Positions 1-64,000 are shown, numbered from the stretch's first letter. The stretch is 64,000 bases of DNA from an uncultured Clostridia bacterium (GCA_944387895.1 CALXGQ010000007.1:1-64000); one strand, 5' to 3'. The notes: a model not told the origin generated them from the sequence alone. Program-made: numbers and translations.

Positions 1-120
1 TAGGACCTCCTTGATATATTTTTGTTGGGTTGGCGAACCTCAACTTCAAATATATCAAGGAGTTTTTATTCTGTCCATAGCTAAAGCTCTTTTCCCCACT
101 GGCAGAGCCAGTGGTTGTCC
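1..120 (-). mobile_element. Probable left end of an IS200-type insertion sequence (transposase beyond window start)
   Basis: Two hairpins are visible. One has perfect 15-base arms at 7-21 and 48-62. The other has perfect 8-base arms at 96-103 and 107-114 around a 3-base loop. Read on the minus strand, the first hairpin buries a strong ribosome binding site (AAGGAGGT, complement of 5-12) that points out of the window. IS200 elements are known to carry a subterminal hairpin bound by the transposase and a second one that masks the tnpA ribosome binding site. That layout, directly behind the cad operon terminator, suggests an IS200-type left end. No transposase codons are inside the window, so the call rests on structure only, and the outer boundary is approximate. 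Confidence 0.5.
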
Positions 121-123
121 TAC

Positions 124-164
124 GAAAACAGAACCGCGGCGGAGATGGATTCTCCGCCGCGGTT
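124..164 (-). terminator. Terminator of the cad operon
   Basis: A 14-base perfect stem (132-145 with 151-164, GC-rich) lies downstream of the ATPase stop codon. On the minus strand it is followed by the U-rich tail CTGTTTTC. Confidence 0.8.
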
Positions 165-197
165 TCACACTATTATTTTGCCGTCACGCCGCGCCAT

Positions 198-2036
198 TCA
201 GAGGCGCAAAGCGCGCATGGCGTTCAGGATCGCAAGAACCATAACGCCGACGTCGGCAAATACTGCGATCCACATCCCGGTCAGCCCGAAAGCGCTGAGC
301 GCAAGCACTACGCCCTTAACTGCAAGGGCAAAAACGATATTCTGCCGCACGATCCTCATGGTTTTGCGGGCGATCCGAATGGCATCGACGATTTTGGAAA
401 GCTGATCATCCATCAAAACCACGTCCGCCGCTTCAATGGCCGCGTCGCTGCCCAGAGCGCCCATCGCAACCCCGACATCCGCGCGGGTCAGCACCGGCGC
501 GTCGTTGATTCCGTCACCAACAAAGGCAAGATTGCTGCCGGCCGGCTTCTGCTCCAGCAGTTTTTCCAGCGCCGCCACCTTCTGATCCGGCAGAAGCTGC
601 GCATAAATCTGATCAATTCCGACCTTTTCCCCCACGCTGCGCCCCGCTTCCTCCCGGTCGCCGGTGAGCATCACCGTTTGGGTGACGCCCATGGCTTTCA
701 GGCGGCGGATCGATTCGGCGGCGTCGATCTTGATCTCGTCCTCGATCACGATCCGCCCGGCATATCTGCTGTCCACGGCGATATGAACCGTCGTACCGGG
801 GTCGGTGTTTTCCGGTACCGCAACGCCCGCTTTTTCCATCATTTTCCGATTACCGGCGGCAATCTCCTTTCCGTCGACCGTGGCGATCACGCCCATGCCG
901 GCAATTTCCCGGGTGGATGCGACCCGGGAGCGATCCGGCTCCTTTCCATATGCCCGCAGGATCGACGCGGCCACCGGATGACCGGAATAGCTTTCCGCAA
1001 AGGCGGCCAGCTCCAAAAGCGCCCCGTCTTCCATTCCCTCCGGATAGACTGCGGAAACGGTAAAAACGCCCCGGGTAAGGGTGCCCGTTTTATCAAAAAC
1101 AACGGTTTTTACCTTGGCAAAAGACTCCAGATAACTGGCGCCCTTGATCAAGATTCCATGCCGGGAGGCGCCGCCGATCCCGCCAAAGAAGGAAAGGGGA
1201 ACCGAAATCACCAGCGCGCAGGGGCAAGAAACCACCAAAAAGATCAGCGCACGATGGATCCATTCCCTCCAGTTTCCATCAAAAATCGGAGGAAGAACCG
1301 CCAAAAACAGCGCTCCGATCACAACGCAGGGCGTATAATACCGGGCGAAGCGGGTGATAAACCGCTCGGCCCGCGCTTTTTTTGCCGCGGAATTCTCCAC
1401 CAGCTCCAAAATTTTGGAAACGGTGCTCTCTCCAAAGCTTTTTTCCGTTTTCACCCGGATCACGCCAGTCAGATTGACCGATCCGCTGATCACCGGATCC
1501 CCTGCTCCGCAGTCCCGGGGCAGGGATTCTCCGGTCAGAGCGGCGGTATTCACCGTGGTTTGCCCCTCCAGAATCCTGCCGTCCAGCGGAACCTTTTCGC
1601 CAGGCCGCACCAGAATGATCTCTCCCGGCGCAACCTCTTCCGGCGCAACGACCCGCTCTTCTCCGTCCCGCAGCACCGTCGCGCTGTCCGGGCGGATCTC
1701 CATCAGCGCCGCGATGGATTTGCGGCTCCGCCCCACCGCTATGCTCTGAAACAGCTCGCCGGTCTGATAAAACAGCATCACCATTACCGCTTCCGCATAT
1801 TCGGCGGTAAAAAAGGCACCGATCGTTGCGATCGCCATCAAAAACTGTTCGTCAAAAATCTGACCCCGCAGAATGTTGCGCCCGGCGCGCCACAGAACAT
1901 CCCAGCCCACAACAACATAAGGCACCAGATAAACCGCAAGCCGAAGCCAGCCCTTCACGGGAAGAAGCGCCGCCGCAACCGTCAGCACCGCCGCCAGAAC
2001 GATGCGGATCAAAATCTTCTTTTGCCTGCCCGACAT
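198..2036 (-). CDS. cadA: Heavy-metal P1B-type ATPase (Cd/Zn/Pb exporter)
   Basis: This is a membrane pump that exports soft divalent metals using ATP. The 612-residue protein shows the actuator TGES (about 168-171), the metal-site CPC in a membrane helix (271-273), the phosphorylated Asp in DKTGT (315-319), MLTGD and the hinge GDGINDAP. The last helices contain a Lys (KGVVLAL) and an Asp (FADVGVM) at the places typical of the Zn/Cd/Pb class (ZntA/CadA). The N-terminal HMA domain usual in CadA is absent. A separate HMA gene lies 13 bases upstream, so the two probably work as a pair. The first gene of the operon encodes an ArsR/CadC-like repressor. The exact metal cannot be fixed from sequence. 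Confidence 0.92.
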   Translation of the reverse strand: MSGRQKKILIRIVLAAVLTVAAALLPVKGWLRLAVYLVPYVVVGWDVLWRAGRNILRGQIFDEQFLMAIATIGAFFTAEYAEAVMVMLFYQTGELFQSIAVGRSRKSIAALMEIRPDSATVLRDGEERVVAPEEVAPGEIILVRPGEKVPLDGRILEGQTTVNTAALTGESLPRDCGAGDPVISGSVNLTGVIRVKTEKSFGESTVSKILELVENSAAKKARAERFITRFARYYTPCVVIGALFLAVLPPIFDGNWREWIHRALIFLVVSCPCALVISVPLSFFGGIGGASRHGILIKGASYLESFAKVKTVVFDKTGTLTRGVFTVSAVYPEGMEDGALLELAAFAESYSGHPVAASILRAYGKEPDRSRVASTREIAGMGVIATVDGKEIAAGNRKMMEKAGVAVPENTDPGTTVHIAVDSRYAGRIVIEDEIKIDAAESIRRLKAMGVTQTVMLTGDREEAGRSVGEKVGIDQIYAQLLPDQKVAALEKLLEQKPAGSNLAFVGDGINDAPVLTRADVGVAMGALGSDAAIEAADVVLMDDQLSKIVDAIRIARKTMRIVRQNIVFALAVKGVVLALSAFGLTGMWIAVFADVGVMVLAILNAMRALRL

Positions 2037-2049
2037 CGCGCCACCCCCT

Positions 2050-2268
2050 CTACATCAAAATCCGGCAGTCCGGCTCTATTTTCCGGCAAAGACGAACCAC
2101 CTTTTCCATCACTTCGTCAAATTGATCGTCCTGCGCTTCAATCACCAGCTTCTGGCTCAGAAAATTCACGCTGACATCCAATACGCCGTCCAGCTTCCGG
2201 ATCCCTTCCTCCATTTTCGCCGCGCAATGCCCGCAGTCCAGATCTTCCAGTTTGAATGATTTTTTCAT
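2050..2268 (-). CDS. Free-standing HMA-domain metallochaperone
   Basis: A 72-residue cytoplasmic protein with the ferredoxin-like HMA fold pattern. The metal site is C12-x-x-C15 within LEDLDCGHCAAK, and the DCxxC form resembles the N-terminal domain of cadmium ATPases. The ATG at 2268 is preceded by GGAGGAAGAG at 2271-2280, so longer readings of the frame are unlikely. It overlaps the repressor stop by four bases and ends 13 bases before the ATPase. It probably hands metal to the ATPase, or replaces that pump's missing N-terminal domain in trans (inference). Confidence 0.88.
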   Translation of the reverse strand: MKKSFKLEDLDCGHCAAKMEEGIRKLDGVLDVSVNFLSQKLVIEAQDDQFDEVMEKVVRLCRKIEPDCRILM

Positions 2269-2603
2269 TTCTCTTCCTCCGTTAAATGATCGTAGCCCTG
2301 GCCGATGATCCGCCGCACATGGTCGTCTGCCAGAGAATAAAACACCGTTTTCCCTTCCCTGCGCGACCGCACCAGCTTTGCGTCCTTGAGCACCTTCAGC
2401 TGATGGGATATGGCCGACTGCCCCATCCCCAGCAGCTCGGCGATCGCGCATACGCAAAGCTCCGATTCAAACAAGGAATACAATATTTTGATGCGGGTCG
2501 TATCGCCGAATATTTTGAACAGATCCCCAAGGTCACACAGCAGCTCATCCTCCGGCAGATTCGCCCGCACCGCCGCAAGGGTTTCTTCATGGCGATGGGC
2601 CAT
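2265..2603 (-). CDS. ArsR/SmtB-family metal-sensing repressor (CadC-like)
   Basis: A 112-residue winged-helix repressor. The DNA-recognition helix region reads GQSAISHQLKVLKDAKLV. The alpha3N-type metal site shows ELCVC (C50 and C52), as in CadC, with an extra C23 and N-terminal His residues. The C-terminal helix carries D, H95 and H106, resembling the second (alpha5) site of SmtB. The frame extends to an ATG at 2618, but the binding site GGAGGA (2611-2616) fits only the ATG at 2603. It is the first gene of the operon and sits beside an operator-like palindrome, so autoregulation released by Cd/Zn/Pb is the likely control. Confidence 0.9.
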   Translation of the reverse strand: MAHRHEETLAAVRANLPEDELLCDLGDLFKIFGDTTRIKILYSLFESELCVCAIAELLGMGQSAISHQLKVLKDAKLVRSRREGKTVFYSLADDHVRRIIGQGYDHLTEEEK

Positions 2604-2619
2604 AATATGATCCTCCATT

Positions 2620-2641
2620 CATATGAATTTATATTCATATG
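2620..2641. promoter_or_regulatory. Operator-like palindrome of the cad operon
   Basis: A perfect inverted repeat: CATATGAAT, a 4-base gap, then ATTCATATG. It is AT-rich like known ArsR/SmtB operators and overlaps the -10 element, so bound repressor would block polymerase. Confidence 0.75.
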
Positions 2642-2667
2642 TTATCACACAGTATTCCGTTTGTCAA
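2639..2667 (-). promoter_or_regulatory. Promoter of the cad operon
   Basis: On the minus strand: -35 TTGACA (2662-2667, perfect consensus), a 17-base spacer, and -10 TAACAT (2639-2644) overlapping the palindrome. Confidence 0.8.
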
Positions 2668-2712
2668 GGATATTTTAAGAATTTTTCAGGAAATTCAATT
2701 TTTACAAAATAC

Positions 2713-2742
2713 TTGACTTTTGCAGGAGCGGTATGCTAAAAT
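2713..2742 (+). promoter_or_regulatory. Promoter of ileS
   Basis: -35 TTGACT (2713-2718), an 18-base spacer and an extended -10 TGCTAAAAT (-10 hexamer 2737-2742). It lies back to back with the cad promoter, in the 410-base gap between the repressor and ileS. That gap otherwise holds only the operator and the T-box leader. Confidence 0.75.
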
Positions 2743-2753
2743 AGTTAAAAACC

Positions 2754-2997
2754 TTGACGGAGAGAGTAGCGTTCCGGCAAAACCCCAGCAGCGAGCCGGG
2801 GGCGGTGGGAGCCCGGCGGAAGTAGCGGAAATGCGAAGATCACTCCTGAGTTGAGAGCTGAACGCCCGGGGCTATTAGGCTTCTCCGCAACCCCTGCGTT
2901 ATCGGGGGCGGCAGATGATTGTTTGCAGGAAATAGGTGGTTGAAGTGAAAGCGTGCGCTTTCATCCTGTTTTGCAGGATGGGAGCGTTTATTTTTTT
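2754..2997 (+). promoter_or_regulatory. T-box riboswitch, isoleucine-specific
   Basis: The leader has the stem I AGTA motif (2765-2768) and, on the 3' side, GAA plus one base followed by the specifier ATC (2839-2841) and A, the same arrangement as in glyQS. ATC means Ile and matches the gene. The antiterminator bulge starts with TGGT (2937-2940), able to pair with the ACCA end of tRNA. It is followed by the terminator CATCCTG/CAGGATG extended to CGCT/AGCG (2956-2986) and a T-run. Uncharged tRNA-Ile should stabilise the antiterminator and switch ileS on. The conserved ACC after TGGN is missing (see findings). Confidence 0.9.
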
Positions 2998-3013
2998 GGA
3001 AGGAGCACGGAAC

Positions 3014-6000
3014 ATGTATCAAAACGTATCCCCAAACCTGAACTTTGTTGAAGAAGAGAAAAAGATCCAAAAATTCTGGCAGGATCAGAAGATCTTTGAA
3101 AAAAGCATTGAAACCAAAGCCAAAGGTCTTCCCTATGTCTTCTACGACGGCCCGCCCACGGCGAACGGGAAGCCCCATATCGGCCACGTTCTGACCCGCG
3201 TCATCAAGGATATGATCCCCCGGTACCGCACCATGAAGGGATATATGGTTCCCCGCAAGGCCGGCTGGGATACCCATGGCCTGCCGGTAGAGCTGGAGGT
3301 TGAGAAAAAATTAGGGCTGGACGGCAAGGAGCAGATCGAGGAATACGGCCTGGAGCCCTTTATTGCCCATTGCAAGGAAAGCGTTTGGAAGTATAAGGAA
3401 ATGTGGGAGGATTTTTCCCGCACCGTTGGCTTCTGGGCGGATATGGACAATCCCTACGTGACCTATCACAATGATTTTATCGAGTCGGAATGGTGGGCGC
3501 TGAAGAAGATTTTTGAAAAAAAGCTTCTCTATAAAGGCTTCAAAATCGTTCCCTACTGTCCGCGCTGCGGAACGCCTCTTTCCTCCCATGAAGTGGCGCA
3601 GGGCTATAAGGCGGTAAAGGAACGCAGCGCCGTCGTCCGGTTCAAGGTCGTGGGGGAAGACGCCTATTTTCTCGCCTGGACCACAACGCCCTGGACGCTG
3701 CCCTCAAACGTAGCCCTCTGCGTCAATCCCGATGAGAGCTACTGCCGGGTAAAAGCCGCGGACGGCTATACCTACTACATGGCCGAAGCGCTTTTGGACA
3801 AGGTGCTCGGAAAGCTGGGCGGCGATGGCGTGCCGGCCTACGAAATCATCGAACGCTTCACCGGCCGCCAGCTGGAATACAAAGAATATGAGCCGCTTTT
3901 TGATTTTGTCCGGCCGATTTGCGAAAAACAGAACAAAAAAGCCCATTATATCACCTGCGATTCCTACGTCACCATGACCGATGGTACCGGCATCGTCCAT
4001 ACCGCCCCCGCCTTTGGTGAAGACGACGCCAACGTGGGGCGCAAATACGATCTGCCCTTCGTTCAACTGGTGGACGGCAAAGGAAATCTGACGGAGGAAA
4101 CCCCCTACGCCGGTATTTTCGTCAAAAAGGCGGATCCGCTCATCCTGACCGATCTGGAGAAGGCGGGGCTGCTCTTTGACGCGCCCAAATTTGAGCACGA
4201 TTACCCCTTCTGCTGGCGCTGCGACACGCCGCTGATCTACTACGCGCGCGAATCCTGGTTCATTAAAATGACGGCGGTGCGCGACGATCTGATCCGCAAC
4301 AACAACACCATCAACTGGATCCCCGAAAGCATCGGAAAAGGGCGCTTCGGCGACTGGCTGGAAAACGTGCAGGACTGGGGCATTTCCCGCAACCGCTACT
4401 GGGGCACGCCGCTGAACATCTGGCAATGCTCCTGCGGGCATCTGCACGCGGTGGGCAGTATTGAAGAATTGAAATCCATGTCGGAAAACTGTCCGGAAGA
4501 GATTGAGCTGCACCGGCCCTTTATCGACGCCGTTACCATCAAATGCCCGGTCTGCGGCGGCGAAATGCACCGAGTGCCCGAAGTGATCGATTGCTGGTTC
4601 GATTCCGGCTCCATGCCTTTCGCCCAGCACCATTACCCCTTTGAAAATAAGGAGCTCTTTGAATCCCAGTTCCCCGCCGATTTCATTTCCGAAGCGGTAG
4701 ATCAAACCCGCGGCTGGTTCTACTCCCTGCTGGCCATCTCCACCCTGATCTTCAATAAAGCGCCCTATAAAAACGTCATCGTTCTGGGCCATGTTCAGGA
4801 TGAAAACGGCCAGAAGATGAGCAAATCCAAAGGCAATGCCGTCGATCCCTTTGAAGCGCTGGAAATCTACGGTGCAGACGCGATCCGCTGGTATTTCTAT
4901 ACCAATTCCGCGCCCTGGCTCCCGAACCGCTTCCACGGCAAAGCCGTTACGGAAGGGCAGCGCAAATTTATGGGCACCCTTTGGAACACCTATGCTTTCT
5001 TTGTGCTTTATGCCAACATCGACCAGTTTGACCCCACTCAATACCGGCTGTCCGACTGCCGCCTGACCATCATGGATCGCTGGATCCTTTCCAAACTCAA
5101 TACCATGGTGCGGGAGGTGGATCAGAATCTGGAAAACTACCGCATCCCTGAAGCCGCCAGAGCGCTGGAGGAATTTGTCGACGATCTGAGCAACTGGTAT
5201 GTGCGCCGCGGGCGTGAACGCTACTGGGTTCAGGGTCTGGGCGAGGACAAGCTGGCCGCCTATATGACCCTTTATCACGCGCTGGTTGTCACCGCCAAGG
5301 CCGCCGCGCCGATGATCCCCTTTATGGCAGAGAACATCTATCAGAATCTGGTTCGGAGCATTGATAAAAATGCGCCGGAAAGCGTTCATCTCTGTGATTT
5401 CCCTGCGGTGGAGGAGGAGCGGATCGACGCCGGGCTGGAAGCCGATATGGATCAGCTGCTGCACATTGTTGTGATGGGACGCGCCGCCCGCAACGGATCC
5501 GGCCGGAAAAACCGGCAGCCTCTTTCCTGCATGTACGTTGAAAGCAGCCACCCCCTGGGCGACGCATTCCTGGAGATCATCAAAGACGAGCTGAACGTCA
5601 AGGAGGTCCTCTTCCGGGAAAATCTCAGCGAATTTATCAGCTATGAATTTAAGCCCCAGTTAAAGACCGTCGGGCCGAAATACGGAAAACAGCTCAACGA
5701 GATCCGGGCAGCGCTGGCAGAGATCGACGGTTCTGCCGCCAAGGCGGAGCTGGATGAATGCGGCGCTCTGATCCTTGACCTTCCCGGCGGGCAGGTCAAG
5801 CTGCTGCCGGAGGATCTTCTGATCAGCATTGCCCAGAAGGAAGGGTATTACACGGTGCAGGATAAGGGACGCATCGTTGTTCTGGATATCCGCCTGCCCG
5901 ATGAACTGATCCGCGAGGGAATGATCCGCGAGATCATCTCCAAAATCCAGACGATGAGGAAGGAATCCGGATTTGAAGTAATGGATCACATCCGCATCTA

Positions 6001-6166
6001 TATCAAAGGAAACGAACGCCTAACCGCCCTGCTGAAAGAGGACTTTTCCGAGGTAGCCAGCAACACCCTGGCCGACAGTCTGGCGGAAGATCAGACCGCG
6101 CCTGAGTTTTCCAAAGACTGGGATATCAACGGCGAAAAAGTAACGCTGGGCGTAGAAAAACTGTAA
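3014..6166 (+). CDS. ileS: Isoleucyl-tRNA synthetase
   Basis: This enzyme charges tRNA-Ile in the cytoplasm. The 1050-residue class I synthetase has the HIGH motif (55-58, in NGKPHIGHVL), a large editing domain, KMSKS near residue 601 and an anticodon-binding C-terminal half. The length and the N-terminus (MYQNVSPNLNF) resemble the longer, eukaryote-like IleS2 type rather than the roughly 920-residue common bacterial type. The ATG at 3014 follows AAGGAG. The frame is open upstream into the T-box terminator but lacks a usable start there. It is transcribed alone and controlled by the Ile T-box. Confidence 0.97.
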   Translation: MYQNVSPNLNFVEEEKKIQKFWQDQKIFEKSIETKAKGLPYVFYDGPPTANGKPHIGHVLTRVIKDMIPRYRTMKGYMVPRKAGWDTHGLPVELEVEKKLGLDGKEQIEEYGLEPFIAHCKESVWKYKEMWEDFSRTVGFWADMDNPYVTYHNDFIESEWWALKKIFEKKLLYKGFKIVPYCPRCGTPLSSHEVAQGYKAVKERSAVVRFKVVGEDAYFLAWTTTPWTLPSNVALCVNPDESYCRVKAADGYTYYMAEALLDKVLGKLGGDGVPAYEIIERFTGRQLEYKEYEPLFDFVRPICEKQNKKAHYITCDSYVTMTDGTGIVHTAPAFGEDDANVGRKYDLPFVQLVDGKGNLTEETPYAGIFVKKADPLILTDLEKAGLLFDAPKFEHDYPFCWRCDTPLIYYARESWFIKMTAVRDDLIRNNNTINWIPESIGKGRFGDWLENVQDWGISRNRYWGTPLNIWQCSCGHLHAVGSIEELKSMSENCPEEIELHRPFIDAVTIKCPVCGGEMHRVPEVIDCWFDSGSMPFAQHHYPFENKELFESQFPADFISEAVDQTRGWFYSLLAISTLIFNKAPYKNVIVLGHVQDENGQKMSKSKGNAVDPFEALEIYGADAIRWYFYTNSAPWLPNRFHGKAVTEGQRKFMGTLWNTYAFFVLYANIDQFDPTQYRLSDCRLTIMDRWILSKLNTMVREVDQNLENYRIPEAARALEEFVDDLSNWYVRRGRERYWVQGLGEDKLAAYMTLYHALVVTAKAAAPMIPFMAENIYQNLVRSIDKNAPESVHLCDFPAVEEERIDAGLEADMDQLLHIVVMGRAARNGSGRKNRQPLSCMYVESSHPLGDAFLEIIKDELNVKEVLFRENLSEFISYEFKPQLKTVGPKYGKQLNEIRAALAEIDGSAAKAELDECGALILDLPGGQVKLLPEDLLISIAQKEGYYTVQDKGRIVVLDIRLPDELIREGMIREIISKIQTMRKESGFEVMDHIRIYIKGNERLTALLKEDFSEVASNTLADSLAEDQTAPEFSKDWDINGEKVTLGVEKL

Positions 6167-6175
6167 ACCAATCGA

Positions 6176-6215
6176 AAACCGCCCCCGCTTTTAAAAGCGG
6201 GGGCGGTTTTCTTCT
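6176..6215. terminator. Bidirectional terminator between ileS and dus
   Basis: AAAACCGCCCCCGC and GCGGGGGCGGTTTT form a perfect stem with a short TTTTAAAA loop. T-runs follow on both strands. The dus stop codon lies in the loop. Confidence 0.9.
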
Positions 6216-7159
6216 TCTAAAATACGGTTGATCAAAGCTTTGCAATCCGCGACGGAGGAGATCTGCCCGGCGGCGGCTTTATACTGCGCCGCATGACGGA
6301 TCCCCTTCAAATACCAAAGGAGATGCTTGCGAAATTCCACGCAGCCCCTTTCCTCGCCCTTATCGGCAACGGTATAGGCAAGCTGCTTCAGGCAAAGGGA
6401 AAAACGCGCTTCCAAAGAGGGCTCCGCGCCCGGATTGCCGGCTAAATAATCCTTGATTCTGCCGAATACGTCCGGGCTGCCCAGGGCACCCCGCGCCAGC
6501 ATGATGCCGGCCGCTCCGGTTTCCTCCAGAATCCTTGCTGCGGAGGGGCCGTCCGTCACATCGCCGTTGGCGATCACCGGGATCGAAAGAGCTTCCCGGA
6601 TCCTGCGGATCTCTCCGTAATCCGCCCTGCCGGAATAAAACTGCGCACGGGTGCGGCCGTGCACCGTAACAAAGGAAGCGCCCGCCGCTTCAACGGCTTT
6701 TGCGAAATCCACCGCCGAACCATCCGCCCGGTCGATGCCGATCCGCATCTTTACGCTGACCGGCAGCCCGGAGCCCCGCACCGCGGCGTCAACCAGCTCC
6801 GCCGCAAGAGCCGGCTCGGCCAGCAGCGCGCTGCCGTCGCCGTTATTAAAGACCTTTGGCGCCGGGCAGCCCATATTCAGATCGATGCCGGCCGGATCAA
6901 AGGTATCACGAACAAAGGACGCCGCATAGCCCATCGCTTCCGGATCCCGGCCAAAAAGCTGAATCAAAATCGGCTTTTCCTCCGGCGTATGACGCGCCAG
7001 AGCCGCGGTTTTCCTGGCACCGTGAAAAATCGCCTTGGCGCTGATCATCTCCGTTACGGTATAATCGGCGCCGCACGCACGGCAGATCCGGCGAAATCCG
7101 CTGTCGCCCGGTCCGGCCATCGGGGCAAGACCGATTTTCTTGCAGGGTGAAAAGCTCAA
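6191..7159 (-). CDS. tRNA-dihydrouridine synthase
   Basis: A 322-residue FMN-dependent TIM-barrel enzyme that reduces uridines in the tRNA D-loop. It shows the N-terminal LAPMAG, the active-site block GIDLNMGCPAPK (catalytic Cys), KMRIG, HGRTR and the FMN-phosphate loop VIANGDV and GIMLARGALG. These are DusB/Dus family hallmarks; the subfamily is not assigned. The start is TTG at 7159, supported by AAGGAG seven bases upstream; no in-frame ATG lies before the FMN motif. It begins just after the rplL terminator, so it relies on read-through or an unseen promoter. Confidence 0.93.
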   Translation of the reverse strand: MSFSPCKKIGLAPMAGPGDSGFRRICRACGADYTVTEMISAKAIFHGARKTAALARHTPEEKPILIQLFGRDPEAMGYAASFVRDTFDPAGIDLNMGCPAPKVFNNGDGSALLAEPALAAELVDAAVRGSGLPVSVKMRIGIDRADGSAVDFAKAVEAAGASFVTVHGRTRAQFYSGRADYGEIRRIREALSIPVIANGDVTDGPSAARILEETGAAGIMLARGALGSPDVFGRIKDYLAGNPGAEPSLEARFSLCLKQLAYTVADKGEERGCVEFRKHLLWYLKGIRHAAQYKAAAGQISSVADCKALINRILEEENRPRF

Positions 7160-7174
7160 TATCCTTCTCCTTAT

Positions 7175-7206
7175 GAAAAAATGTCCCGGTCGGAAAACCG
7201 ACCGGG
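7175..7206 (-). terminator. Terminator after rplL
   Basis: Stem CCCGGTCGG/CCGACCGGG with a TTTT loop (7185-7206), followed on the minus strand by ACATTTTTTC. Confidence 0.88.
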
Positions 7207-7223
7207 AACGATTTCAGCTATGA

Positions 7224-7595
7224 TTACTTCAGCTCAACAGTTGCGCCGGCTTCAGTCAGCTTATTCTTGATCTCCTCAGCTTCATCCTTGGAAGCGCCTT
7301 CCTTGATGGTCTTGGGAGCGCCGTCGACCATCTCCTTGGCTTCCTTCAGACCCAGGCCGGTGATCTCCTTAACAACCTTGATCACGTTGATCTTAGAAGC
7401 GCCGGCATTGGTGAGAACAACATCAAACTCCGTCTTTTCAGCCTCGGCGGCAGCACCAGCGCCGGGGGCGGCGGCAACTGCTACGGGAGCAGCGGCGGAA
7501 ACGCCGAACTCTTCCTCGATGGCATGAACCAAATCAGCCAGCTCCATAACACTCAGGGTTTTGATCTCTTCGATAATATTCTTGATATCAGCCAT
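7224..7595 (-). CDS. rplL: 50S ribosomal protein L7/L12
   Basis: A 123-residue stalk protein that recruits translation GTPases. It has an N-terminal dimerisation helix region, an Ala/Gly-rich hinge (about 36-55) and a C-terminal domain with the hallmark [16 protein letters not shown]. It sits directly after rplJ, as in most bacteria, so that four to six copies can assemble on L10. Confidence 0.98.
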
Positions 7596-7631
7596 TTCTT
7601 TTTTCCTCCAAATTAAAATTATATTGATATT

Positions 7632-8141
7632 TTACGCAGGGGTCGCTTCGTTCTTCTGATCCACAACAGCCTGCAGGGCGCGGGCCAGACCGGAAACATT
7701 GCCGTTAAGAGCATACAGCAGCATGCAGAGCAGGTTTTCCTTGCTGGGCATGGTGGCCAGCTTTTCCAAATCGGCTACAGAAACAACCTTTCCTTCTACG
7801 AAACCGCCCTTGATGGTGAAGTACTCATGGGTTTTGCCAAACTCATAGAGCACCTTGGCCGGGGCGACGACATCATCGTTGGAAAGAGCCAAAGCGGTGT
7901 TGCCGTCCAAAACGTCGGCCAACTCGCCCAGCCCGGCTTCTTTCGTTGCAAAACGCGCCAGCGTGTTCTTGACAACGGCATAATAGACGCCGGCTTCTCT
8001 CAGCTGATGGCGGAGAGCCGTATCATCGGCGACATTGATCCCGCTGTAGTCCACCAGAACACCGGTGACGGCATTCTCAAGCTTTTCTTTCAGCTCTGCA
8101 ACGACAGCCTGTTTCTGAGCAATGATCTTATCGTTTGCCAT
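7632..8141 (-). CDS. rplJ: 50S ribosomal protein L10
   Basis: A 169-residue stalk-base protein that binds 23S rRNA and the L7/L12 dimers. It begins MANDKIIAQKQAVVAELK and contains the family's VVKNTLARFA-type block. The frame is open to 8219, but that stretch is the leader hairpin. ATG 8141 follows GGAGGT (8153-8158) with 10-base spacing. Expression is probably autoregulated through the L10 leader upstream. Confidence 0.97.
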   Translation of the reverse strand: MANDKIIAQKQAVVAELKEKLENAVTGVLVDYSGINVADDTALRHQLREAGVYYAVVKNTLARFATKEAGLGELADVLDGNTALALSNDDVVAPAKVLYEFGKTHEYFTIKGGFVEGKVVSVADLEKLATMPSKENLLCMLLYALNGNVSGLARALQAVVDQKNEATPA

Positions 8142-8168
8142 GAAATGTTTTACCTCCATTAAAAGTTC

Positions 8169-8209
8169 AAAAAAATGCTCCCAAACACGCAGAACACGCT
8201 TGGGAGCAT
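8169..8209 (-). terminator. Attenuator hairpin in the rplJ leader
   Basis: ATGCTCCCAA pairs with the complementary block ending TGGGAGCAT (8175-8209), with a second paired segment inside (GCGTGTT/GCGTGTT-type repeat) and a run of seven T on the minus strand. It lies between the L10 leader and rplJ, where premature termination would tune rplJL levels. Confidence 0.7.
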
Positions 8210-8227
8210 AAAAATCCATTGAAAAAT

Positions 8228-8282
8228 GAAACTCCTCGGCGGGATATTAAGCCGTTGGACGGCACCAGCTGTCTGCGAAGCA
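8228..8282 (-). ncRNA. Ribosomal protein L10 leader
   Basis: On the minus strand the segment contains GCAGACAGCTGGTGCC, an ACGGCTTAAT block and CCCGCCGAGG in that order, matching the conserved L10-binding leader of Firmicutes (CCGAAGACAGCAGGUGC ... CUUAAU ... CUGCCGAGG). It lies just behind a strong promoter and upstream of rplJ. Confidence 0.87.
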
Positions 8283-8297
8283 TATTTCGACACGACA

Positions 8298-8326
8298 ATC
8301 ATAGCACAGCGGCTGGTGATTGTCAA
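8298..8326 (-). promoter_or_regulatory. Promoter of rplJ-rplL
   Basis: TTGACA (8321-8326), a 17-base spacer and TATGAT (8298-8303) on the minus strand, immediately downstream of rplA. It gives rplJL a transcript of its own. Confidence 0.85.
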
Positions 8327-8335
8327 GACATTTTT

Positions 8336-9037
8336 TTACATGAATTTGGCCTGGTTGACCTTAACGCCGGGGCCCATGGTAGAAGCAACAACGCAGCTTC
8401 TGACATACTGACCCTTTGCCGCGGCGGGACGCGCCTTGACGATTGCGCCCATCAGCGTATTGAAGTTCTCGGTCAGCTTTTCCTGGCCGAAGGAAACCTT
8501 GCCGACAGGGCAATGGATAATATTGGTCTTATCCAGACGGTATTCGATCTTACCGGCCTTGATCTCGGAAATCGCCTTGGCGACATCCATCGTAACGGTA
8601 CCGGCCTTGGGGTTCGGCATCAGACCCTTGGGGCCCAGCACACGGCCCAGACGTCCGACAACGCCCATCATGTCCGGCGTTGCGACAACAACGTCGTATT
8701 CAAACCAGTTCTCATTCTGGATTTTGGGGATCAGCTCTTCGCCGCCGACAAAATCAGCGCCGGCTTCCTTCGCTTCATCGGCCTTTGCATTCTTGGCAAA
8801 GACCAGAACGCGGGTGGTTTTACCGGTTCCATGGGGCAGCACGACCGCGCCGCGAACCTGCTGATCCGCATGGCGGGAATCGACGCCCAGCTTCACGTGC
8901 ACCTCGACCGTTTCATCGAATTTGGCGCGTGCAGCCTTGATAACAGCTTCCATCGCCTCTTCGACATCGTAAAGCTTTGCGGAATCGATCAGCTTGGAGC
9001 TTTCAATATAAGACTTTCCTCTTTTCACTTCATTCAT
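8336..9037 (-). CDS. rplA: 50S ribosomal protein L1
   Basis: An L1-stalk protein that helps release E-site tRNA and commonly represses its own operon. It is 233 residues from ATG 9037, with the typical PNPKAGTVT and [25 protein letters not shown] region. GGAGG (9038-9042) directly touches that ATG, which is too close for normal initiation. The in-frame GTG at 9028, nine bases away, would give a 230-residue protein starting [11 protein letters not shown], the usual L1 N-terminus, and may be the true start. Confidence 0.96.
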
Positions 9038-9083
9038 CCTCCTTTGTGGTATTACGGAATGTTCCTCCCACAGATTTCCGGGC

Positions 9084-9509
9084 TTACTCTTCTACCGTAA
9101 CGCCCATGCTTCTCGCAGTACCTGCGATCATGCTCATTGCCGCCTCAATATCGACAGCGTTCAGGTCGGGCATTTTCTGCTCGGCGATTTTCCTTACCTG
9201 CTCCTTCGTCAGCGAAGCAACCTTGGTCTTATTCGGAACGCCGGAGCCGCTCTCAATGCCGGCCGCCTTTTTGATCAGGACCGCAGCAGGCGGAGTCTTC
9301 GTGACAAAAGTGAAAGAATGATCCGCATAGACCGTGATCACAACCGGGATAATATACCCGATGTCATTCTTTGTTCTCTCGTTGAATTCCTTGGCGAACG
9401 CCATGATGTTGACGCCGTGCTGACCCAGTGCGGGGCCAACCGGGGGCGCCGGAGTCGCCTTTCCTGCCGGAATCTGAAGTTTGATGAACCCTGTTACTTT
9501 TTGAGCCAT
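9084..9509 (-). CDS. rplK: 50S ribosomal protein L11
   Basis: A 141-residue protein of the GTPase-associated centre, exactly the usual family length. It starts [18 protein letters not shown] and has the [17 protein letters not shown] signature. The frame extends to a TTG at 9515, but ATG 9509 has GGGAGG nine bases upstream. Together with Rel (encoded further along the window) L11 is needed for ribosome-dependent (p)ppGpp synthesis. Confidence 0.97.
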
Positions 9510-9605
9510 TTTCAAACACCTCCCTCGTGTTTCAATGTGGTAATATTGCGGAAAGATTTAAAGTACTCTCCTCCCACTTGCGAAAACGCGCCTTGCGGCA
9601 CGATT
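9510..9605 (-). promoter_or_regulatory. Possible structured leader of rplK
   Basis: The 101-base gap between nusG and rplK contains, on the minus strand, AAGTGGGAGG followed about 30 bases later by TTACCACATT. Similar GTGGGAGG...TTACCACA pairs precede rplK in other Firmicutes as far as I recall. The GTGG/CCAC blocks could pair. No terminator is visible. Confidence 0.3.
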
Positions 9606-9610
9606 CAGCC

Positions 9611-10132
9611 TTATTCTACCGGTGCAACCTGCTCGAAGGAAACCTCAACCGAGGTATCGCGCCCGAACATGGATACCACCACTTTCAGCTTGGAGGATTC
9701 GGGATATACCTCCTCCACCACGCCGACAAAACCGCTCATATTGGAAGCGACAAAGCGCACAGAATCGCCTTTTTTATAATCGGTATGAACCACGCGCTTT
9801 TCAACGCCCAGCTTTTCGATCTCTGCCTGCGTCAGCGGAAGCGGCTCTGAAGTGGAGCCGACAAAGCCGGTAACGCCCTGGATGTTCCGGACGATATACC
9901 AGGTTTCGTCCGTCAGCACCATCTTCACCAGAACATAGCCCGGAAAGATCTTGCGCTCATACTCTTTCTGACCCTTCTCTGTCGTTTCAACCACGGTTTC
10001 GGTAGGAACAGAAATATCCTGAATGACCTCTTCCAGCTTGCGGTTTTCAATGATTCTGCGCAGATTGGTCGCCACCTTATTCTCATATGCCGAATAAGTG
10101 TGGATCGCATACCATTTTGCCTTATCAGCCAT
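9611..10132 (-). CDS. nusG: Transcription termination/antitermination factor NusG
   Basis: A 173-residue protein with an N-terminal NGN domain (WYAIHTYSAYENKV, then FPGYVLVKM and GVTGFVG) and a C-terminal KOW domain (KGDSVRFVASNMSGFVGVVEEV). It binds RNA polymerase and modulates pausing. It is preceded by secE and followed by rplK, the standard order. Confidence 0.98.
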   Translation of the reverse strand: MADKAKWYAIHTYSAYENKVATNLRRIIENRKLEEVIQDISVPTETVVETTEKGQKEYERKIFPGYVLVKMVLTDETWYIVRNIQGVTGFVGSTSEPLPLTQAEIEKLGVEKRVVHTDYKKGDSVRFVASNMSGFVGVVEEVYPESSKLKVVVSMFGRDTSVEVSFEQVAPVE

Positions 10133-10160
10133 AACTCATCTGTCCCTTTCTTAAATCAAA

Positions 10161-10400
10161 TCAGCCGATCAGGCCGCCGATCCAGTTGGTCAGAGCCTGA
10201 ATACCCGTGAAGAAAATCCAATCGAACAACCAGATAAAAGCACCCACGACCACAACGCATACAATGACGATCGTCGTATTGTTGACGACCTGCCTGAAAG
10301 TCGGCCAGATGATCCTTTGGGTCATCTCGATGCGCACTTCACGAAACCAGTTCCTGATTCTGGAAAAGATGGATTTCTTCTTTTTAGCATTTTCTGCCAT
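10161..10400 (-). CDS. secE: Preprotein translocase subunit SecE
   Basis: A 79-residue, single-membrane-span SecE. A basic, amphipathic N-terminus (KKKKSIFSRIRNWFREVRIEM) leads into the conserved WPTFRQVVNNT block and one hydrophobic helix. It stabilises SecY in the general secretion channel. It lies between rpmG and nusG as in many Firmicutes. Confidence 0.96.
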   Translation of the reverse strand: MAENAKKKKSIFSRIRNWFREVRIEMTQRIIWPTFRQVVNNTTIVIVCVVVVGAFIWLFDWIFFTGIQALTNWIGGLIG

Positions 10401-10429
10401 AACTGCATCCTCCTCGTTTCATTGGAAGT

Positions 10430-10579
10430 TTACTTGGTTTCTCTGTGCAAAGTATGCTTTTTGCAGAACTTGCAGTACTTGTTCATTTCCAGCCTGTCGG
10501 GATCGTTCTTTTTGTTCTTCATTGTGTCGTAATTTCTTTGTTTGCACTCCGTGCAAGCCAGCGTAATCTTGACTCTCAT
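10430..10579 (-). CDS. rpmG: 50S ribosomal protein L33
   Basis: A 49-residue protein translated from ATG 10579 ([19 protein letters not shown]...), with the two CxxC pairs CTEC and CKFC of the zinc-binding L33 type and the C-terminus [14 protein letters not shown] lies 10 bases upstream. It is the first gene of the rpmG-secE-nusG-rplK-rplA run. Confidence 0.96.
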
Positions 10580-10672
10580 CTTTGCGGCACCTCCTGTTTT
10601 TTGGCCTCCCTGCCCTGATATTGAAGGGGAATTTTCTGCACAAAAAAATAAGCCCTCTGGCAGGTATTTAGA

Positions 10673-10701
10673 ATTATAGCATATCTCCTATCGATAGTCA
10701 A
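10673..10701 (-). promoter_or_regulatory. Promoter of rpmG-secE-nusG-rplKA
   Basis: TTGACT (10696-10701), a 17-base spacer and extended -10 TGCTATAAT (hexamer 10673-10678) on the minus strand. Confidence 0.85.
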
Positions 10702-10722
10702 GCTGTTTTTTATATTTTTTCA

Positions 10723-10756
10723 GCGGAGGCCGGATTTCGGCCTCCGCCTGTTTTTC

Positions 10757-10758
<2 letters not shown>
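10723..10758 (+). terminator. Terminator-like hairpin downstream of gatB, T-run on the plus strand
   Basis: A perfect 10-base stem GCGGAGGCCG/CGGCCTCCGC (10723-10747). The T-rich tail (CTGTTTTTCTT) follows on the plus strand, whereas gatB reads on the minus strand, where A residues follow the stem. It may still block transcription from gatB without a U-tract. Confidence 0.5.
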
Positions 10759-15626
<4,868 letters not shown>

Positions 15627-15627
15627 T

Positions 15628-16254
15628 TCAGATCCTGCAATACTGATTGTTCTTTTTCTCATAGTCCAGCGACGTCGGCGCGCCGTGCCCGGGATAGCAA
15701 ACGCAGTTTTCTCCGATGCTGAAAAGACTGCTGCGAATGGACTGAATTTCCTCGGTCAGATTTCCAAAAGGCGGAAAATCGCCGCCGACGGAATCCCGGA
15801 AAAGGGTATCGCCGGTAAACAAAAGATCGCCGACCCGATAGCAAACGCTGCCCGGCGTATGGCCCGGCGTGTGAATGACGCCAAAGGAAAACCCGGCCGC
15901 CTCCACCACGTCGCCGTCCCGGAGCGGAACCGGCGTGGTTTTGCAGACCAGTTCCCGCTGGTAGATCCGCAGAGAAAGATTATACGCCGGGCGGCAAAAG
16001 CAATCGCAGTCGAAGGCGTGGATATACACCGGGCAGGAAAAGGCCGCGGCCACCGCGTCCACGCCCTCAATATGATCCGCGTGGCCGTGGGTCAGCAAAA
16101 TCGCGGCGATACGCAGGCCTTCCTGTTCCGCCGCCAGCCGGAGCTCCGCGCCGGTGCCGCCGCAGTCGATCAGAACCGCTTCGCCCGCCGCCTCGTTTTC
16201 CAGCAGATAACTGTTGCAGCGCATCGCGCCGGTTTCAAAGCATTTGAGTTTCAT
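15628..16254 (-). CDS. Metallo-beta-lactamase-fold hydrolase (glyoxalase II-like)
   Basis: A 208-residue MBL-fold enzyme with THGHADH (H56, H58, D60, H61), HTPGHTPGSVC, GDTLF and PGHG. These are the metal ligands of the binuclear hydroxyacylglutathione-hydrolase-like group (YqgX type). The true substrate is unknown, since proteins of this size and type are often annotated only by fold. It overlaps dtd by four bases and is translated just before hemZ. Confidence 0.85.
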   Translation of the reverse strand: MKLKCFETGAMRCNSYLLENEAAGEAVLIDCGGTGAELRLAAEQEGLRIAAILLTHGHADHIEGVDAVAAAFSCPVYIHAFDCDCFCRPAYNLSLRIYQRELVCKTTPVPLRDGDVVEAAGFSFGVIHTPGHTPGSVCYRVGDLLFTGDTLFRDSVGGDFPPFGNLTEEIQSIRSSLFSIGENCVCYPGHGAPTSLDYEKKNNQYCRI

Positions 16255-16700
16255 GCCAGCTCCTCGCTATCGATCATGATATTGATCGGGCCGTCGTGCA
16301 GCGCCTCGATCTCCATCTCTCCGCCGAAAACGCCGCCCTTGACCGCAACGCCCAGCGCGCGCAGGCGCTCCAGCGCATAGTCATACAATTCCTCCGCCTC
16401 CGCATAGCCCATGCTCCTGGTAAAGGAAGGGCGAAAGCCCTTTTTAACGTCTCCGTAAAGGGTGAAGTTGGAAACAAACAGCATCTCTCCCCCGACGTCC
16501 GCAAGGGAGCAATTCAATTTTCCGGCGGCGTCGTCCATCACCCGGAGCCCGGCGATCTTCTTCAGGGCTTTTTCAATGCTCTCCCGGCTATCGGAACCGG
16601 AAAAACCGCAAAAGACCAAAAGCCCCCGGCCGATTTCCGAAACCCTTTTGCCGCCGACCCGCAGGCAGGCGTTTTTGACAACCGTACAAACCGCTCTCAT
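16251..16700 (-). CDS. dtd: D-aminoacyl-tRNA deacylase
   Basis: A 149-residue DTD that removes D-amino acids (and Gly) wrongly attached to tRNA. It shows FVSNFTLYGDVKKGFRPSF in place of the usual SQFTLYAD block, GGVFGGEMEIE and the chirality-checking Gly-cisPro in HDGPINI (commonly NDGPVT). The frame extends to 16769, but ATG 16700 has AGAGGA immediately upstream and gives the normal length. It lies directly after relA, a common clostridial and bacillar order. Confidence 0.93.
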   Translation of the reverse strand: MRAVCTVVKNACLRVGGKRVSEIGRGLLVFCGFSGSDSRESIEKALKKIAGLRVMDDAAGKLNCSLADVGGEMLFVSNFTLYGDVKKGFRPSFTRSMGYAEAEELYDYALERLRALGVAVKGGVFGGEMEIEALHDGPINIMIDSEELA

Positions 16701-16710
16701 TCCTCTTCTC

Positions 16711-18882
16711 CTATTGATTGGCGCGCTGAACGTCCAAAACGTCCGGATCCTTGCGGATTTTGGACGCAATATAATTCAGATGATTCAGGCTCTTCACCTC
16801 GATGCTGATGGTAACCGTCGAAACGCCGTCCTTTTCCTCCCGGGAAACCAGGCTGCGGATATTCACCTTCATATCCGCAAAAATCCGGGTCAGGTTCGCC
16901 ATCACGCCGATGGCGTCGTTGACATGGATCAGCAGCGTCGTTGTAAAGCTGTTGCTTTCCGAGGTTTCCCAGCTCGCCTTCAGCCAGCGATCCGGCTCCT
17001 TCTCCATCCCCCGCCGCGCATTGACGCAGTCGGTTTTATGGATCGAAACGCCGTAGCCCTTTGTGATAAACCCGCAGATATAATCGCCCGGCAGGGGATT
17101 GCAGCACCGGGCAAATTTGATCAGGCAGTTATCGATCCCCTCGACCGCCACGCCGCCGGCGCTGGCCCGGGGATGAGAGACCGGCGTGATCTTCATCGGC
17201 CGGTTTTCCTTTTCCAGCTGATCGCAGTAATCCCGGATCCGGCGCTCTACTTTGGAAACCTGCAGGCCGCCGTAGCCGATCGCCGCCAGCATATCCTCCA
17301 CCGCATTGAAATGAAGCTGCTGCGCCACCGTTTTCAAAATATCGTCGCGGGTTTCCTTATTCAACCGGATCCCGTTGCGCCGCAGCGCCTTCTCCAAGTC
17401 GTCCGTTCCGTTTGCGATGTTTTCGTCCCGGCGCTCGTTTTTGATCCAATGACGGATCTTGTTTTTCGCTTCGCTGGTCTTGACGATCTTCAGCCAGTCC
17501 CGGGAAGGGCCGTGGGTCGCCGACGAGGTGGTCAGCACCTCGATGATCTCCCCGTTTTGCGGCTTGTAGTCCAGCCCGACGATCTTACCGTTGACCTTGG
17601 CGCCGATCATCTTGTTGCCCACCGCGCTGTGGATCGCATAGGCGAAATCGATCACCGTCGATCCGGCAGGCAGATTCACCACATCGCCCTTCGGCGTAAA
17701 AACAAACACCTCATCGTCGAAAAGATCGATCTTCAGCGCCTTGATCAGATCCTCAGTATCGGAGGTATCCTCCTGGCTTTCCAGAAGGGTACGGATCCAC
17801 TTCAGCTTATCGTCCAGCGTCGCCTTGCCGCCCTGCACTCCGGTTTTATATTTCCAGTGGGCCGCAATGCCGTATTCCGCCGTATTGTGCATATCCCAGG
17901 TGCGGATCTGAACCTCAAAGGGAATCCCTTCCTTACCGATCACCGTTGTGTGCAGGGACTGATACATATTCGGCTTCGGCGTTGAAATATAATCCTTGAA
18001 CCGCCCGGGGATGGGATTATAAAGATCATGGATCACGCCCAGCAGATAATAGCAGTCGTTCACCGTATTGACGATCAGACGAAAAGCGTAAATATCATAA
18101 AGCTCTTCAAAGGTCTTGTTCTGGGTGAAAAGCTTGCGGTAGATGCTGAAGGTATGCTTGATCCGGTAGGTCAGGGTATAGGGGATGTTATAGGCGTCCA
18201 GCTTCTCGCAGATGTTCTTTTTGGTGTTTTCGATAAAGACCTGGCCGTTGACCTCAAATTCGGCAAGCTTATTTTCGATCATTTTGCAGCCGTCCGGATC
18301 CAGATAGGTGACGGAAATATCTTCCATTTCCTGCTTGACCTTCTGCATTCCAAGCCTGTGCGCCAGGGGCGCATAGATCTCCAGCGTTTCCAGCGCGGTT
18401 TTCAGCTGCTTTTCACGGGGGCGCGCCGCCAGCGTGCGGACGTTATGCAGGCGATCCGCCAGCTTGATCAGAATCACCCGGATATCCTTTGCCATCGCCA
18501 GAAACATCTTGCGCAGGTATTCCACCTGTTCCTCTTCCTTGGAGGTATAGGGGATCTGGCCCAGCTTGGTTACGCCGTCCACAAGATTTGCGCAGTCCTC
18601 GCCGAATTCCTTCTTGATGACGTCGTATGTCAGTTCCGTATCTTCAATCGTATCATGCAGAAACGCCGCCGCGATGGAATCGGCGTCCAGCCCGAATTCA
18701 TAGACCAGCTTCGCCACTTCGATGGGATGACAGATATACGGCTCCCCCGAATTGCGCTTCTGCCCTTCATGGCATTCTTTGGCGCGCAGATAGGCGCGCT
18801 CGATCTTATCAATGTCGAATTTCTTATCGTCGTTTTCCAGCGTCTTTTTAAAGTCGTCAAACAGCTTTTCTTCTATACCCAT
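16711..18882 (-). CDS. relA: Bifunctional (p)ppGpp synthetase/hydrolase
   Basis: A 723-residue Rel that makes and degrades the stringent-response alarmone. Order: N-terminal HD hydrolase (HPIEVAKLV, then FLHDTIEDTE, catalytically intact HD), synthetase (FRLIVNTVNDCYYLLGVIHDLY, PNMYQSLHTTVIG), TGS (VFTPKGDVVNLPAGSTVIDFAYAIH), a conserved Cys/His region (CCNPLPGDYICGFITKGYGVSIHK) and a C-terminal ACT domain. Both catalytic domains look functional. It overlaps recJ by 10 bases. Confidence 0.97.
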   Translation of the reverse strand: MGIEEKLFDDFKKTLENDDKKFDIDKIERAYLRAKECHEGQKRNSGEPYICHPIEVAKLVYEFGLDADSIAAAFLHDTIEDTELTYDVIKKEFGEDCANLVDGVTKLGQIPYTSKEEEQVEYLRKMFLAMAKDIRVILIKLADRLHNVRTLAARPREKQLKTALETLEIYAPLAHRLGMQKVKQEMEDISVTYLDPDGCKMIENKLAEFEVNGQVFIENTKKNICEKLDAYNIPYTLTYRIKHTFSIYRKLFTQNKTFEELYDIYAFRLIVNTVNDCYYLLGVIHDLYNPIPGRFKDYISTPKPNMYQSLHTTVIGKEGIPFEVQIRTWDMHNTAEYGIAAHWKYKTGVQGGKATLDDKLKWIRTLLESQEDTSDTEDLIKALKIDLFDDEVFVFTPKGDVVNLPAGSTVIDFAYAIHSAVGNKMIGAKVNGKIVGLDYKPQNGEIIEVLTTSSATHGPSRDWLKIVKTSEAKNKIRHWIKNERRDENIANGTDDLEKALRRNGIRLNKETRDDILKTVAQQLHFNAVEDMLAAIGYGGLQVSKVERRIRDYCDQLEKENRPMKITPVSHPRASAGGVAVEGIDNCLIKFARCCNPLPGDYICGFITKGYGVSIHKTDCVNARRGMEKEPDRWLKASWETSESNSFTTTLLIHVNDAIGVMANLTRIFADMKVNIRSLVSREEKDGVSTVTISIEVKSLNHLNYIASKIRKDPDVLDVQRANQ

Positions 18883-20930
18883 ACTGCGTCACCCGCCTTT
18901 TTTCTGATCGTTTTCAGTATTTCGGAATCCTCCAGGCTGACCCGCTTTTCCGCATGGATCCGCAGATCGCAAAACAGAGAGCCCAGCCTGCTGTATTCTA
19001 ATATGCCCAATTCCCGCAGGATTTTCATGCCGTGATAGGTGGCACCGACCGTCATCGCGCACCGCTGATCCTGCGCCACATGATCCGGAAGGGAATAAAA
19101 ATCAAAAACCGCCGTTCCCGCCTCGGCCTGCTTTTGCAGATACCGGTAAAGAGCCGCCATATGGCAGCGCGCCGGAACATCGGCATGATCGATCCGGCCG
19201 CTCTCCATCCGGTTCAGCTCTTTTTCAATCTGCTCGCTCTGCTCCTGGGCATAGCGCATATCCCTGACGGACATCTGTATGTATCGGCGGCCGTTATAAA
19301 CATTGACGTCCGCCTCGAAAATCAAATCCACCCGATCCCCCGGCTGGTAGCAAAAGCTGGCGGGAGAAACATTGAAATAAAAGGCCGTCACCCGCGCCGT
19401 GCCGCAATGAAGGGTCAGCCGCATATGATTGCCGTTCGCCGTCGGAACGGCGTCGGCGATATAAACGCTCTGCATACAAAAGGCCGGCGTTTCGTTCCCG
19501 CGGCCAAAGGGCGCCAGCAGATCCAGCTCCCGGATCCGGTCGGGCGTCAGATCCTCCGCCCGCAGAACGCAGTCCGCCTCGATGCTCTCGTCAAATTCAC
19601 CGGATTCCAGAAAAAGATCCACCTGCGCGCAAAAGGCGTCTCGGAATTCTTCCAGACGATCGGTGCGCACCAGAAGGCCGGCGGCATAGGAATGCCCGCC
19701 GAACTTTTCCAGCTTGTCCTGCAACTGTTCCAGCGCCCCGAAAAGACTGAAAGGCTGAATGCTGCGCCCCGAGCCTTTGGCATAGGCGCCGTTCACCGTA
19801 AAGAGGATGCAGGGCTTTCCGTAGCGCTCCTTCAGCCGGGAAGCCACGATGCCAATCACGCCGTTATGCCACTCCTCGCTCCAGAGCACGATCGCGCTCC
19901 GAACGGCGCTTTGGGGATCCTTTTCGATCATGGCGACCGCTTCCTCCAGGATCCGGTTTTCCGTTTCCTGCCGGCGGTTGTTTTCCATGCAAAGCCGATC
20001 CACCAGCTCTGCGGCATGGTCGGGGCTTTTCGTTGTCAGCAGCTCAACGCCCAGCGCGGCGCTGCCCATTCTGCCGGAAGCGTTGATCCGGGGCGCAACG
20101 GCAAAACCGATCGCCGCCGTATCCACCGTCCGCTCCCCGACGCAGCGCGCCAAAAGGGCTTTCAGCCCAATGCAATCGTTCCTTTTCAGCCGTTCCAGAC
20201 CTTCCCGGACGATATACCGGTTTTCTCCGCGCATCGGCATAACGTCTGCAATGGTGCCGATCGCGGCAAAGGAGAGATAGCGCTCCGCCGCGCCGCTCAT
20301 TCCGGCGCGCTGCTCCAGCGCAGTCACCAGCTTGAACACCACGCCGACTCCGGCCAGCTCGGCAAAGGGGTATCCACATCCCGGCTGCTTGGGATTGATG
20401 ATCAGAGCCTTCGGCAGCTCCGCCTGACATTCATGATGATCCGTTATGATGACATCCAGGCCATACCCTCTGGCCTCCTCCACCTCCCGAACGGCGGTGA
20501 TGCCCGTGTCCACCGTAATCATAAGCCCGGTTCCCCGCTCCGCGATAGCGCGCACCGCAGCGCTGTTGACGCCGTAGCCTTCCGTGAAGCGGCTCGGAAT
20601 ATAATAGTCCACCGTTGCGCCCAGCGCTCTCAACGCCTCGACCAGCAGACTGGTGGCGGTAATGCCGTCCACATCATAATCGCCATACACCGTGATCCGC
20701 TCCCCGCCCCGGATCGCCGCCATAATCCGCGCGACGGCAGCCTCCATATCCCGGAAAAGAAAGGGATCATGCAGCGCGCTGCTGCCGGTATTCAGAAATT
20801 CCGCCGCTTTTTCAGGGGTATCAAAACCCCGGTTGATCAGCACTCTTGCAAAATAATGCGTACAGCCGAGAGCCTGGCGCAATGCGGCAACAAGCTGCTC
20901 GTCCTGTTTTTTGATTTTCCAGTTGCGCAT
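18873..20930 (-). CDS. recJ: Single-stranded-DNA exonuclease RecJ
   Basis: A 685-residue 5'-3' exonuclease. DHH-family motifs are clear: VYGDYDVDGITATSLL, TVDTGI, ITDHHECQAELP, then the DHHA1 region with GRSIQPFSL and FGGHSYAAGL, and a C-terminal OB-type domain. The frame extends to 20996, but the upstream part is AT-rich and overlaps the promoter. ATG 20930 follows AAAGGGGG. It is the first gene of the recJ-relA-dtd-MBL-hemZ-ligA-gatB operon. Confidence 0.96.
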   Translation of the reverse strand: MRNWKIKKQDEQLVAALRQALGCTHYFARVLINRGFDTPEKAAEFLNTGSSALHDPFLFRDMEAAVARIMAAIRGGERITVYGDYDVDGITATSLLVEALRALGATVDYYIPSRFTEGYGVNSAAVRAIAERGTGLMITVDTGITAVREVEEARGYGLDVIITDHHECQAELPKALIINPKQPGCGYPFAELAGVGVVFKLVTALEQRAGMSGAAERYLSFAAIGTIADVMPMRGENRYIVREGLERLKRNDCIGLKALLARCVGERTVDTAAIGFAVAPRINASGRMGSAALGVELLTTKSPDHAAELVDRLCMENNRRQETENRILEEAVAMIEKDPQSAVRSAIVLWSEEWHNGVIGIVASRLKERYGKPCILFTVNGAYAKGSGRSIQPFSLFGALEQLQDKLEKFGGHSYAAGLLVRTDRLEEFRDAFCAQVDLFLESGEFDESIEADCVLRAEDLTPDRIRELDLLAPFGRGNETPAFCMQSVYIADAVPTANGNHMRLTLHCGTARVTAFYFNVSPASFCYQPGDRVDLIFEADVNVYNGRRYIQMSVRDMRYAQEQSEQIEKELNRMESGRIDHADVPARCHMAALYRYLQKQAEAGTAVFDFYSLPDHVAQDQRCAMTVGATYHGMKILRELGILEYSRLGSLFCDLRIHAEKRVSLEDSEILKTIRKKAGDAVWV

Positions 20931-20967
20931 CGGCGCCGCCCCCTTTCTCATTTTAATATAATAATAT

Positions 20968-20996
20968 ATTATAGCAAAGTTTTTAATTAGAATCAA
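20968..20996 (-). promoter_or_regulatory. Promoter of the recJ operon
   Basis: TTGATT (20991-20996), a 17-base spacer and TATAAT (20968-20973) on the minus strand. Confidence 0.8.
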
Positions 20997-21004
20997 TATC
21001 TAAA

Positions 21005-21047
21005 ATACGAAAAACGTGCTTTTCTGCAAAATGTCAGAAAAGCACGT
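21005..21047 (-). terminator. Terminator after sipL
   Basis: Perfect 14-base stem AACGTGCTTTTCTG/CAGAAAAGCACGTT (21013-21047 with an 8-base loop). It is followed on the minus strand by TTTCGTATTTT. Confidence 0.88.
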
Positions 21048-21051
21048 TTGA

Positions 21052-22575
21052 TCAGGAGCGCGCGATCAAGAGAAGGCGTTTATCCTCCAGAACATCCCGG
21101 TTTAAATCGTTCACCCGTTTGATCGCCGATACGGAGGTGGCATATTTTCGCGCGATATCCCAAAGCCGCTCTCCCCGCTCGCCGTAATATACGATCAACG
21201 GCGCCCGGCACTGCTCCGGGATCGGATGCTCCGTATCCAGTTCAACGGCCGAGATGACGTCGTAGGATTCCCGGGCAAATATCATCACCGAACAAAGAAT
21301 TTCCGTTTTCAGCTCCGCTCGTTCCCCCTCCACGCTCCAGCTTGTGTTCAGCACGCAGGGATGTATTTCACACCGCATCTGCCCCGATAGACGCTTCAGC
21401 TCCTTTTTAAGTGTAAAGGGTAAAGCCTTGTCAATGCTGCGATAGTGTCCGTCTTCCCGCAAAAACAGGGAAACGTCCAGAACGCCCTCGACAGAAAGGG
21501 TCTTATCCTGCCCGGTGATCCGCTGCACGACCGGCGTGGCAAGCGCCTGAATCACCTCGGCGTCCGGCGCGTCCACCGGGATTTCATGCCGGAGCGTTTC
21601 TGCAATTTCACATTGCTCTGTCATCTCTTCTACCGTCAGACGTTCGTTTTGCAGCGTCAGCGGATATCCGTTGGAATAAGCGTCCGTCAGCAGCTGGTGT
21701 TCCCGATTTTCATAAAGCTCGCCCTCGATCAGCAGCGTTGCGGTGATGGAGATCAGGGCATTTTTTCCACTCTCGTCCGCCTCTACGTCGGTGCGCAGAT
21801 TTTGGATCGAAGCCCTTGCTTCCATGCAGCAGCCGTCGTCCTGCTGCTGCAGCTCCAAGATCTGGCTGAAGGGGATCGCCGTCGAGGTGCTTTCGACCCT
21901 GCCGGGATCGGATTCGGGCGTATATAATACATAGAGATCCGCCACACCCTTGACCACGGCTTTACCGGGAAGCACCTTGACATCCTTGATACAGACCGAA
22001 CCTTCTGTTTTCAGGATCTCCTGCACCTCGGCGTTGATTTCTATTTCGCCCTGAACCTTGGTTGTATCCGCGACATGCTCCAGAATGGTAAAAACCGTAG
22101 CGGGAACAAACAGCGCCTCCGCCTTATCGCAGTCCATCTCCTCGATGGTTTCTGTTTGCTGCTGGTCCTTGACCTTTACCGCAATGGCTACCGTTGCTCT
22201 GGCGCTGACCTTGCGCGGATTCAAAAGCCTGCAGGAGGTACCGGCGACCCGTGCGACCGCCTGAACCCACGGATCCTCCCCTGTTTCCTTCAGCGGCAGG
22301 CTTTCGCGGAAAGCGACCGTTTCAGAAAGGGCCTTGATGCCGCCATCCTCCTCACCCTGGTATATCACGGTGAAGCGGCAGCTGCCCTCCAGGGAAAGAC
22401 GGTCGCCCTCCACCTCCTTTTTCAGAATCACCGGAACGGCGCTGCATTGAATGATTTTCTCCGCTGCAGGCGAATAGTCCGGGATCAGAAGATCGCTTTC
22501 GCATTTCTCTTCCAGAAAATTTTCATACAGCGTTCTGGCCGCTGCCACCCTTGTTTCCTGTTGACTGCACTCCAT
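21052..22575 (-). CDS. sipL: SipL-like spore coat assembly protein (DUF3794 repeats plus LysM)
   Basis: A 507-residue protein with repeated SPOCS/DUF3794 segments (roughly 20-150, 160-290 and 310-440) and a C-terminal LysM domain (ERGERLWDIARKYATSVSAIKRVNDL). This matches the architecture and length (about 520) of SipL, the Clostridium difficile partner of SpoIVA needed for coat assembly around the forespore. No signal peptide is seen, as expected for a mother-cell protein. The ATG at 22575 has AAAGGAG upstream. A spoVM-like gene directly upstream supports the call. Confidence 0.88.
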   Translation of the reverse strand: MECSQQETRVAAARTLYENFLEEKCESDLLIPDYSPAAEKIIQCSAVPVILKKEVEGDRLSLEGSCRFTVIYQGEEDGGIKALSETVAFRESLPLKETGEDPWVQAVARVAGTSCRLLNPRKVSARATVAIAVKVKDQQQTETIEEMDCDKAEALFVPATVFTILEHVADTTKVQGEIEINAEVQEILKTEGSVCIKDVKVLPGKAVVKGVADLYVLYTPESDPGRVESTSTAIPFSQILELQQQDDGCCMEARASIQNLRTDVEADESGKNALISITATLLIEGELYENREHQLLTDAYSNGYPLTLQNERLTVEEMTEQCEIAETLRHEIPVDAPDAEVIQALATPVVQRITGQDKTLSVEGVLDVSLFLREDGHYRSIDKALPFTLKKELKRLSGQMRCEIHPCVLNTSWSVEGERAELKTEILCSVMIFARESYDVISAVELDTEHPIPEQCRAPLIVYYGERGERLWDIARKYATSVSAIKRVNDLNRDVLEDKRLLLIARS

Positions 22576-22635
22576 TGCCCACGGCTCCTTTGCTTTTTAT
22601 TATTACCTATGCCGCGGGCCGCAGGAATAGAACGG

Positions 22636-22716
22636 TCAACTGACGTTATGTATTTTAAAAAAACGTTTCAACAACCCCCGCAGGAGCTTCGGCGGTTTCA
22701 CAACAACGATCTGCAT
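22636..22716 (-). CDS. spoVM: SpoVM-like 26-residue sporulation peptide
   Basis: A 26-residue protein beginning MQIVVVKPPKLLRGLL and continuing with a basic amphipathic stretch (KRFFKIHNVS). This fits SpoVM, the amphipathic helix that marks the convex forespore membrane and anchors SpoIVA: the length is the same as in Bacillus subtilis and the MK/Q-x-V/I-V-K-x-PK-x-L-x-G pattern is shared. AAGGAG sits eight bases before the ATG and overlaps the stop codon of the upstream small gene. It lies 60 bases upstream of sipL, whose product also acts with SpoIVA. Confidence 0.82.
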   Translation of the reverse strand: MQIVVVKPPKLLRGLLKRFFKIHNVS

Positions 22717-22728
22717 ACCATCATCTCC

Positions 22729-22884
22729 TTAACAGAATTTTGCAATCACTACGCCCATGATCAGGATCAGAACGCAGCAGACGGCAATGATCAGAATATC
22801 CGGGAGAAAGATTTGAATCAGGATCCCCAGCGCAATGGCGGCCGCAATGCAGCTGACTGTTTTAAAAATTTTGGTCTTTCTCAC
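22729..22884 (-). CDS. Small hydrophobic protein, 51 residues, in the SpoVM-SipL cluster
   Basis: I do not recognise this family. The frame reads VRKTKIFKTVSCIAAAIALG... and ends VVIAKFC, with two hydrophobic segments (about 9-28 and 30-50) and a basic N-terminus, so it is probably a small membrane protein. The start is GTG at 22884 with GGGAG eight bases upstream; an ATG five bases earlier is out of frame and stops at once. The stop codon TAA forms part of the spoVM ribosome binding site (TAAGGAG), so the two are probably translated together. The position suggests a sporulation role (inference). Confidence 0.7.
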   Translation of the reverse strand: MRKTKIFKTVSCIAAAIALGILIQIFLPDILIIAVCCVLILIMGVVIAKFC

Positions 22885-22915
22885 AGCATCAACTCCCTTC
22901 CGAGACATTCTCGCC

Positions 22916-23305
22916 TTATTCTATGCGAAACTGAAAAGGATGGTACCAATGATAAAGATCGGTTGAATACAGCAGATTTACCCGTGCCCGAAGCTCTGCC
23001 GCAGTTGCTTCAATTTCATGCTCATCTTCCGTTTTTAAATATGCGTTGAGCTTATGGAGCAGCATTTCCAGCTCTTCAAGACGTCCGGTAGGGATCAGGC
23101 GGTGGGCCCAAAACTGCTGTTTCTGATAATAACGATCCAGTTCTTCGGCAAGTTCTTTTTTTTCAGGCAGCGTTTCTGCTGCGCTCACCGCGTCCAGCCG
23201 GGCGGTCATGCCGGCGGCAAATTCCGATACAAACCACAGATCCCAAACCGAAACGCCGATAATAAACACGATAATAATAACAAGAGATATCCAGGTTCTT
23301 TTCAT
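22916..23305 (-). CDS. DUF4363-family membrane-anchored protein
   Basis: A 129-residue protein with one N-terminal membrane segment (SLVIIIVFIIGVSVWDLWFV) and a helical, charged outer domain. The pattern and the position directly after a DUF421 gene, with a four-base overlap, match DUF4363. Its function is unknown. The topology suggests a short inside N-terminus with the helical domain facing outside. Confidence 0.75.
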   Translation of the reverse strand: MKRTWISLVIIIVFIIGVSVWDLWFVSEFAAGMTARLDAVSAAETLPEKKELAEELDRYYQKQQFWAHRLIPTGRLEELEMLLHKLNAYLKTEDEHEIEATAAELRARVNLLYSTDLYHWYHPFQFRIE

Positions 23306-23979
23306 TGTAACTCCCGCTCTACCAAAAAGGTTTTTCCCGTATCGTCCATCGTCAGCATGAAAACCGCTTCCAGCGGCAGCCGATACCCGGCCAGGATCCG
23401 CTCAAGCTGTTCTACTGTCACCGATTTTTCCCGCATATTTCTTTCGATGCAGTGCCCGTCCATGACCAGAATGGCCGGAACGCCCCCTTCGCCATCGACC
23501 CGTATCTTCATCGCCGAAGCCGGCGGCGGCGCCGCGTCCGGCTTCGGGATCACCGAAACGGTACCGTTTGTTTCCAAAACCGCCGTCTGGATATCCTCGA
23601 TCCGCATGATCCCATTCCCCCGCATCGCCTCCATGATATCCTCCATGGAAACGCGCGTGCGGAGAAGCTCGTGCTGATTGATTCTGCCCTGATAGATCAG
23701 CATCACCGGTCTCCCATAGCAAAAAGCCCGGAAACGCATGGATTTCAGCGCAAAAAGCGACATCAGCAGCTCCAGCGCAACCATCAGAAACATCGGCATG
23801 ACCCCCCAGAGCAGCGGCATATTCATATCCTGAAGGGGAAGCGCCGCCAGCTCGGAAAGCATGATGGTGATCACCAATTCCGAGGGCTGAAGCTCTCCGA
23901 TCTGCCTCTTTCCCATGATCCGCATGGCCAAAATGACCACCATATACAAAACAATACACCGAAACGCACTTACCAGCAT
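23302..23979 (-). CDS. DUF421 (YetF-like) membrane protein
   Basis: A 225-residue protein with three N-terminal membrane helices, the hallmark MRIMGKRQIGELQPSELV and a C-terminal soluble domain with PVMLIYQGRINQHELLRTRVSMEDIMEAMR and VLETNGTVSVIPK. This is the YetF/DUF421 family, common in spore formers, whose biochemical role is unknown. ATG 23979 fits the ribosome binding site (GGAGAGG) better than the in-frame GTG at 23988. It is the first gene of the cluster leading to SpoVM and SipL. Confidence 0.88.
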   Translation of the reverse strand: MLVSAFRCIVLYMVVILAMRIMGKRQIGELQPSELVITIMLSELAALPLQDMNMPLLWGVMPMFLMVALELLMSLFALKSMRFRAFCYGRPVMLIYQGRINQHELLRTRVSMEDIMEAMRGNGIMRIEDIQTAVLETNGTVSVIPKPDAAPPPASAMKIRVDGEGGVPAILVMDGHCIERNMREKSVTVEQLERILAGYRLPLEAVFMLTMDDTGKTFLVERELQ

Positions 23980-24060
23980 CTGCCTCACCTCTCCTTTATT
24001 TTGATGCAGACACAGGCAAATATACCGGCATTCTGCCGGAATACGGCGTCCCGGACAAAG

Positions 24061-24099
24061 AAAAAAGCTTTTACCGCGGTGCGCAGTAAAAGCTTTTCT
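24061..24099 (-). terminator. Terminator after the VanY-type gene
   Basis: Perfect 12-base stem AAAAGCTTTTAC/GTAAAAGCTTTT (24063-24098) with an 11-12-base loop, followed on the minus strand by further T residues. Confidence 0.87.
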
Positions 24100-24111
24100 T
24101 CTGTTTTGCTC

Positions 24112-25149
24112 CTATTCCAGCGCGGAAAGCCGCGCCTCCAGATCCGCCACGTATTCCTCCAGCGTAATGCCGCGCTCATAGATCTCGCCGGCGATTTCAA
24201 CGCCGACGTAGCGGTAATGCCACGGCTCATAGCTGTATCCGGTAATGGATTCCGCGCCTTCCGGATAACGCAGGATAAAACCGTATTCATGAGCATGGGT
24301 GGAAAACCATTCAAATTCCTCTGTCTGGTCATAATTCTCATGCAGACAGGCATATTTATTCACGATCTCCGGAATGCAGACGTCCGCCGCAAGGCCGGTA
24401 TGATGTTCGCTTGCGCCAGGCGGGGAGTAGTATTCATTCGTCAGGCTGACCGCCTCGTCGTAGGAATAGCCCTGCTCTTCCCAGTAAGCGATTTTGTTGT
24501 AATATTTATTATACTGGCTTGAATAAGAACGGTAACCGGAGTACAAAGTATAACTGTATCCCGCTTTTTCTCCGGCCGCGATCAGCTTGCGCAGCGCGGC
24601 GGCACAGGTGCTGTTCAGCTTATAATCTCCGGAATAGGTGACAAGATCCGAGCCGACATAGTCATCCGACACCTTATGATCCCGATTGACCAGGATCATA
24701 AAGGGATCGTTGAGCACCGCCTCGATTTCTTCTTTGGTGGTGGGATCCGGATTCAACGTTCCGCTGCTCCCGGTTCCGGTGCTGCCGCTGGATCCGCTGC
24801 CGGTGCCGGAGCTTCCGGTTCCGCTGCTGCCAGTAGAGCCGCTGCCGGTGCCGGAGCTTCCGCTCCCGGTGTTGCCGGTTTCATCATCTCCGGTTTCATC
24901 ATCTCCGGTTTCATCATCACCGCTACCGGAGCTTCCGGTTCCGCTGTTGCCGGTTTCATCATTGACGCTGCCGGTTTCATCATCTCCGGTTTCGCCGGTG
25001 CCGCCCTCTTCCCCGCCGGTCGTTTCAACGACCGGATCCTCCGGCGTTGTTTCCTCCTTGGGCTTTGAAAGGGACCAGACCAGCGCAACGGACAAAATGG
25101 CAATGCAAAGCACGCCGGCGATCAGGGCTATGATACGTTTATTTTTCAT
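24112..25149 (-). CDS. VanY/DdcB-type D-alanyl-D-alanine carboxypeptidase with long repetitive linker
   Basis: A 345-residue anchored enzyme that trims the terminal D-Ala of peptidoglycan peptides. The N-terminus has a membrane anchor (IIALIAGVLCIAILSVALVW). Residues about 35-135 are a low-complexity Gly/Ser/Thr/Glu/Asp linker, and the rest is a VanY domain. Metal and catalytic motifs are present: SGYRSYSSQ, SEHHTGLAADV (His and Asp ligands) and EPWHYRYVG (Glu and His). GGAGGT precedes the ATG. Nothing in the context points to glycopeptide resistance, so ordinary cell-wall maturation is more likely. Confidence 0.9.
   Translation of the reverse strand: MKNKRIIALIAGVLCIAILSVALVWSLSKPKEETTPEDPVVETTGGEEGGTGETGDDETGSVNDETGNSGTGSSGSGDDETGDDETGDDETGNTGSGSSGTGSGSTGSSGTGSSGTGSGSSGSTGTGSSGTLNPDPTTKEEIEAVLNDPFMILVNRDHKVSDDYVGSDLVTYSGDYKLNSTCAAALRKLIAAGEKAGYSYTLYSGYRSYSSQYNKYYNKIAYWEEQGYSYDEAVSLTNEYYSPPGASEHHTGLAADVCIPEIVNKYACLHENYDQTEEFEWFSTHAHEYGFILRYPEGAESITGYSYEPWHYRYVGVEIAGEIYERGITLEEYVADLEARLSALE
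24760..25015. repeat. Short tandem repeats coding the VanY linker
   Basis: Two repeat types alternate. One is the 15-base unit CCGGTTTCATCATCT (Asp-Asp-Glu-Thr-Gly on the minus strand, several copies around 24888-24985). The other is made of Gly/Ser/Thr-rich units built from CTGCCGGTGCCGGAGCTTCC-like blocks (24775-24870). Such tracts are prone to length changes by slippage. Confidence 0.8.
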
Positions 25150-25182
25150 TTTCTACCTCCGTTTTTTAGAAAGGTGCAATTT

Positions 25183-25812
25183 ATGAAGCGATTATGGAAT
25201 TATTACAAAATCAAGTGGACTGCCTTTTTCGTTACGGTTTTTGTTCTGGGAGCCGGACTTTCCGCGCTGTATCTTGCCCGCCCAAAGACAGGCGGCGAGG
25301 TGCAGCCGGAAAGCGGCGGATATGAAGCCCCGGCGGAGAACCCGGCCGGGTATTATTCCAACGAAGCGTTCGGAGCGCTCATCGAAACCAATCTTTCGGA
25401 GCTTGGCTTTTCAGAAAGCATCACCTTCGCCGGAAAAGGAGAAGGCCGGTTCACCATCACCGGGGTTCTGACGGCGCCGGAGCGGCTGACCGCGATTTGC
25501 AGCGAGCTGGAACCCTATTCCGCCCTTCTGGACGTTCTGAAAGACGAGCCCGTTGCCATAAACGGCCATATCGGAGAAAACGCCGAAGGGAACGGATGCT
25601 TTATCGCCGATACCATCACCTTCTCCGCCTATACCTTTCCCGCGGCGATCGCCACCACTTATATCGAGGAATATACCGGCCTCAACGATTTACTGAAGGT
25701 ACCGATGGATCAGATCACCCTTTCGGAGGACGGCATTACCTTCCGGGAGGAAGTGCCCCTCGCTATTCAAACTGCTTTGTATAATCAGCAGGCTTCTTCT
25801 CCTTCGGCATGA
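25183..25812 (+). CDS. Membrane-anchored extracytoplasmic protein of unknown function
   Basis: I do not recognise a family with confidence. The 209-residue protein has a basic N-terminus, one membrane segment (AFFVTVFVLGAGLSALYLA) and an outer domain rich in beta-strand-like alternation (SITFAGKGEGRFTITGVLTAPERL ... DQITLSEDGITF). Size and layout recall the YpmS/DUF2140 group, but I cannot show homology. ATG 25183 has AGAAAGG eight bases upstream; an in-frame GTG lies at 25174. It is divergent from the VanY-type gene with about 33 bases between starts, and its 3' end overlaps the convergent membrane gene by 50 bases. Confidence 0.7.
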   Translation: MKRLWNYYKIKWTAFFVTVFVLGAGLSALYLARPKTGGEVQPESGGYEAPAENPAGYYSNEAFGALIETNLSELGFSESITFAGKGEGRFTITGVLTAPERLTAICSELEPYSALLDVLKDEPVAINGHIGENAEGNGCFIADTITFSAYTFPAAIATTYIEEYTGLNDLLKVPMDQITLSEDGITFREEVPLAIQTALYNQQASSPSA

Positions 25813-26554
25813 ACCGCGCAAGAGTCGCGGAACCGGCGGCGGCTATGGCTCCGATCAGGGGAAGCTGCCAGTGATCCAGTTGAAACATCGAAATAAAAGG
25901 AACCGGGAAAACCGCGACGGTTTCCAGCAGGATCATCAGCACCACCCAGAGGACGGTAACAAAGATGCCATAGGGGCGCGCGCTGAATTTCCGCAAAACG
26001 AACCCGGAGGCGGTGGTGATCACGGCATAGAAAACCGCGAGAAGCGCAAAGGAGATATGCCCGGCCGCCGGACGAAAAACGCTGATAATGGTATTATCGG
26101 CAAAGCTGAGATATTCGCCCTCCTCCACAACGCAGGGGCCGTTAAAGAGGCCGTTGAAGGCTACCACCAGCGTTATGATCAGCAGATAAACCGCCAGAAG
26201 AACGGCGGGCGCCGCACCGAAGCCGAAGCAGAAAGAAAGCCCCTGGCTGTCTTTATCACGGTTGAAAAAAACCGACCGCGTGAGCAATAGCCGCGCCAGG
26301 CAAAGGAGCGCGATGAACACAAAGCCGACCAGGCTGCGGAAAAAAACGGTATTATAATAATAATCCGTGCTGAAGGTCGCCATAAAAAGCAGAACCAGAA
26401 GGGCAAAATAGAGCACCGCCGAAAGGATGCCGATCAGTACGGAGCCGGCCTGCAGCCTGATTTTCGCGCCTCGTTTGAAGTACACCAGAAACGCCGCAAA
26501 GCCCGCGGCGATCACGGCAAGAGATACGATATAGCAAAGAAGGATCTCCGTCAC
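25763..26554 (-). CDS. Polytopic membrane protein of unknown function (pair member 2)
   Basis: A 263-residue protein with about seven hydrophobic helices and a short charged C-terminal tail (KEKKPADYTKQFE). A loop segment reads RDKDSQGLSFCFGFGAAPAVLL, which lines up with KSYGGLTFGSGFILAQNLLI in the next gene upstream, so the two look like diverged paralogues. No catalytic motif is evident. It follows its partner with a four-base overlap at the end of the lgt-folD operon. Its last 50 bases overlap the convergent gene on the plus strand. Confidence 0.75.
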   Translation of the reverse strand: MTEILLCYIVSLAVIAAGFAAFLVYFKRGAKIRLQAGSVLIGILSAVLYFALLVLLFMATFSTDYYYNTVFFRSLVGFVFIALLCLARLLLTRSVFFNRDKDSQGLSFCFGFGAAPAVLLAVYLLIITLVVAFNGLFNGPCVVEEGEYLSFADNTIISVFRPAAGHISFALLAVFYAVITTASGFVLRKFSARPYGIFVTVLWVVLMILLETVAVFPVPFISMFQLDHWQLPLIGAIAAAGSATLARFMPKEKKPADYTKQFE

Positions 26555-27270
26555 GTCAAATCCTCCTTTTTCCGCTTAAAGGGCAGCGGCAGAACAAAAT
26601 AGGCGATCACCAGATTAAAGGCCAAAACGGCTGCAATAAACCCGTAGGTTACATAGACGTTGGAAAACAGCAGCATAACGGCAAACATCAGATAATAGGA
26701 AAGGGCGACCGCAGAGCCGGAGAGATAATGCTTTTCCATTGCAAGCTGATAGCCTATAACGGAAACAAGGAGATAAATCACGCTGCTGATCAGCATCAGC
26801 AGGCCGAAAACCATAGCCTGGCTCCAATCGATCTCGCCCGTATAGATCAGCACGAAAATCAGAAGATTCTGCGCCAGAATAAAGCCGCTGCCAAAGGTCA
26901 GGCCGCCATAGCTTTTGCGCTCCGATTTCAGAACAGAACGGTAGGACGCCTGCTTCAAGGCCTCGGATCCCAGATAGAACAGCAGCAGCAGGATCACGCC
27001 GCCGGTCAAAACATAAACGTCCGCGTCGCTTTCCGACGATATGGTGATGGCCGTCAGGAAAGACTGGCTGAAAAGGATCAGGGCAATGCCGAGAAAAAGC
27101 AGCACGAAGAAGAAGGTGCCGAAGCCATAGAGAACCGCCTTGAACGCCGTTTCCTTTCTCTTTTTTGAAAAAAGCAGCAGGAGCAGCACGCAGCAGGGAA
27201 TCGCCGCGCCCATCAGAATCGCCGGCAGAATCATGCCGATTTGATCAAAGATACTCGTTAAACTCTCCAT
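26551..27270 (-). CDS. Polytopic membrane protein of unknown function (pair member 1)
   Basis: A 239-residue protein with about seven hydrophobic helices and the loop KSERKSYGGLTFGSGFILAQ shared with the following gene. No transporter or protease motif is recognisable. The position of the glycine-rich loop between helices recalls YhfC-like membrane proteases, but the required Glu/His residues are not seen. It starts within the folD stop (TAATG) and overlaps the next gene by four bases, so the pair is probably coexpressed. Confidence 0.75.
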   Translation of the reverse strand: MESLTSIFDQIGMILPAILMGAAIPCCVLLLLLFSKKRKETAFKAVLYGFGTFFFVLLFLGIALILFSQSFLTAITISSESDADVYVLTGGVILLLLFYLGSEALKQASYRSVLKSERKSYGGLTFGSGFILAQNLLIFVLIYTGEIDWSQAMVFGLLMLISSVIYLLVSVIGYQLAMEKHYLSGSAVALSYYLMFAVMLLFSNVYVTYGFIAAVLAFNLVIAYFVLPLPFKRKKEDLT

Positions 27271-28130
27271 TATTTTTCATCCTGTTTCATCGATAATTTT
27301 GCTGCGGACAGCGTATTCTTCAGCAACATGGTTATGGTCATCGGGCCAACCCCTCCGGGAACCGGCGTGATATAGGAGGCTTTTTCAAAGCAGGACGCAA
27401 AGTCCACATCGCCGCAGAGCTTTCCGTTCTCATCCCGGTTCATCCCCACGTCGATCACAACCGCGCCTTCCCGGATCATATCGCCGGTGATAAATTTGGG
27501 TTTCCCGATCGCCACGACCAAAATATCGGCCGCGGCGGTCTTTTGCGCCAAATCGCGGGTCCTGGAATGACAGATCTGCACGGTGCCGTTGGCATGAAGC
27601 AAAAGCATCGCCTGCGGTTTCCCAACGATGTTGCTTCTTCCGACCACAACGCAGTCCTTCCCCGCCGGATCGATGCCGCTGTATTCCAGAAGCTTCATCA
27701 CCCCCGCCGGCGTACAGGGCAGAAAATCATACTGCCCCAGCATGATCTTGCCGACGTTTTGAACATGAAATGCGTCCACGTCTTTTTGCGGATGGATGGC
27801 CGCGATCACTTTATGCTCGTCCAGATGCCGGGGAAGCGGGAGCTGAACCAGGATTCCATGGATGGCGGGATCGCCGTTCAGCTTTTCGATCAGCGCCAGC
27901 AACTCCTCTTCGCCGGTATCCTCCGGCAGCTCATAGTTCTCGGAATAAAAGCCCACCTCTGCGCAGGCCTTGATTTTATTGCGGACATAGACCTTTGAGG
28001 CGCTGTCCTCCCCCACAATGACCACTGCAAGCCCCGGGCGCACGCCCTCTGCCTCCAGCTTCTGCACCTCTGCCCGGATCTCTCCGCGCACCTGCTGAGC
28101 AATACTTTTTCCGTCTATTATTTTTGCCAT
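27270..28130 (-). CDS. folD: Methylenetetrahydrofolate dehydrogenase/cyclohydrolase
   Basis: A 286-residue bifunctional FolD that interconverts 5,10-methylene-THF and 10-formyl-THF using NADP+. It contains the substrate-site block [16 protein letters not shown] (active-site Lys), [10 protein letters not shown], the dinucleotide loop [11 protein letters not shown] and the C-terminal [10 protein letters not shown]. Its product feeds purine synthesis, encoded far away in this window together with fhs. It overlaps lgt by 13 bases. Confidence 0.98.
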
Positions 28131-29194
28131 GGCTCTTCCTCTTTTCTCTTTTCTTCCCGATCCTCCGCCGAAGGCGCGCCGATGTCCTCTTCCGGCGGCA
28201 GATTCTTTGGCGCCGCTTCCGGCTCCGCCTCTTCCGCCGATTCATCCCCGGGCTCCGGAGAATCCTCTTCCGGCGCCGATTGCGGTTCCTCCGTCGGTTC
28301 GCCCTCCCCGGGCTCATCCTGCTCCCGGAGCTCCTCGAACTGCGCCTCGTAATTGGAAACCGGCTCCTTCCGGGGCACGCTGAGCACCCGGAGCTTTTCC
28401 GGCTTCTTAACCCGGAGGATCACAAACAGGGCGATCGCGGCCACAGCCAGCAGAATCGCCAGCACCATATTGACGCGGATCCCAAAAATATGAAGGTTAT
28501 ACGCGCTATCGCGCAGCGGCTCCATCCAGGCGCGGCCGATGCCGTACCACGCGGTATACATCAGAAACAATTCACCCCGGAACCGGCGAAAATCCATATA
28601 GCCGAGAATCAGCAGCAGACCCAGCAGATTCCAGAGCGATTCATAAAGGAAAAGCGGGTGCACATACTCTGCGATGCAATCGACGCCAACGCCCATCCGC
28701 CAGGGCAGATCGGTCTGAACCCCGAATACTTCGACATTGAAAAAATTGCCCCAGCGGCCGATGATCTGGCCAACCATAAACCCGATCCCGCCCAGATCCA
28801 GCAAATTCAAAAAGGAGATCTTTTTATGGCGGCAGACAAAAAACGCCGCCAGACATCCTCCGAAAATGCCGCCGTAGATGGCCAGCCCCCCGTTCCAGAC
28901 GCTGATCATATCGAGCAGGGAATCGAAGCTCTGCAAATCGCCCAGTATGTACCACACCCGCGCGCCGACAAAGCCGGCCGGAAGGCCGATCAGAAGGATA
29001 TCCAGGATATCGTCGCCTTTGATGGAAAAGCGCTTTGCCAACCGGTCGCAGACAAAATACGCCACAAAGATCGCCGCGCAGATGATAATCGCGTACCATT
29101 CGATGGTGATGTTATCGGTGATTTTAAAAGCAGTTGGATTGATGGTAAATTCGCCGATCCCAAGCCCGGGGAACGACACGGTATTGTAATCCAT
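28118..29194 (-). CDS. lgt: Prolipoprotein diacylglyceryl transferase with acidic C-terminal tail
   Basis: An enzyme that adds diacylglycerol from phosphatidylglycerol to the lipobox Cys of prolipoproteins in the membrane. The 358-residue protein has about seven helices, the Lgt signature [13 protein letters not shown] and [11 protein letters not shown]. The enzyme part ends near residue 275. The last 75 or so residues are an extra Glu/Pro/Ala-rich, probably disordered tail ([15 protein letters not shown] and similar). Lgt is usually 260-300 residues, so the tail is unusual; it is not a frameshift, because codon use and frame continue unbroken to folD. Confidence 0.96.
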
Positions 29195-29196
29195 TT

Positions 29197-30486
29197 TTAC
29201 CCCTCCTTCAATGGATTGATCACAGAAAGACAGCTGCGTTCCTCGGAAAACATCCCCATAGCCCGTTTCCGCATATCCGCGGCGCTGATTTTTTGCAGCG
29301 CCTCAAGAGCGTCGAAGGTTTCGGCGCCGTTGAGGTGATTGCCGACCATGCGGTTGACCATGCCGTAGGCCTGATCGGTTTCCATCACCAGAGCGCCGTA
29401 AAGCCCGTTGCGGATCTCGCGGAACCGTTCCTCGTCCGGCGTACCATCGATCAGCGCCTTGATATGCTTGAATGCGCACCGCTCTACCGCCTTCGGATCG
29501 TCGCTTTCGCCGCTGATCACGCAGAAAGAAAAATAATCCGATAGATCATACCAGCAGTCAAATCCGCTGTTGATCACGCCGGTCTCATAAAGCTCGCTGT
29601 AAAAGGGAGAGGTTTTGCCGAAAAGGTATTCCAGAAGGATCTCGACCTCCATCTCCTTTTGAGAAAGGGCAAAGCCATCGACGTCCGTATCGTTATCCTT
29701 GAATCCAAGATGAAAGATCGGGCGGGAAACCAGCATATTGCGCTCCACAAGGCGCGCGCCCGCTTCGTCCGGCTCATGAATGGGCATCGATTGAAGAGGC
29801 AGCTCCCGGCGCGCAGGAAAATAACGGTCGACCGCATCGAGGACCCGCCCCCGGTCGACATCTCCCGCCACCGCAAGAACCAGATTCAGCGGATGGTAAA
29901 AGGTGTTGTAGCAGTCCATCAGGATCTCGGGGGTCAGGGAGTAAATGTCCTCCGCCGTGCCCGCGATATCCCGCCGGATCGGATGCTCCTGATAAAGACC
30001 CTGCACCATTGTGAAATAACCCTGCCAGCCCGGCTCGTCCTCATACATCTTGATCTCCTGGGCAATGATCCCCTTTTCCTTTTCCACGTTCTCTCTGGTC
30101 AGATAGGGGTGGGTAACAAAGGAGAGCAGCACCTCCAGGTTATCCTCAAAAAAATCGCTGCAAACGAAATAATAAGCCGTTTTGTCGTTGGAGGTATAGG
30201 CGTTGGCCTTTGCGCCGGTTTTGGCATAAAAATCAAAGGCGTTGCCTTTTTCTCCTTCAAAAAGCTTATGCTCCAGAAAATGCGCAGTTCCGTTCGGAAC
30301 CGTTACCTGCCGTCCGTCCGGCGCAGTAAAGGCATAGTTGATCGACCCGAATTTAGCCGATATCATCGCCGCTTTTCGCGCCTTCCCCGGCATCTTCATG
30401 AAATAAATCGTCAGGCCGCTTGGATGAATCAGCTTTTCATACGCTCCGCCAATCGCCGGACAGGTATAAACCTTGGATTGTATCAT
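29197..30486 (-). CDS. M16-family zinc peptidase (YmfH-like)
   Basis: A 429-residue M16 peptidase homologue. The inverted zinc motif HxxEH is present (HFLEHKLFEG), with the distal Glu in the EKEKGIIAQEIKMYEDEP block about 75 residues later, so this member should be catalytic. It begins YTCPAIGGAYEKLIHPSGLTIYF, as in the YmfH group. It is coupled to the non-catalytic homologue upstream (ATGA overlap), a pairing typical of M16 heterodimers. The substrate is unknown. Confidence 0.92.
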   Translation of the reverse strand: MIQSKVYTCPAIGGAYEKLIHPSGLTIYFMKMPGKARKAAMISAKFGSINYAFTAPDGRQVTVPNGTAHFLEHKLFEGEKGNAFDFYAKTGAKANAYTSNDKTAYYFVCSDFFEDNLEVLLSFVTHPYLTRENVEKEKGIIAQEIKMYEDEPGWQGYFTMVQGLYQEHPIRRDIAGTAEDIYSLTPEILMDCYNTFYHPLNLVLAVAGDVDRGRVLDAVDRYFPARRELPLQSMPIHEPDEAGARLVERNMLVSRPIFHLGFKDNDTDVDGFALSQKEMEVEILLEYLFGKTSPFYSELYETGVINSGFDCWYDLSDYFSFCVISGESDDPKAVERCAFKHIKALIDGTPDEERFREIRNGLYGALVMETDQAYGMVNRMVGNHLNGAETFDALEALQKISAADMRKRAMGMFSEERSCLSVINPLKEG

Positions 30487-31745
30487 TGTTCGCCTTGAAC
30501 CCCTTTCAAAAAGTAGACTGTGTCCAGCGCGGCCTCCCGGGCGATGGCAATCACCGTCTCCCGCGAAACGGCCTCGATCTCGCCAATTTCCTGCTCCGGC
30601 GTTTGCAAAACGCCCCGCAGCGTTCCGGAAAGCATCAGAGAGGCCAGCGCGCTTTCGCTGTCGGATAAGCTGCGGATGCTGTCGATCAGATAGATTTTGG
30701 CATGATCCAGCTCCTCCTGAGAAAAATCACCGGCGGCCACCGCTGCCAGCTGGCTTTCAATCTCCTGCCGCGCTTCCTCATATTTCGCAGCCTCCACGCC
30801 GCTGGAAACAAACATCACGTTTTTGAAGCGATCGATATTGGAGGAGCAGTAATAGCAAAGGGAAAGCCTTTCACGCACGTTCATAAAGAGCCTGGAGGTG
30901 GCGCTTCCGCCGTAGAGCACGTTGAAAAGCCGGCAGGCCGCGCCGTTTTCAAGGGCGGTCTGCCCCAGGCGATAGCCGAGATTCAGCTTACTCTGGTTCA
31001 GCTCCATCGGCTCAATGATTTCCTTTGCGCTCCCGGCCGCGCCCTTTATTTCCGTTTCGGGCATGGCGCCCGGGCGGTCGGGGAAGCGTTCCGCCAGCGG
31101 ATCCAAAAATCCTCCGCCGTCCTTCCCCACGCTGCTGATCACCACATAGGCTTCCCGCATCATCCGGGCATAAAACCGATAAAGGGATTGGGGATCAAAG
31201 CTCTTGAGGGTTTCCGGATCGCCCATTTCATGGATCCCATAGGCCTCGCCGGCGCACATCAGCTCTTTGCAGCGCTCTGCGGCGTAAATCCGTTTATCGT
31301 TGAACTGCGCCTTGATTTTATCGGCGAGATTGACCTTTTCCTGCTCCACATAATCCGGAAGAAAGCCCTCGTTTTCAATCAGGGGGCAGAAAAGGATCTC
31401 TTGCAGAAAATCCATCATGGCGGCGCGCAGATCTTCGCCGTCGATGGCATATTCATTGTCGAGATGGGTGAAGGAGAAGGATAAAAGCTCCATTTCCCCG
31501 GCCTTGCTGGCAGTAATGGAAAAGGAAGCGCCATAGTACCCTGCAAGAAGGCGGCTGATCTGGTCCATCCGCGGATACCGGCGACACCCACGGCTGAGTA
31601 CCCCGGAAAGCAGGGACAGCCCCGTTGCATTTTCCGCAGTCAGCGGCATCACAAAATCCACCGATACATACCCGGTTTTGAACCGCTCCGTAACGCCGTA
31701 GTTACAAATCACGCCCCGCCGGGGCTTTTCCTGAACAAATCTCAT
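30483..31745 (-). CDS. M16-family peptidase-like protein without catalytic motif (YmfF-like)
   Basis: A 420-residue M16 homologue. The HxxEH zinc motif is absent at the expected place; the region reads GVLSRGCRRYPRMDQISRLL. The C-terminal half keeps M16 features (LNLGYRLGQTALENGAACRLFNVLYGGSATSRLF). It is probably the non-catalytic partner of the protein encoded next. The ATG at 31745 has GGAGT upstream. It is the first gene of the operon running to the two membrane proteins. Confidence 0.88.
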   Translation of the reverse strand: MRFVQEKPRRGVICNYGVTERFKTGYVSVDFVMPLTAENATGLSLLSGVLSRGCRRYPRMDQISRLLAGYYGASFSITASKAGEMELLSFSFTHLDNEYAIDGEDLRAAMMDFLQEILFCPLIENEGFLPDYVEQEKVNLADKIKAQFNDKRIYAAERCKELMCAGEAYGIHEMGDPETLKSFDPQSLYRFYARMMREAYVVISSVGKDGGGFLDPLAERFPDRPGAMPETEIKGAAGSAKEIIEPMELNQSKLNLGYRLGQTALENGAACRLFNVLYGGSATSRLFMNVRERLSLCYYCSSNIDRFKNVMFVSSGVEAAKYEEARQEIESQLAAVAAGDFSQEELDHAKIYLIDSIRSLSDSESALASLMLSGTLRGVLQTPEQEIGEIEAVSRETVIAIAREAALDTVYFLKGVQGEQ

Positions 31746-31786
31746 TCCTTACTCCTTCTATCAACCTGAAAATAATCGCTTTTTAT

Positions 31787-31810
31787 ATTATATCACATGA
31801 TCCCGCAAAT
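31787..31810 (-). promoter_or_regulatory. Promoter of the M16-lgt-folD operon
   Basis: Extended -10 TGATATAAT (hexamer 31787-31792) on the minus strand. The -35 region is weak (TTTTCA at 17-base spacing). Confidence 0.5.
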
Positions 31811-31833
31811 GAAAAGACGAAACCGCCGGAAAT

Positions 31834-34680
31834 TCATGAACAAACTGTTACAAAGTAGTTTTCCAGCCCTGCCACTATATTTTGGGCAATTTTCAGCGCA
31901 TTATCCTCGCTGCACAGCATTTCATATTCCACCGGATTGCAAAGATATCCCGCCTCGATCAAAACGGCCGGATACCGGGTCTGGCGGCAGACATGAAGGC
32001 TTTGCCGCCTGCTGACCGCCGCCTTTTCCCCAACGCCGTCCCAGAGGGTTTGCGCCAGCTCTTCGGCCAGCCCGGCGGAAACCGGAGAAGAATACAGCGC
32101 CAATGCGCCGGAGAGCCGATTGTAATCCGTCGTTTGGCTTCCCGCGTTGTGGTGAAGAGAAAGAAACAGATCCGGAGCCTGTTCGGCGGCTATTTCCACC
32201 CGCTGCTCCAGCGTCACCGTTTCATCCGACGATCTGGTCATCAAAACCGTTGCGCCGGCCGCTTCCAGCTCTTGCTTCAGCAGGTTCGCCAACGCAAGAT
32301 TCAGCGTGCTTTCCGCCGGATATGCGCTGCCGCCCGGCCCCAGGGCGCCGCTGTCCTCCCCGCCATGGCCGGCGTCCAGCAGGATCGTCTTTCCCGCCAG
32401 CCCTTCGCGATGGAACCGGACATAAACCGTTATGCTGTTTTTCTGCGGCAAAACCTCATAGCCCGCTATGTCTCGCCCGGCAGAAGAGGTGATGCTGATC
32501 ACCGCCTTCCCGGCGTTCCGCCGAACCGTAAAGCGCAGCTCCCCCTGCGTGCAGTCGGTATCAAATTCTTCGGTCAGCCCGGCGGTAAGAACAACCTCCA
32601 GCGCCGTACCGTCGCAATATGTATAATAAGCCGGGGATTCCTCCGCCGCAATCCGCAGTATTTCATAGGCATAGCCGGCGGCGTCCCCCGGCAAAACCTC
32701 TTCGGTTCCCAGCAGCTCCTGCTCGACCCAATAGCCGTTTTCCAGCAGCGCGCGCGTTCCCTCCAGCGCCACCACCGTCACCTGCGCTCCCTTGCTCAGC
32801 GGATCGTGATCCATCTGAGAGCCGCCCGCACTTTCGTCAAAAAGATAGGCGTTCTCCTGCAGGATCATCTCCTCCCGATACCCTTCGGCATAGAGGTTCA
32901 GCTCCAGATCCGTATCAAAGGAAGTGGCGTCGACAGTATAATAAAAACCGGTCAGCGTAAGCTTGTCCCCCGCCGGAAAGGCAGGGATCTGCCACCGGGC
33001 GGTATAAAGCGTGGGGTCCGATTCAGAAGGAGAAAGGGGGATCATCAAGCTCCCGTTGGAGAGCGCGACCGCCGCGCCGGAGGGCGCCCGGAGCGAAAAA
33101 CAGATCGTTTCCCCCGCGCCGCGGCAAACCTTCCCCCGGGGATAGGCGGAGCTTTCATCCGGAAGGGTCGTCCCTCCGCCTTCGCTGCGGTAAACGGTAA
33201 GGGTCTTTCTTGCGCCGCCGGAGGAAACCGCAATGGTATTGGCTCCCTGCTCCAGCGTGATATATGCGGAGAAAAAGCCACTGCTGCTCACCACGGCCGC
33301 AACCCCGTTCACCTCTACGCGGGCGCCCGGCGCGCAGACCCCGGTGACAGAAACCCCGCCGCCGGAAATCGTTCTGCCGCTCTGAGGCGCAGTCACCTTC
33401 AATTTACCGGAGGTTTTCAGCGGGAGATATTCCACTTCCTGATCCTCCGCAACGGCAGACTCCAGATTCGGCCGTTCCTCTTCCACCGATGCATCGGCGC
33501 CGTAATATGCCTGGATCGAATCCAGAGCGCCCAGAGGATTCTCCGCCATCATTCCGTACCGGAAAAAGCAATGCCCCGCATAGCTTTCCTTTTCGGCGGC
33601 GTAGCGCAGCTGCCGCTCCATGATCGTGCCCTCATCCCAGCCGACTTCGTCTGTTCCCACTTTATAAAAGGCGATGCCGATATACAGCCGGGTTCCGCTC
33701 TTCCGGCACAATGCGTCCCACCAGTCCACCAAAACGTCGTATGGCGCCGCTTCCAGATCAAAGCTCCAGTAAATTTGCGGGCAGATATAATCCAGCCAGC
33801 CCTCTTCCACCCATTTTTTACTATCGGAATAAATCGCCGTATAAGAGCTCATGCCGCTGGTTGCGCTCCCGGCAGGATCCACAGACTGATTGGCCCAGAT
33901 CCCAAAGGGGCTCACCCCGAACTGAACGTCGGGGTCCAGCGTTTTGATCAGCGTGCCGGCGTCCTGGATCAGCCGGTCGACCGACTGACGGCGGAAATCC
34001 GCCAGCGATAGGCCGCCGCCGTATTTTTTGTATGCGGCGCTGTCGTCGAACCCGCTCATGTTATAGGGGTAAAAATAATCGTCGAAATGGATCCCATCGA
34101 TCTCATAGCCCCGCACCAGCTCCTCAATGCCGCTTAATATCAGCGCGCGCGCCTCGGGCAGGCCGGGATTATAGTAGACCCCCGAATCACAGGTAACGGT
34201 ATATTCCGGATGGAGCGCCGCAGGATTTTCCGCCGCCAGATTTTCCCAGACCCTGCTCCCCGTTCCGATCCGATAGGGATTGAGCCATGCGTGCAGCTCG
34301 ATCCCCGCTTTATGCGCCGTTTCAACAAAATAGGAAAGCGGATCAAAGGAGTCTGCCGGCGCTACGCCCTGGGTTCCGGTCAGATAAACGCTCCAGGGAA
34401 AAATCTCCGACGGATAGAGCGCGTCGCCCATCGGACGCGCCTGAAAGAAAATGGTGTTCAGTCCCATATCGGCGCAGTTATCGACAATCTCCCGGATCTC
34501 CGCTTTCAGCGCGGAAACAGAGAGCCCCTGAGCGGACGGAAAATCAAGATTGCCTACGCTGGAAACCCAGCAGGCCCGCACCTCATCAATCTCCTCCTCT
34601 ACTGCCCGGCAGCTGATAAAGGAAAAGGAATTGACAAACGCAAGAGCCGCCACCAATATAAAAACCACAGCCTTTTTCAT
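31834..34680 (-). CDS. Secreted GHL10-type glycoside hydrolase fused to a cell-wall amidase
   Basis: A 948-residue exported protein. Order: signal peptide (KKAVVFILVAALAFVNSFSFISC; a Cys sits at the end); a GHL10/DUF187 TIM-barrel domain, about 25-395 (RACWVSSVGNLDFPS, LHAWLNPYRIG, GIHFDDYFYP, FGVSPFGIW); an Ig-like domain near 430-505 (VTAPQSGRTISGGGVSVTG); a middle part with an SH3-like segment near 640-670; and a C-terminal N-acetylmuramoyl-L-alanine amidase from about 765 (LLDAGHGGEDSG, AESTLNLA, SLHHNA, LIEAGYLCNP). All four Amidase_3 zinc and catalytic residues (H, E, H, E) are present. It probably cleaves both glycan and stem-peptide links of peptidoglycan (inference). ATG 34680 has AAGGAG; an earlier ATG at 34704 has no clear site. 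Confidence 0.88.
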   Translation of the reverse strand: MKKAVVFILVAALAFVNSFSFISCRAVEEEIDEVRACWVSSVGNLDFPSAQGLSVSALKAEIREIVDNCADMGLNTIFFQARPMGDALYPSEIFPWSVYLTGTQGVAPADSFDPLSYFVETAHKAGIELHAWLNPYRIGTGSRVWENLAAENPAALHPEYTVTCDSGVYYNPGLPEARALILSGIEELVRGYEIDGIHFDDYFYPYNMSGFDDSAAYKKYGGGLSLADFRRQSVDRLIQDAGTLIKTLDPDVQFGVSPFGIWANQSVDPAGSATSGMSSYTAIYSDSKKWVEEGWLDYICPQIYWSFDLEAAPYDVLVDWWDALCRKSGTRLYIGIAFYKVGTDEVGWDEGTIMERQLRYAAEKESYAGHCFFRYGMMAENPLGALDSIQAYYGADASVEEERPNLESAVAEDQEVEYLPLKTSGKLKVTAPQSGRTISGGGVSVTGVCAPGARVEVNGVAAVVSSSGFFSAYITLEQGANTIAVSSGGARKTLTVYRSEGGGTTLPDESSAYPRGKVCRGAGETICFSLRAPSGAAVALSNGSLMIPLSPSESDPTLYTARWQIPAFPAGDKLTLTGFYYTVDATSFDTDLELNLYAEGYREEMILQENAYLFDESAGGSQMDHDPLSKGAQVTVVALEGTRALLENGYWVEQELLGTEEVLPGDAAGYAYEILRIAAEESPAYYTYCDGTALEVVLTAGLTEEFDTDCTQGELRFTVRRNAGKAVISITSSAGRDIAGYEVLPQKNSITVYVRFHREGLAGKTILLDAGHGGEDSGALGPGGSAYPAESTLNLALANLLKQELEAAGATVLMTRSSDETVTLEQRVEIAAEQAPDLFLSLHHNAGSQTTDYNRLSGALALYSSPVSAGLAEELAQTLWDGVGEKAAVSRRQSLHVCRQTRYPAVLIEAGYLCNPVEYEMLCSEDNALKIAQNIVAGLENYFVTVCS

Positions 34681-34734
34681 GCTTTTGCTCCTTGATAAAT
34701 TCATTTCCTGACGTTTTCATTCTATGCACAACGC

Positions 34735-34768
34735 AAAAAGCCTTATACATTATATGTATAAGACTTTT
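34735..34768 (-). terminator. Terminator after the two lipoprotein genes
   Basis: Stem CTTATACA/TGTATAAG extended by AAAAG/CTTTT, with the minus-strand tail CTTTTTGCG. Confidence 0.8.
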
Positions 34769-34772
34769 GGGC

Positions 34773-35225
34773 TCAGAACCGATCCGGCTCCGTATCTTCT
34801 TCGGCATAGCCGAGGTTATTATATAAATCTAAAAACGTCTGATAAACCTGATCGTTGGTATACTCATAAGCGACCTGATCGTAAAAAGCGATATCCTCGT
34901 TCAGGATCAGATGATGCTCCTTTTCCCCTCCGATGATGATGATAATGGAAAAGGCGGTGATGGGGTGGGGCTCCGAGGAAGAAGCCCGCCGCACGTCCAG
35001 CGTGCGGATCATTTCACAGATCTGCTCGATATCCTCCTGAGCGGTGACGACCTTATGGCGGAAATAGGAATCATCGGTTCCGTCGTCGTAAAAATATTCG
35101 CGCTGGATCTCCACGCTTTCCACCTGTTCCTGGGGAAGATAAAAGGTATTATGCTGCACCTTGAAGTTGCAGCCGGAAGCCATGAGCAGCACAGCCGCCA
35201 GACAAAGAAAAAGCCGTTTTTTCAT
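34773..35225 (-). CDS. Lipoprotein of unknown function, 150 residues
   Basis: Not recognised. A lipoprotein signal peptide ends in the lipobox MASGC (C19). The mature part is about 130 residues, with a beta-rich, acidic character (YFYDDGTDDSYFRHKVV, FSIIIIIGGEKEHHLIL). The lipobox should be a substrate of the Lgt encoded in this window. It starts inside the end of the preceding lipoprotein gene (ATGA-type overlap), so the two are coexpressed and may act together. Confidence 0.8.
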   Translation of the reverse strand: MKKRLFLCLAAVLLMASGCNFKVQHNTFYLPQEQVESVEIQREYFYDDGTDDSYFRHKVVTAQEDIEQICEMIRTLDVRRASSSEPHPITAFSIIIIIGGEKEHHLILNEDIAFYDQVAYEYTNDQVYQTFLDLYNNLGYAEEDTEPDRF

Positions 35226-35866
35226 AGGTCACTCTCCTGAACCAGAGCGCCGGAGGAAGACTCCAGCACCGCTCCGTTTACCGCGTCCACCATGCAAAGA
35301 TAGGTTCTGTCGTTCAGCATCGATATAAAGCGGATCTCATACTGCTCCGGCGCGCCGGTCATACTCAGCTCAACCTGCACATAGTCGTAATGAAAATCCT
35401 GATTATTGCTGAAAGCCTGGGCGGCGGTGGAAATCGCTTTTTCGCTGTCCACCGGCAGGGTCGCCGCGTCGAAGGCATTGCCATACTTCACAAGCTCAAA
35501 GGGCGTCAGCCCGTCCTCGGCGTAATCCGCTTTGGAAAAGCGTTCCACATGACCGGTTCTGGAATCCACTTCCGCCACATAAATATCCGAATATTCCGCT
35601 TCCTCCGGCGTTTTTTTCGTATAAAAAAGCTTGACCGTCCCGTTTCCATCGGAATTGAGGATCATTTCGATGCCGTAGAGGGAAAGATCCTCCTTATTTT
35701 TGGCCTGCAGATATTCCTTCATCGCCGCGGCGATGGGTACGGCTGTGTTATTGGTCTTGCCAAGGCTTTCATCGCTCTGCACAAAATCGCTGATGATCGG
35801 AACAGAGCAGGAGGAAAGGGAAATCAGAACCAACGCCGCCAGCAGCGCTAAAAAACTTTTTTTCAT
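35222..35866 (-). CDS. Lipoprotein of unknown function, 214 residues
   Basis: Not recognised. Signal peptide with lipobox SLSSC (C20). The mature part contains two segments that look like PepSY-type repeats (IYVAEVDSRTGHVERFSKADY and YLCMVDAVNGAVLESSSG), each a strand, DxxTG/NG turn and strand. AAGGAG precedes the ATG. It lies nine bases after the RluB-type gene and overlaps the following lipoprotein gene. Confidence 0.8.
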   Translation of the reverse strand: MKKSFLALLAALVLISLSSCSVPIISDFVQSDESLGKTNNTAVPIAAAMKEYLQAKNKEDLSLYGIEMILNSDGNGTVKLFYTKKTPEEAEYSDIYVAEVDSRTGHVERFSKADYAEDGLTPFELVKYGNAFDAATLPVDSEKAISTAAQAFSNNQDFHYDYVQVELSMTGAPEQYEIRFISMLNDRTYLCMVDAVNGAVLESSSGALVQESDL

Positions 35867-35875
35867 AGCAGCTCC

Positions 35876-36604
35876 TTATAAACGATACAAATAATCGATT
35901 TCTTTTTGCGTCAGGGCACGATACTGCCCCGCACGCAGCGTGCCGATGGAAAGATCCGCCAGCTTGTCCCGCTTCAGGCGCAGAACCTCCAGCCCCAGCG
36001 CTTCACACATTTTCCGGATCTCCCGGTTTTTTCCTTCGTAAAGGGTCAGGTAAAAAACCGTTCTGTCTGTCTTGCTGTCCAGAATTTCGATCTCGGCGGG
36101 CCGGGTCGTATAATCGTCCTCGGCGATATAGATCCCGTTCTCAAAGGCCTTGATCTGCTCCCGGTTCACCCCGCCCTTCACGATAACGCGGTAGGTTTTC
36201 GGGATATGATTGCGCGGATGCGTCAGCTTATTGGCCAGATCGCCGTCGTTGGTCATGAGCAGCAGCCCCTCGCTGTCTTTGTCCAGCCGCCCTACCGGGT
36301 ACAAACGCACCCGTTCCCGGGCGATCAGATCAGCCACGCATTTCCGCCCCTGCTCGTCGCTCATCGTCGTCACATATCCCCGGGGCTTATACAGCATCAG
36401 CGTGATCTTTTCCCGCACCGCCGGTTTGATCACGCGGCCGTCCACCCGGATCAGATCCCGCGCGCCGTCGGTTTTATCCCCCAGCCGCGCAGGGCGGCCG
36501 TTCAGCGTGACGCGCCCCTCTTCGATCATGGCTTCCGCCGCACGCCGGGAGCATACGCCGCAGTCTGCAATATATTTTTGGATTCGCACTAATTTTTCCT
36601 GCAT
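35876..36604 (-). CDS. rluB: RluB-type 23S rRNA pseudouridine synthase
   Basis: A 242-residue RsuA/RluB-family enzyme that converts a uridine to pseudouridine in rRNA. It has an N-terminal S4 RNA-binding domain (VRIQKYIADCGVCSRRAAEAMI) and the catalytic block PVGRLDKDSEGLLLMTNDG (catalytic Asp in GRLD), then GKNREIRKMCEALG. RluB (position 2605) is the most likely member, but RsuA-like specificity cannot be excluded. It lies between the carboxypeptidase gene and two lipoprotein genes. ScpB, its usual neighbour, is about 1.7 kb away on the same strand. Confidence 0.9.
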   Translation of the reverse strand: MQEKLVRIQKYIADCGVCSRRAAEAMIEEGRVTLNGRPARLGDKTDGARDLIRVDGRVIKPAVREKITLMLYKPRGYVTTMSDEQGRKCVADLIARERVRLYPVGRLDKDSEGLLLMTNDGDLANKLTHPRNHIPKTYRVIVKGGVNREQIKAFENGIYIAEDDYTTRPAEIEILDSKTDRTVFYLTLYEGKNREIRKMCEALGLEVLRLKRDKLADLSIGTLRAGQYRALTQKEIDYLYRL

Positions 36605-36645
36605 GATGATTCCTCTGTCTTTATTTCTTTTATTGTACCTTCTTT

Positions 36646-37749
36646 TTATCCCTTTTTCAAGAATAATCGTCGAAAAAATCCAAATATTCCTTCCAAAAAG
36701 CCCTCTTTTTTTTCAACGGATTCCACAGACTCCATCAAAACAAGAGGGCTTTCTCCGATTTTGACGCCCTGATACCAGTATTCTACCGTTCCGGCTACCG
36801 TTCCCGCCTCCCGGTTCCCGTATATAAACGGTCCGGTGCGCTTCACCCGGCTCTCCGCCCCGCCGTCGTATTGAAAGACCGGCGCCGCCACCCTCTGGCT
36901 GTTGACCGCCAAAACCGTTCCCCCGTCCGCCAGCGGCAATTCCACCGAAAAGGAAGCCTGCCCGGCGAGAACAACGGTTTCCAGCGTGGAGAACCATTTT
37001 TCATAGGCGCGAGTGTGGATCGTCCAGTCGTTTCTGCGCCCCAGCGTTACGCAGATCAAAAGCCCTCCGTCGCGCTGCGCCGCCGTCACCAGGCACCGCC
37101 CGGCCGCCATTGTATAGCCGGTTTTCCCGCCGATGCAATCCTCATAAAGAGAGAGCAGCCGGTTATGATTGACCACCTCCTGGGTACCGATGGTGCGGCG
37201 CTTCGTGGCGGTGATGATCCGAAACTGCGCGTTTTCCATTGCCGCCGCCATGATCAGCCCCAGCTCCCGGGCGGTCGTATAATGATTCTCGTCGGCAAGA
37301 CCGCTCGGATCGGAAAAATGCGTATCCACAAGTCCCAGATCCGCCGCCTTCTGATTCATCATGGCAACAAACGCCGCAACATCGCCTCCGCCGGCAAACC
37401 ATGCCAGCGCCACCGCGCAATCATTGGCAGAGCGCAGCATCAGGCCGTAAAGCAGATCCTCCACCGTATAGCGTTCCCCCGCCTTGATATAGAGGGAAGA
37501 ACCTTCCACTCCCGCCGCTTCGGCAGGGATCTCCACCGTTTCCGTCAGCCCCACCGTTTCCAGAACCACCAGCGCGGTCATCACCTTCGTGGTACTGGCC
37601 ATCAAAAGGCGCTCTTCCCCGTTTTCCTGCTCCAAAACGGTGCCGGAGCGTCCGTCCATAATCAAAAAAGCGCCGCTCTCGCCATATGCCCAAAGCGGAA
37701 ACATCAGCAAAATGGAAAATATCAGCAGAAATCCAATCCCTTTTCTCAC
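36646..37749 (-). CDS. dacF: Serine-type D-alanyl-D-alanine carboxypeptidase (DacF-like)
   Basis: A 367-residue penicillin-binding carboxypeptidase (S11). A signal peptide (residues 1-23, cut after AYG) is followed by S52-T-T-K55, RSANDCA (SxN) and GGKTGYT. The C-terminal beta domain ends in a hydrophobic/basic amphipathic stretch (FLEGIFGFFRRLFLKKG) that should anchor it to the outer membrane face. The start is GTG at 37749; the only binding site, AGGTGA, sits inside the 3' arm of the upstream terminator. dacF is the closest named relative, and the gerW gene upstream makes a sporulation role possible. Confidence 0.9.
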   Translation of the reverse strand: MRKGIGFLLIFSILLMFPLWAYGESGAFLIMDGRSGTVLEQENGEERLLMASTTKVMTALVVLETVGLTETVEIPAEAAGVEGSSLYIKAGERYTVEDLLYGLMLRSANDCAVALAWFAGGGDVAAFVAMMNQKAADLGLVDTHFSDPSGLADENHYTTARELGLIMAAAMENAQFRIITATKRRTIGTQEVVNHNRLLSLYEDCIGGKTGYTMAAGRCLVTAAQRDGGLLICVTLGRRNDWTIHTRAYEKWFSTLETVVLAGQASFSVELPLADGGTVLAVNSQRVAAPVFQYDGGAESRVKRTGPFIYGNREAGTVAGTVEYWYQGVKIGESPLVLMESVESVEKKEGFLEGIFGFFRRLFLKKG

Positions 37750-37751
37750 AA

Positions 37752-37790
37752 AAAATCACCTGCCCCATTATACGGGCAGGTGATCGGTTT
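37752..37790 (-). terminator. Terminator after gerW, overlapping the dacF ribosome binding site
   Basis: Stem ATCACCTGCCC/GGGCAGGTGAT (37757-37786) and a run of six T on the minus strand, ending a few bases before the dacF GTG. Confidence 0.82.
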
Positions 37791-37806
37791 TTATGCCTTT
37801 TTCAGA

Positions 37807-38181
37807 TCATTCTCCGTCCTTCTTATCGCGCACAAGGCCGGTGATCTTATCGATCAGCTCCGGAACGAGATCAACCAGCTTGTCCACTCCGGTTGAAGAT
37901 TCTGCAACCGGCAGCATCCGCACCTGATCGCCGCGCGCTACCAAAAAGCAGACCGGCGTGACTTTCACGCAGCCGCCTGCTCCGCCGCCGAAATGCTCGT
38001 TTTGCGGGCTGGCGCCGAAGCCGCTCCCGCCGCCGGCAAAGCCGCAGGAAACCTTTGAAACAGGAATCAGGGTAAGATCCTCGCCGATCTTGACAGGATC
38101 CCCGATCACAGTATCCACGTCCACCAGCTTTTTAATGCCGTCCAAAGCGCCGTTTACAACAGTTTCCGCCTTATTCTCCAT
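37807..38181 (-). CDS. ytfJ: GerW (YtfJ)-family sporulation protein
   Basis: A 124-residue protein of the GerW/YtfJ family. It starts ETVVNGALDGIKKLVDVDTVIGDPV and has the glycine-rich middle segment SCGFAGGGSGFG...GGGAGG and the VKVTPVCFLVARGDQVRMLPV core. In Bacillus subtilis YtfJ is made in the forespore and needed for normal germination with L-alanine. GGAG lies eight bases before the ATG. It is the last gene before a strong terminator and is near scpB and dacF, as in many spore formers. Confidence 0.9.
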   Translation of the reverse strand: MENKAETVVNGALDGIKKLVDVDTVIGDPVKIGEDLTLIPVSKVSCGFAGGGSGFGASPQNEHFGGGAGGCVKVTPVCFLVARGDQVRMLPVAESSTGVDKLVDLVPELIDKITGLVRDKKDGE

Positions 38182-38248
38182 CTCTCATGCTCCTTTTTCA
38201 ACTTGACGCGCCGCCGTCAGGGGATCGGAGCGGCGCCGCTTTGTCATT

Positions 38249-38277
38249 AGTATACCATTAAACGGGGGATAAATCAA
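38249..38277 (-). promoter_or_regulatory. Candidate promoter of gerW
   Basis: TTGATT (38272-38277), a 17-base spacer and TATACT (38249-38254) on the minus strand, with the -35 inside the end of scpB. A forespore sigma factor would be expected for gerW, so this vegetative-looking match may be chance. A GC-rich hairpin (GCGCCGC/GCGGCGC) follows in the leader. Confidence 0.4.
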
Positions 38278-38875
38278 CATTATTTTCAAAAGCCGGCGCC
38301 TCCGCGGCGGGCTGAAGAACATCGTCGAAGCTCTGCTGCCCTTCCACCTCATCGCCGGGCTGCTCCAGCCGGGGCAGCTCCGGAAGCTGATCCAGCGACG
38401 CAAGACCAAAGCAGCGCAGAAAATCCGGTGTGGTGCCATAAAGCCAGGGCCGCCCCGGTGCGTCCAGACGCCCCTTTTCCTCGATCAGCCCCTTTTCCAC
38501 CAGCGCATTGATGCCGTAAAAACAGTCTACGCCGCGGATCTGCTCCACATAGGCCTTTGTTACCGGCTGATTATACGCCACGATCGATAATATCTCCAGC
38601 GCCGCATTGGAAAGGGGCGTATTTTTCCGGTGATCCAGTGCCTTTTTGGTGATTTCCCCGTAATAACGGGAGGAGCACATCTGATAGCTGTTTTCAATTG
38701 TCAGAATGTCCAGACCCCGGTTTTCCGCCCGGTAGCTTTCCCGCAGCTCGCCGATGATCTGATCCAGCCGCTCCGGTTCGATTTCCAGCACCTCCGCCAG
38801 CTTGCTCCGCTCGATGGGATCGCCGCTGGCAAAAAGAATGGATTCCACCGCGCCGCTCATATAGTTCAATTCCAT
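38258..38875 (-). CDS. scpB: Segregation and condensation protein B
   Basis: A 205-residue subunit of the SMC-ScpAB condensin that organises chromosomes. Two winged-helix domains are visible: VESILFASGDPIERSKLAEVLE and LSNAALEILSIVAYNQPVTKAYVEQIRG, then RPWLYGTTPDFLRCFGL. The tail from about 170 is acidic and Pro-rich. AGGAG precedes the ATG. It follows scpA closely. Confidence 0.96.
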   Translation of the reverse strand: MELNYMSGAVESILFASGDPIERSKLAEVLEIEPERLDQIIGELRESYRAENRGLDILTIENSYQMCSSRYYGEITKKALDHRKNTPLSNAALEILSIVAYNQPVTKAYVEQIRGVDCFYGINALVEKGLIEEKGRLDAPGRPWLYGTTPDFLRCFGLASLDQLPELPRLEQPGDEVEGQQSFDDVLQPAAEAPAFENNVDLSPV

Positions 38876-38908
38876 TTTCTACTCCTGATTTTTCAATATT
38901 GAAACCGC

Positions 38909-39616
38909 TTATTTCTTAAACTTCAGATAAAGGTCGTCGCTGCGCTCCTCCATCTCAACGTGCCTGGACTTTGAAAGCTCCAGCACCGCCAGAAAGGTAG
39001 CGACGATCTCCGACCGGGATTTTGCATTGCGGAAAAGACTGCCGAAGCTGCAAACGACCTGCCGTTTCAGAGTCCGCAGCACGCCCAGGATCCGCGCCGA
39101 AACGCTGACGATCGGGCGGCCGACAATCCCCTCAAAGCTTTTCAGAGGCGGCGGCAATGCCCGGGAACTTCTGCGCAGCACGTTCCGATAGGCCTCCGTC
39201 AGAGCCGATGTTTCATAGGTGCGCCTGTGCTTTTTATCAAATTCCAGCTGCTCCGCGGGGCGGACATAGGTGATCCCCGCATTTTCCTGCGCCTTACGCA
39301 TCGTGCCGAGAACGGCTTTATAGCGTTTATATTCCGCCAGCGCTTCGGCCAGGCTCATCCGCGGATCTTCCTCCTCGCTCTCCGGCCTGGGCAGAAGCAT
39401 TCTGGATTTTATCAGCATCAGCTGAGCCGCCATCTCAATAAACGCGCTGGAGACCTCAAGATCCATTTTCTTGAGGTCTTCAATATACTCCATATACTGC
39501 TCCAGAATCAAGGCGATCGGAATATCGTAAATGGAAACCTTGTTCTTGGCGATCAAATGCAAAAGCAGCTCCAGAGGTCCGTCGAAAACCTCCAGAGAAA
39601 ACTTCAACTCCCCCAT
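38909..39616 (-). CDS. scpA: Segregation and condensation protein A
   Basis: A 235-residue kleisin that bridges the SMC heads. Its N-terminus reads LKFSLEVFDGPLELLLHLIAKNKVSIYDIPIALILEQYM, characteristic of ScpA, and a C-terminal winged helix ends VEMEERSDDLYLKF. The ATG at 39616 has AGGAG six bases upstream, whereas the ATG at 39631 has none. It lies between an M50 protease gene and scpB, a common Firmicutes order. Confidence 0.96.
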   Translation of the reverse strand: MGELKFSLEVFDGPLELLLHLIAKNKVSIYDIPIALILEQYMEYIEDLKKMDLEVSSAFIEMAAQLMLIKSRMLLPRPESEEEDPRMSLAEALAEYKRYKAVLGTMRKAQENAGITYVRPAEQLEFDKKHRRTYETSALTEAYRNVLRRSSRALPPPLKSFEGIVGRPIVSVSARILGVLRTLKRQVVCSFGSLFRNAKSRSEIVATFLAVLELSKSRHVEMEERSDDLYLKFKK

Positions 39617-39643
39617 TTTTTCTCCTTCCATCGCGCCGTTTTA

Positions 39644-40309
39644 TCATAAAAACCAGAAAAGAAGGTTCCATACCTGCACCAGCAGGGAAACCGCTCTGGT
39701 TTGAACAAAGCTGATAACGGTGCCGAAAATATCCGGGATCGGCAGATATCCCGGCAGGATCAGCAGCGCGATGAAGATCAGCTGCACCACTCCGCTGTTC
39801 TGCGCCATAAACGATGCGTAGCGGGGCGCGAAATAGCCGATGATCCGGGAGCCGTCCAGCGGATGGATCGGGATCAGATTAAAAACGGCCAGACCGATAT
39901 TCAGCATCGTCATATAATAGAAAAACATGATCAGATAATCCACCCAGGAGAAGGTGACGCTGAAAAAGAACAGCAGCGAGGAAACGATGCAGAGAATCAA
40001 ATTGGATACCGGCCCCGCAAGGGCGGTATACATCATCCCCTTGGCCGGGTTTTTGAAATACATCGGATTCACCCGCACCGGCTTGGCCCATCCGAAATGG
40101 ATTAGCAGCATCACAACAAAGCCGAGCGGATCGATATGCCGCAGCGGATTCAGGGAAAGGCGCCCTTCCTGGCGCGGAGTGGAATCGCCCAGCTTTGTCG
40201 CCATCCAGGCATGGCAGCATTCATGCACCGTGAGCGACAGCACCACCGCAGGAATCAGATACAGCAAATTATAAAGATACGGCGCCAAATTCGCCCATAA
40301 ATTACTCAT
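39644..40309 (-). CDS. Site-2 protease family membrane metalloprotease (M50)
   Basis: A 221-residue polytopic protein with the zinc motif H29-E30-C-C-H33 in a membrane helix (LTVHECCHAWMATKLGD) and the third ligand in the NLIPIHPLDGSRI block. This is the small, PDZ-free Rv/YdiL-unrelated M50 group (often called YwhC-like) found next to scpAB. It probably cuts membrane-embedded substrates, but the target is not known. It overlaps ysxC by four bases. Confidence 0.9.
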   Translation of the reverse strand: MSNLWANLAPYLYNLLYLIPAVVLSLTVHECCHAWMATKLGDSTPRQEGRLSLNPLRHIDPLGFVVMLLIHFGWAKPVRVNPMYFKNPAKGMMYTALAGPVSNLILCIVSSLLFFFSVTFSWVDYLIMFFYYMTMLNIGLAVFNLIPIHPLDGSRIIGYFAPRYASFMAQNSGVVQLIFIALLILPGYLPIPDIFGTVISFVQTRAVSLLVQVWNLLFWFL

Positions 40310-40905
40310 TTTTCTCCCTCCCCGGCGATCGCTTCCATCTGATCGATCAGCGCTTCCCGGCCCAGCTTTGTTTTGGATGAAAACATCAAAAGCCGTTCCG
40401 GCCGGAGCGCACGATACCGTTCTTCCAGATTTTTGAAATTCTGGGCAGCGGCAGTCTTGGAGAGCTTATCGGCCTTCGTGGCGACCACCCAGTAGGGGAT
40501 GCCGGCCTGCTCCAGAAAACCGGCCATCTCCAGATCGGCGTCCGTTGGTTCATGGCGGAGATCGACCAGCGATACCGCCAGCCGCTTATCGCTTTCAAAA
40601 TTGAAATACGCCTGCATGAACCGCGCCCATTTATCCTTTTCGGCCTGAGAAACCCGCGCATAGCCGTAGCCCGGAAGATCCACCAGATAGAGCTTCCGGT
40701 CGATCTCGTAATAATTGATCGTTGCGGTTTTCCCGGGCTTTTCGGAGGTGCGCGCCAACGCCTTACGCCCCAGCAGACAATTGATCATGGAGCTTTTCCC
40801 CACGTTTGACCGGCCGCAGAACAGAATCTCCGGCAAGCCGGTCTGGAATTGGGACGGGCGCACCGCGGAAATACGCAGCTGAACCTGATGAAGATTTAAA
40901 CCCAT
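40306..40905 (-). CDS. ysxC: Ribosome biogenesis GTPase YsxC/EngB
   Basis: A 199-residue TrmE-Era-type GTPase that helps assemble the 50S subunit. G1 GRSNVGKSS, G3 DLPGYGYA, G4 TKADK and G5 SSKT are all present. It overlaps lon by 10 bases, the same order as lonA-ysxC in Bacillus subtilis. Confidence 0.97.
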   Translation of the reverse strand: MGLNLHQVQLRISAVRPSQFQTGLPEILFCGRSNVGKSSMINCLLGRKALARTSEKPGKTATINYYEIDRKLYLVDLPGYGYARVSQAEKDKWARFMQAYFNFESDKRLAVSLVDLRHEPTDADLEMAGFLEQAGIPYWVVATKADKLSKTAAAQNFKNLEERYRALRPERLLMFSSKTKLGREALIDQMEAIAGEGEK

Positions 40906-43310
40906 ACTTCCTTTCCCGTTTCCTTCTTGCCGGCGTTATGGGGCGGGCAGATGAAGGCCTTTCTTTTCTTATTCCCGATCCCGAGAACGCCTTTGAGCAC
41001 TTCGTCCGCATGAGAAACCGGGATGAATTTGATCGCCTTGCTAACCGCCGGATCGATTTTCTCCAGATCCGGCTGATTGGCTTTCGGAATATAGATCGTC
41101 TGGATCCCGTGCTTATAAGCGGCCATCGTTTTTTCCCGCAGGCCGCCGATGGGCAGAACGCGGCCGGTCAGGGTGATCTCCCCAGTCATCGCGATCCGGT
41201 TATCCGCCGGAATGCCGGTCAGCGCAGAGCAGACCGCCGTTGCGATCGTGATGCCGGCGCTGGGGCCGTCCTTCGGGACCGCGCCCTCCGGGAAATGGAT
41301 ATGCAGATCTTTGGTGCGGTAAAAATCACCGGCGATGTTCATCCGGTCCGCAACGCTGCGCAGATAGGAAACCGCCGCGCGGGCGCTTTCCTTCATAACG
41401 TCGCCAAGGCTTCCGGTCAGCTCCAGCTTCCCGCTGCCTTCCAGGGCGGAAACCTCTACCGTCAGCATCTCTCCGCCCACCGACGTCCATGCCAGCCCGT
41501 TGACGATACCGCAGCATCCGGCTTCGTATAAGGGCTCGTCCTTGTATTTTTTCGGGCCGAGAAGCGTTTCCAGATGCTGGGCGCCAACGGTGACGCTCTT
41601 TTTCTCCTCCTCCACAATCTGAAGAGCGGCCTTCCGCATGATTTTGCTGATACACCGCTCCAGCTCCCGCACGCCGGATTCCCGGGTATACCCTTCGATC
41701 AGCCCGCGGATCGCCATATCGCTGATGCGGATCTGAGCGGATTTCAGCCCGTGCTTGCGGCGCTGCTTTGGGATCAGATATTTTTTCGCGATATGGAATT
41801 TTTCCTCATCCAGATAGGAGGGCAGCTCTATCACTTCCATCCGGTCCAGCAGCGGACGCGGAATCGTATCCAGCGTATTGGCCGTCATCATAAAGAAGGC
41901 CTGAGAAAGATCCATGGGCACTTCGATATAATGATCCACATAATTACAGTTCTGTTCGCTGTCCAGCACCTCCAGCAGGGCGGAAGCGGGATCGCCGCGC
42001 AGATCGGAGCACATTTTGTCCACCTCATCCAGCAGGATCAGCGGATTGCTGCTTCCGGCCTTGATCACAGCGTCTGCGATCCTTCCGGGCATCGCCCCGA
42101 TATAGGTTTTCCGGTGGCCGCGGATCTCCGCCTCATCGTGAACGCCGCCCAGGCTGACGCGCGCCAGCCTGCGGTTGGTGGCGTCCGCGATGCTGCGGGC
42201 GATCGAGGTTTTGCCAACGCCCGGCGGCCCGACCAGACAAAGGATCTGCCCCCCTACTGCGTTGAGGGAACGCACGGCCAGAAATTCCAAAATCCGGGTT
42301 TTGACCTCCTCCAGGCCGTAATGATCCTGCTCCAGAATTTTGCGGGCGGATTTGATATCCAGATTTTCCTCCGTATAGATCCCGAAGGGGATCTCCAGAA
42401 CCAGATCCAGATAGCTGCGGATCACCGCGCCCTCATGGGACATCGGCGGCATTTTCGCCATCCGGTCGACCTCTTTATTCAGCTTTTCCTTGATTTCCTC
42501 GCTGGCCTGAAGCTGCGCGATACGGTCGTAATAATCATCGATATCGTCGCCGTTTTCGTTCTCGCCCAACTCGTCCTGAATCACGCGCATCTGCTCATGC
42601 AGATAGTAGTCCCGCTGATTGGCCTCGATGGATTCCCGCACCCGGGCGTGGATCTCCTGCTCCATCTTGAGAACCTCGATTTCACGGGTCAGAATCTCCA
42701 GCAGCAGCTCACAGCGTTTCACGGGATCGGTCTGCTCCAGCAGCTCCTGCTTATGCTCCGGCGCAAAAAAGCAATGCCCGGTCATCTGATCGGCGCTGCG
42801 CCCCAGATCATGCAGGGCAAAAACCTCCGGGATCAGATCTTCCCCCGCCTTCGGCGCCAGCGTCAGATACCCGCCGAAGGTTTCCTTTAAGGTGCGCAGC
42901 AGCGCTTCCCGCTCCGGCGTATCGTCGGCCACTTCCTCTTCCCGGATCGGATAGACGATCCCGATAAAGAACTTGGCTTTCCGCTCCGCCTTCAGCAGAT
43001 CCGCGCGGCAAAGCCCCCGCACCGCGACCCGGATCGCCGCGTCGCCCAGCTTGATAACCTGCGTGATCTTCGCCAGCGTCACCATATCGCATAAATCGCG
43101 GCGGGTCGGCTCCTCCACCGTTATATCCCGCTGCGAAGCGATGATGATCAGACCGTCGTGCTTCACGGCGGCCTCAACGGCAGAAATGGAAAAATCCCGC
43201 ACCACGTCGAAAGAAAGGGTGGTCCCCGGCATCACAACGATGCCCCGGGACGCAATCAGCGGGTGCTGCTGCAATGTATGTTCATTTTCAAGAATGTTGA
43301 CTTCAGCCAT
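40896..43310 (-). CDS. lon: ATP-dependent protease Lon
   Basis: An 804-residue AAA+ serine protease for damaged and regulatory proteins. Order: N-terminal LAN domain, coiled-coil (REHMRVIQDE-type segment HLHEQMRVIQDELGENENG), Walker A GPPGVGKTS, Walker B LILLDEVDKM, and a C-terminal protease with catalytic Ser in KDGPSAGITIA and Lys in LREKTMAAYKHG. Length and order match LonA. It is the first gene of the lon-ysxC-M50-scpA-scpB run. Confidence 0.98.
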   Translation of the reverse strand: MAEVNILENEHTLQQHPLIASRGIVVMPGTTLSFDVVRDFSISAVEAAVKHDGLIIIASQRDITVEEPTRRDLCDMVTLAKITQVIKLGDAAIRVAVRGLCRADLLKAERKAKFFIGIVYPIREEEVADDTPEREALLRTLKETFGGYLTLAPKAGEDLIPEVFALHDLGRSADQMTGHCFFAPEHKQELLEQTDPVKRCELLLEILTREIEVLKMEQEIHARVRESIEANQRDYYLHEQMRVIQDELGENENGDDIDDYYDRIAQLQASEEIKEKLNKEVDRMAKMPPMSHEGAVIRSYLDLVLEIPFGIYTEENLDIKSARKILEQDHYGLEEVKTRILEFLAVRSLNAVGGQILCLVGPPGVGKTSIARSIADATNRRLARVSLGGVHDEAEIRGHRKTYIGAMPGRIADAVIKAGSSNPLILLDEVDKMCSDLRGDPASALLEVLDSEQNCNYVDHYIEVPMDLSQAFFMMTANTLDTIPRPLLDRMEVIELPSYLDEEKFHIAKKYLIPKQRRKHGLKSAQIRISDMAIRGLIEGYTRESGVRELERCISKIMRKAALQIVEEEKKSVTVGAQHLETLLGPKKYKDEPLYEAGCCGIVNGLAWTSVGGEMLTVEVSALEGSGKLELTGSLGDVMKESARAAVSYLRSVADRMNIAGDFYRTKDLHIHFPEGAVPKDGPSAGITIATAVCSALTGIPADNRIAMTGEITLTGRVLPIGGLREKTMAAYKHGIQTIYIPKANQPDLEKIDPAVSKAIKFIPVSHADEVLKGVLGIGNKKRKAFICPPHNAGKKETGKEVWV

Positions 43311-43350
43311 ATGATCTCCTAAATATGATGTTCTATTGAGTTATTTTCTA

Positions 43351-43379
43351 ATTATACAAGAAGCCAAAACAATAATCAA
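43351..43379 (-). promoter_or_regulatory. Promoter of the lon operon
   Basis: TTGATT (43374-43379), a 17-base spacer and TATAAT (43351-43356) on the minus strand. No CtsR- or CIRCE-type repeat is obvious. Confidence 0.78.
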
Positions 43380-43411
43380 GTCTTTTTCGTGAATCATAAA
43401 TGAACGATTTA

Positions 43412-43443
43412 TAAATTAAAACGGCAGCCTGAGCTGCCGTTTT
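43412..43443 (-). terminator. Terminator after the ThuA-like gene
   Basis: Stem AAAACGGCAG/CTGCCGTTTT (43418-43443) with a 6-base loop, then AATTT on the minus strand. Confidence 0.85.
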
Positions 43444-43455
43444 ATCATTCAACCA

Positions 43456-44235
43456 TTAAAAGAAGCGTAGATAGTCCCCTTCCGCCTTCTCCAGACGCTG
43501 ATCCTCCAGCGTCGTTTTGATCTGCGGCGCGCCGATGTAGGGAGCCTTAACGTCGGAATAGCACCATTCAACTGCGTTTTGGATGATCCGCCGCACATAG
43601 GGGTTCTGAAACGCCAGATTCGTTTCATGGCCGGGCTGGAAATAGAAGATCTTTCCGTAGCCGCGGGTGAAGGTGCAGCCGCTCCGGAACACCTCGCCGA
43701 TATCAAACCAGCCCTGGAACACCACGTCGTCGGGCTTGGCAATATCGAAAAACTCGCCGTAGCATTCCTCCACGCCCAGCTCAAAATGCTCGGGGATGCC
43801 GCGGGCGATGGGATGGGAGGGACAGGTTGTGAAAACCCGCTCATAGGTTCCGTCCCGCCATTTCAGATTGCAGGTGGTACCGTTGAGCTTTTTAAAGACT
43901 TTTGAATGATGGGCGGAGTGCAGCCCGATAAAGCCCATGCCCTCCATGACGCGGTTGTAAACCCGCTCAACAATCTCGTCCGCGACCTCATGGTGCTTCA
44001 TATGCCCCCACCAGATCAAAACGTCGGTATTGCTGAGCACCTCTTCCGTCAGCCCGTGCTCCGGCTGATCCTGCCACGCGGTACGCACCGTTACTTTATC
44101 CGCTCCCAGCTCACGGACGATTTCCGCCACCGTTTCATGAAGTCCGTTGGGATGAAGCTCCATCGCTTTGGTCGTAGCGTGCTCGTAGCGGGGGTTTTCA
44201 TGGTAATATTCATTCCAAACCGTTACTCTGATCAT
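43456..44235 (-). CDS. ThuA-like glutamine-amidotransferase-fold protein
   Basis: A 259-residue protein of the ThuA (trehalose utilisation) family. It starts IRVTVWNEYYHENPRYEHA, has DVLIWWGHMKHHEV, then GMGFIGLHSAHHSKVFKKLNG, and GYGKIFYFQPGHETN near the end. The fold is that of class I amidotransferases, but the usual Cys-His-Glu triad is not evident and the biochemical role of the family is not settled. Sugar metabolism is the usual association. GGAGGT precedes the ATG at 44235. It forms a single-gene transcript. Confidence 0.88.
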   Translation of the reverse strand: MIRVTVWNEYYHENPRYEHATTKAMELHPNGLHETVAEIVRELGADKVTVRTAWQDQPEHGLTEEVLSNTDVLIWWGHMKHHEVADEIVERVYNRVMEGMGFIGLHSAHHSKVFKKLNGTTCNLKWRDGTYERVFTTCPSHPIARGIPEHFELGVEECYGEFFDIAKPDDVVFQGWFDIGEVFRSGCTFTRGYGKIFYFQPGHETNLAFQNPYVRRIIQNAVEWCYSDVKAPYIGAPQIKTTLEDQRLEKAEGDYLRFF

Positions 44236-44279
44236 TTTGTACCTCCAAATATCCGGCAAGATGACCGATTTTTTTAAAA

Positions 44280-44308
44280 ATTATATCATATCCGCCAGAC
44301 TTTTTCAA
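44280..44308 (-). promoter_or_regulatory. Promoter of the ThuA-like gene
   Basis: TTGAAA (44303-44308), a 17-base spacer and TATAAT (44280-44285) on the minus strand. The -35 overlaps the stop codon of the upstream germination gene. Confidence 0.78.
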
Positions 44309-45036
44309 TACTTTTTCACGGTGTTTTTATAATTGATAAAGCAGTAAGCCGTCCTCAACGCTCCAACGCCGTAATAAAAACAGAGGGTAATGGCCTCCGT
44401 ATGATGAAAGGAGGAAAAAGCCACGCCCGCCCAGACCGAAAGATAAGGAAATTCCGCCATATCAAAGGCCGCCTGCCCCAGGGCAAGGTAGGAAACGACG
44501 CCGAAGGGAATCAGCAGGATCCCCAGCACCAGCGGCGCGGCGCGGTAATTCTTCCCAAGGCTCAGCGGCTCCAAAAAGACCAGCAGGTAAAAGACTGCGA
44601 TATCGATCCAGCCCCCGATCTCCGGAAGCCCGGAACGCAGGCGGACGCCGGGGATCGTGGCGATCAGCACAACGGCAAAGATCGCAATAAAACCGATCAT
44701 CCACCAGCCGGCAACGCGATCCAGCTCATCCTCCGGGAGCCCCACCGCCATCATTCCGGTCAAAATCAGCAGCAGGAGCAGCATCACCATGCCGCGGCCG
44801 TCAAAAACGCCGGCGCTGACCGTCATCGCCGTGATCACCGCCGCCGCGGCGGCGCAAAGCGCATTGAGCCACCGGATCATCTCCCCTTTATGCAGAAAAT
44901 AAAACAGCAGCCCCGCCGGAATCAGCGGCAGCACCAGAATAAAGGAGATATCCCGCAGAATAAACCAGCCGATCGCCGCAGTTTCTCCCATCACCGGCAG
45001 TACACTACGAAATAATTTCATAGCCGCCCTCCCCAC
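44305..45036 (-). CDS. Short GerB-like germination permease subunit
   Basis: A 243-residue membrane protein with about seven helices, last of three genes in a GerA-type operon. The segment AAPLVLGILLIPFGVVSYLALGQAAFDMAEFPYLSVWAG resembles the later helices of GerB permeases, which normally have about 360 residues and ten helices. The early part is shortened or too diverged to match. The position after gerA- and gerC-like genes, with a 32-base overlap, supports the call, which otherwise rests on weak sequence likeness. Confidence 0.55.
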   Translation of the reverse strand: MGRAAMKLFRSVLPVMGETAAIGWFILRDISFILVLPLIPAGLLFYFLHKGEMIRWLNALCAAAAAVITAMTVSAGVFDGRGMVMLLLLLILTGMMAVGLPEDELDRVAGWWMIGFIAIFAVVLIATIPGVRLRSGLPEIGGWIDIAVFYLLVFLEPLSLGKNYRAAPLVLGILLIPFGVVSYLALGQAAFDMAEFPYLSVWAGVAFSSFHHTEAITLCFYYGVGALRTAYCFINYKNTVKKY

Positions 45037-45571
45037 GGATCAGAACGCGCTCCCCGGCTCCGTTCATCAGATCCTTCACCGTTTGGATTGCAGAAAGTTT
45101 TTCCCCGCTTTCTGCAAGCTCTGTTGAAATCACGGCGCCCTCGCCTTCAAAAATCGACGCGGCGCTCTGGCCGAAAGCAAAAAACACCGGAAGCTCCATC
45201 TGATCGTTTTTCAACTGCCAGTAGTGCTCCAGCACCTTCTCCACCAGATAATCGTCCTGCTCGCTGCTCAAAATCAAAACAGCGGCGTCGTCTGTAAAAA
45301 GCTCCTCGCCCCGCACCTTCCGGATGTTTTCCACACACTCTTCCAGGCTCCCGCCCAACGCCGACACCGTTTCCCGCTGCGTTCCGATCGACTTTTCCAG
45401 CACCGGGACATAAAGCTCAAAGGTCGCCCTCAGCATCCCGTTTTCCTGATCCAGGGCGATCCCGGCGACCTGGGCGATCGAACGCAGATCGCGGCGCGGA
45501 AGAGAAAAAGAACCGATAACGGCCGCCACGAGCAACACCGCCGGGATCAGACGGTAGAAAAAGATCTTCAC
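45005..45571 (-). CDS. Short GerC-like germination protein without lipobox
   Basis: A 188-residue protein. A hydrophobic N-terminus is followed by SLPRRDLRSIAQVAGIALDQENG, which lines up with the CWDRREINELAIVxGIGID start of GerC proteins. The lipobox Cys-Trp is replaced, so no lipid anchor is expected; the N-terminal helix may anchor it instead. GerC usually has three domains and about 380 residues; here only the first domain is present. The stop is intact and overlaps the next gene, so this looks like a settled short form, not a fresh truncation. Confidence 0.72.
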   Translation of the reverse strand: MKIFFYRLIPAVLLVAAVIGSFSLPRRDLRSIAQVAGIALDQENGMLRATFELYVPVLEKSIGTQRETVSALGGSLEECVENIRKVRGEELFTDDAAVLILSSEQDDYLVEKVLEHYWQLKNDQMELPVFFAFGQSAASIFEGEGAVISTELAESGEKLSAIQTVKDLMNGAGERVLIRGEGGYEIIS

Positions 45572-47001
45572 TTTTGCCTCCTTTCATTCATAGAAAAGCG
45601 GAACTGCCTGCGGCGCATCCGCCAGTAAGGCGTCCGAAAAATCGTATCCTGACTGCCGCTTTTCCGCCCCATCGTGTATAAATACGGAATACCCATGGAG
45701 TGCACCGACGCCAGATGCAGCAGCATCCCCACCCCCGTCAGGGCAAGACCCGGGAGGCCAAAGACCGCGCCGGTAAAAATAGCGATCAACCGGAGATAAA
45801 AAACGGCGCCCTTCAGATCCTTCACCATCAGGCCGGTCACGCCCGAAAAGGCGACAATGATCACGATCGGCGCGGAAACGATGTTGCTGGATACGGCGGC
45901 GTCGCCCAAAATAACGGCGCCCACGATATTCAGAGCAAGGCCGAGGCCGGTAGGCATACGGCTTCCCGTTTCCCGCAGGATCTCAAAAGCGAAAAAAAGC
46001 AGCAGTATTTCGGTAAGGGTTTGGATCGGAACCCCCTCGGAGGAGGCAAGAACCGTATAAAGCCAATGCGCCGGCAAAACGCCGGGATTGAAATTGACCA
46101 CCGCAAGATAAAAGCCCGGGAGAAACACGGCGATCAGAAACCCCGCAAAGCGAAGAACCCGCCCGATATTGGCGTAGAGATAGCTTTGATAATAATCATC
46201 GGGGCTTTGAAACACCTCGGCAAATATATAGGGCAGCGTAAGCGCCACCGGAGATCCGTCCAGAATCACGCCGATCCGGCCCTCCATGATCTTGGAGGCC
46301 AGCACGTCCGGCCGGGAAGTTTTGCCGACCGTTCTGAAAATCGAATGGGGGCAGTCCCGCATCAGTTCCGCAAGGACGTTGCCATCGGGGATAAAATCGA
46401 TATCGATGCGATCGATCCTTTTTTTCAGCTCCGCCACCAGCTCCGGGCGAACCACCCCCTCCAGATAACAGATCACCAGACGGTTATTGCTCCGCCGCCC
46501 CGCCGTGACAAATTCACTTTTCAGATTCGGCGTTGCGATCCTTTTCTTTAAAAGCGCCAGATTTGCCATGATATTTTCTATAAAGCCGTCCTGAGGGCCG
46601 AGGAGAGAGATCTCCGTTTCCGGCAGATTGGCGCTTCGCTGCGGGATCCCCTTGGTGTCGATGATGATACAGCACGCCGCGTCCCCGATCAGAATGATGC
46701 AGTCGCCGGCTCCGATCTGGATCATGGCTTTTTCCGGATCCCGCTCCACGGTCACGCTATGGTTCCCGATCCCTCCGGCAACCGCTCCGGCCGGCGTGGG
46801 TTCGTAGCAATGGGTTTCCAGGCTCAATATGACGTCGCGATCCGTTACATCGCTGTTGACCATCGCGCTGGAAAGCAGCGCGGCGATCGGCACCTCCGGA
46901 TGATAGGGATTCCTGATCCGCTTCACCTTAAAGGTATCGTCGCGGGCGAATGCCGCGCGGAACATTTGCAGATTTTGCTCGAAATCCGGCTTAAATTCCA
47001 T
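45568..47001 (-). CDS. GerA-family spore germination receptor subunit A
   Basis: A 477-residue GerAA-type protein of the spore inner membrane. It has the N-terminal soluble domain (DCIILIGD, RSANLPETEISLLGPQDGFIENIMANLALLKKRI), the junction EGRIGVILDGSPVALTLPYIFAEVFQSPDDYY, and about five membrane helices with EILLLFFAFEILRETGSRMPTGLG. These are standard GerA motifs. Recent work treats GerA as the channel-forming subunit. ATG 47001 fits AAAGGG better than the ATG at 47025. It is the first gene of the A-C-B operon. Confidence 0.93.
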   Translation of the reverse strand: MEFKPDFEQNLQMFRAAFARDDTFKVKRIRNPYHPEVPIAALLSSAMVNSDVTDRDVILSLETHCYEPTPAGAVAGGIGNHSVTVERDPEKAMIQIGAGDCIILIGDAACCIIIDTKGIPQRSANLPETEISLLGPQDGFIENIMANLALLKKRIATPNLKSEFVTAGRRSNNRLVICYLEGVVRPELVAELKKRIDRIDIDFIPDGNVLAELMRDCPHSIFRTVGKTSRPDVLASKIMEGRIGVILDGSPVALTLPYIFAEVFQSPDDYYQSYLYANIGRVLRFAGFLIAVFLPGFYLAVVNFNPGVLPAHWLYTVLASSEGVPIQTLTEILLLFFAFEILRETGSRMPTGLGLALNIVGAVILGDAAVSSNIVSAPIVIIVAFSGVTGLMVKDLKGAVFYLRLIAIFTGAVFGLPGLALTGVGMLLHLASVHSMGIPYLYTMGRKSGSQDTIFRTPYWRMRRRQFRFSMNERRQK

Positions 47002-47053
47002 TCTCTCACGCCCTTTCTTCATCATTATCGTCTTAAACAGGAAAAATTATCCC

Positions 47054-47082
47054 TTGAAATCAAAACAAATATCCGATAGAAT
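47054..47082 (+). promoter_or_regulatory. Promoter of the HAD phosphatase gene
   Basis: TTGAAA (47054-47059), a 17-base spacer and TAGAAT (47077-47082). Confidence 0.7.
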
Positions 47083-47105
47083 AGAAAGGCAAAGGAGCTG
47101 CTGCC

Positions 47106-47738
47106 ATGAATTTCAAACACTATCTTTTTGATCTGGACGGCACGTTGACAGATTCCAGCCCCGGCATCGTCAACTCCGTCCTGTACGCTTTAAAAATGAC
47201 CGGCGCGCCGGTGCTGCCGCGAGAGAAGCTGATGGCCTTTCTCGGCCCCCCGCTGATGGACTCTTTCCGCAACTACTGCGGCGCCTCGGAGGAAGAGGCG
47301 CAGGAGCTACTGCGGCATTACCGGAAATACTATGCGGAGAAAGGCATCTTGGAAAACGCCCTGTATGCGGGGATCCCGGAGCTGCTGGACGCCCTGCACC
47401 GCAGCGGCGTTTCCATCTACATGGCGACCAGCAAACCGGAATACTTCGCCCGCCAGATCGTGGATCATTTCGGGCTGAGCCGTTATTTCGCCTTTATCGG
47501 CGGCAGTACCATGGACGAAACCAGAACCCAAAAGGAGGACGTGATCCGCTATGTTCTGGCCGAAAACGGGCTGGATCCTGCCGACTGCCTGATGATCGGC
47601 GACCGGTATTACGACCTGAACGGCGCCCGGAAGTGCGGCATGATGTGCGCGGCGATGCTTTACGGCTACGGAAGCCGGGAGGAGCTTGCCTCCGCTGATT
47701 TTCTGATCGAAAAACCGCAAGACCTGCTGCGCATCTGA
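47106..47738 (+). CDS. HAD-superfamily phosphatase (phosphoglycolate phosphatase-like)
   Basis: A 210-residue HAD hydrolase with FDLDGTLTDSS (nucleophile and acid Asp), an alpha-helical cap (C1 type), MATSKPEYFARQ and the acidic motif IGDRYYDLNGARKCGM. The best-fitting group is Gph/PpaX-like phosphatases, but substrates in this family cannot be read from sequence. AAAGGAG precedes the ATG. It is one of few plus-strand genes here, with its own promoter and terminator. Confidence 0.9.
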   Translation: MNFKHYLFDLDGTLTDSSPGIVNSVLYALKMTGAPVLPREKLMAFLGPPLMDSFRNYCGASEEEAQELLRHYRKYYAEKGILENALYAGIPELLDALHRSGVSIYMATSKPEYFARQIVDHFGLSRYFAFIGGSTMDETRTQKEDVIRYVLAENGLDPADCLMIGDRYYDLNGARKCGMMCAAMLYGYGSREELASADFLIEKPQDLLRI

Positions 47739-47764
47739 AGCAGGAAAACCACGTTAGCGATGAA

Positions 47765-47800
47765 AACGCCCGCAGCTCCGGGGAGCCGCGGGCGTTTTTT
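47765..47800 (+). terminator. Terminator of the HAD phosphatase gene
   Basis: Stem ACGCCCGC/GCGGGCGT (47766-47795) with an inner paired segment, then TTTTTT. Confidence 0.88.
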
Positions 47801-47841
47801 ATGGACACCGGGCAAACCGGCAAGACCACCTTTCCCGACAA

Positions 47842-47879
47842 AGCAACAAACCCGGCTCCGCCGTTTGAGCGGAACCGGG
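47842..47879 (-). terminator. Likely terminator of the beta-galactosidase gene
   Basis: Interrupted stem CCCGG..CCGC/GCGG..CCGGG (47851-47879), followed on the minus strand by GTTTGTTGC, a weak U-tract. Confidence 0.55.
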
Positions 47880-47944
47880 CCTGTTTTGGGGGGACGACGG
47901 CGCTTGCAAAGCCGCCGCGCCTTTTCAGCCGAAGGCGGATCCTC

Positions 47945-51046
<3,102 letters not shown>

Positions 51047-51102
51047 TCAAATTCGCCAATATTTTTAGATTTCAGCAATATCGTTATAGTTTTCAGAATC
51101 TG

Positions 51103-51131
51103 TTGACATTCCCCAAAAAACCTGATAAAAT
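51103..51131 (+). promoter_or_regulatory. Promoter of the phosphoesterase-propeller gene
   Basis: Perfect -35 TTGACA (51103-51108), a 17-base spacer and TAAAAT (51126-51131). It is divergent from lacZ, with about 200 bases between the starts. Confidence 0.85.
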
Positions 51132-51174
51132 GGCCTTGAACATCCACCATACAGCCGGAACAGGAGGCGTAAAC

Positions 51175-53157
51175 ATGAGGGGCATCAACGGGAAGGTTTT
51201 AAGTAAAAGCGGCGAAAAGCCGCTGGCGGGAATCCCGATCAGCGACGGCAGGAACGTGGTTCTTACCGATCCGGACGGACGCTTTTCTCTTCCGGGCTGG
51301 GAGCGGGCGCGGATGGTATTCGCTTGCGTTTTGACCTTTGGCCGCAGCGACTGGTATCTTCCGCTTCGTCCGGAGCAGGAAAGCTACGATTTTTATCTGG
51401 ATCCGCTGAAAGGAGCAGACGCCTTTTCCTTTCTCCATGTTTCGGATACCGAAATTGAGGACCGCCCCTGCGCTTTTATCCCGTTTTTGCAGAAAACGGC
51501 GGCGGAGCAGCGTCCCGCTTTCTTCTTTCATGCCGGCGATCTCTGCCGAGAGAGCGGCGTGCGGCGCCATTATCTGGCCCTGAACAGCGAGGTTCTGGGC
51601 TGCCCGGTGCGCTTTGCGATCGGCAATCATGATTTCTGCGCCGGGGACTACGGGGAAGCGCTTTATGAAAGCCTTTATGGGCCCGCCTGGTATTCCTTCG
51701 ACTACGGCCGGATCCATTTTATCGTCATGAGCATCGGCAAAGGCGACCATCCCTCCGGTTATCTGCCGGAGGATCAATGGAACTGGCTGGAAAACGACCT
51801 CCGGGCGGCAAAGGGGAAAAAGCTGATCATGATGAACCACACCCATTGCCCCGATCCCGGCTTTATGGCAAATACCGGCAGGGGAACCGTTGATTTTCCC
51901 GGTCTGGGGCTGCTGGCCTGGTGCTTCGGCCACTACCATATCCAGATGGCCCACGAATACGGCGGGATCCTCAAAATCTGCGGATCCACGGCAGACAGCG
52001 GCGGCATCGACTCCTCCCCGAGCGGGATCCGGAAAGTCAGCGTCCGGGGGGATAAGCTCCAAACAACGGTTCTCTACAACCAGAAAAAATACCGGGCAGA
52101 GAAGCCCCTCTGGAGCCGCAAGCTGCCCGGCCAAATTCAGTTTTCGGCGCTGATGGCCGCGGGAGACGACCTGATCCTCTGCACCGGCGACGACGGATTC
52201 CCCAAGAACTGCGGCGTCTTTTGCCTTAGTGGAAAAGACGGCAGCGTCCTCTGGAATTTCCCCACAGAGAACGGGATTTACAATCATGCCGCCCGCGCCG
52301 CCGGGAAAATCTACGTTCAGGACAGCAAAGGAACGCTCTACTGCCTGAGTGAGGAGCGGGGAGCGCTGCTCTGGAAAACCCGGTCGCCCCTTTCCGCCCT
52401 CGGATTTACCCGTTCCGGCGTCACCGCGGCGGAGGGGAAAATCCTCGCGGGCGGGCCGGATCGGATCTCGGCCTATGATCCAGCCACCGGCGCGCCCCTC
52501 TGGAGAACGGAGCCATGTGGCTGCCAAAATACGCCCGCCCGCTGGATCATCGATAAGGAACGCAACCGGCTGATTGTCGGCGCTCACTGGCTGGCTCTGA
52601 GAGCCTACGATCTGGAAAGCGGCAAGCTCGTCTGGAAGCAGGATTGCCGGGGCTGCTGGTTCCGCAGCTCCACCCCGCTGCTGCGGGACGGAAGGATCTA
52701 TACTTTCGGCCTGGATCGGGCGGTGATTTTAAACGCCGATACCGGCGCGGTGATAACGGAAAAAAGCATCGGCTGCAATATGGACGTCAGCGCGGCGCCG
52801 CTCTGGGACGAAGGCGTTCTCTATGCAGCCAGCTCCGACAGCGGCGTTCTGGTGCTGGATCCGGAGAGCCTGAAGATCCTGCGCCGCTTCCCGGTTGGAC
52901 CCGCGGGGCTTTTTACCGCTCCCTATCAATACGGAAGGCTGCAAACGGTAGAATGCACGCCCCAGATCCAGGGCGATACCCTGATTTTTGCCGCGTCGGA
53001 CGGCGGCGTTTACTTCTACGATAAAAAGACGGCGCTGCTCCGCAGAAGGATCCAGCTGGGTGCGCCCTCCGTCACAACGCCCCTGCTGACCTCCGGCGGC
53101 ATTGTTACGGCGGATTTTCAAGGCACGGTGCGCAAGTATCAAACGGAAGCGCTCTGA
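51175..53157 (+). CDS. Calcineurin-like phosphoesterase fused to a PQQ-type beta-propeller
   Basis: A 660-residue protein. The first 75 or so residues look like a carboxypeptidase-regulatory-type beta domain (DGRNVVLTDPDGRFSLPG). Next comes a metallophosphoesterase domain, about 80-300 (LHVSDTEI, FFHAGDL, IGNHDF, MMNHTHC, GHYHIQM). The rest holds about six to seven PQQ/WD-like blades (GSVLWNFPTENGIYNHA, GALLWKT, GAPLWRTEP, GKLVWKQD). Metal ligands are kept except that the first motif is D-x-E where D-x-H is usual. No signal peptide is seen. Substrate unknown. AGGAGG precedes ATG 51175; the frame upstream is not coding. Confidence 0.85.
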   Translation: MRGINGKVLSKSGEKPLAGIPISDGRNVVLTDPDGRFSLPGWERARMVFACVLTFGRSDWYLPLRPEQESYDFYLDPLKGADAFSFLHVSDTEIEDRPCAFIPFLQKTAAEQRPAFFFHAGDLCRESGVRRHYLALNSEVLGCPVRFAIGNHDFCAGDYGEALYESLYGPAWYSFDYGRIHFIVMSIGKGDHPSGYLPEDQWNWLENDLRAAKGKKLIMMNHTHCPDPGFMANTGRGTVDFPGLGLLAWCFGHYHIQMAHEYGGILKICGSTADSGGIDSSPSGIRKVSVRGDKLQTTVLYNQKKYRAEKPLWSRKLPGQIQFSALMAAGDDLILCTGDDGFPKNCGVFCLSGKDGSVLWNFPTENGIYNHAARAAGKIYVQDSKGTLYCLSEERGALLWKTRSPLSALGFTRSGVTAAEGKILAGGPDRISAYDPATGAPLWRTEPCGCQNTPARWIIDKERNRLIVGAHWLALRAYDLESGKLVWKQDCRGCWFRSSTPLLRDGRIYTFGLDRAVILNADTGAVITEKSIGCNMDVSAAPLWDEGVLYAASSDSGVLVLDPESLKILRRFPVGPAGLFTAPYQYGRLQTVECTPQIQGDTLIFAASDGGVYFYDKKTALLRRRIQLGAPSVTTPLLTSGGIVTADFQGTVRKYQTEAL

Positions 53158-53204
53158 GCAGGGAGCCCTTTCGCAGGGTTCCTGCGATCACGCCGGATCC
53201 GGCA

Positions 53205-53252
53205 ATCAAAAACGCGCATGATGCGTTTATCCGCATCATGCGCGTTTTTTCA
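53205..53252. terminator. Bidirectional terminator between the phosphoesterase gene and fhs
   Basis: Stem AACGCGCATGATGCG/CGCATCATGCGCGTT (53212-53247) with T-runs on both strands. Confidence 0.92.
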
Positions 53253-53255
53253 TTT

Positions 53256-54932
53256 TTAGAAAAGCCCGGAAATCACGCCGTTTTCATCCACGTCGATCTG
53301 CTCGGCCGCCGGTCTTTTGGGCAGGCCGGGCATCGTCATGATCTCGCCGGTCAGCGCCACGACAAATCCCGCTCCGGCGGAAATTTTCACGTTCCGTACC
53401 GTTACGATGAAATCATCGGGCGCACCCAGCTTCCCGGGATCGTCGGAAAAGCTGTACTGGGTTTTGGCCATGCAGACCGGCAATCCGCCGTACCCCAGCT
53501 CCATAAGGCGATCCAGCTGTTTTTGCGCCGCCGGAAGAATCTGCACGCCTGCGCCCCGATAGATCCGGGTAACGATCGCTTCGATCTTTTCCGAGAGCGT
53601 CATATCGTCGACATAGCTGAAGGTAAAATCGCCCTTCTCTTCCTCACACAACCGCACCACCTCGCGGGCAAGCGCCTCGCCGCCCGCTCCGCCCTCGCTC
53701 CAGACGGTAGAGAGAACGGCGCGGACGCCCTGTTCCCTGCATTTTTCGATCAGGAACCCGGTTTCAGCCGCCGAATCGGTCGGGAACTGATTCACCGCAA
53801 CCACGCAGGGCAGCCGGTAAACGTCGCGGATATTGGAAACGTGCCGCAGGAGATTGGGAAGCCCCCGCTCCAGAGCCTCCAGATTCTCCTCGCCCAGCGC
53901 GGATTTTTCCAGCCCGCCGTGCATCTTCAGCGCCCGGATGGTCGCAACGATCACCACCGCGTTCGGCGTCAGCCCCGCCATGCGGCATTTGATATCCAGG
54001 AATTTTTCCGCGCCGAGATCCGCGCCGAAGCCCGCCTCGGTAACGGCATAATCCCCCATCTTCAACGCCATGCGCGTGGCGATCACGGAATTGCAGCCGT
54101 GGGCAATATTGGCAAAGGGGCCGCCGTGAACAAAGGCGGGCGTACCCTCAAGGGTCTGAACAAGATTGGGCTTGAGCGCGTCCTTCAAAAGCGCCGCCAT
54201 GGCGCCCTGCGCCTTCAGCTGGCCGCAGGTGACAGGCTGATCATCATAAGTATAACCCACGATGATGCGGGCAAGCCGTTCCTTCAGATCGGAAATGCTC
54301 TCGGAAAGGCAAAGCACCGCCATGATCTCGCTGGCAACGGTGATGTCAAAGCCGTCCTCCCGGGGAACCCCCTGCAGCCGTCCGCCAAGACCGTCTACCA
54401 CGTTGCGCAGCTGCCGGTCGTTCATATCGACGCAGCGCTTCCAGGTGATCTTCTTTACGTCGATCCCCAGCTCGTTGCCCTGCTGAATGTGGTTATCCAG
54501 CATGGCGGCAAGCAGATTGTTGGCCGCTCCGATGGCATGAAAATCCCCGGTGAAATGAAGGTTGATATCTTCCATCGGCACGACCTGCGCATATCCGCCG
54601 CCTGCGGCGCCGCCCTTGATGCCGAAAACCGGCCCCAGCGACGGCTCCCGCAAGGCAACTGTTACGTCCTTGCCGATGCGGCGCAGCCCGTCGGCCAGCC
54701 CGATCGTCGTTGTGGTCTTTCCCTCCCCCGCCGGCGTAGGCGTAATGGCCGTCACCAGAATCAGTTTGCCGTCCGGCCGCCGGGTTTCCTTCAGCAGGGA
54801 GAGATCCACCTTCGCCTTATATTTCCCATAATGCTCCAGATACTCCTCCCCCACATGGGCGGCCGCCGCTATTTCGGAAATCGGCTTCATTTGGCATCGC
54901 TGCGCAATCTCGATATCGGATAAATAAGCCAT
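53256..54932 (-). CDS. fhs: Formate--tetrahydrofolate ligase
   Basis: A 558-residue enzyme that makes 10-formyl-THF from formate, THF and ATP. It has the P-loop [38 protein letters not shown] and [13 protein letters not shown]. As the last gene of the purine operon (13 bases after purL) it supplies the cofactor for PurN and the AICAR transformylase, both encoded in the same operon. Confidence 0.98.
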
Positions 54933-54945
54933 ACGCTCTTACTCC

Positions 54946-57900
54946 TTATTTTTTAAAATATTCTACCGCCGAACGGAACATCTGCATATCATATTTTCCC
55001 GCCACGTTTTTATATAGGTTCTTCCCAATCCGTTCCGAATGACCCATCTTGCCGAAAACCCGGCCGTCGGGCGAGGTGATCCCCTCAACGGCGAAACAGG
55101 AATTATTGGGATTAAAGGCCACGTCGGACGTGGCGTTCCCCGCCAGATCCACATACTGGGTGGCGATCTGGCCGTTTTGCGCCAGGCGGCGGATCAGCGC
55201 TTCGTCCGCCAGGAACCGGCCTTCCCCGTGAGAGATGGGAACGGTGTAGATCTCCCCCACCTCCGTGGCCGCAAGCCAGGGCGACTTATTGGAAACAACC
55301 CGCGTGCGCACCAGCCGCGACTGATGGCGGGCAATGGTATTGAAGGTCAGCGTGGGGCAGCTTTCATCGGTATCCATGATTTTGCCGTAGGGAACCAGCC
55401 CCAGCTTGATCAGAGCCTGAAATCCGTTGCAGATGCCCAGCATCAGACCGTCGCGGTTCTCCAGAAGGTCGGTGACGCCGGCGCGCACCGCCGCGTTCCG
55501 GAAAAAGGCCGTGATAAACTTGCCGGATCCATCCGGCTCATCGCCGCCGGAAAATCCTCCGGGGACGAAGATCATCTGCGCCGTTTTCAGTTCTGCGGCA
55601 AACCCCTCGATGCTGCGGGCAATGCCCTCCGCCGTCCTGTTGTTGATGACAAGGATCCGGGCGTCGGCGCCCGCGTCGCGCATGGCGCGCGCGCTGTCGT
55701 ACTCACAGTTGGTGCCCGGAAACACCGGAATCAGCACCTTCGGCTTCGCCGTGCGGACAGCAGGAGCAACCCGCTTTTCGGCTTTATAGGAAAAGGTTTC
55801 CATCGGCTGCGCGCCGTGGTCGATATTGCAGGAATAGACGCTTTCAAGCTTGCCTTCATAGATCCGCTGCAGCTCCGCAAGCGCCACCGATTCATCGCCG
55901 CGGGTCAGAACCGGCTCTTCCGTTACCGTTCCGATCAGCAGCCCTTCCGTATCCTCTGTTACCTCCAGCAGGAAAGAGCCATACCGGTATTCAAAAAACG
56001 TATCCAGCGGCAATTCCTCAAACCGGAAGCCATATCCTTCGCCCAGGCACATCTTCATCACCGCCTCGGCGATGCCGCCGTATCCCGGCGTATAGGCAGT
56101 TACCGCCCTGCCGCTCTGCAGAAGCCCGTAGACGGTATCGTAAAGCCGGAGAAGCGATCCCGGCTCGGGCAGATGGTCGCGGTTATACTCCGGCGCAAGG
56201 AGAATCACCCTGTTGCCGGCTTTCTTAAAGTGGTTGGGCGTGATCTCTGCGGCCTTGCCCGTTGTGACGGCGAAGGAAACAAGCGTCGGCGGAACGTCCA
56301 GCTTCTCAAAGGTTCCGCTCATGGAATCCTTGCCGCCGATGGCGGCGATCCCCAGATCCTTCTGCGCCTCAAAGGCGCCCAGCAGCGCGGCCAGCGGCTT
56401 GCCCCAGCGTTTTCCGTCCTTCCCGGGGCGCTCAAAATATTCCTGGAAGGTCAGATAGACGTCCTCAAATTTTGCACCGGTCGCAATCAGCTTGGAAACC
56501 GATTCCACCACCGCAAGATACGCGCCGTGATAGGGGCTTTTTTCCGCGATATACGGATTATAGCCCCAGGCCATGAGCGAGACATCGTCGGTATGCTTTT
56601 CCTCCATGGATATCAGCTGAACCATCGCCTGAACAGGGGTCTGCTGGTATTTGCCGCCGAAGGGCATCAGAACGCCGCCGGCGCCGATGGTGGAATCAAA
56701 ACGCTCGGAAAGGCCGCGCTTGGAGCATACGTTCAGATCGCCGGCCGTTGCTCTGAGCAATCCGGCAAAATCGCCGGCGCCGATCTGCTTCTGATAGCAG
56801 GAGGGCGCGGCGGGGGTTACGTCGATATGCTTTTCCGCGCCGTTGGAGTTGAGGAAGGCGCGGCTGATATCCACGATCACACGTCCGTTCCATTCCATCA
56901 CCAGCCGCGGCTCCCCGGTCACAACCGCCACAACCGTCGCTTCCAGATTCTCGCCGTCCGCCAGCTCCATGAACCGGTCGGCGTCGCCGGCTTCCACCAC
57001 AACCGCCATCCGCTCCTGCGATTCGCTGATGGCCAGCTCGGTGCCGTCCAGACCGTCGTATTTCTTCGGCACGGCGTTCAGATTGATGCGCAGCCCGTCC
57101 GCCAGCTCGCCGATCGCAACCGATACGCCGCCGGCGCCGAAGTCGTTGCAGCGCTTGATCATGCGGCAGGCTTCCCGGTTGCGGAAAAGACGCTGCAGCT
57201 TGCGTTCCTCAGGCGCGTTGCCCTTTTGAACCTCGGCGCCGCAGCTTTCCAGAGAATGAAGGGTATGGGATTTGGAAGATCCTGTTGCTCCGCCGCAGCC
57301 GTCGCGGCCGGTACGACCGCCCAGCAGGATCACCACGTCCCCGGGCTCCGGGCAGGAGCGCCTTACGTTTTCGGCGGGTGCGGCAGCAATCACCGCGCCG
57401 ATCTCCATCCGCTTGGCTGCGTAGCCTTCGTGATAAAGCTCATCCACAATGCCGGTGGCCAGCCCGATCTGGTTCCCGTAGGAGGAGTAGCCCGCGGCAG
57501 CCGTAGTGACGATCTTGCGCTGGGGCAGCTTGCCCTCCATCGTTTCCGCCACCGGCTTCAGCGGATCGGCGGCGCCGGTTACCCGCATGGCGCCGTATAC
57601 ATAGGATCGCCCGGAAAGGGGATCGCGGATGGCGCCGCCGATACAGGTGGCGGCGCCGCCGAAAGGCTCGATTTCCGTGGGATGATTATGGGTTTCGTTT
57701 TTGAAAAGCAGGAGCCACGGTTCTTTTTTGCCATCGGCCTCCACTTCCATTTTCACGGTGCAGGCATTGATCTCTTCCGATTCATCCAGCTTCTCCAGCT
57801 TGCCCTGCTTTTTCAGATATTTGGCGGCCAGCGTTGCAAGATCCATCAGATTCACAGGTTTGGTGCGCCCCAGCTCTCTGCGGACGGCAAGATAATCGTC

Positions 57901-58635
57901 ATAGGCCCGCTCCAGCAGCGGATCTTCAAAGCGCACCGAATCGATCGTCGTCAGAAAAGTCGTATGGCGGCAATGATCCGACCAATAGGTATCGATCATG
58001 CGGATCTCGGTAATGGTGGGGTCCCTGCCCTCCTCCCGGAAATAGGCCTGACAAAAAGCAATGTCGTCGCAGTCCATGGCCAGCCCGTAACGCGCCACAA
58101 AATCTGCCAGCCCGGCTTGATCCAGCGCAAGAAATCCGGTCAAGGTTTCCACCGTTTCCGGGAGGGCGTACTCCGCCGCCAGCGTTTCCGGGAGCGCAAG
58201 ATCCGCCTCCCGGGACTCCACCGGATTGATCACGCTTTTCTTGATGGTTTGCACTTCATCGGCGCTGAGAGCGCCGTAAAGTAAATATACTTTAGCGGTT
58301 TTCACCACCGGGCGTTCGCCCTGGGAGATGATCTGGATGCACTGCGCGGCGGAATCGGCGCGCTGATCAAACTGACCGGGCAGCGGCTCTACTGCAAAAA
58401 CCACCGCGCCCTGAGCGTCCACCGCATCGGAAACCTGATCCAACTGCGGCTCGGAAAATACGGTGCCCACGGCGTAGTCAAAAAGCTCTTTTTCGATGTT
58501 CTCCACATCGTAGCGATTGATTACCCGCACCTTTTCAAGAGATTTGATCTGCAAAATATGACGCACTTCATAGCGAAGATCCCGGGCTTCATTGGCAAGC
58601 TCCGGTTTTTTTTCAACGTAGATACGATAGACCAT
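54946..58635 (-). CDS. purL: Phosphoribosylformylglycinamidine synthase, single chain
   Basis: A 1229-residue PurL that converts FGAR to FGAM with glutamine and ATP. It is the long one-chain form: linker and two AIRS-like halves (FLTTIDSVRFEDP, FKNETHNHPTEIEPFGGAATCIGGAIRDPLSGR; VAIGELADGL), and a C-terminal class I glutaminase (FVPGGFSGGDEPDGSG, nucleophile Cys in GICNGFQALIKLG, and SHGEGRF). No purS or purQ is needed. It shares one base with the purD stop. Confidence 0.97.
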   Translation of the reverse strand: MVYRIYVEKKPELANEARDLRYEVRHILQIKSLEKVRVINRYDVENIEKELFDYAVGTVFSEPQLDQVSDAVDAQGAVVFAVEPLPGQFDQRADSAAQCIQIISQGERPVVKTAKVYLLYGALSADEVQTIKKSVINPVESREADLALPETLAAEYALPETVETLTGFLALDQAGLADFVARYGLAMDCDDIAFCQAYFREEGRDPTITEIRMIDTYWSDHCRHTTFLTTIDSVRFEDPLLERAYDDYLAVRRELGRTKPVNLMDLATLAAKYLKKQGKLEKLDESEEINACTVKMEVEADGKKEPWLLLFKNETHNHPTEIEPFGGAATCIGGAIRDPLSGRSYVYGAMRVTGAADPLKPVAETMEGKLPQRKIVTTAAAGYSSYGNQIGLATGIVDELYHEGYAAKRMEIGAVIAAAPAENVRRSCPEPGDVVILLGGRTGRDGCGGATGSSKSHTLHSLESCGAEVQKGNAPEERKLQRLFRNREACRMIKRCNDFGAGGVSVAIGELADGLRINLNAVPKKYDGLDGTELAISESQERMAVVVEAGDADRFMELADGENLEATVVAVVTGEPRLVMEWNGRVIVDISRAFLNSNGAEKHIDVTPAAPSCYQKQIGAGDFAGLLRATAGDLNVCSKRGLSERFDSTIGAGGVLMPFGGKYQQTPVQAMVQLISMEEKHTDDVSLMAWGYNPYIAEKSPYHGAYLAVVESVSKLIATGAKFEDVYLTFQEYFERPGKDGKRWGKPLAALLGAFEAQKDLGIAAIGGKDSMSGTFEKLDVPPTLVSFAVTTGKAAEITPNHFKKAGNRVILLAPEYNRDHLPEPGSLLRLYDTVYGLLQSGRAVTAYTPGYGGIAEAVMKMCLGEGYGFRFEELPLDTFFEYRYGSFLLEVTEDTEGLLIGTVTEEPVLTRGDESVALAELQRIYEGKLESVYSCNIDHGAQPMETFSYKAEKRVAPAVRTAKPKVLIPVFPGTNCEYDSARAMRDAGADARILVINNRTAEGIARSIEGFAAELKTAQMIFVPGGFSGGDEPDGSGKFITAFFRNAAVRAGVTDLLENRDGLMLGICNGFQALIKLGLVPYGKIMDTDESCPTLTFNTIARHQSRLVRTRVVSNKSPWLAATEVGEIYTVPISHGEGRFLADEALIRRLAQNGQIATQYVDLAGNATSDVAFNPNNSCFAVEGITSPDGRVFGKMGHSERIGKNLYKNVAGKYDMQMFRSAVEYFKK

Positions 58636-59906
58636 TAGTTCTCCTTTCCGGCAAGCAGAGCCCGCCGCCCGATATCCCGGCGGTAAAATGAATGGGCGAA
58701 AGATATTTTTTCAACCTTGCCATATGCGGCGCTGATCGCCGCTTCCAGCGTATCCGCAACGGCGACGACGCCCAGAACGCGCCCGCCGGCGGTGTAAAGC
58801 TTTCCGCTTTCCAGCCTGGCTCCAGCCACAAAGACATCCTCTTTAAGGGCGGGAGGGATTTGCAGCTCAAACCCGGTTTCGTATTTCCCGGGGTATCCCT
58901 CCGAGGCCATGACAACGCAGCAGGCGCACCGGTCGCTGAACCGGACTTCGGTATCGGCCAGCCTGCCGTTTGTCACCGCCTGCATCACGGTGAGCAGGTC
59001 GCTTTCCAGCAGGGGGAGCACCACCTGCGTTTCCGGATCGCCGAACCGACAGTTGTATTCGATCACCTTCGGGCCCTCCGGCGTCAGCATCAGGCCGAAA
59101 TAAAGGCAGCCCCTGAACGGGCGTCCCTCCGCCTTCATGGCGCGGATCGTGGGAAGAAAGATCTTCTCCATGCACGCCTGCGCCACCTCCGGCGTATAAT
59201 ACGGGTTCGGCGCGACCGTTCCCATCCCGCCGGTATTCAGGCCGCGGTCGCCGTCCAGCGCGCGCTTATGATCCATGGAGGAGATCATGGGCACCACCGT
59301 TTCTCCGTCGGTAAAGGACAGGACGGAAACCTCCGGCCCGGTCAGAAATTCTTCGATCACGACCCGGCTCCCGCTGGCGCCGAAAATCTGATCCTCCATC
59401 ATCGACCGAACGGCCGCCCGGGCGTCCTCCCGCGTTTCAGCGATGATCACGCCTTTCCCCAGCGCCAGGCCGTCGGCCTTGATCACGGTGGGAACCGGCG
59501 CCGTTTCCAGATAGGCAAGCGCTTCGGCACAATCGGTGAAAACTTCATAAGCGGCGGTCGGAATTCCGTATTTCTTCATGAGATTCTTGGCAAAGACCTT
59601 GCTCCCCTCGATCTCCGCCGCGGCCGCGTTGGGGCCGAAGCAGGGGATCCCCGCTGCGTTCAGCGCGTCCACCGCGCCCAGAACCAGAGGATCGTCCGGC
59701 GCCACCACCGCATAATCGATCTTTTGCTCCTGGGCAAAGGCCACGATCTTCCCGATCTCTTTGGCGCCGATCGGCACCGGCGTAGCATCGGCGGCTATTC
59801 CGCCGTTTCCGGGAAGTGCAAAGATCTCCTCTACCGCAGGATTTTCCTTCAGTTTTTTGATGATCGCGTGTTCGCGGCCTCCGCCGCCCACTACCAGCAG
59901 TTTCAT
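58635..59906 (-). CDS. purD: Phosphoribosylamine--glycine ligase
   Basis: A 423-residue ATP-grasp enzyme that makes GAR. It has MKLLVVGGGGREHAIIKKL at the N-terminus (Rossmann start), KADGLALGKGV, LNTGGMGTVAPNPYY and EYNCRFGDPETQVVLPLL. All are standard PurD features, as is the length. Confidence 0.98.
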   Translation of the reverse strand: MKLLVVGGGGREHAIIKKLKENPAVEEIFALPGNGGIAADATPVPIGAKEIGKIVAFAQEQKIDYAVVAPDDPLVLGAVDALNAAGIPCFGPNAAAAEIEGSKVFAKNLMKKYGIPTAAYEVFTDCAEALAYLETAPVPTVIKADGLALGKGVIIAETREDARAAVRSMMEDQIFGASGSRVVIEEFLTGPEVSVLSFTDGETVVPMISSMDHKRALDGDRGLNTGGMGTVAPNPYYTPEVAQACMEKIFLPTIRAMKAEGRPFRGCLYFGLMLTPEGPKVIEYNCRFGDPETQVVLPLLESDLLTVMQAVTNGRLADTEVRFSDRCACCVVMASEGYPGKYETGFELQIPPALKEDVFVAGARLESGKLYTAGGRVLGVVAVADTLEAAISAAYGKVEKISFAHSFYRRDIGRRALLAGKEN

Positions 59907-59925
59907 TTTTTTCTCCTTAAAACGA

Positions 59926-61110
59926 TCAATGATGGAAAAGACGCATCCCGGTAAAAGCCATGGCGATGCCGTATTTATTGCAGCATTCGATCACCACGTC
60001 GTCCCGGATCGATCCGCCCGGCTCGGCAATATAGGATACGCCGCTTCTTTTCGCCCGCTCGATATTATCGTCGAAAGGGAAGAAGGCGTCGCTGCCCAGC
60101 GCCACGCCGCTCAGCCCCGAAAGATAGGCCTCTGCCTCCGCGGCGGTGAGCGGTGCGGGGCGCCGGGTGAAATATTTCTGCCAGACCCCTTCCGCGCAGA
60201 CGTCCTCTTCATTCTTACCGATATAGCTATCGATCACGTTATCCCGATCCGGGCGGCCGATAGCGTCCTTGAAGGGCAGATCCAGCACCTTTTCATGCTG
60301 GCGCAGATGCCATATATCCGCCTTATTCCCGGCAAGACGGGTGCAATGGATACGGGACTGCTGCCCCGCCCCGACGCCGATGGCCTGGCCGTCCACCGCA
60401 TAGCAGACGGAATTGGACTGGGTATATTTCAGCGTAATCAACGCAATGATCAGATCGCGCCTGGCGCTGGCGGGCAGGGTTTTGTTTTCCGTCACCAGAT
60501 TTTCCAGCAGGGCGGCGTCGATTTTAAAATCGTTGCGCCCCTGCTCGAAGGTGATCCCGTAGACCTGCTTTCTTTCCACCGGATCCGGGCAATACGCCGG
60601 ATCGATTTCAACAATATTGTAGTTCCCCTTCCGCTTGCTTTTCAGGATCTCCAGCGCCTCCGGCGTATAGCCGGGCGCAATGATCCCATCGGACACCTCG
60701 CGCTTGATCAGGGTGGCGGTGGTTACGTCGCAGATATCGGAAAGGGCGATCCAGTCGCCAAAGGAGCTCATCCGGTCGGTGCCCCGCGCCCGGGCATAGG
60801 CGCAGGCCAGCGGCGAATCGTCTAACCCTGCGATATCCTCAACAAAGCAGGCTTTCTTCAGCTTTTCCGGCAGCGGCGTTCCAACGGCGGCCGAGGTGGG
60901 GCTTACATGCTTGAAGGAGGTGGCGGCCGGCATTCCCAGCGCCTCTTTAAGCTCCTTCACCAGCTGCCAGGAATTGAAGGCGTCCAGAAAGTTGATATAT
61001 CCGGGCCGCCCGGAAAGGATGCGGATCGGAAGGGCGCTTCCGTCCTGCATGAAGATTTTTGCCGGTTTCTGGTTGGGGTTACAGCCGTATTTCAGTTCAA
61101 ATTCTTTCAT
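59926..61110 (-). CDS. Stand-alone AICAR transformylase (PurH C-terminal half type)
   Basis: A 394-residue protein that formylates AICAR to FAICAR with 10-formyl-THF. It starts FELKYGCNPNQKPAKIF and contains ATSFKHVSPTSAAVG, the AICAR-transformylase active-site Lys-His block, and VCYAVDGQAIGVGAGQQSRIHC. The N-terminal IMP cyclohydrolase (MGS-fold) half of normal PurH, about 190 residues, is missing. The next gene upstream encodes a PurO-like cyclohydrolase that can supply the last step. The clean start codon and ribosome spacing show that this is not a broken purH. Confidence 0.93.
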   Translation of the reverse strand: MKEFELKYGCNPNQKPAKIFMQDGSALPIRILSGRPGYINFLDAFNSWQLVKELKEALGMPAATSFKHVSPTSAAVGTPLPEKLKKACFVEDIAGLDDSPLACAYARARGTDRMSSFGDWIALSDICDVTTATLIKREVSDGIIAPGYTPEALEILKSKRKGNYNIVEIDPAYCPDPVERKQVYGITFEQGRNDFKIDAALLENLVTENKTLPASARRDLIIALITLKYTQSNSVCYAVDGQAIGVGAGQQSRIHCTRLAGNKADIWHLRQHEKVLDLPFKDAIGRPDRDNVIDSYIGKNEEDVCAEGVWQKYFTRRPAPLTAAEAEAYLSGLSGVALGSDAFFPFDDNIERAKRSGVSYIAEPGGSIRDDVVIECCNKYGIAMAFTGMRLFHH

Positions 61111-61119
61111 CTTTTTTCC

Positions 61120-61842
61120 TCACTTGCAGTTCTTATTGATCAGCCGGGTTTCCATCGCGCCGGTGGTCAGATCCGTATAGCAGACATACAGGGAAATCTT
61201 ATTATCGGCGTCCAGATTGCTCCAGATATCCTCCGTAAACGCGTCGATCTCGTCCGGAACGGAGATCCGCTCCGGTTCGCCCTGAAAGGTGGGAATGGGA
61301 TCGCCGTCGCAAAGATAGGTATGGATAAAATGCCCCAATCCCTTCAGGGCAGGATAGGAAAAATGATAGCGGCAGCAGGCACTTCCTTCCGCGTCCGCGC
61401 TTTTCAAAATGCTCATCTCATAAGTAAAATCACCTTGACCGAAGGTGATCATGCCGCTGATCCGGGGCGTGAAATTCGGCCGGTCCGGCTCAAATTCCCG
61501 GGTCGCCAGCGAGGCGGCAAAATCTACGCCGTTCTTCAACCCCTCATAAATCGTATCCGTCTGGTCGCCGTTGGTCACGATCAGCTTGTTCTGATAGCGG
61601 CGCTGGGCGGCATAGATGATCAGGGAGGGATCCGCCACCTTGCCCGGATCAAAGGGCTCGGTATAGAGCGTTCCGTCCTTCACGGTAAAAACGCGGTTGC
61701 GGCTGTTTGCGCTCCGCCCCATAATGAAATAGGCGGTCGCCGCCGCCCGGCCGCTGCGGGTTTTGCCGATCACGATCCCGCGGCCAACGTAATGATTGCC
61801 CCGGATCCGCTCGCCCATGGATTGGATCTCATAAATATTCAT
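61120..61842 (-). CDS. IMP cyclohydrolase, PurO-like
   Basis: A 240-residue protein that closes the ring of FAICAR to give IMP. It starts GERIRGNHYVGRGIVIGKT and contains AYFIMGRSANSRNRVF, NTN-hydrolase-like features typical of the PurO/IMP cyclohydrolase family first known from archaea and found in many Clostridia. The position next to the cyclohydrolase-less AICAR transformylase strongly supports the role. It overlaps purN by four bases. Confidence 0.88.
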   Translation of the reverse strand: MNIYEIQSMGERIRGNHYVGRGIVIGKTRSGRAAATAYFIMGRSANSRNRVFTVKDGTLYTEPFDPGKVADPSLIIYAAQRRYQNKLIVTNGDQTDTIYEGLKNGVDFAASLATREFEPDRPNFTPRISGMITFGQGDFTYEMSILKSADAEGSACCRYHFSYPALKGLGHFIHTYLCDGDPIPTFQGEPERISVPDEIDAFTEDIWSNLDADNKISLYVCYTDLTTGAMETRLINKNCK

Positions 61843-62453
61843 ATCGTTTCTCCTTTCAATATCGCGGCAGAAACCTGCTCAACAGCACGCGGCAGCAGAA
61901 TCCATTCCGCCTGCTCCATCACCCGCTTCTGCAAAATCTCAGGGGTATCTCCCGGCTGGATCTCCACCGCCTTCTGGGCGATGATCCGGCCGCCGTCCGG
62001 GATCTCATTGACAAAATGAACGGTGGCGCCAGTCACCTTGACGCCGTAATCCAGCGCCGCCTGATGGACCCGCAGCCCATAAAATCCGCGGCCGCAGAAG
62101 GAGGGGATCAGCGAAGGATGGACGTTGATGATCCGCTCGGGATAGCGGCTGGTGAAATCCGCGCTGAGAATATTCATAAAGCCGGCCAGAACAATCAGCT
62201 GGATGCCGTATTTTTCCAGAGCGGCAAGCATCTTTTTTTCAAACTCCGCCTGCCCGGCGCACTCCTTTTTCACAACGATCTCCGTGGGGATCCCGGCCTT
62301 TTCCGCGCGCCGGAGCGCATAGGCCTCCCGGTTCCCGGCAAGCACCAGCGCCAGCTCTCCGCTGGAGAGTTGGCCGCAGGCGGCGCTATCGATCAGCGCC
62401 TGAAGATTGGTTCCCCCGCCGGATACCAGAACGGCGATTTTCGTCTTTTCCAT
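61839..62453 (-). CDS. purN: Phosphoribosylglycinamide formyltransferase
   Basis: A 204-residue enzyme that formylates GAR with 10-formyl-THF. It has KIAVLVSGGGTNLQALID, IVLAGFMNILS, the catalytic stretch INVHPSLIPSFCG (Asn and His) and GATVHFVNEIPDGG with the catalytic Asp. The order purM-purN is standard. Confidence 0.98.
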   Translation of the reverse strand: MEKTKIAVLVSGGGTNLQALIDSAACGQLSSGELALVLAGNREAYALRRAEKAGIPTEIVVKKECAGQAEFEKKMLAALEKYGIQLIVLAGFMNILSADFTSRYPERIINVHPSLIPSFCGRGFYGLRVHQAALDYGVKVTGATVHFVNEIPDGGRIIAQKAVEIQPGDTPEILQKRVMEQAEWILLPRAVEQVSAAILKGETI

Positions 62454-62457
62454 CGCC

Positions 62458-63498
62458 TTACACCAACATCATCTTTTCATCGGACTCCACGATGGAACCG
62501 ATGACATAAGCCTCTTCCCCGTTGGCCCGAAGAATCTCCAGAGCGCGGTCGGCGTCTTCGGCGGCGACCACGACGCTCATCCCGACGCCCATATTGAAGG
62601 TATTATACATATCCCGCTCGGGGATGCCGCCGGTTTTGGCGATCAGCTCAAAAATCGGGAGCACCCGAACCGCGCTCTTTTCGATGCGCGCGCCCAGACC
62701 GTCGGGGATGCTGCGGGGAATATTTTCATAAAATCCGCCGCCGGTGATATGGGATACGCCCTTGACTCTGACCTGCTCGAAAAGCGCAAGCATCGGCTTG
62801 ACGTAGATCTTCGTCGGCGTCAGCAGCGTTTCGCCGATGGAGCTGCCCCCCAGCTCCGCCACCGGCTTGGTGATATCGGCGCGCTCCACGTCGAAAACCT
62901 TGCGCACCAGCGAAAAACCGTTGGAGTGGACGCCGCTGGAAGGCAGGGCGATCACCACGTCGCCGGGGATCATCGTTTTATTGTCCAGCACCTTTTCCCC
63001 GTCTACGATCCCCACGGCGAAGCCGGCAAGGTCGTATTCGTCCTCCGGATAGAATCCGGGCATTTCCGCCGTTTCCCCGCCGATCAGGGCGGCGCCGCTC
63101 TGAACGCAGCCCTCCGCCACGCCGGATACGATATCGGCGATCTTTTCCGGCCGGTTTTTTCCGCAGGCAATATAGTCCAGAAAGAAAAGCGGCTTTGCTC
63201 CGCAGCAGATCACGTCGTTGACGCACATCGCCACGCAGTCGATCCCTACCGTATGATGACGATCCATCAGAAAGGCCAGCTTCAGCTTGGTTCCAACGCC
63301 GTCGGTCCCGCTGACCAGAACCGGCCTTTTCATCCCGGTGAGATCCGGCGCAAAAAGACCGCCGAACCCGCCGATATCGATATCGGCGCCGGCCGTTTTG
63401 GTGCGGGCCACATGGCTTTTCATCAGCTCTACCGCTTTATAGCCTGCGGTGATGTCCACGCCGGCCGCCGCATAGCTTTCGGATTTTGAATTTTTCAT
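62458..63498 (-). CDS. purM: Phosphoribosylformylglycinamidine cyclo-ligase
   Basis: A 346-residue AIR synthetase. It has [35 protein letters not shown] (ATP site), [29 protein letters not shown] and [16 protein letters not shown]. It lies four bases after purF and five before purN. Confidence 0.98.
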
Positions 63499-63501
63499 TT
63501 T

Positions 63502-64000
63502 TTATTCCTTTCCGTTCCAGCAGTATGTGCAAAGCTCACACGCCGGAAGCCCTATGGCTTTGATGATATTTTCAAGGGACTGATACTCCAGAGAAGCAAA
63601 ATCAAATTTTCGGCAAAGCGCTTCGCGCAGCTTTTTGCCCCGCTCTGTTGCGCCGTCGATATACTCGTCGATATACCGGAACCCTTCCTCCCCTTCCAGC
63701 TCCACGATCATGCGCCGGGCGATCAGCTCCATATCCGAAGCGGAGCGGGAAAAGTTATGGAATTTACACCCGAACATGATCGGCGGACAGGCGGAACGCA
63801 TATGCACCTCTTTGGCGCCGTTCTCATATAGAAATTCCACCGTTTCCTTGATCTGCGTGCCGCGGACGATGGAATCGTCCAGAAACAGAAGCTTTTTATC
63901 CTGAATCAGCTCATGGATCGGGATCTGCTTCATTTTGGCCACCTTGTTCCGCTCGGTCTGATGGGCCGGCGTAAAGCTGCGGGACCAGGTGGGCGTATAT
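63502..64000 (-). CDS. purF: Amidophosphoribosyltransferase, C-terminal part (cut by window end)
   Basis: The visible 165 residues are the end of the first enzyme of purine synthesis, which transfers glutamine ammonia to PRPP. The frame runs to the window edge (RSFTPAHQTERNKVAKM). It contains the PRPP-binding loop LLFLDDSIVRGTQ and CPPIMFGCKFHNFSRSASDMELIA. The rest of the gene, its promoter and any purine riboswitch lie beyond position 64000. Confidence 0.95.
   Translation of the reverse strand, partial: YTPTWSRSFTPAHQTERNKVAKMKQIPIHELIQDKKLLFLDDSIVRGTQIKETVEFLYENGAKEVHMRSACPPIMFGCKFHNFSRSASDMELIARRMIVELEGEEGFRYIDEYIDGATERGKKLREALCRKFDFASLEYQSLENIIKAIGLPACELCTYCWNGKE

Follow-up and report, generated by a model that had tools for sequence, protein, structure and literature searches.

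A conserved small gene directly upstream of spoVM in Clostridia encodes a predicted membrane hairpin and a candidate partner of the spore basement layer

The stretch of DNA analysed here (the window, 64,000 nucleotides, with positions counted from its first letter) is part of a 1.69-Mb genome assembly, where it lies on contig C7 of genome G000. On its minus strand, a VanY gene is followed by five closely spaced genes, encoding a DUF421 protein, a DUF4363 protein, a 51-aa protein, a SpoVM-like peptide and SipL, and then by recJ and relA. The five frames, which the initial annotation had read in this order, are all present where it had placed them (Table 1). The DUF421 and DUF4363 frames overlap by 4 nt, and the gaps after that are 31, 12 and 60 nt. 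The terminator that had been described 3' of sipL was also found, as a 15-bp stem with a T tail; in addition, a hairpin with a T tail can be read from the sequence 5' of DUF421, at about 24100-24057. The reported overlap between the stop codon of the 51-aa gene and the spoVM ribosome binding site was borne out as well, the TAA being part of TAAGGAG, which contains the AAGGAG site.

Table 1. Genes and sequence features of the locus, in window coordinates.
Feature	Position	Strand	Evidence
DUF421 (YetF family) gene	23302-23979	-	PF04239, 4.1e-28
DUF4363 gene, second in the DUF421-DUF4363 module	22916-23305	-	PF14276, 5e-11
Gene for a 51-aa predicted two-helix membrane hairpin, GTG start, directly 5' of spoVM	22729-22884	-	Frame and ribosome binding site
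spoVM (SpoVM-like), 26 aa, Pro9 retained	22636-22716	-	NF033436, E=0.0015, below cut-off
sipL, SPOCS domains and C-terminal LysM	21052-22575	-	PF12673, 6.8e-32; PF01476, 3.6e-5
Overlap of the 51-aa gene's stop codon with the spoVM ribosome binding site, TAAGGAGA	22724-22731	-	Sequence
Terminator-like 15-bp stem with T tail, 3' of sipL	21012-21049	-	

The SpoVM-like peptide reads MQIVVVKPPKLLRGLLKRFFKIHNVS. The SpoVM_broad model (NF033436) aligns to positions 1-23 of its 26 residues with 18.5 bits, under the cut-off of 31 bits, and the SpoVM profile of the order, which includes the window peptide, matches it at 1.6e-13. Because similar frames that keep Pro9 occur in the same genus, family and order, the original reading of this gene as SpoVM-like stands; the synteny and the sequences of these relatives suggest that it is a divergent member. 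The SPOCS matches of SipL fall in three stretches, and its LysM domain lies at 467-496. SpoIVA, which had been named as the partner of both SpoVM and SipL, is encoded in the same genome (PF09547, 2.6e-116). Across the order, sipL follows spoVM on the same strand and within 1.1 kb in 25 genomes (including those of the window, L003, L004 and L016), and the two genes are divergent in six; their side-by-side placement recurs in clostridia and does not set the window apart.

Two more species of the genus (G004 and G001) have the five genes in identical order and frames, and their versions of the 51-aa protein are 78% and 61% identical to that of the window. In the three species, the dN/dS of this gene is 0.18-0.26. 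Its changes at first, second and third codon positions number 11, 5 and 21; 18, 5 and 23; and 16, 6 and 26, such that third positions account for 21-26 of 37-48. Within the genus, the gene is about as well conserved as DUF421 and better conserved than DUF4363. By these measures the gene, which is present in a single copy in the genome, is real and under purifying selection in the three species, and the conservation of gene order and of the small frame for which the initial annotation had advised a search is thus found among relatives. An ATG lies eight codons upstream of its GTG start; we prefer the GTG, since both relatives in the genus start, with ATG, at that position and a GGAAGGGAG site precedes it. 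A scan of the window protein against Pfam and NCBIfam returned no model over cut-off. Single members of its family matched YtpI, DUF3784, DUF6249, YonT and YtaF; these matches were weak, under cut-off and mostly specific to the member, and we rejected them as hydrophobic noise. As judged from these scans, the family is one without a covering Pfam or NCBIfam model, its members giving only weak and inconsistent matches below cut-off.

We searched 295 genomes of the order with a profile of five members (A1) and, in the same set, with a SpoVM profile. Genomes with a listed spoVM yielded 61 A1 matches, 52 of which lie directly 5' of spoVM on the same strand. These comprise every match in a short frame (52/52); the other nine fall inside frames of 143-646 aa and were discarded as spurious. 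Many spoVM loci that A1 missed still have a hydrophobic frame of 47-60 aa ending 10-50 nt before spoVM, and such a gene was present at 30 of the 40 class-level spoVM loci inspected, as well as at 8 of the 11 from other classes. A small hydrophobic frame occurs just 5' of spoVM at 66 of 114 loci, which are related rather than independent; the corresponding figures are 16 among 365 starts of other long frames and 50 among 2300 randomly chosen positions. A profile of 43 members, some of them taken from the inspected loci (A8), matched in 131 of 278 genomes of the class, representing 91 of 175 genera; among genomes with names, the gene is carried by Petroclostridium sp. X23, Acetivibrio sp. MSJd-27 and Defluviitalea phaphyphila. 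Detection of SpoVM across the phylum was weak (15/219). Diverse SpoVM sequences, once aligned, proved too variable for a pattern search, which succeeded with a narrower alignment. The gene 5' of the small gene varies (rsgA, pduL, thiN, rpe or DUF4363) while spoVM stays 3', indicating that the tie is to spoVM. The window gene, which ends 12 nt before spoVM on the same strand, shares the size and place typical of these genes.

The arrangement varies among lineages. In one family (f43; loci L107, L108, L112 and L127), two such genes stand in tandem 5' of spoVM, the outer of which ends about 230-270 nt before it, probably as a result of duplication of the small gene. Nearly throughout loci L149-L170, with the exception of L150, spoVM is found without it; these loci belong to Ruminiclostridium, Thermoclostridium, Acetivibrio mesophilus and MAGs, and the pattern has the appearance of a clade-wide loss, which could act as a natural knockout. 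At two loci related to this group (L125 and L128), the gene 5' of spoVM encodes a PDZ-like protein. In a further family (f41; L226, L227 and L228, from genomes G344, G411 and G496), the small gene follows rpe-thiN and is itself followed by a terminator-like hairpin, Asp23/YloU and YloV. No spoVM-like frame was found behind the small gene at the f41 loci, and a divergent spoVM elsewhere could escape the SpoVM profile; the small gene appears to have been retained in this family where spoVM was lost or moved.

Alignments of the members from the order (A3) and from the class and phylum (A7) matched one another with an hhalign probability of 98.1 and a score of 60 over 49 aligned columns, while 60 shuffles of columns that preserved the hydrophobic blocks scored at most 23. 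Across classes, two glycines are nearly invariant, and the loop proline, P28, is invariant in 43 sequences. An AlphaFold2 model of the 51-aa protein has helices at 3-26 and 29-50 (mean pLDDT 81.5); in the window protein, as in the family, two hydrophobic helices are joined at the conserved proline. The charge over 90 members is +2.5 at the N-terminus, about 0 in the loop and +0.9 at the C-terminus, a pattern that predicts both ends of the hairpin to lie inside, on the cytoplasmic side. A search of the PDB with the hairpin model gave no fold match, an outcome to be expected given its small size. The 51-aa protein is thus predicted to be a two-helix membrane hairpin, belonging to a conserved, uncatalogued family of roughly 47-60 residues.

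One gene that very probably belongs to this family has been described. In C. difficile, RNA-seq showed that spoVM is cotranscribed downstream of CD25622, which encodes a 50-aa protein, in a σE-dependent manner (Ribis et al. 2017, PMC5607322). The authors judged CD25622 to be unique to the Peptostreptococcaceae and to have little impact: an insertion in the gene, which is probably polar on spoVM and so effectively a double mutant, gave a 3-5-fold defect in heat resistance, equal to that of the spoVM mutant (PMC5607322). Because of this polarity, the role of CD25622 itself was never isolated, and the literature searched holds no mention of the gene beyond that report. The comparison with CD25622 went through genome G546. 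The RpoC of this genome and the C. difficile polymerase chain 7l7b_D are nearly identical (about 12 differences in roughly 950 aligned residues), marking it as a close Clostridioides relative of C. difficile. It contains MRNNKSKVLLGILCLATGMAVILSMLLPGWIWSALTALILIGCGALLFFC, 50 aa in length when read from an internal, third in-frame ATG (the codon beginning MRNNKS) of a 64-aa frame, and located 32 nt before spoVM. Profile A8, of which it is not a member, matches this copy (G546:C1:1402305-1402442) at E=2.1e-6. On this evidence, CD25622 and the window gene very probably belong to one family: they are alike in size, in their place directly 5' of spoVM and, through the G546 copy, in the hairpin sequence pattern, whereas the window copy differs in its flanks, with a DUF421-DUF4363 pair on the upstream side and sipL on the downstream side. 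As A8 recognises the G546 copy, the published range of CD25622 is too narrow; the hairpin family reported here extends through the class and beyond.

We propose that the hairpin gene is cotranscribed with spoVM, most likely in the mother cell under σE as in C. difficile, and that its product would reside in the outer forespore membrane, where it would support the basement layer of SpoVM, SpoIVA and SipL. SpoVM only lies in the membrane surface, and the hairpin would probably be the integral membrane partner beside it, perhaps touching SpoVM or the coat and serving as an anchor; alternatively, it might guard the insertion or stability of SpoVM. Taken as a whole, we regard this proposal as evenly balanced between right and wrong. 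The two proteins are both tiny, membrane associated and encoded at one locus; however, the 26 aa of SpoVM form one amphipathic helix, whereas the hairpin protein has two helices in about 50 aa and bears no sequence relation to it. Roles of the kind proposed are filled in C. difficile by SpoVQ (CD3457) and in B. subtilis by SsdC, mother-cell proteins that sit in the outer forespore membrane and link the coat and the cortex (PMC8265636). Unlike the hairpin, SpoVQ is bitopic, has a soluble domain and is confined to the Peptostreptococcaceae, and SsdC is confined to the Bacilli; neither is a bare hairpin adjoining spoVM, and the greater size and the architecture of SpoVQ rule it out as the hairpin protein itself.

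Several observations count against the proposal: (i) the CD25622 insertion is no worse than loss of SpoVM alone (PMC5607322); (ii) many spoVM loci lack the hairpin gene, among them those of the Ruminiclostridium/Thermoclostridium group as a whole; and (iii) a simple search for σE-type promoter patterns, covering 200 nt 5' of each of 102 hairpin genes, revealed no enrichment, with one strict match. Given this lack of enrichment, we do not claim CATAGAAT, at the end of DUF4363, as a promoter. Nor do we favor the idea that the hairpin is a redundant backup of SpoVM, as the C. difficile insertion, in which both are lost, resembles the loss of SpoVM alone. Family f41, in which the hairpin gene persists without a spoVM behind it, argues against a strict dependence on SpoVM.

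That same family bears on a second reading, in which the hairpin, instead of being a structural anchor, regulates membrane proteolysis, for example by holding SpoVM against FtsH or by guiding its insertion. The SpoVM of B. subtilis is both a substrate and an inhibitor of FtsH, and many small membrane proteins of bacteria act on proteases or transporters, which lends this reading some appeal. It is likewise in keeping with a gene that is cotranscribed, and closely paired, with one for a small membrane peptide (PMC5607322). Against it, the hairpin can persist without an adjoining spoVM, and we consider such a regulator unlikely.

A further possibility is that the short frame serves mainly as a translational leader that opens the spoVM ribosome site, the peptide itself being inert. 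In favor of this, a short and regular gap separates the hairpin stop codon from the spoVM start (mostly 10-30 nt, with a median of about 17, at 102 loci), and in the window the stop codon overlaps the spoVM ribosome site. Against it, the residues are under selection, the proline and glycines are conserved across classes and the predicted topology is uniform. In addition, family f41 has retained the frame at loci where no spoVM follows, suggesting that the hairpin does more than lead into spoVM and might function in its own right. We therefore judge the leader explanation to be improbable.

The DUF421-DUF4363 pair raises the question of how far the functional unit extends. The window DUF421 protein scores 97.8 bits against a cut-off of 23.6, through its C-terminal DUF421 domain (its YetF_N domain is below cut-off), making it a Pfam member of the family of YetF, YdfS and 2Duf. 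DUF4363, which was not found in the literature searched, occurs in 215 of the 295 genomes of the order, and DUF421 stands directly before it at all 30 loci inspected there, usually among unrelated convergent neighbors. A convergent nrdR-like gene is often found beside the pair (L179-L208; e.g., L179, L190, L191, L203 and L206). Only in the window's family does the pair adjoin hairpin-spoVM, in genus g1 with sipL behind and in genus g3 with sipL elsewhere. The B. subtilis YetF and YdfS are spore inner-membrane proteins expressed in the forespore under σF/σG (PMC10126465), and C. difficile CD1789-CD1788, a DUF421 family protein and a hypothetical protein, are listed under σG (PMC3789822). DUF421 is thus an already established spore inner-membrane family, and describing it as a candidate sporulation factor, as the initial annotation had done, was right and not new. 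Going by gene order, the pair is an independent two-gene spore-membrane module that has been placed upstream of spoVM in the window's family.

Whether all five genes constitute one functional sporulation unit can be weighed on these data. They are codirectional and tightly spaced, with terminators at both ends, and the order DUF421-DUF4363-hairpin-spoVM is retained in two genera of the family. Conversely, the pair is independent elsewhere, sipL is located elsewhere in the second genus, and DUF421 genes are under σF/σG in B. subtilis and C. difficile, whereas spoVM and sipL are under σE. The B. subtilis DUF421 proteins are inner-membrane proteins expressed in the forespore, while the window gene stands upstream of mother-cell genes; by this analogy, DUF421 is likely to occupy a different compartment from SpoVM and SipL. 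As DUF421 is forespore expressed elsewhere, an operon shared with spoVM would cross compartments, and an internal promoter between DUF421-DUF4363 and hairpin-spoVM is likely, although the motif search described above revealed none. A single five-gene unit is therefore hard to credit, and a function shared between the pair and spoVM is doubtful. The earlier view of the five genes as one unit, with DUF421, DUF4363 and the 51-aa protein as candidate sporulation-membrane factors, survives in part: SpoVM, SipL and the 51-aa gene belong together, conservation of the small frame reaches well past the genus, and the 50-aa gene of C. difficile is cotranscribed with spoVM under σE (PMC5607322), whereas the inclusion of DUF421 and DUF4363 in that function is not sustained, given their separate module in the order and their σF/σG control elsewhere (PMC3789822, PMC10126465).

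Finally, the frame might encode a type I toxin-like peptide, or a hydrophobic one arisen by chance, with no role in sporulation. It is short and hydrophobic, and one family member matches the YonT toxin model very weakly (E=0.086). This reading is already contradicted by the linkage to spoVM, with its fixed synteny across classes, and by the single genomic copy and purifying selection, and we give it almost no credence.

Extending the proposed partnership with SpoVM further back, we can envision, as a speculation that is more probably wrong than right, that an ancestral hairpin was a standard part of the spoVM locus in sporulating Firmicutes outside the Bacilli, acting as an integral outer-forespore-membrane partner of SpoVM and still serving the coat or cortex machinery where SpoVM has been lost, and that the Bacilli either lost it or never had it. 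If this were true, the lack of the hairpin in Bacilli could partly explain why SpoVM is essential in B. subtilis and not in C. difficile. The hairpin alignment offers annotators a profile for a gene that is short enough to be easily missed. Very few membrane-side factors for the attachment of the clostridial spore coat are known, and the hairpin gene makes a good candidate for a component of that process that has gone unnoticed; its occurrence with spoVM across families and classes makes it a concrete and testable addition.
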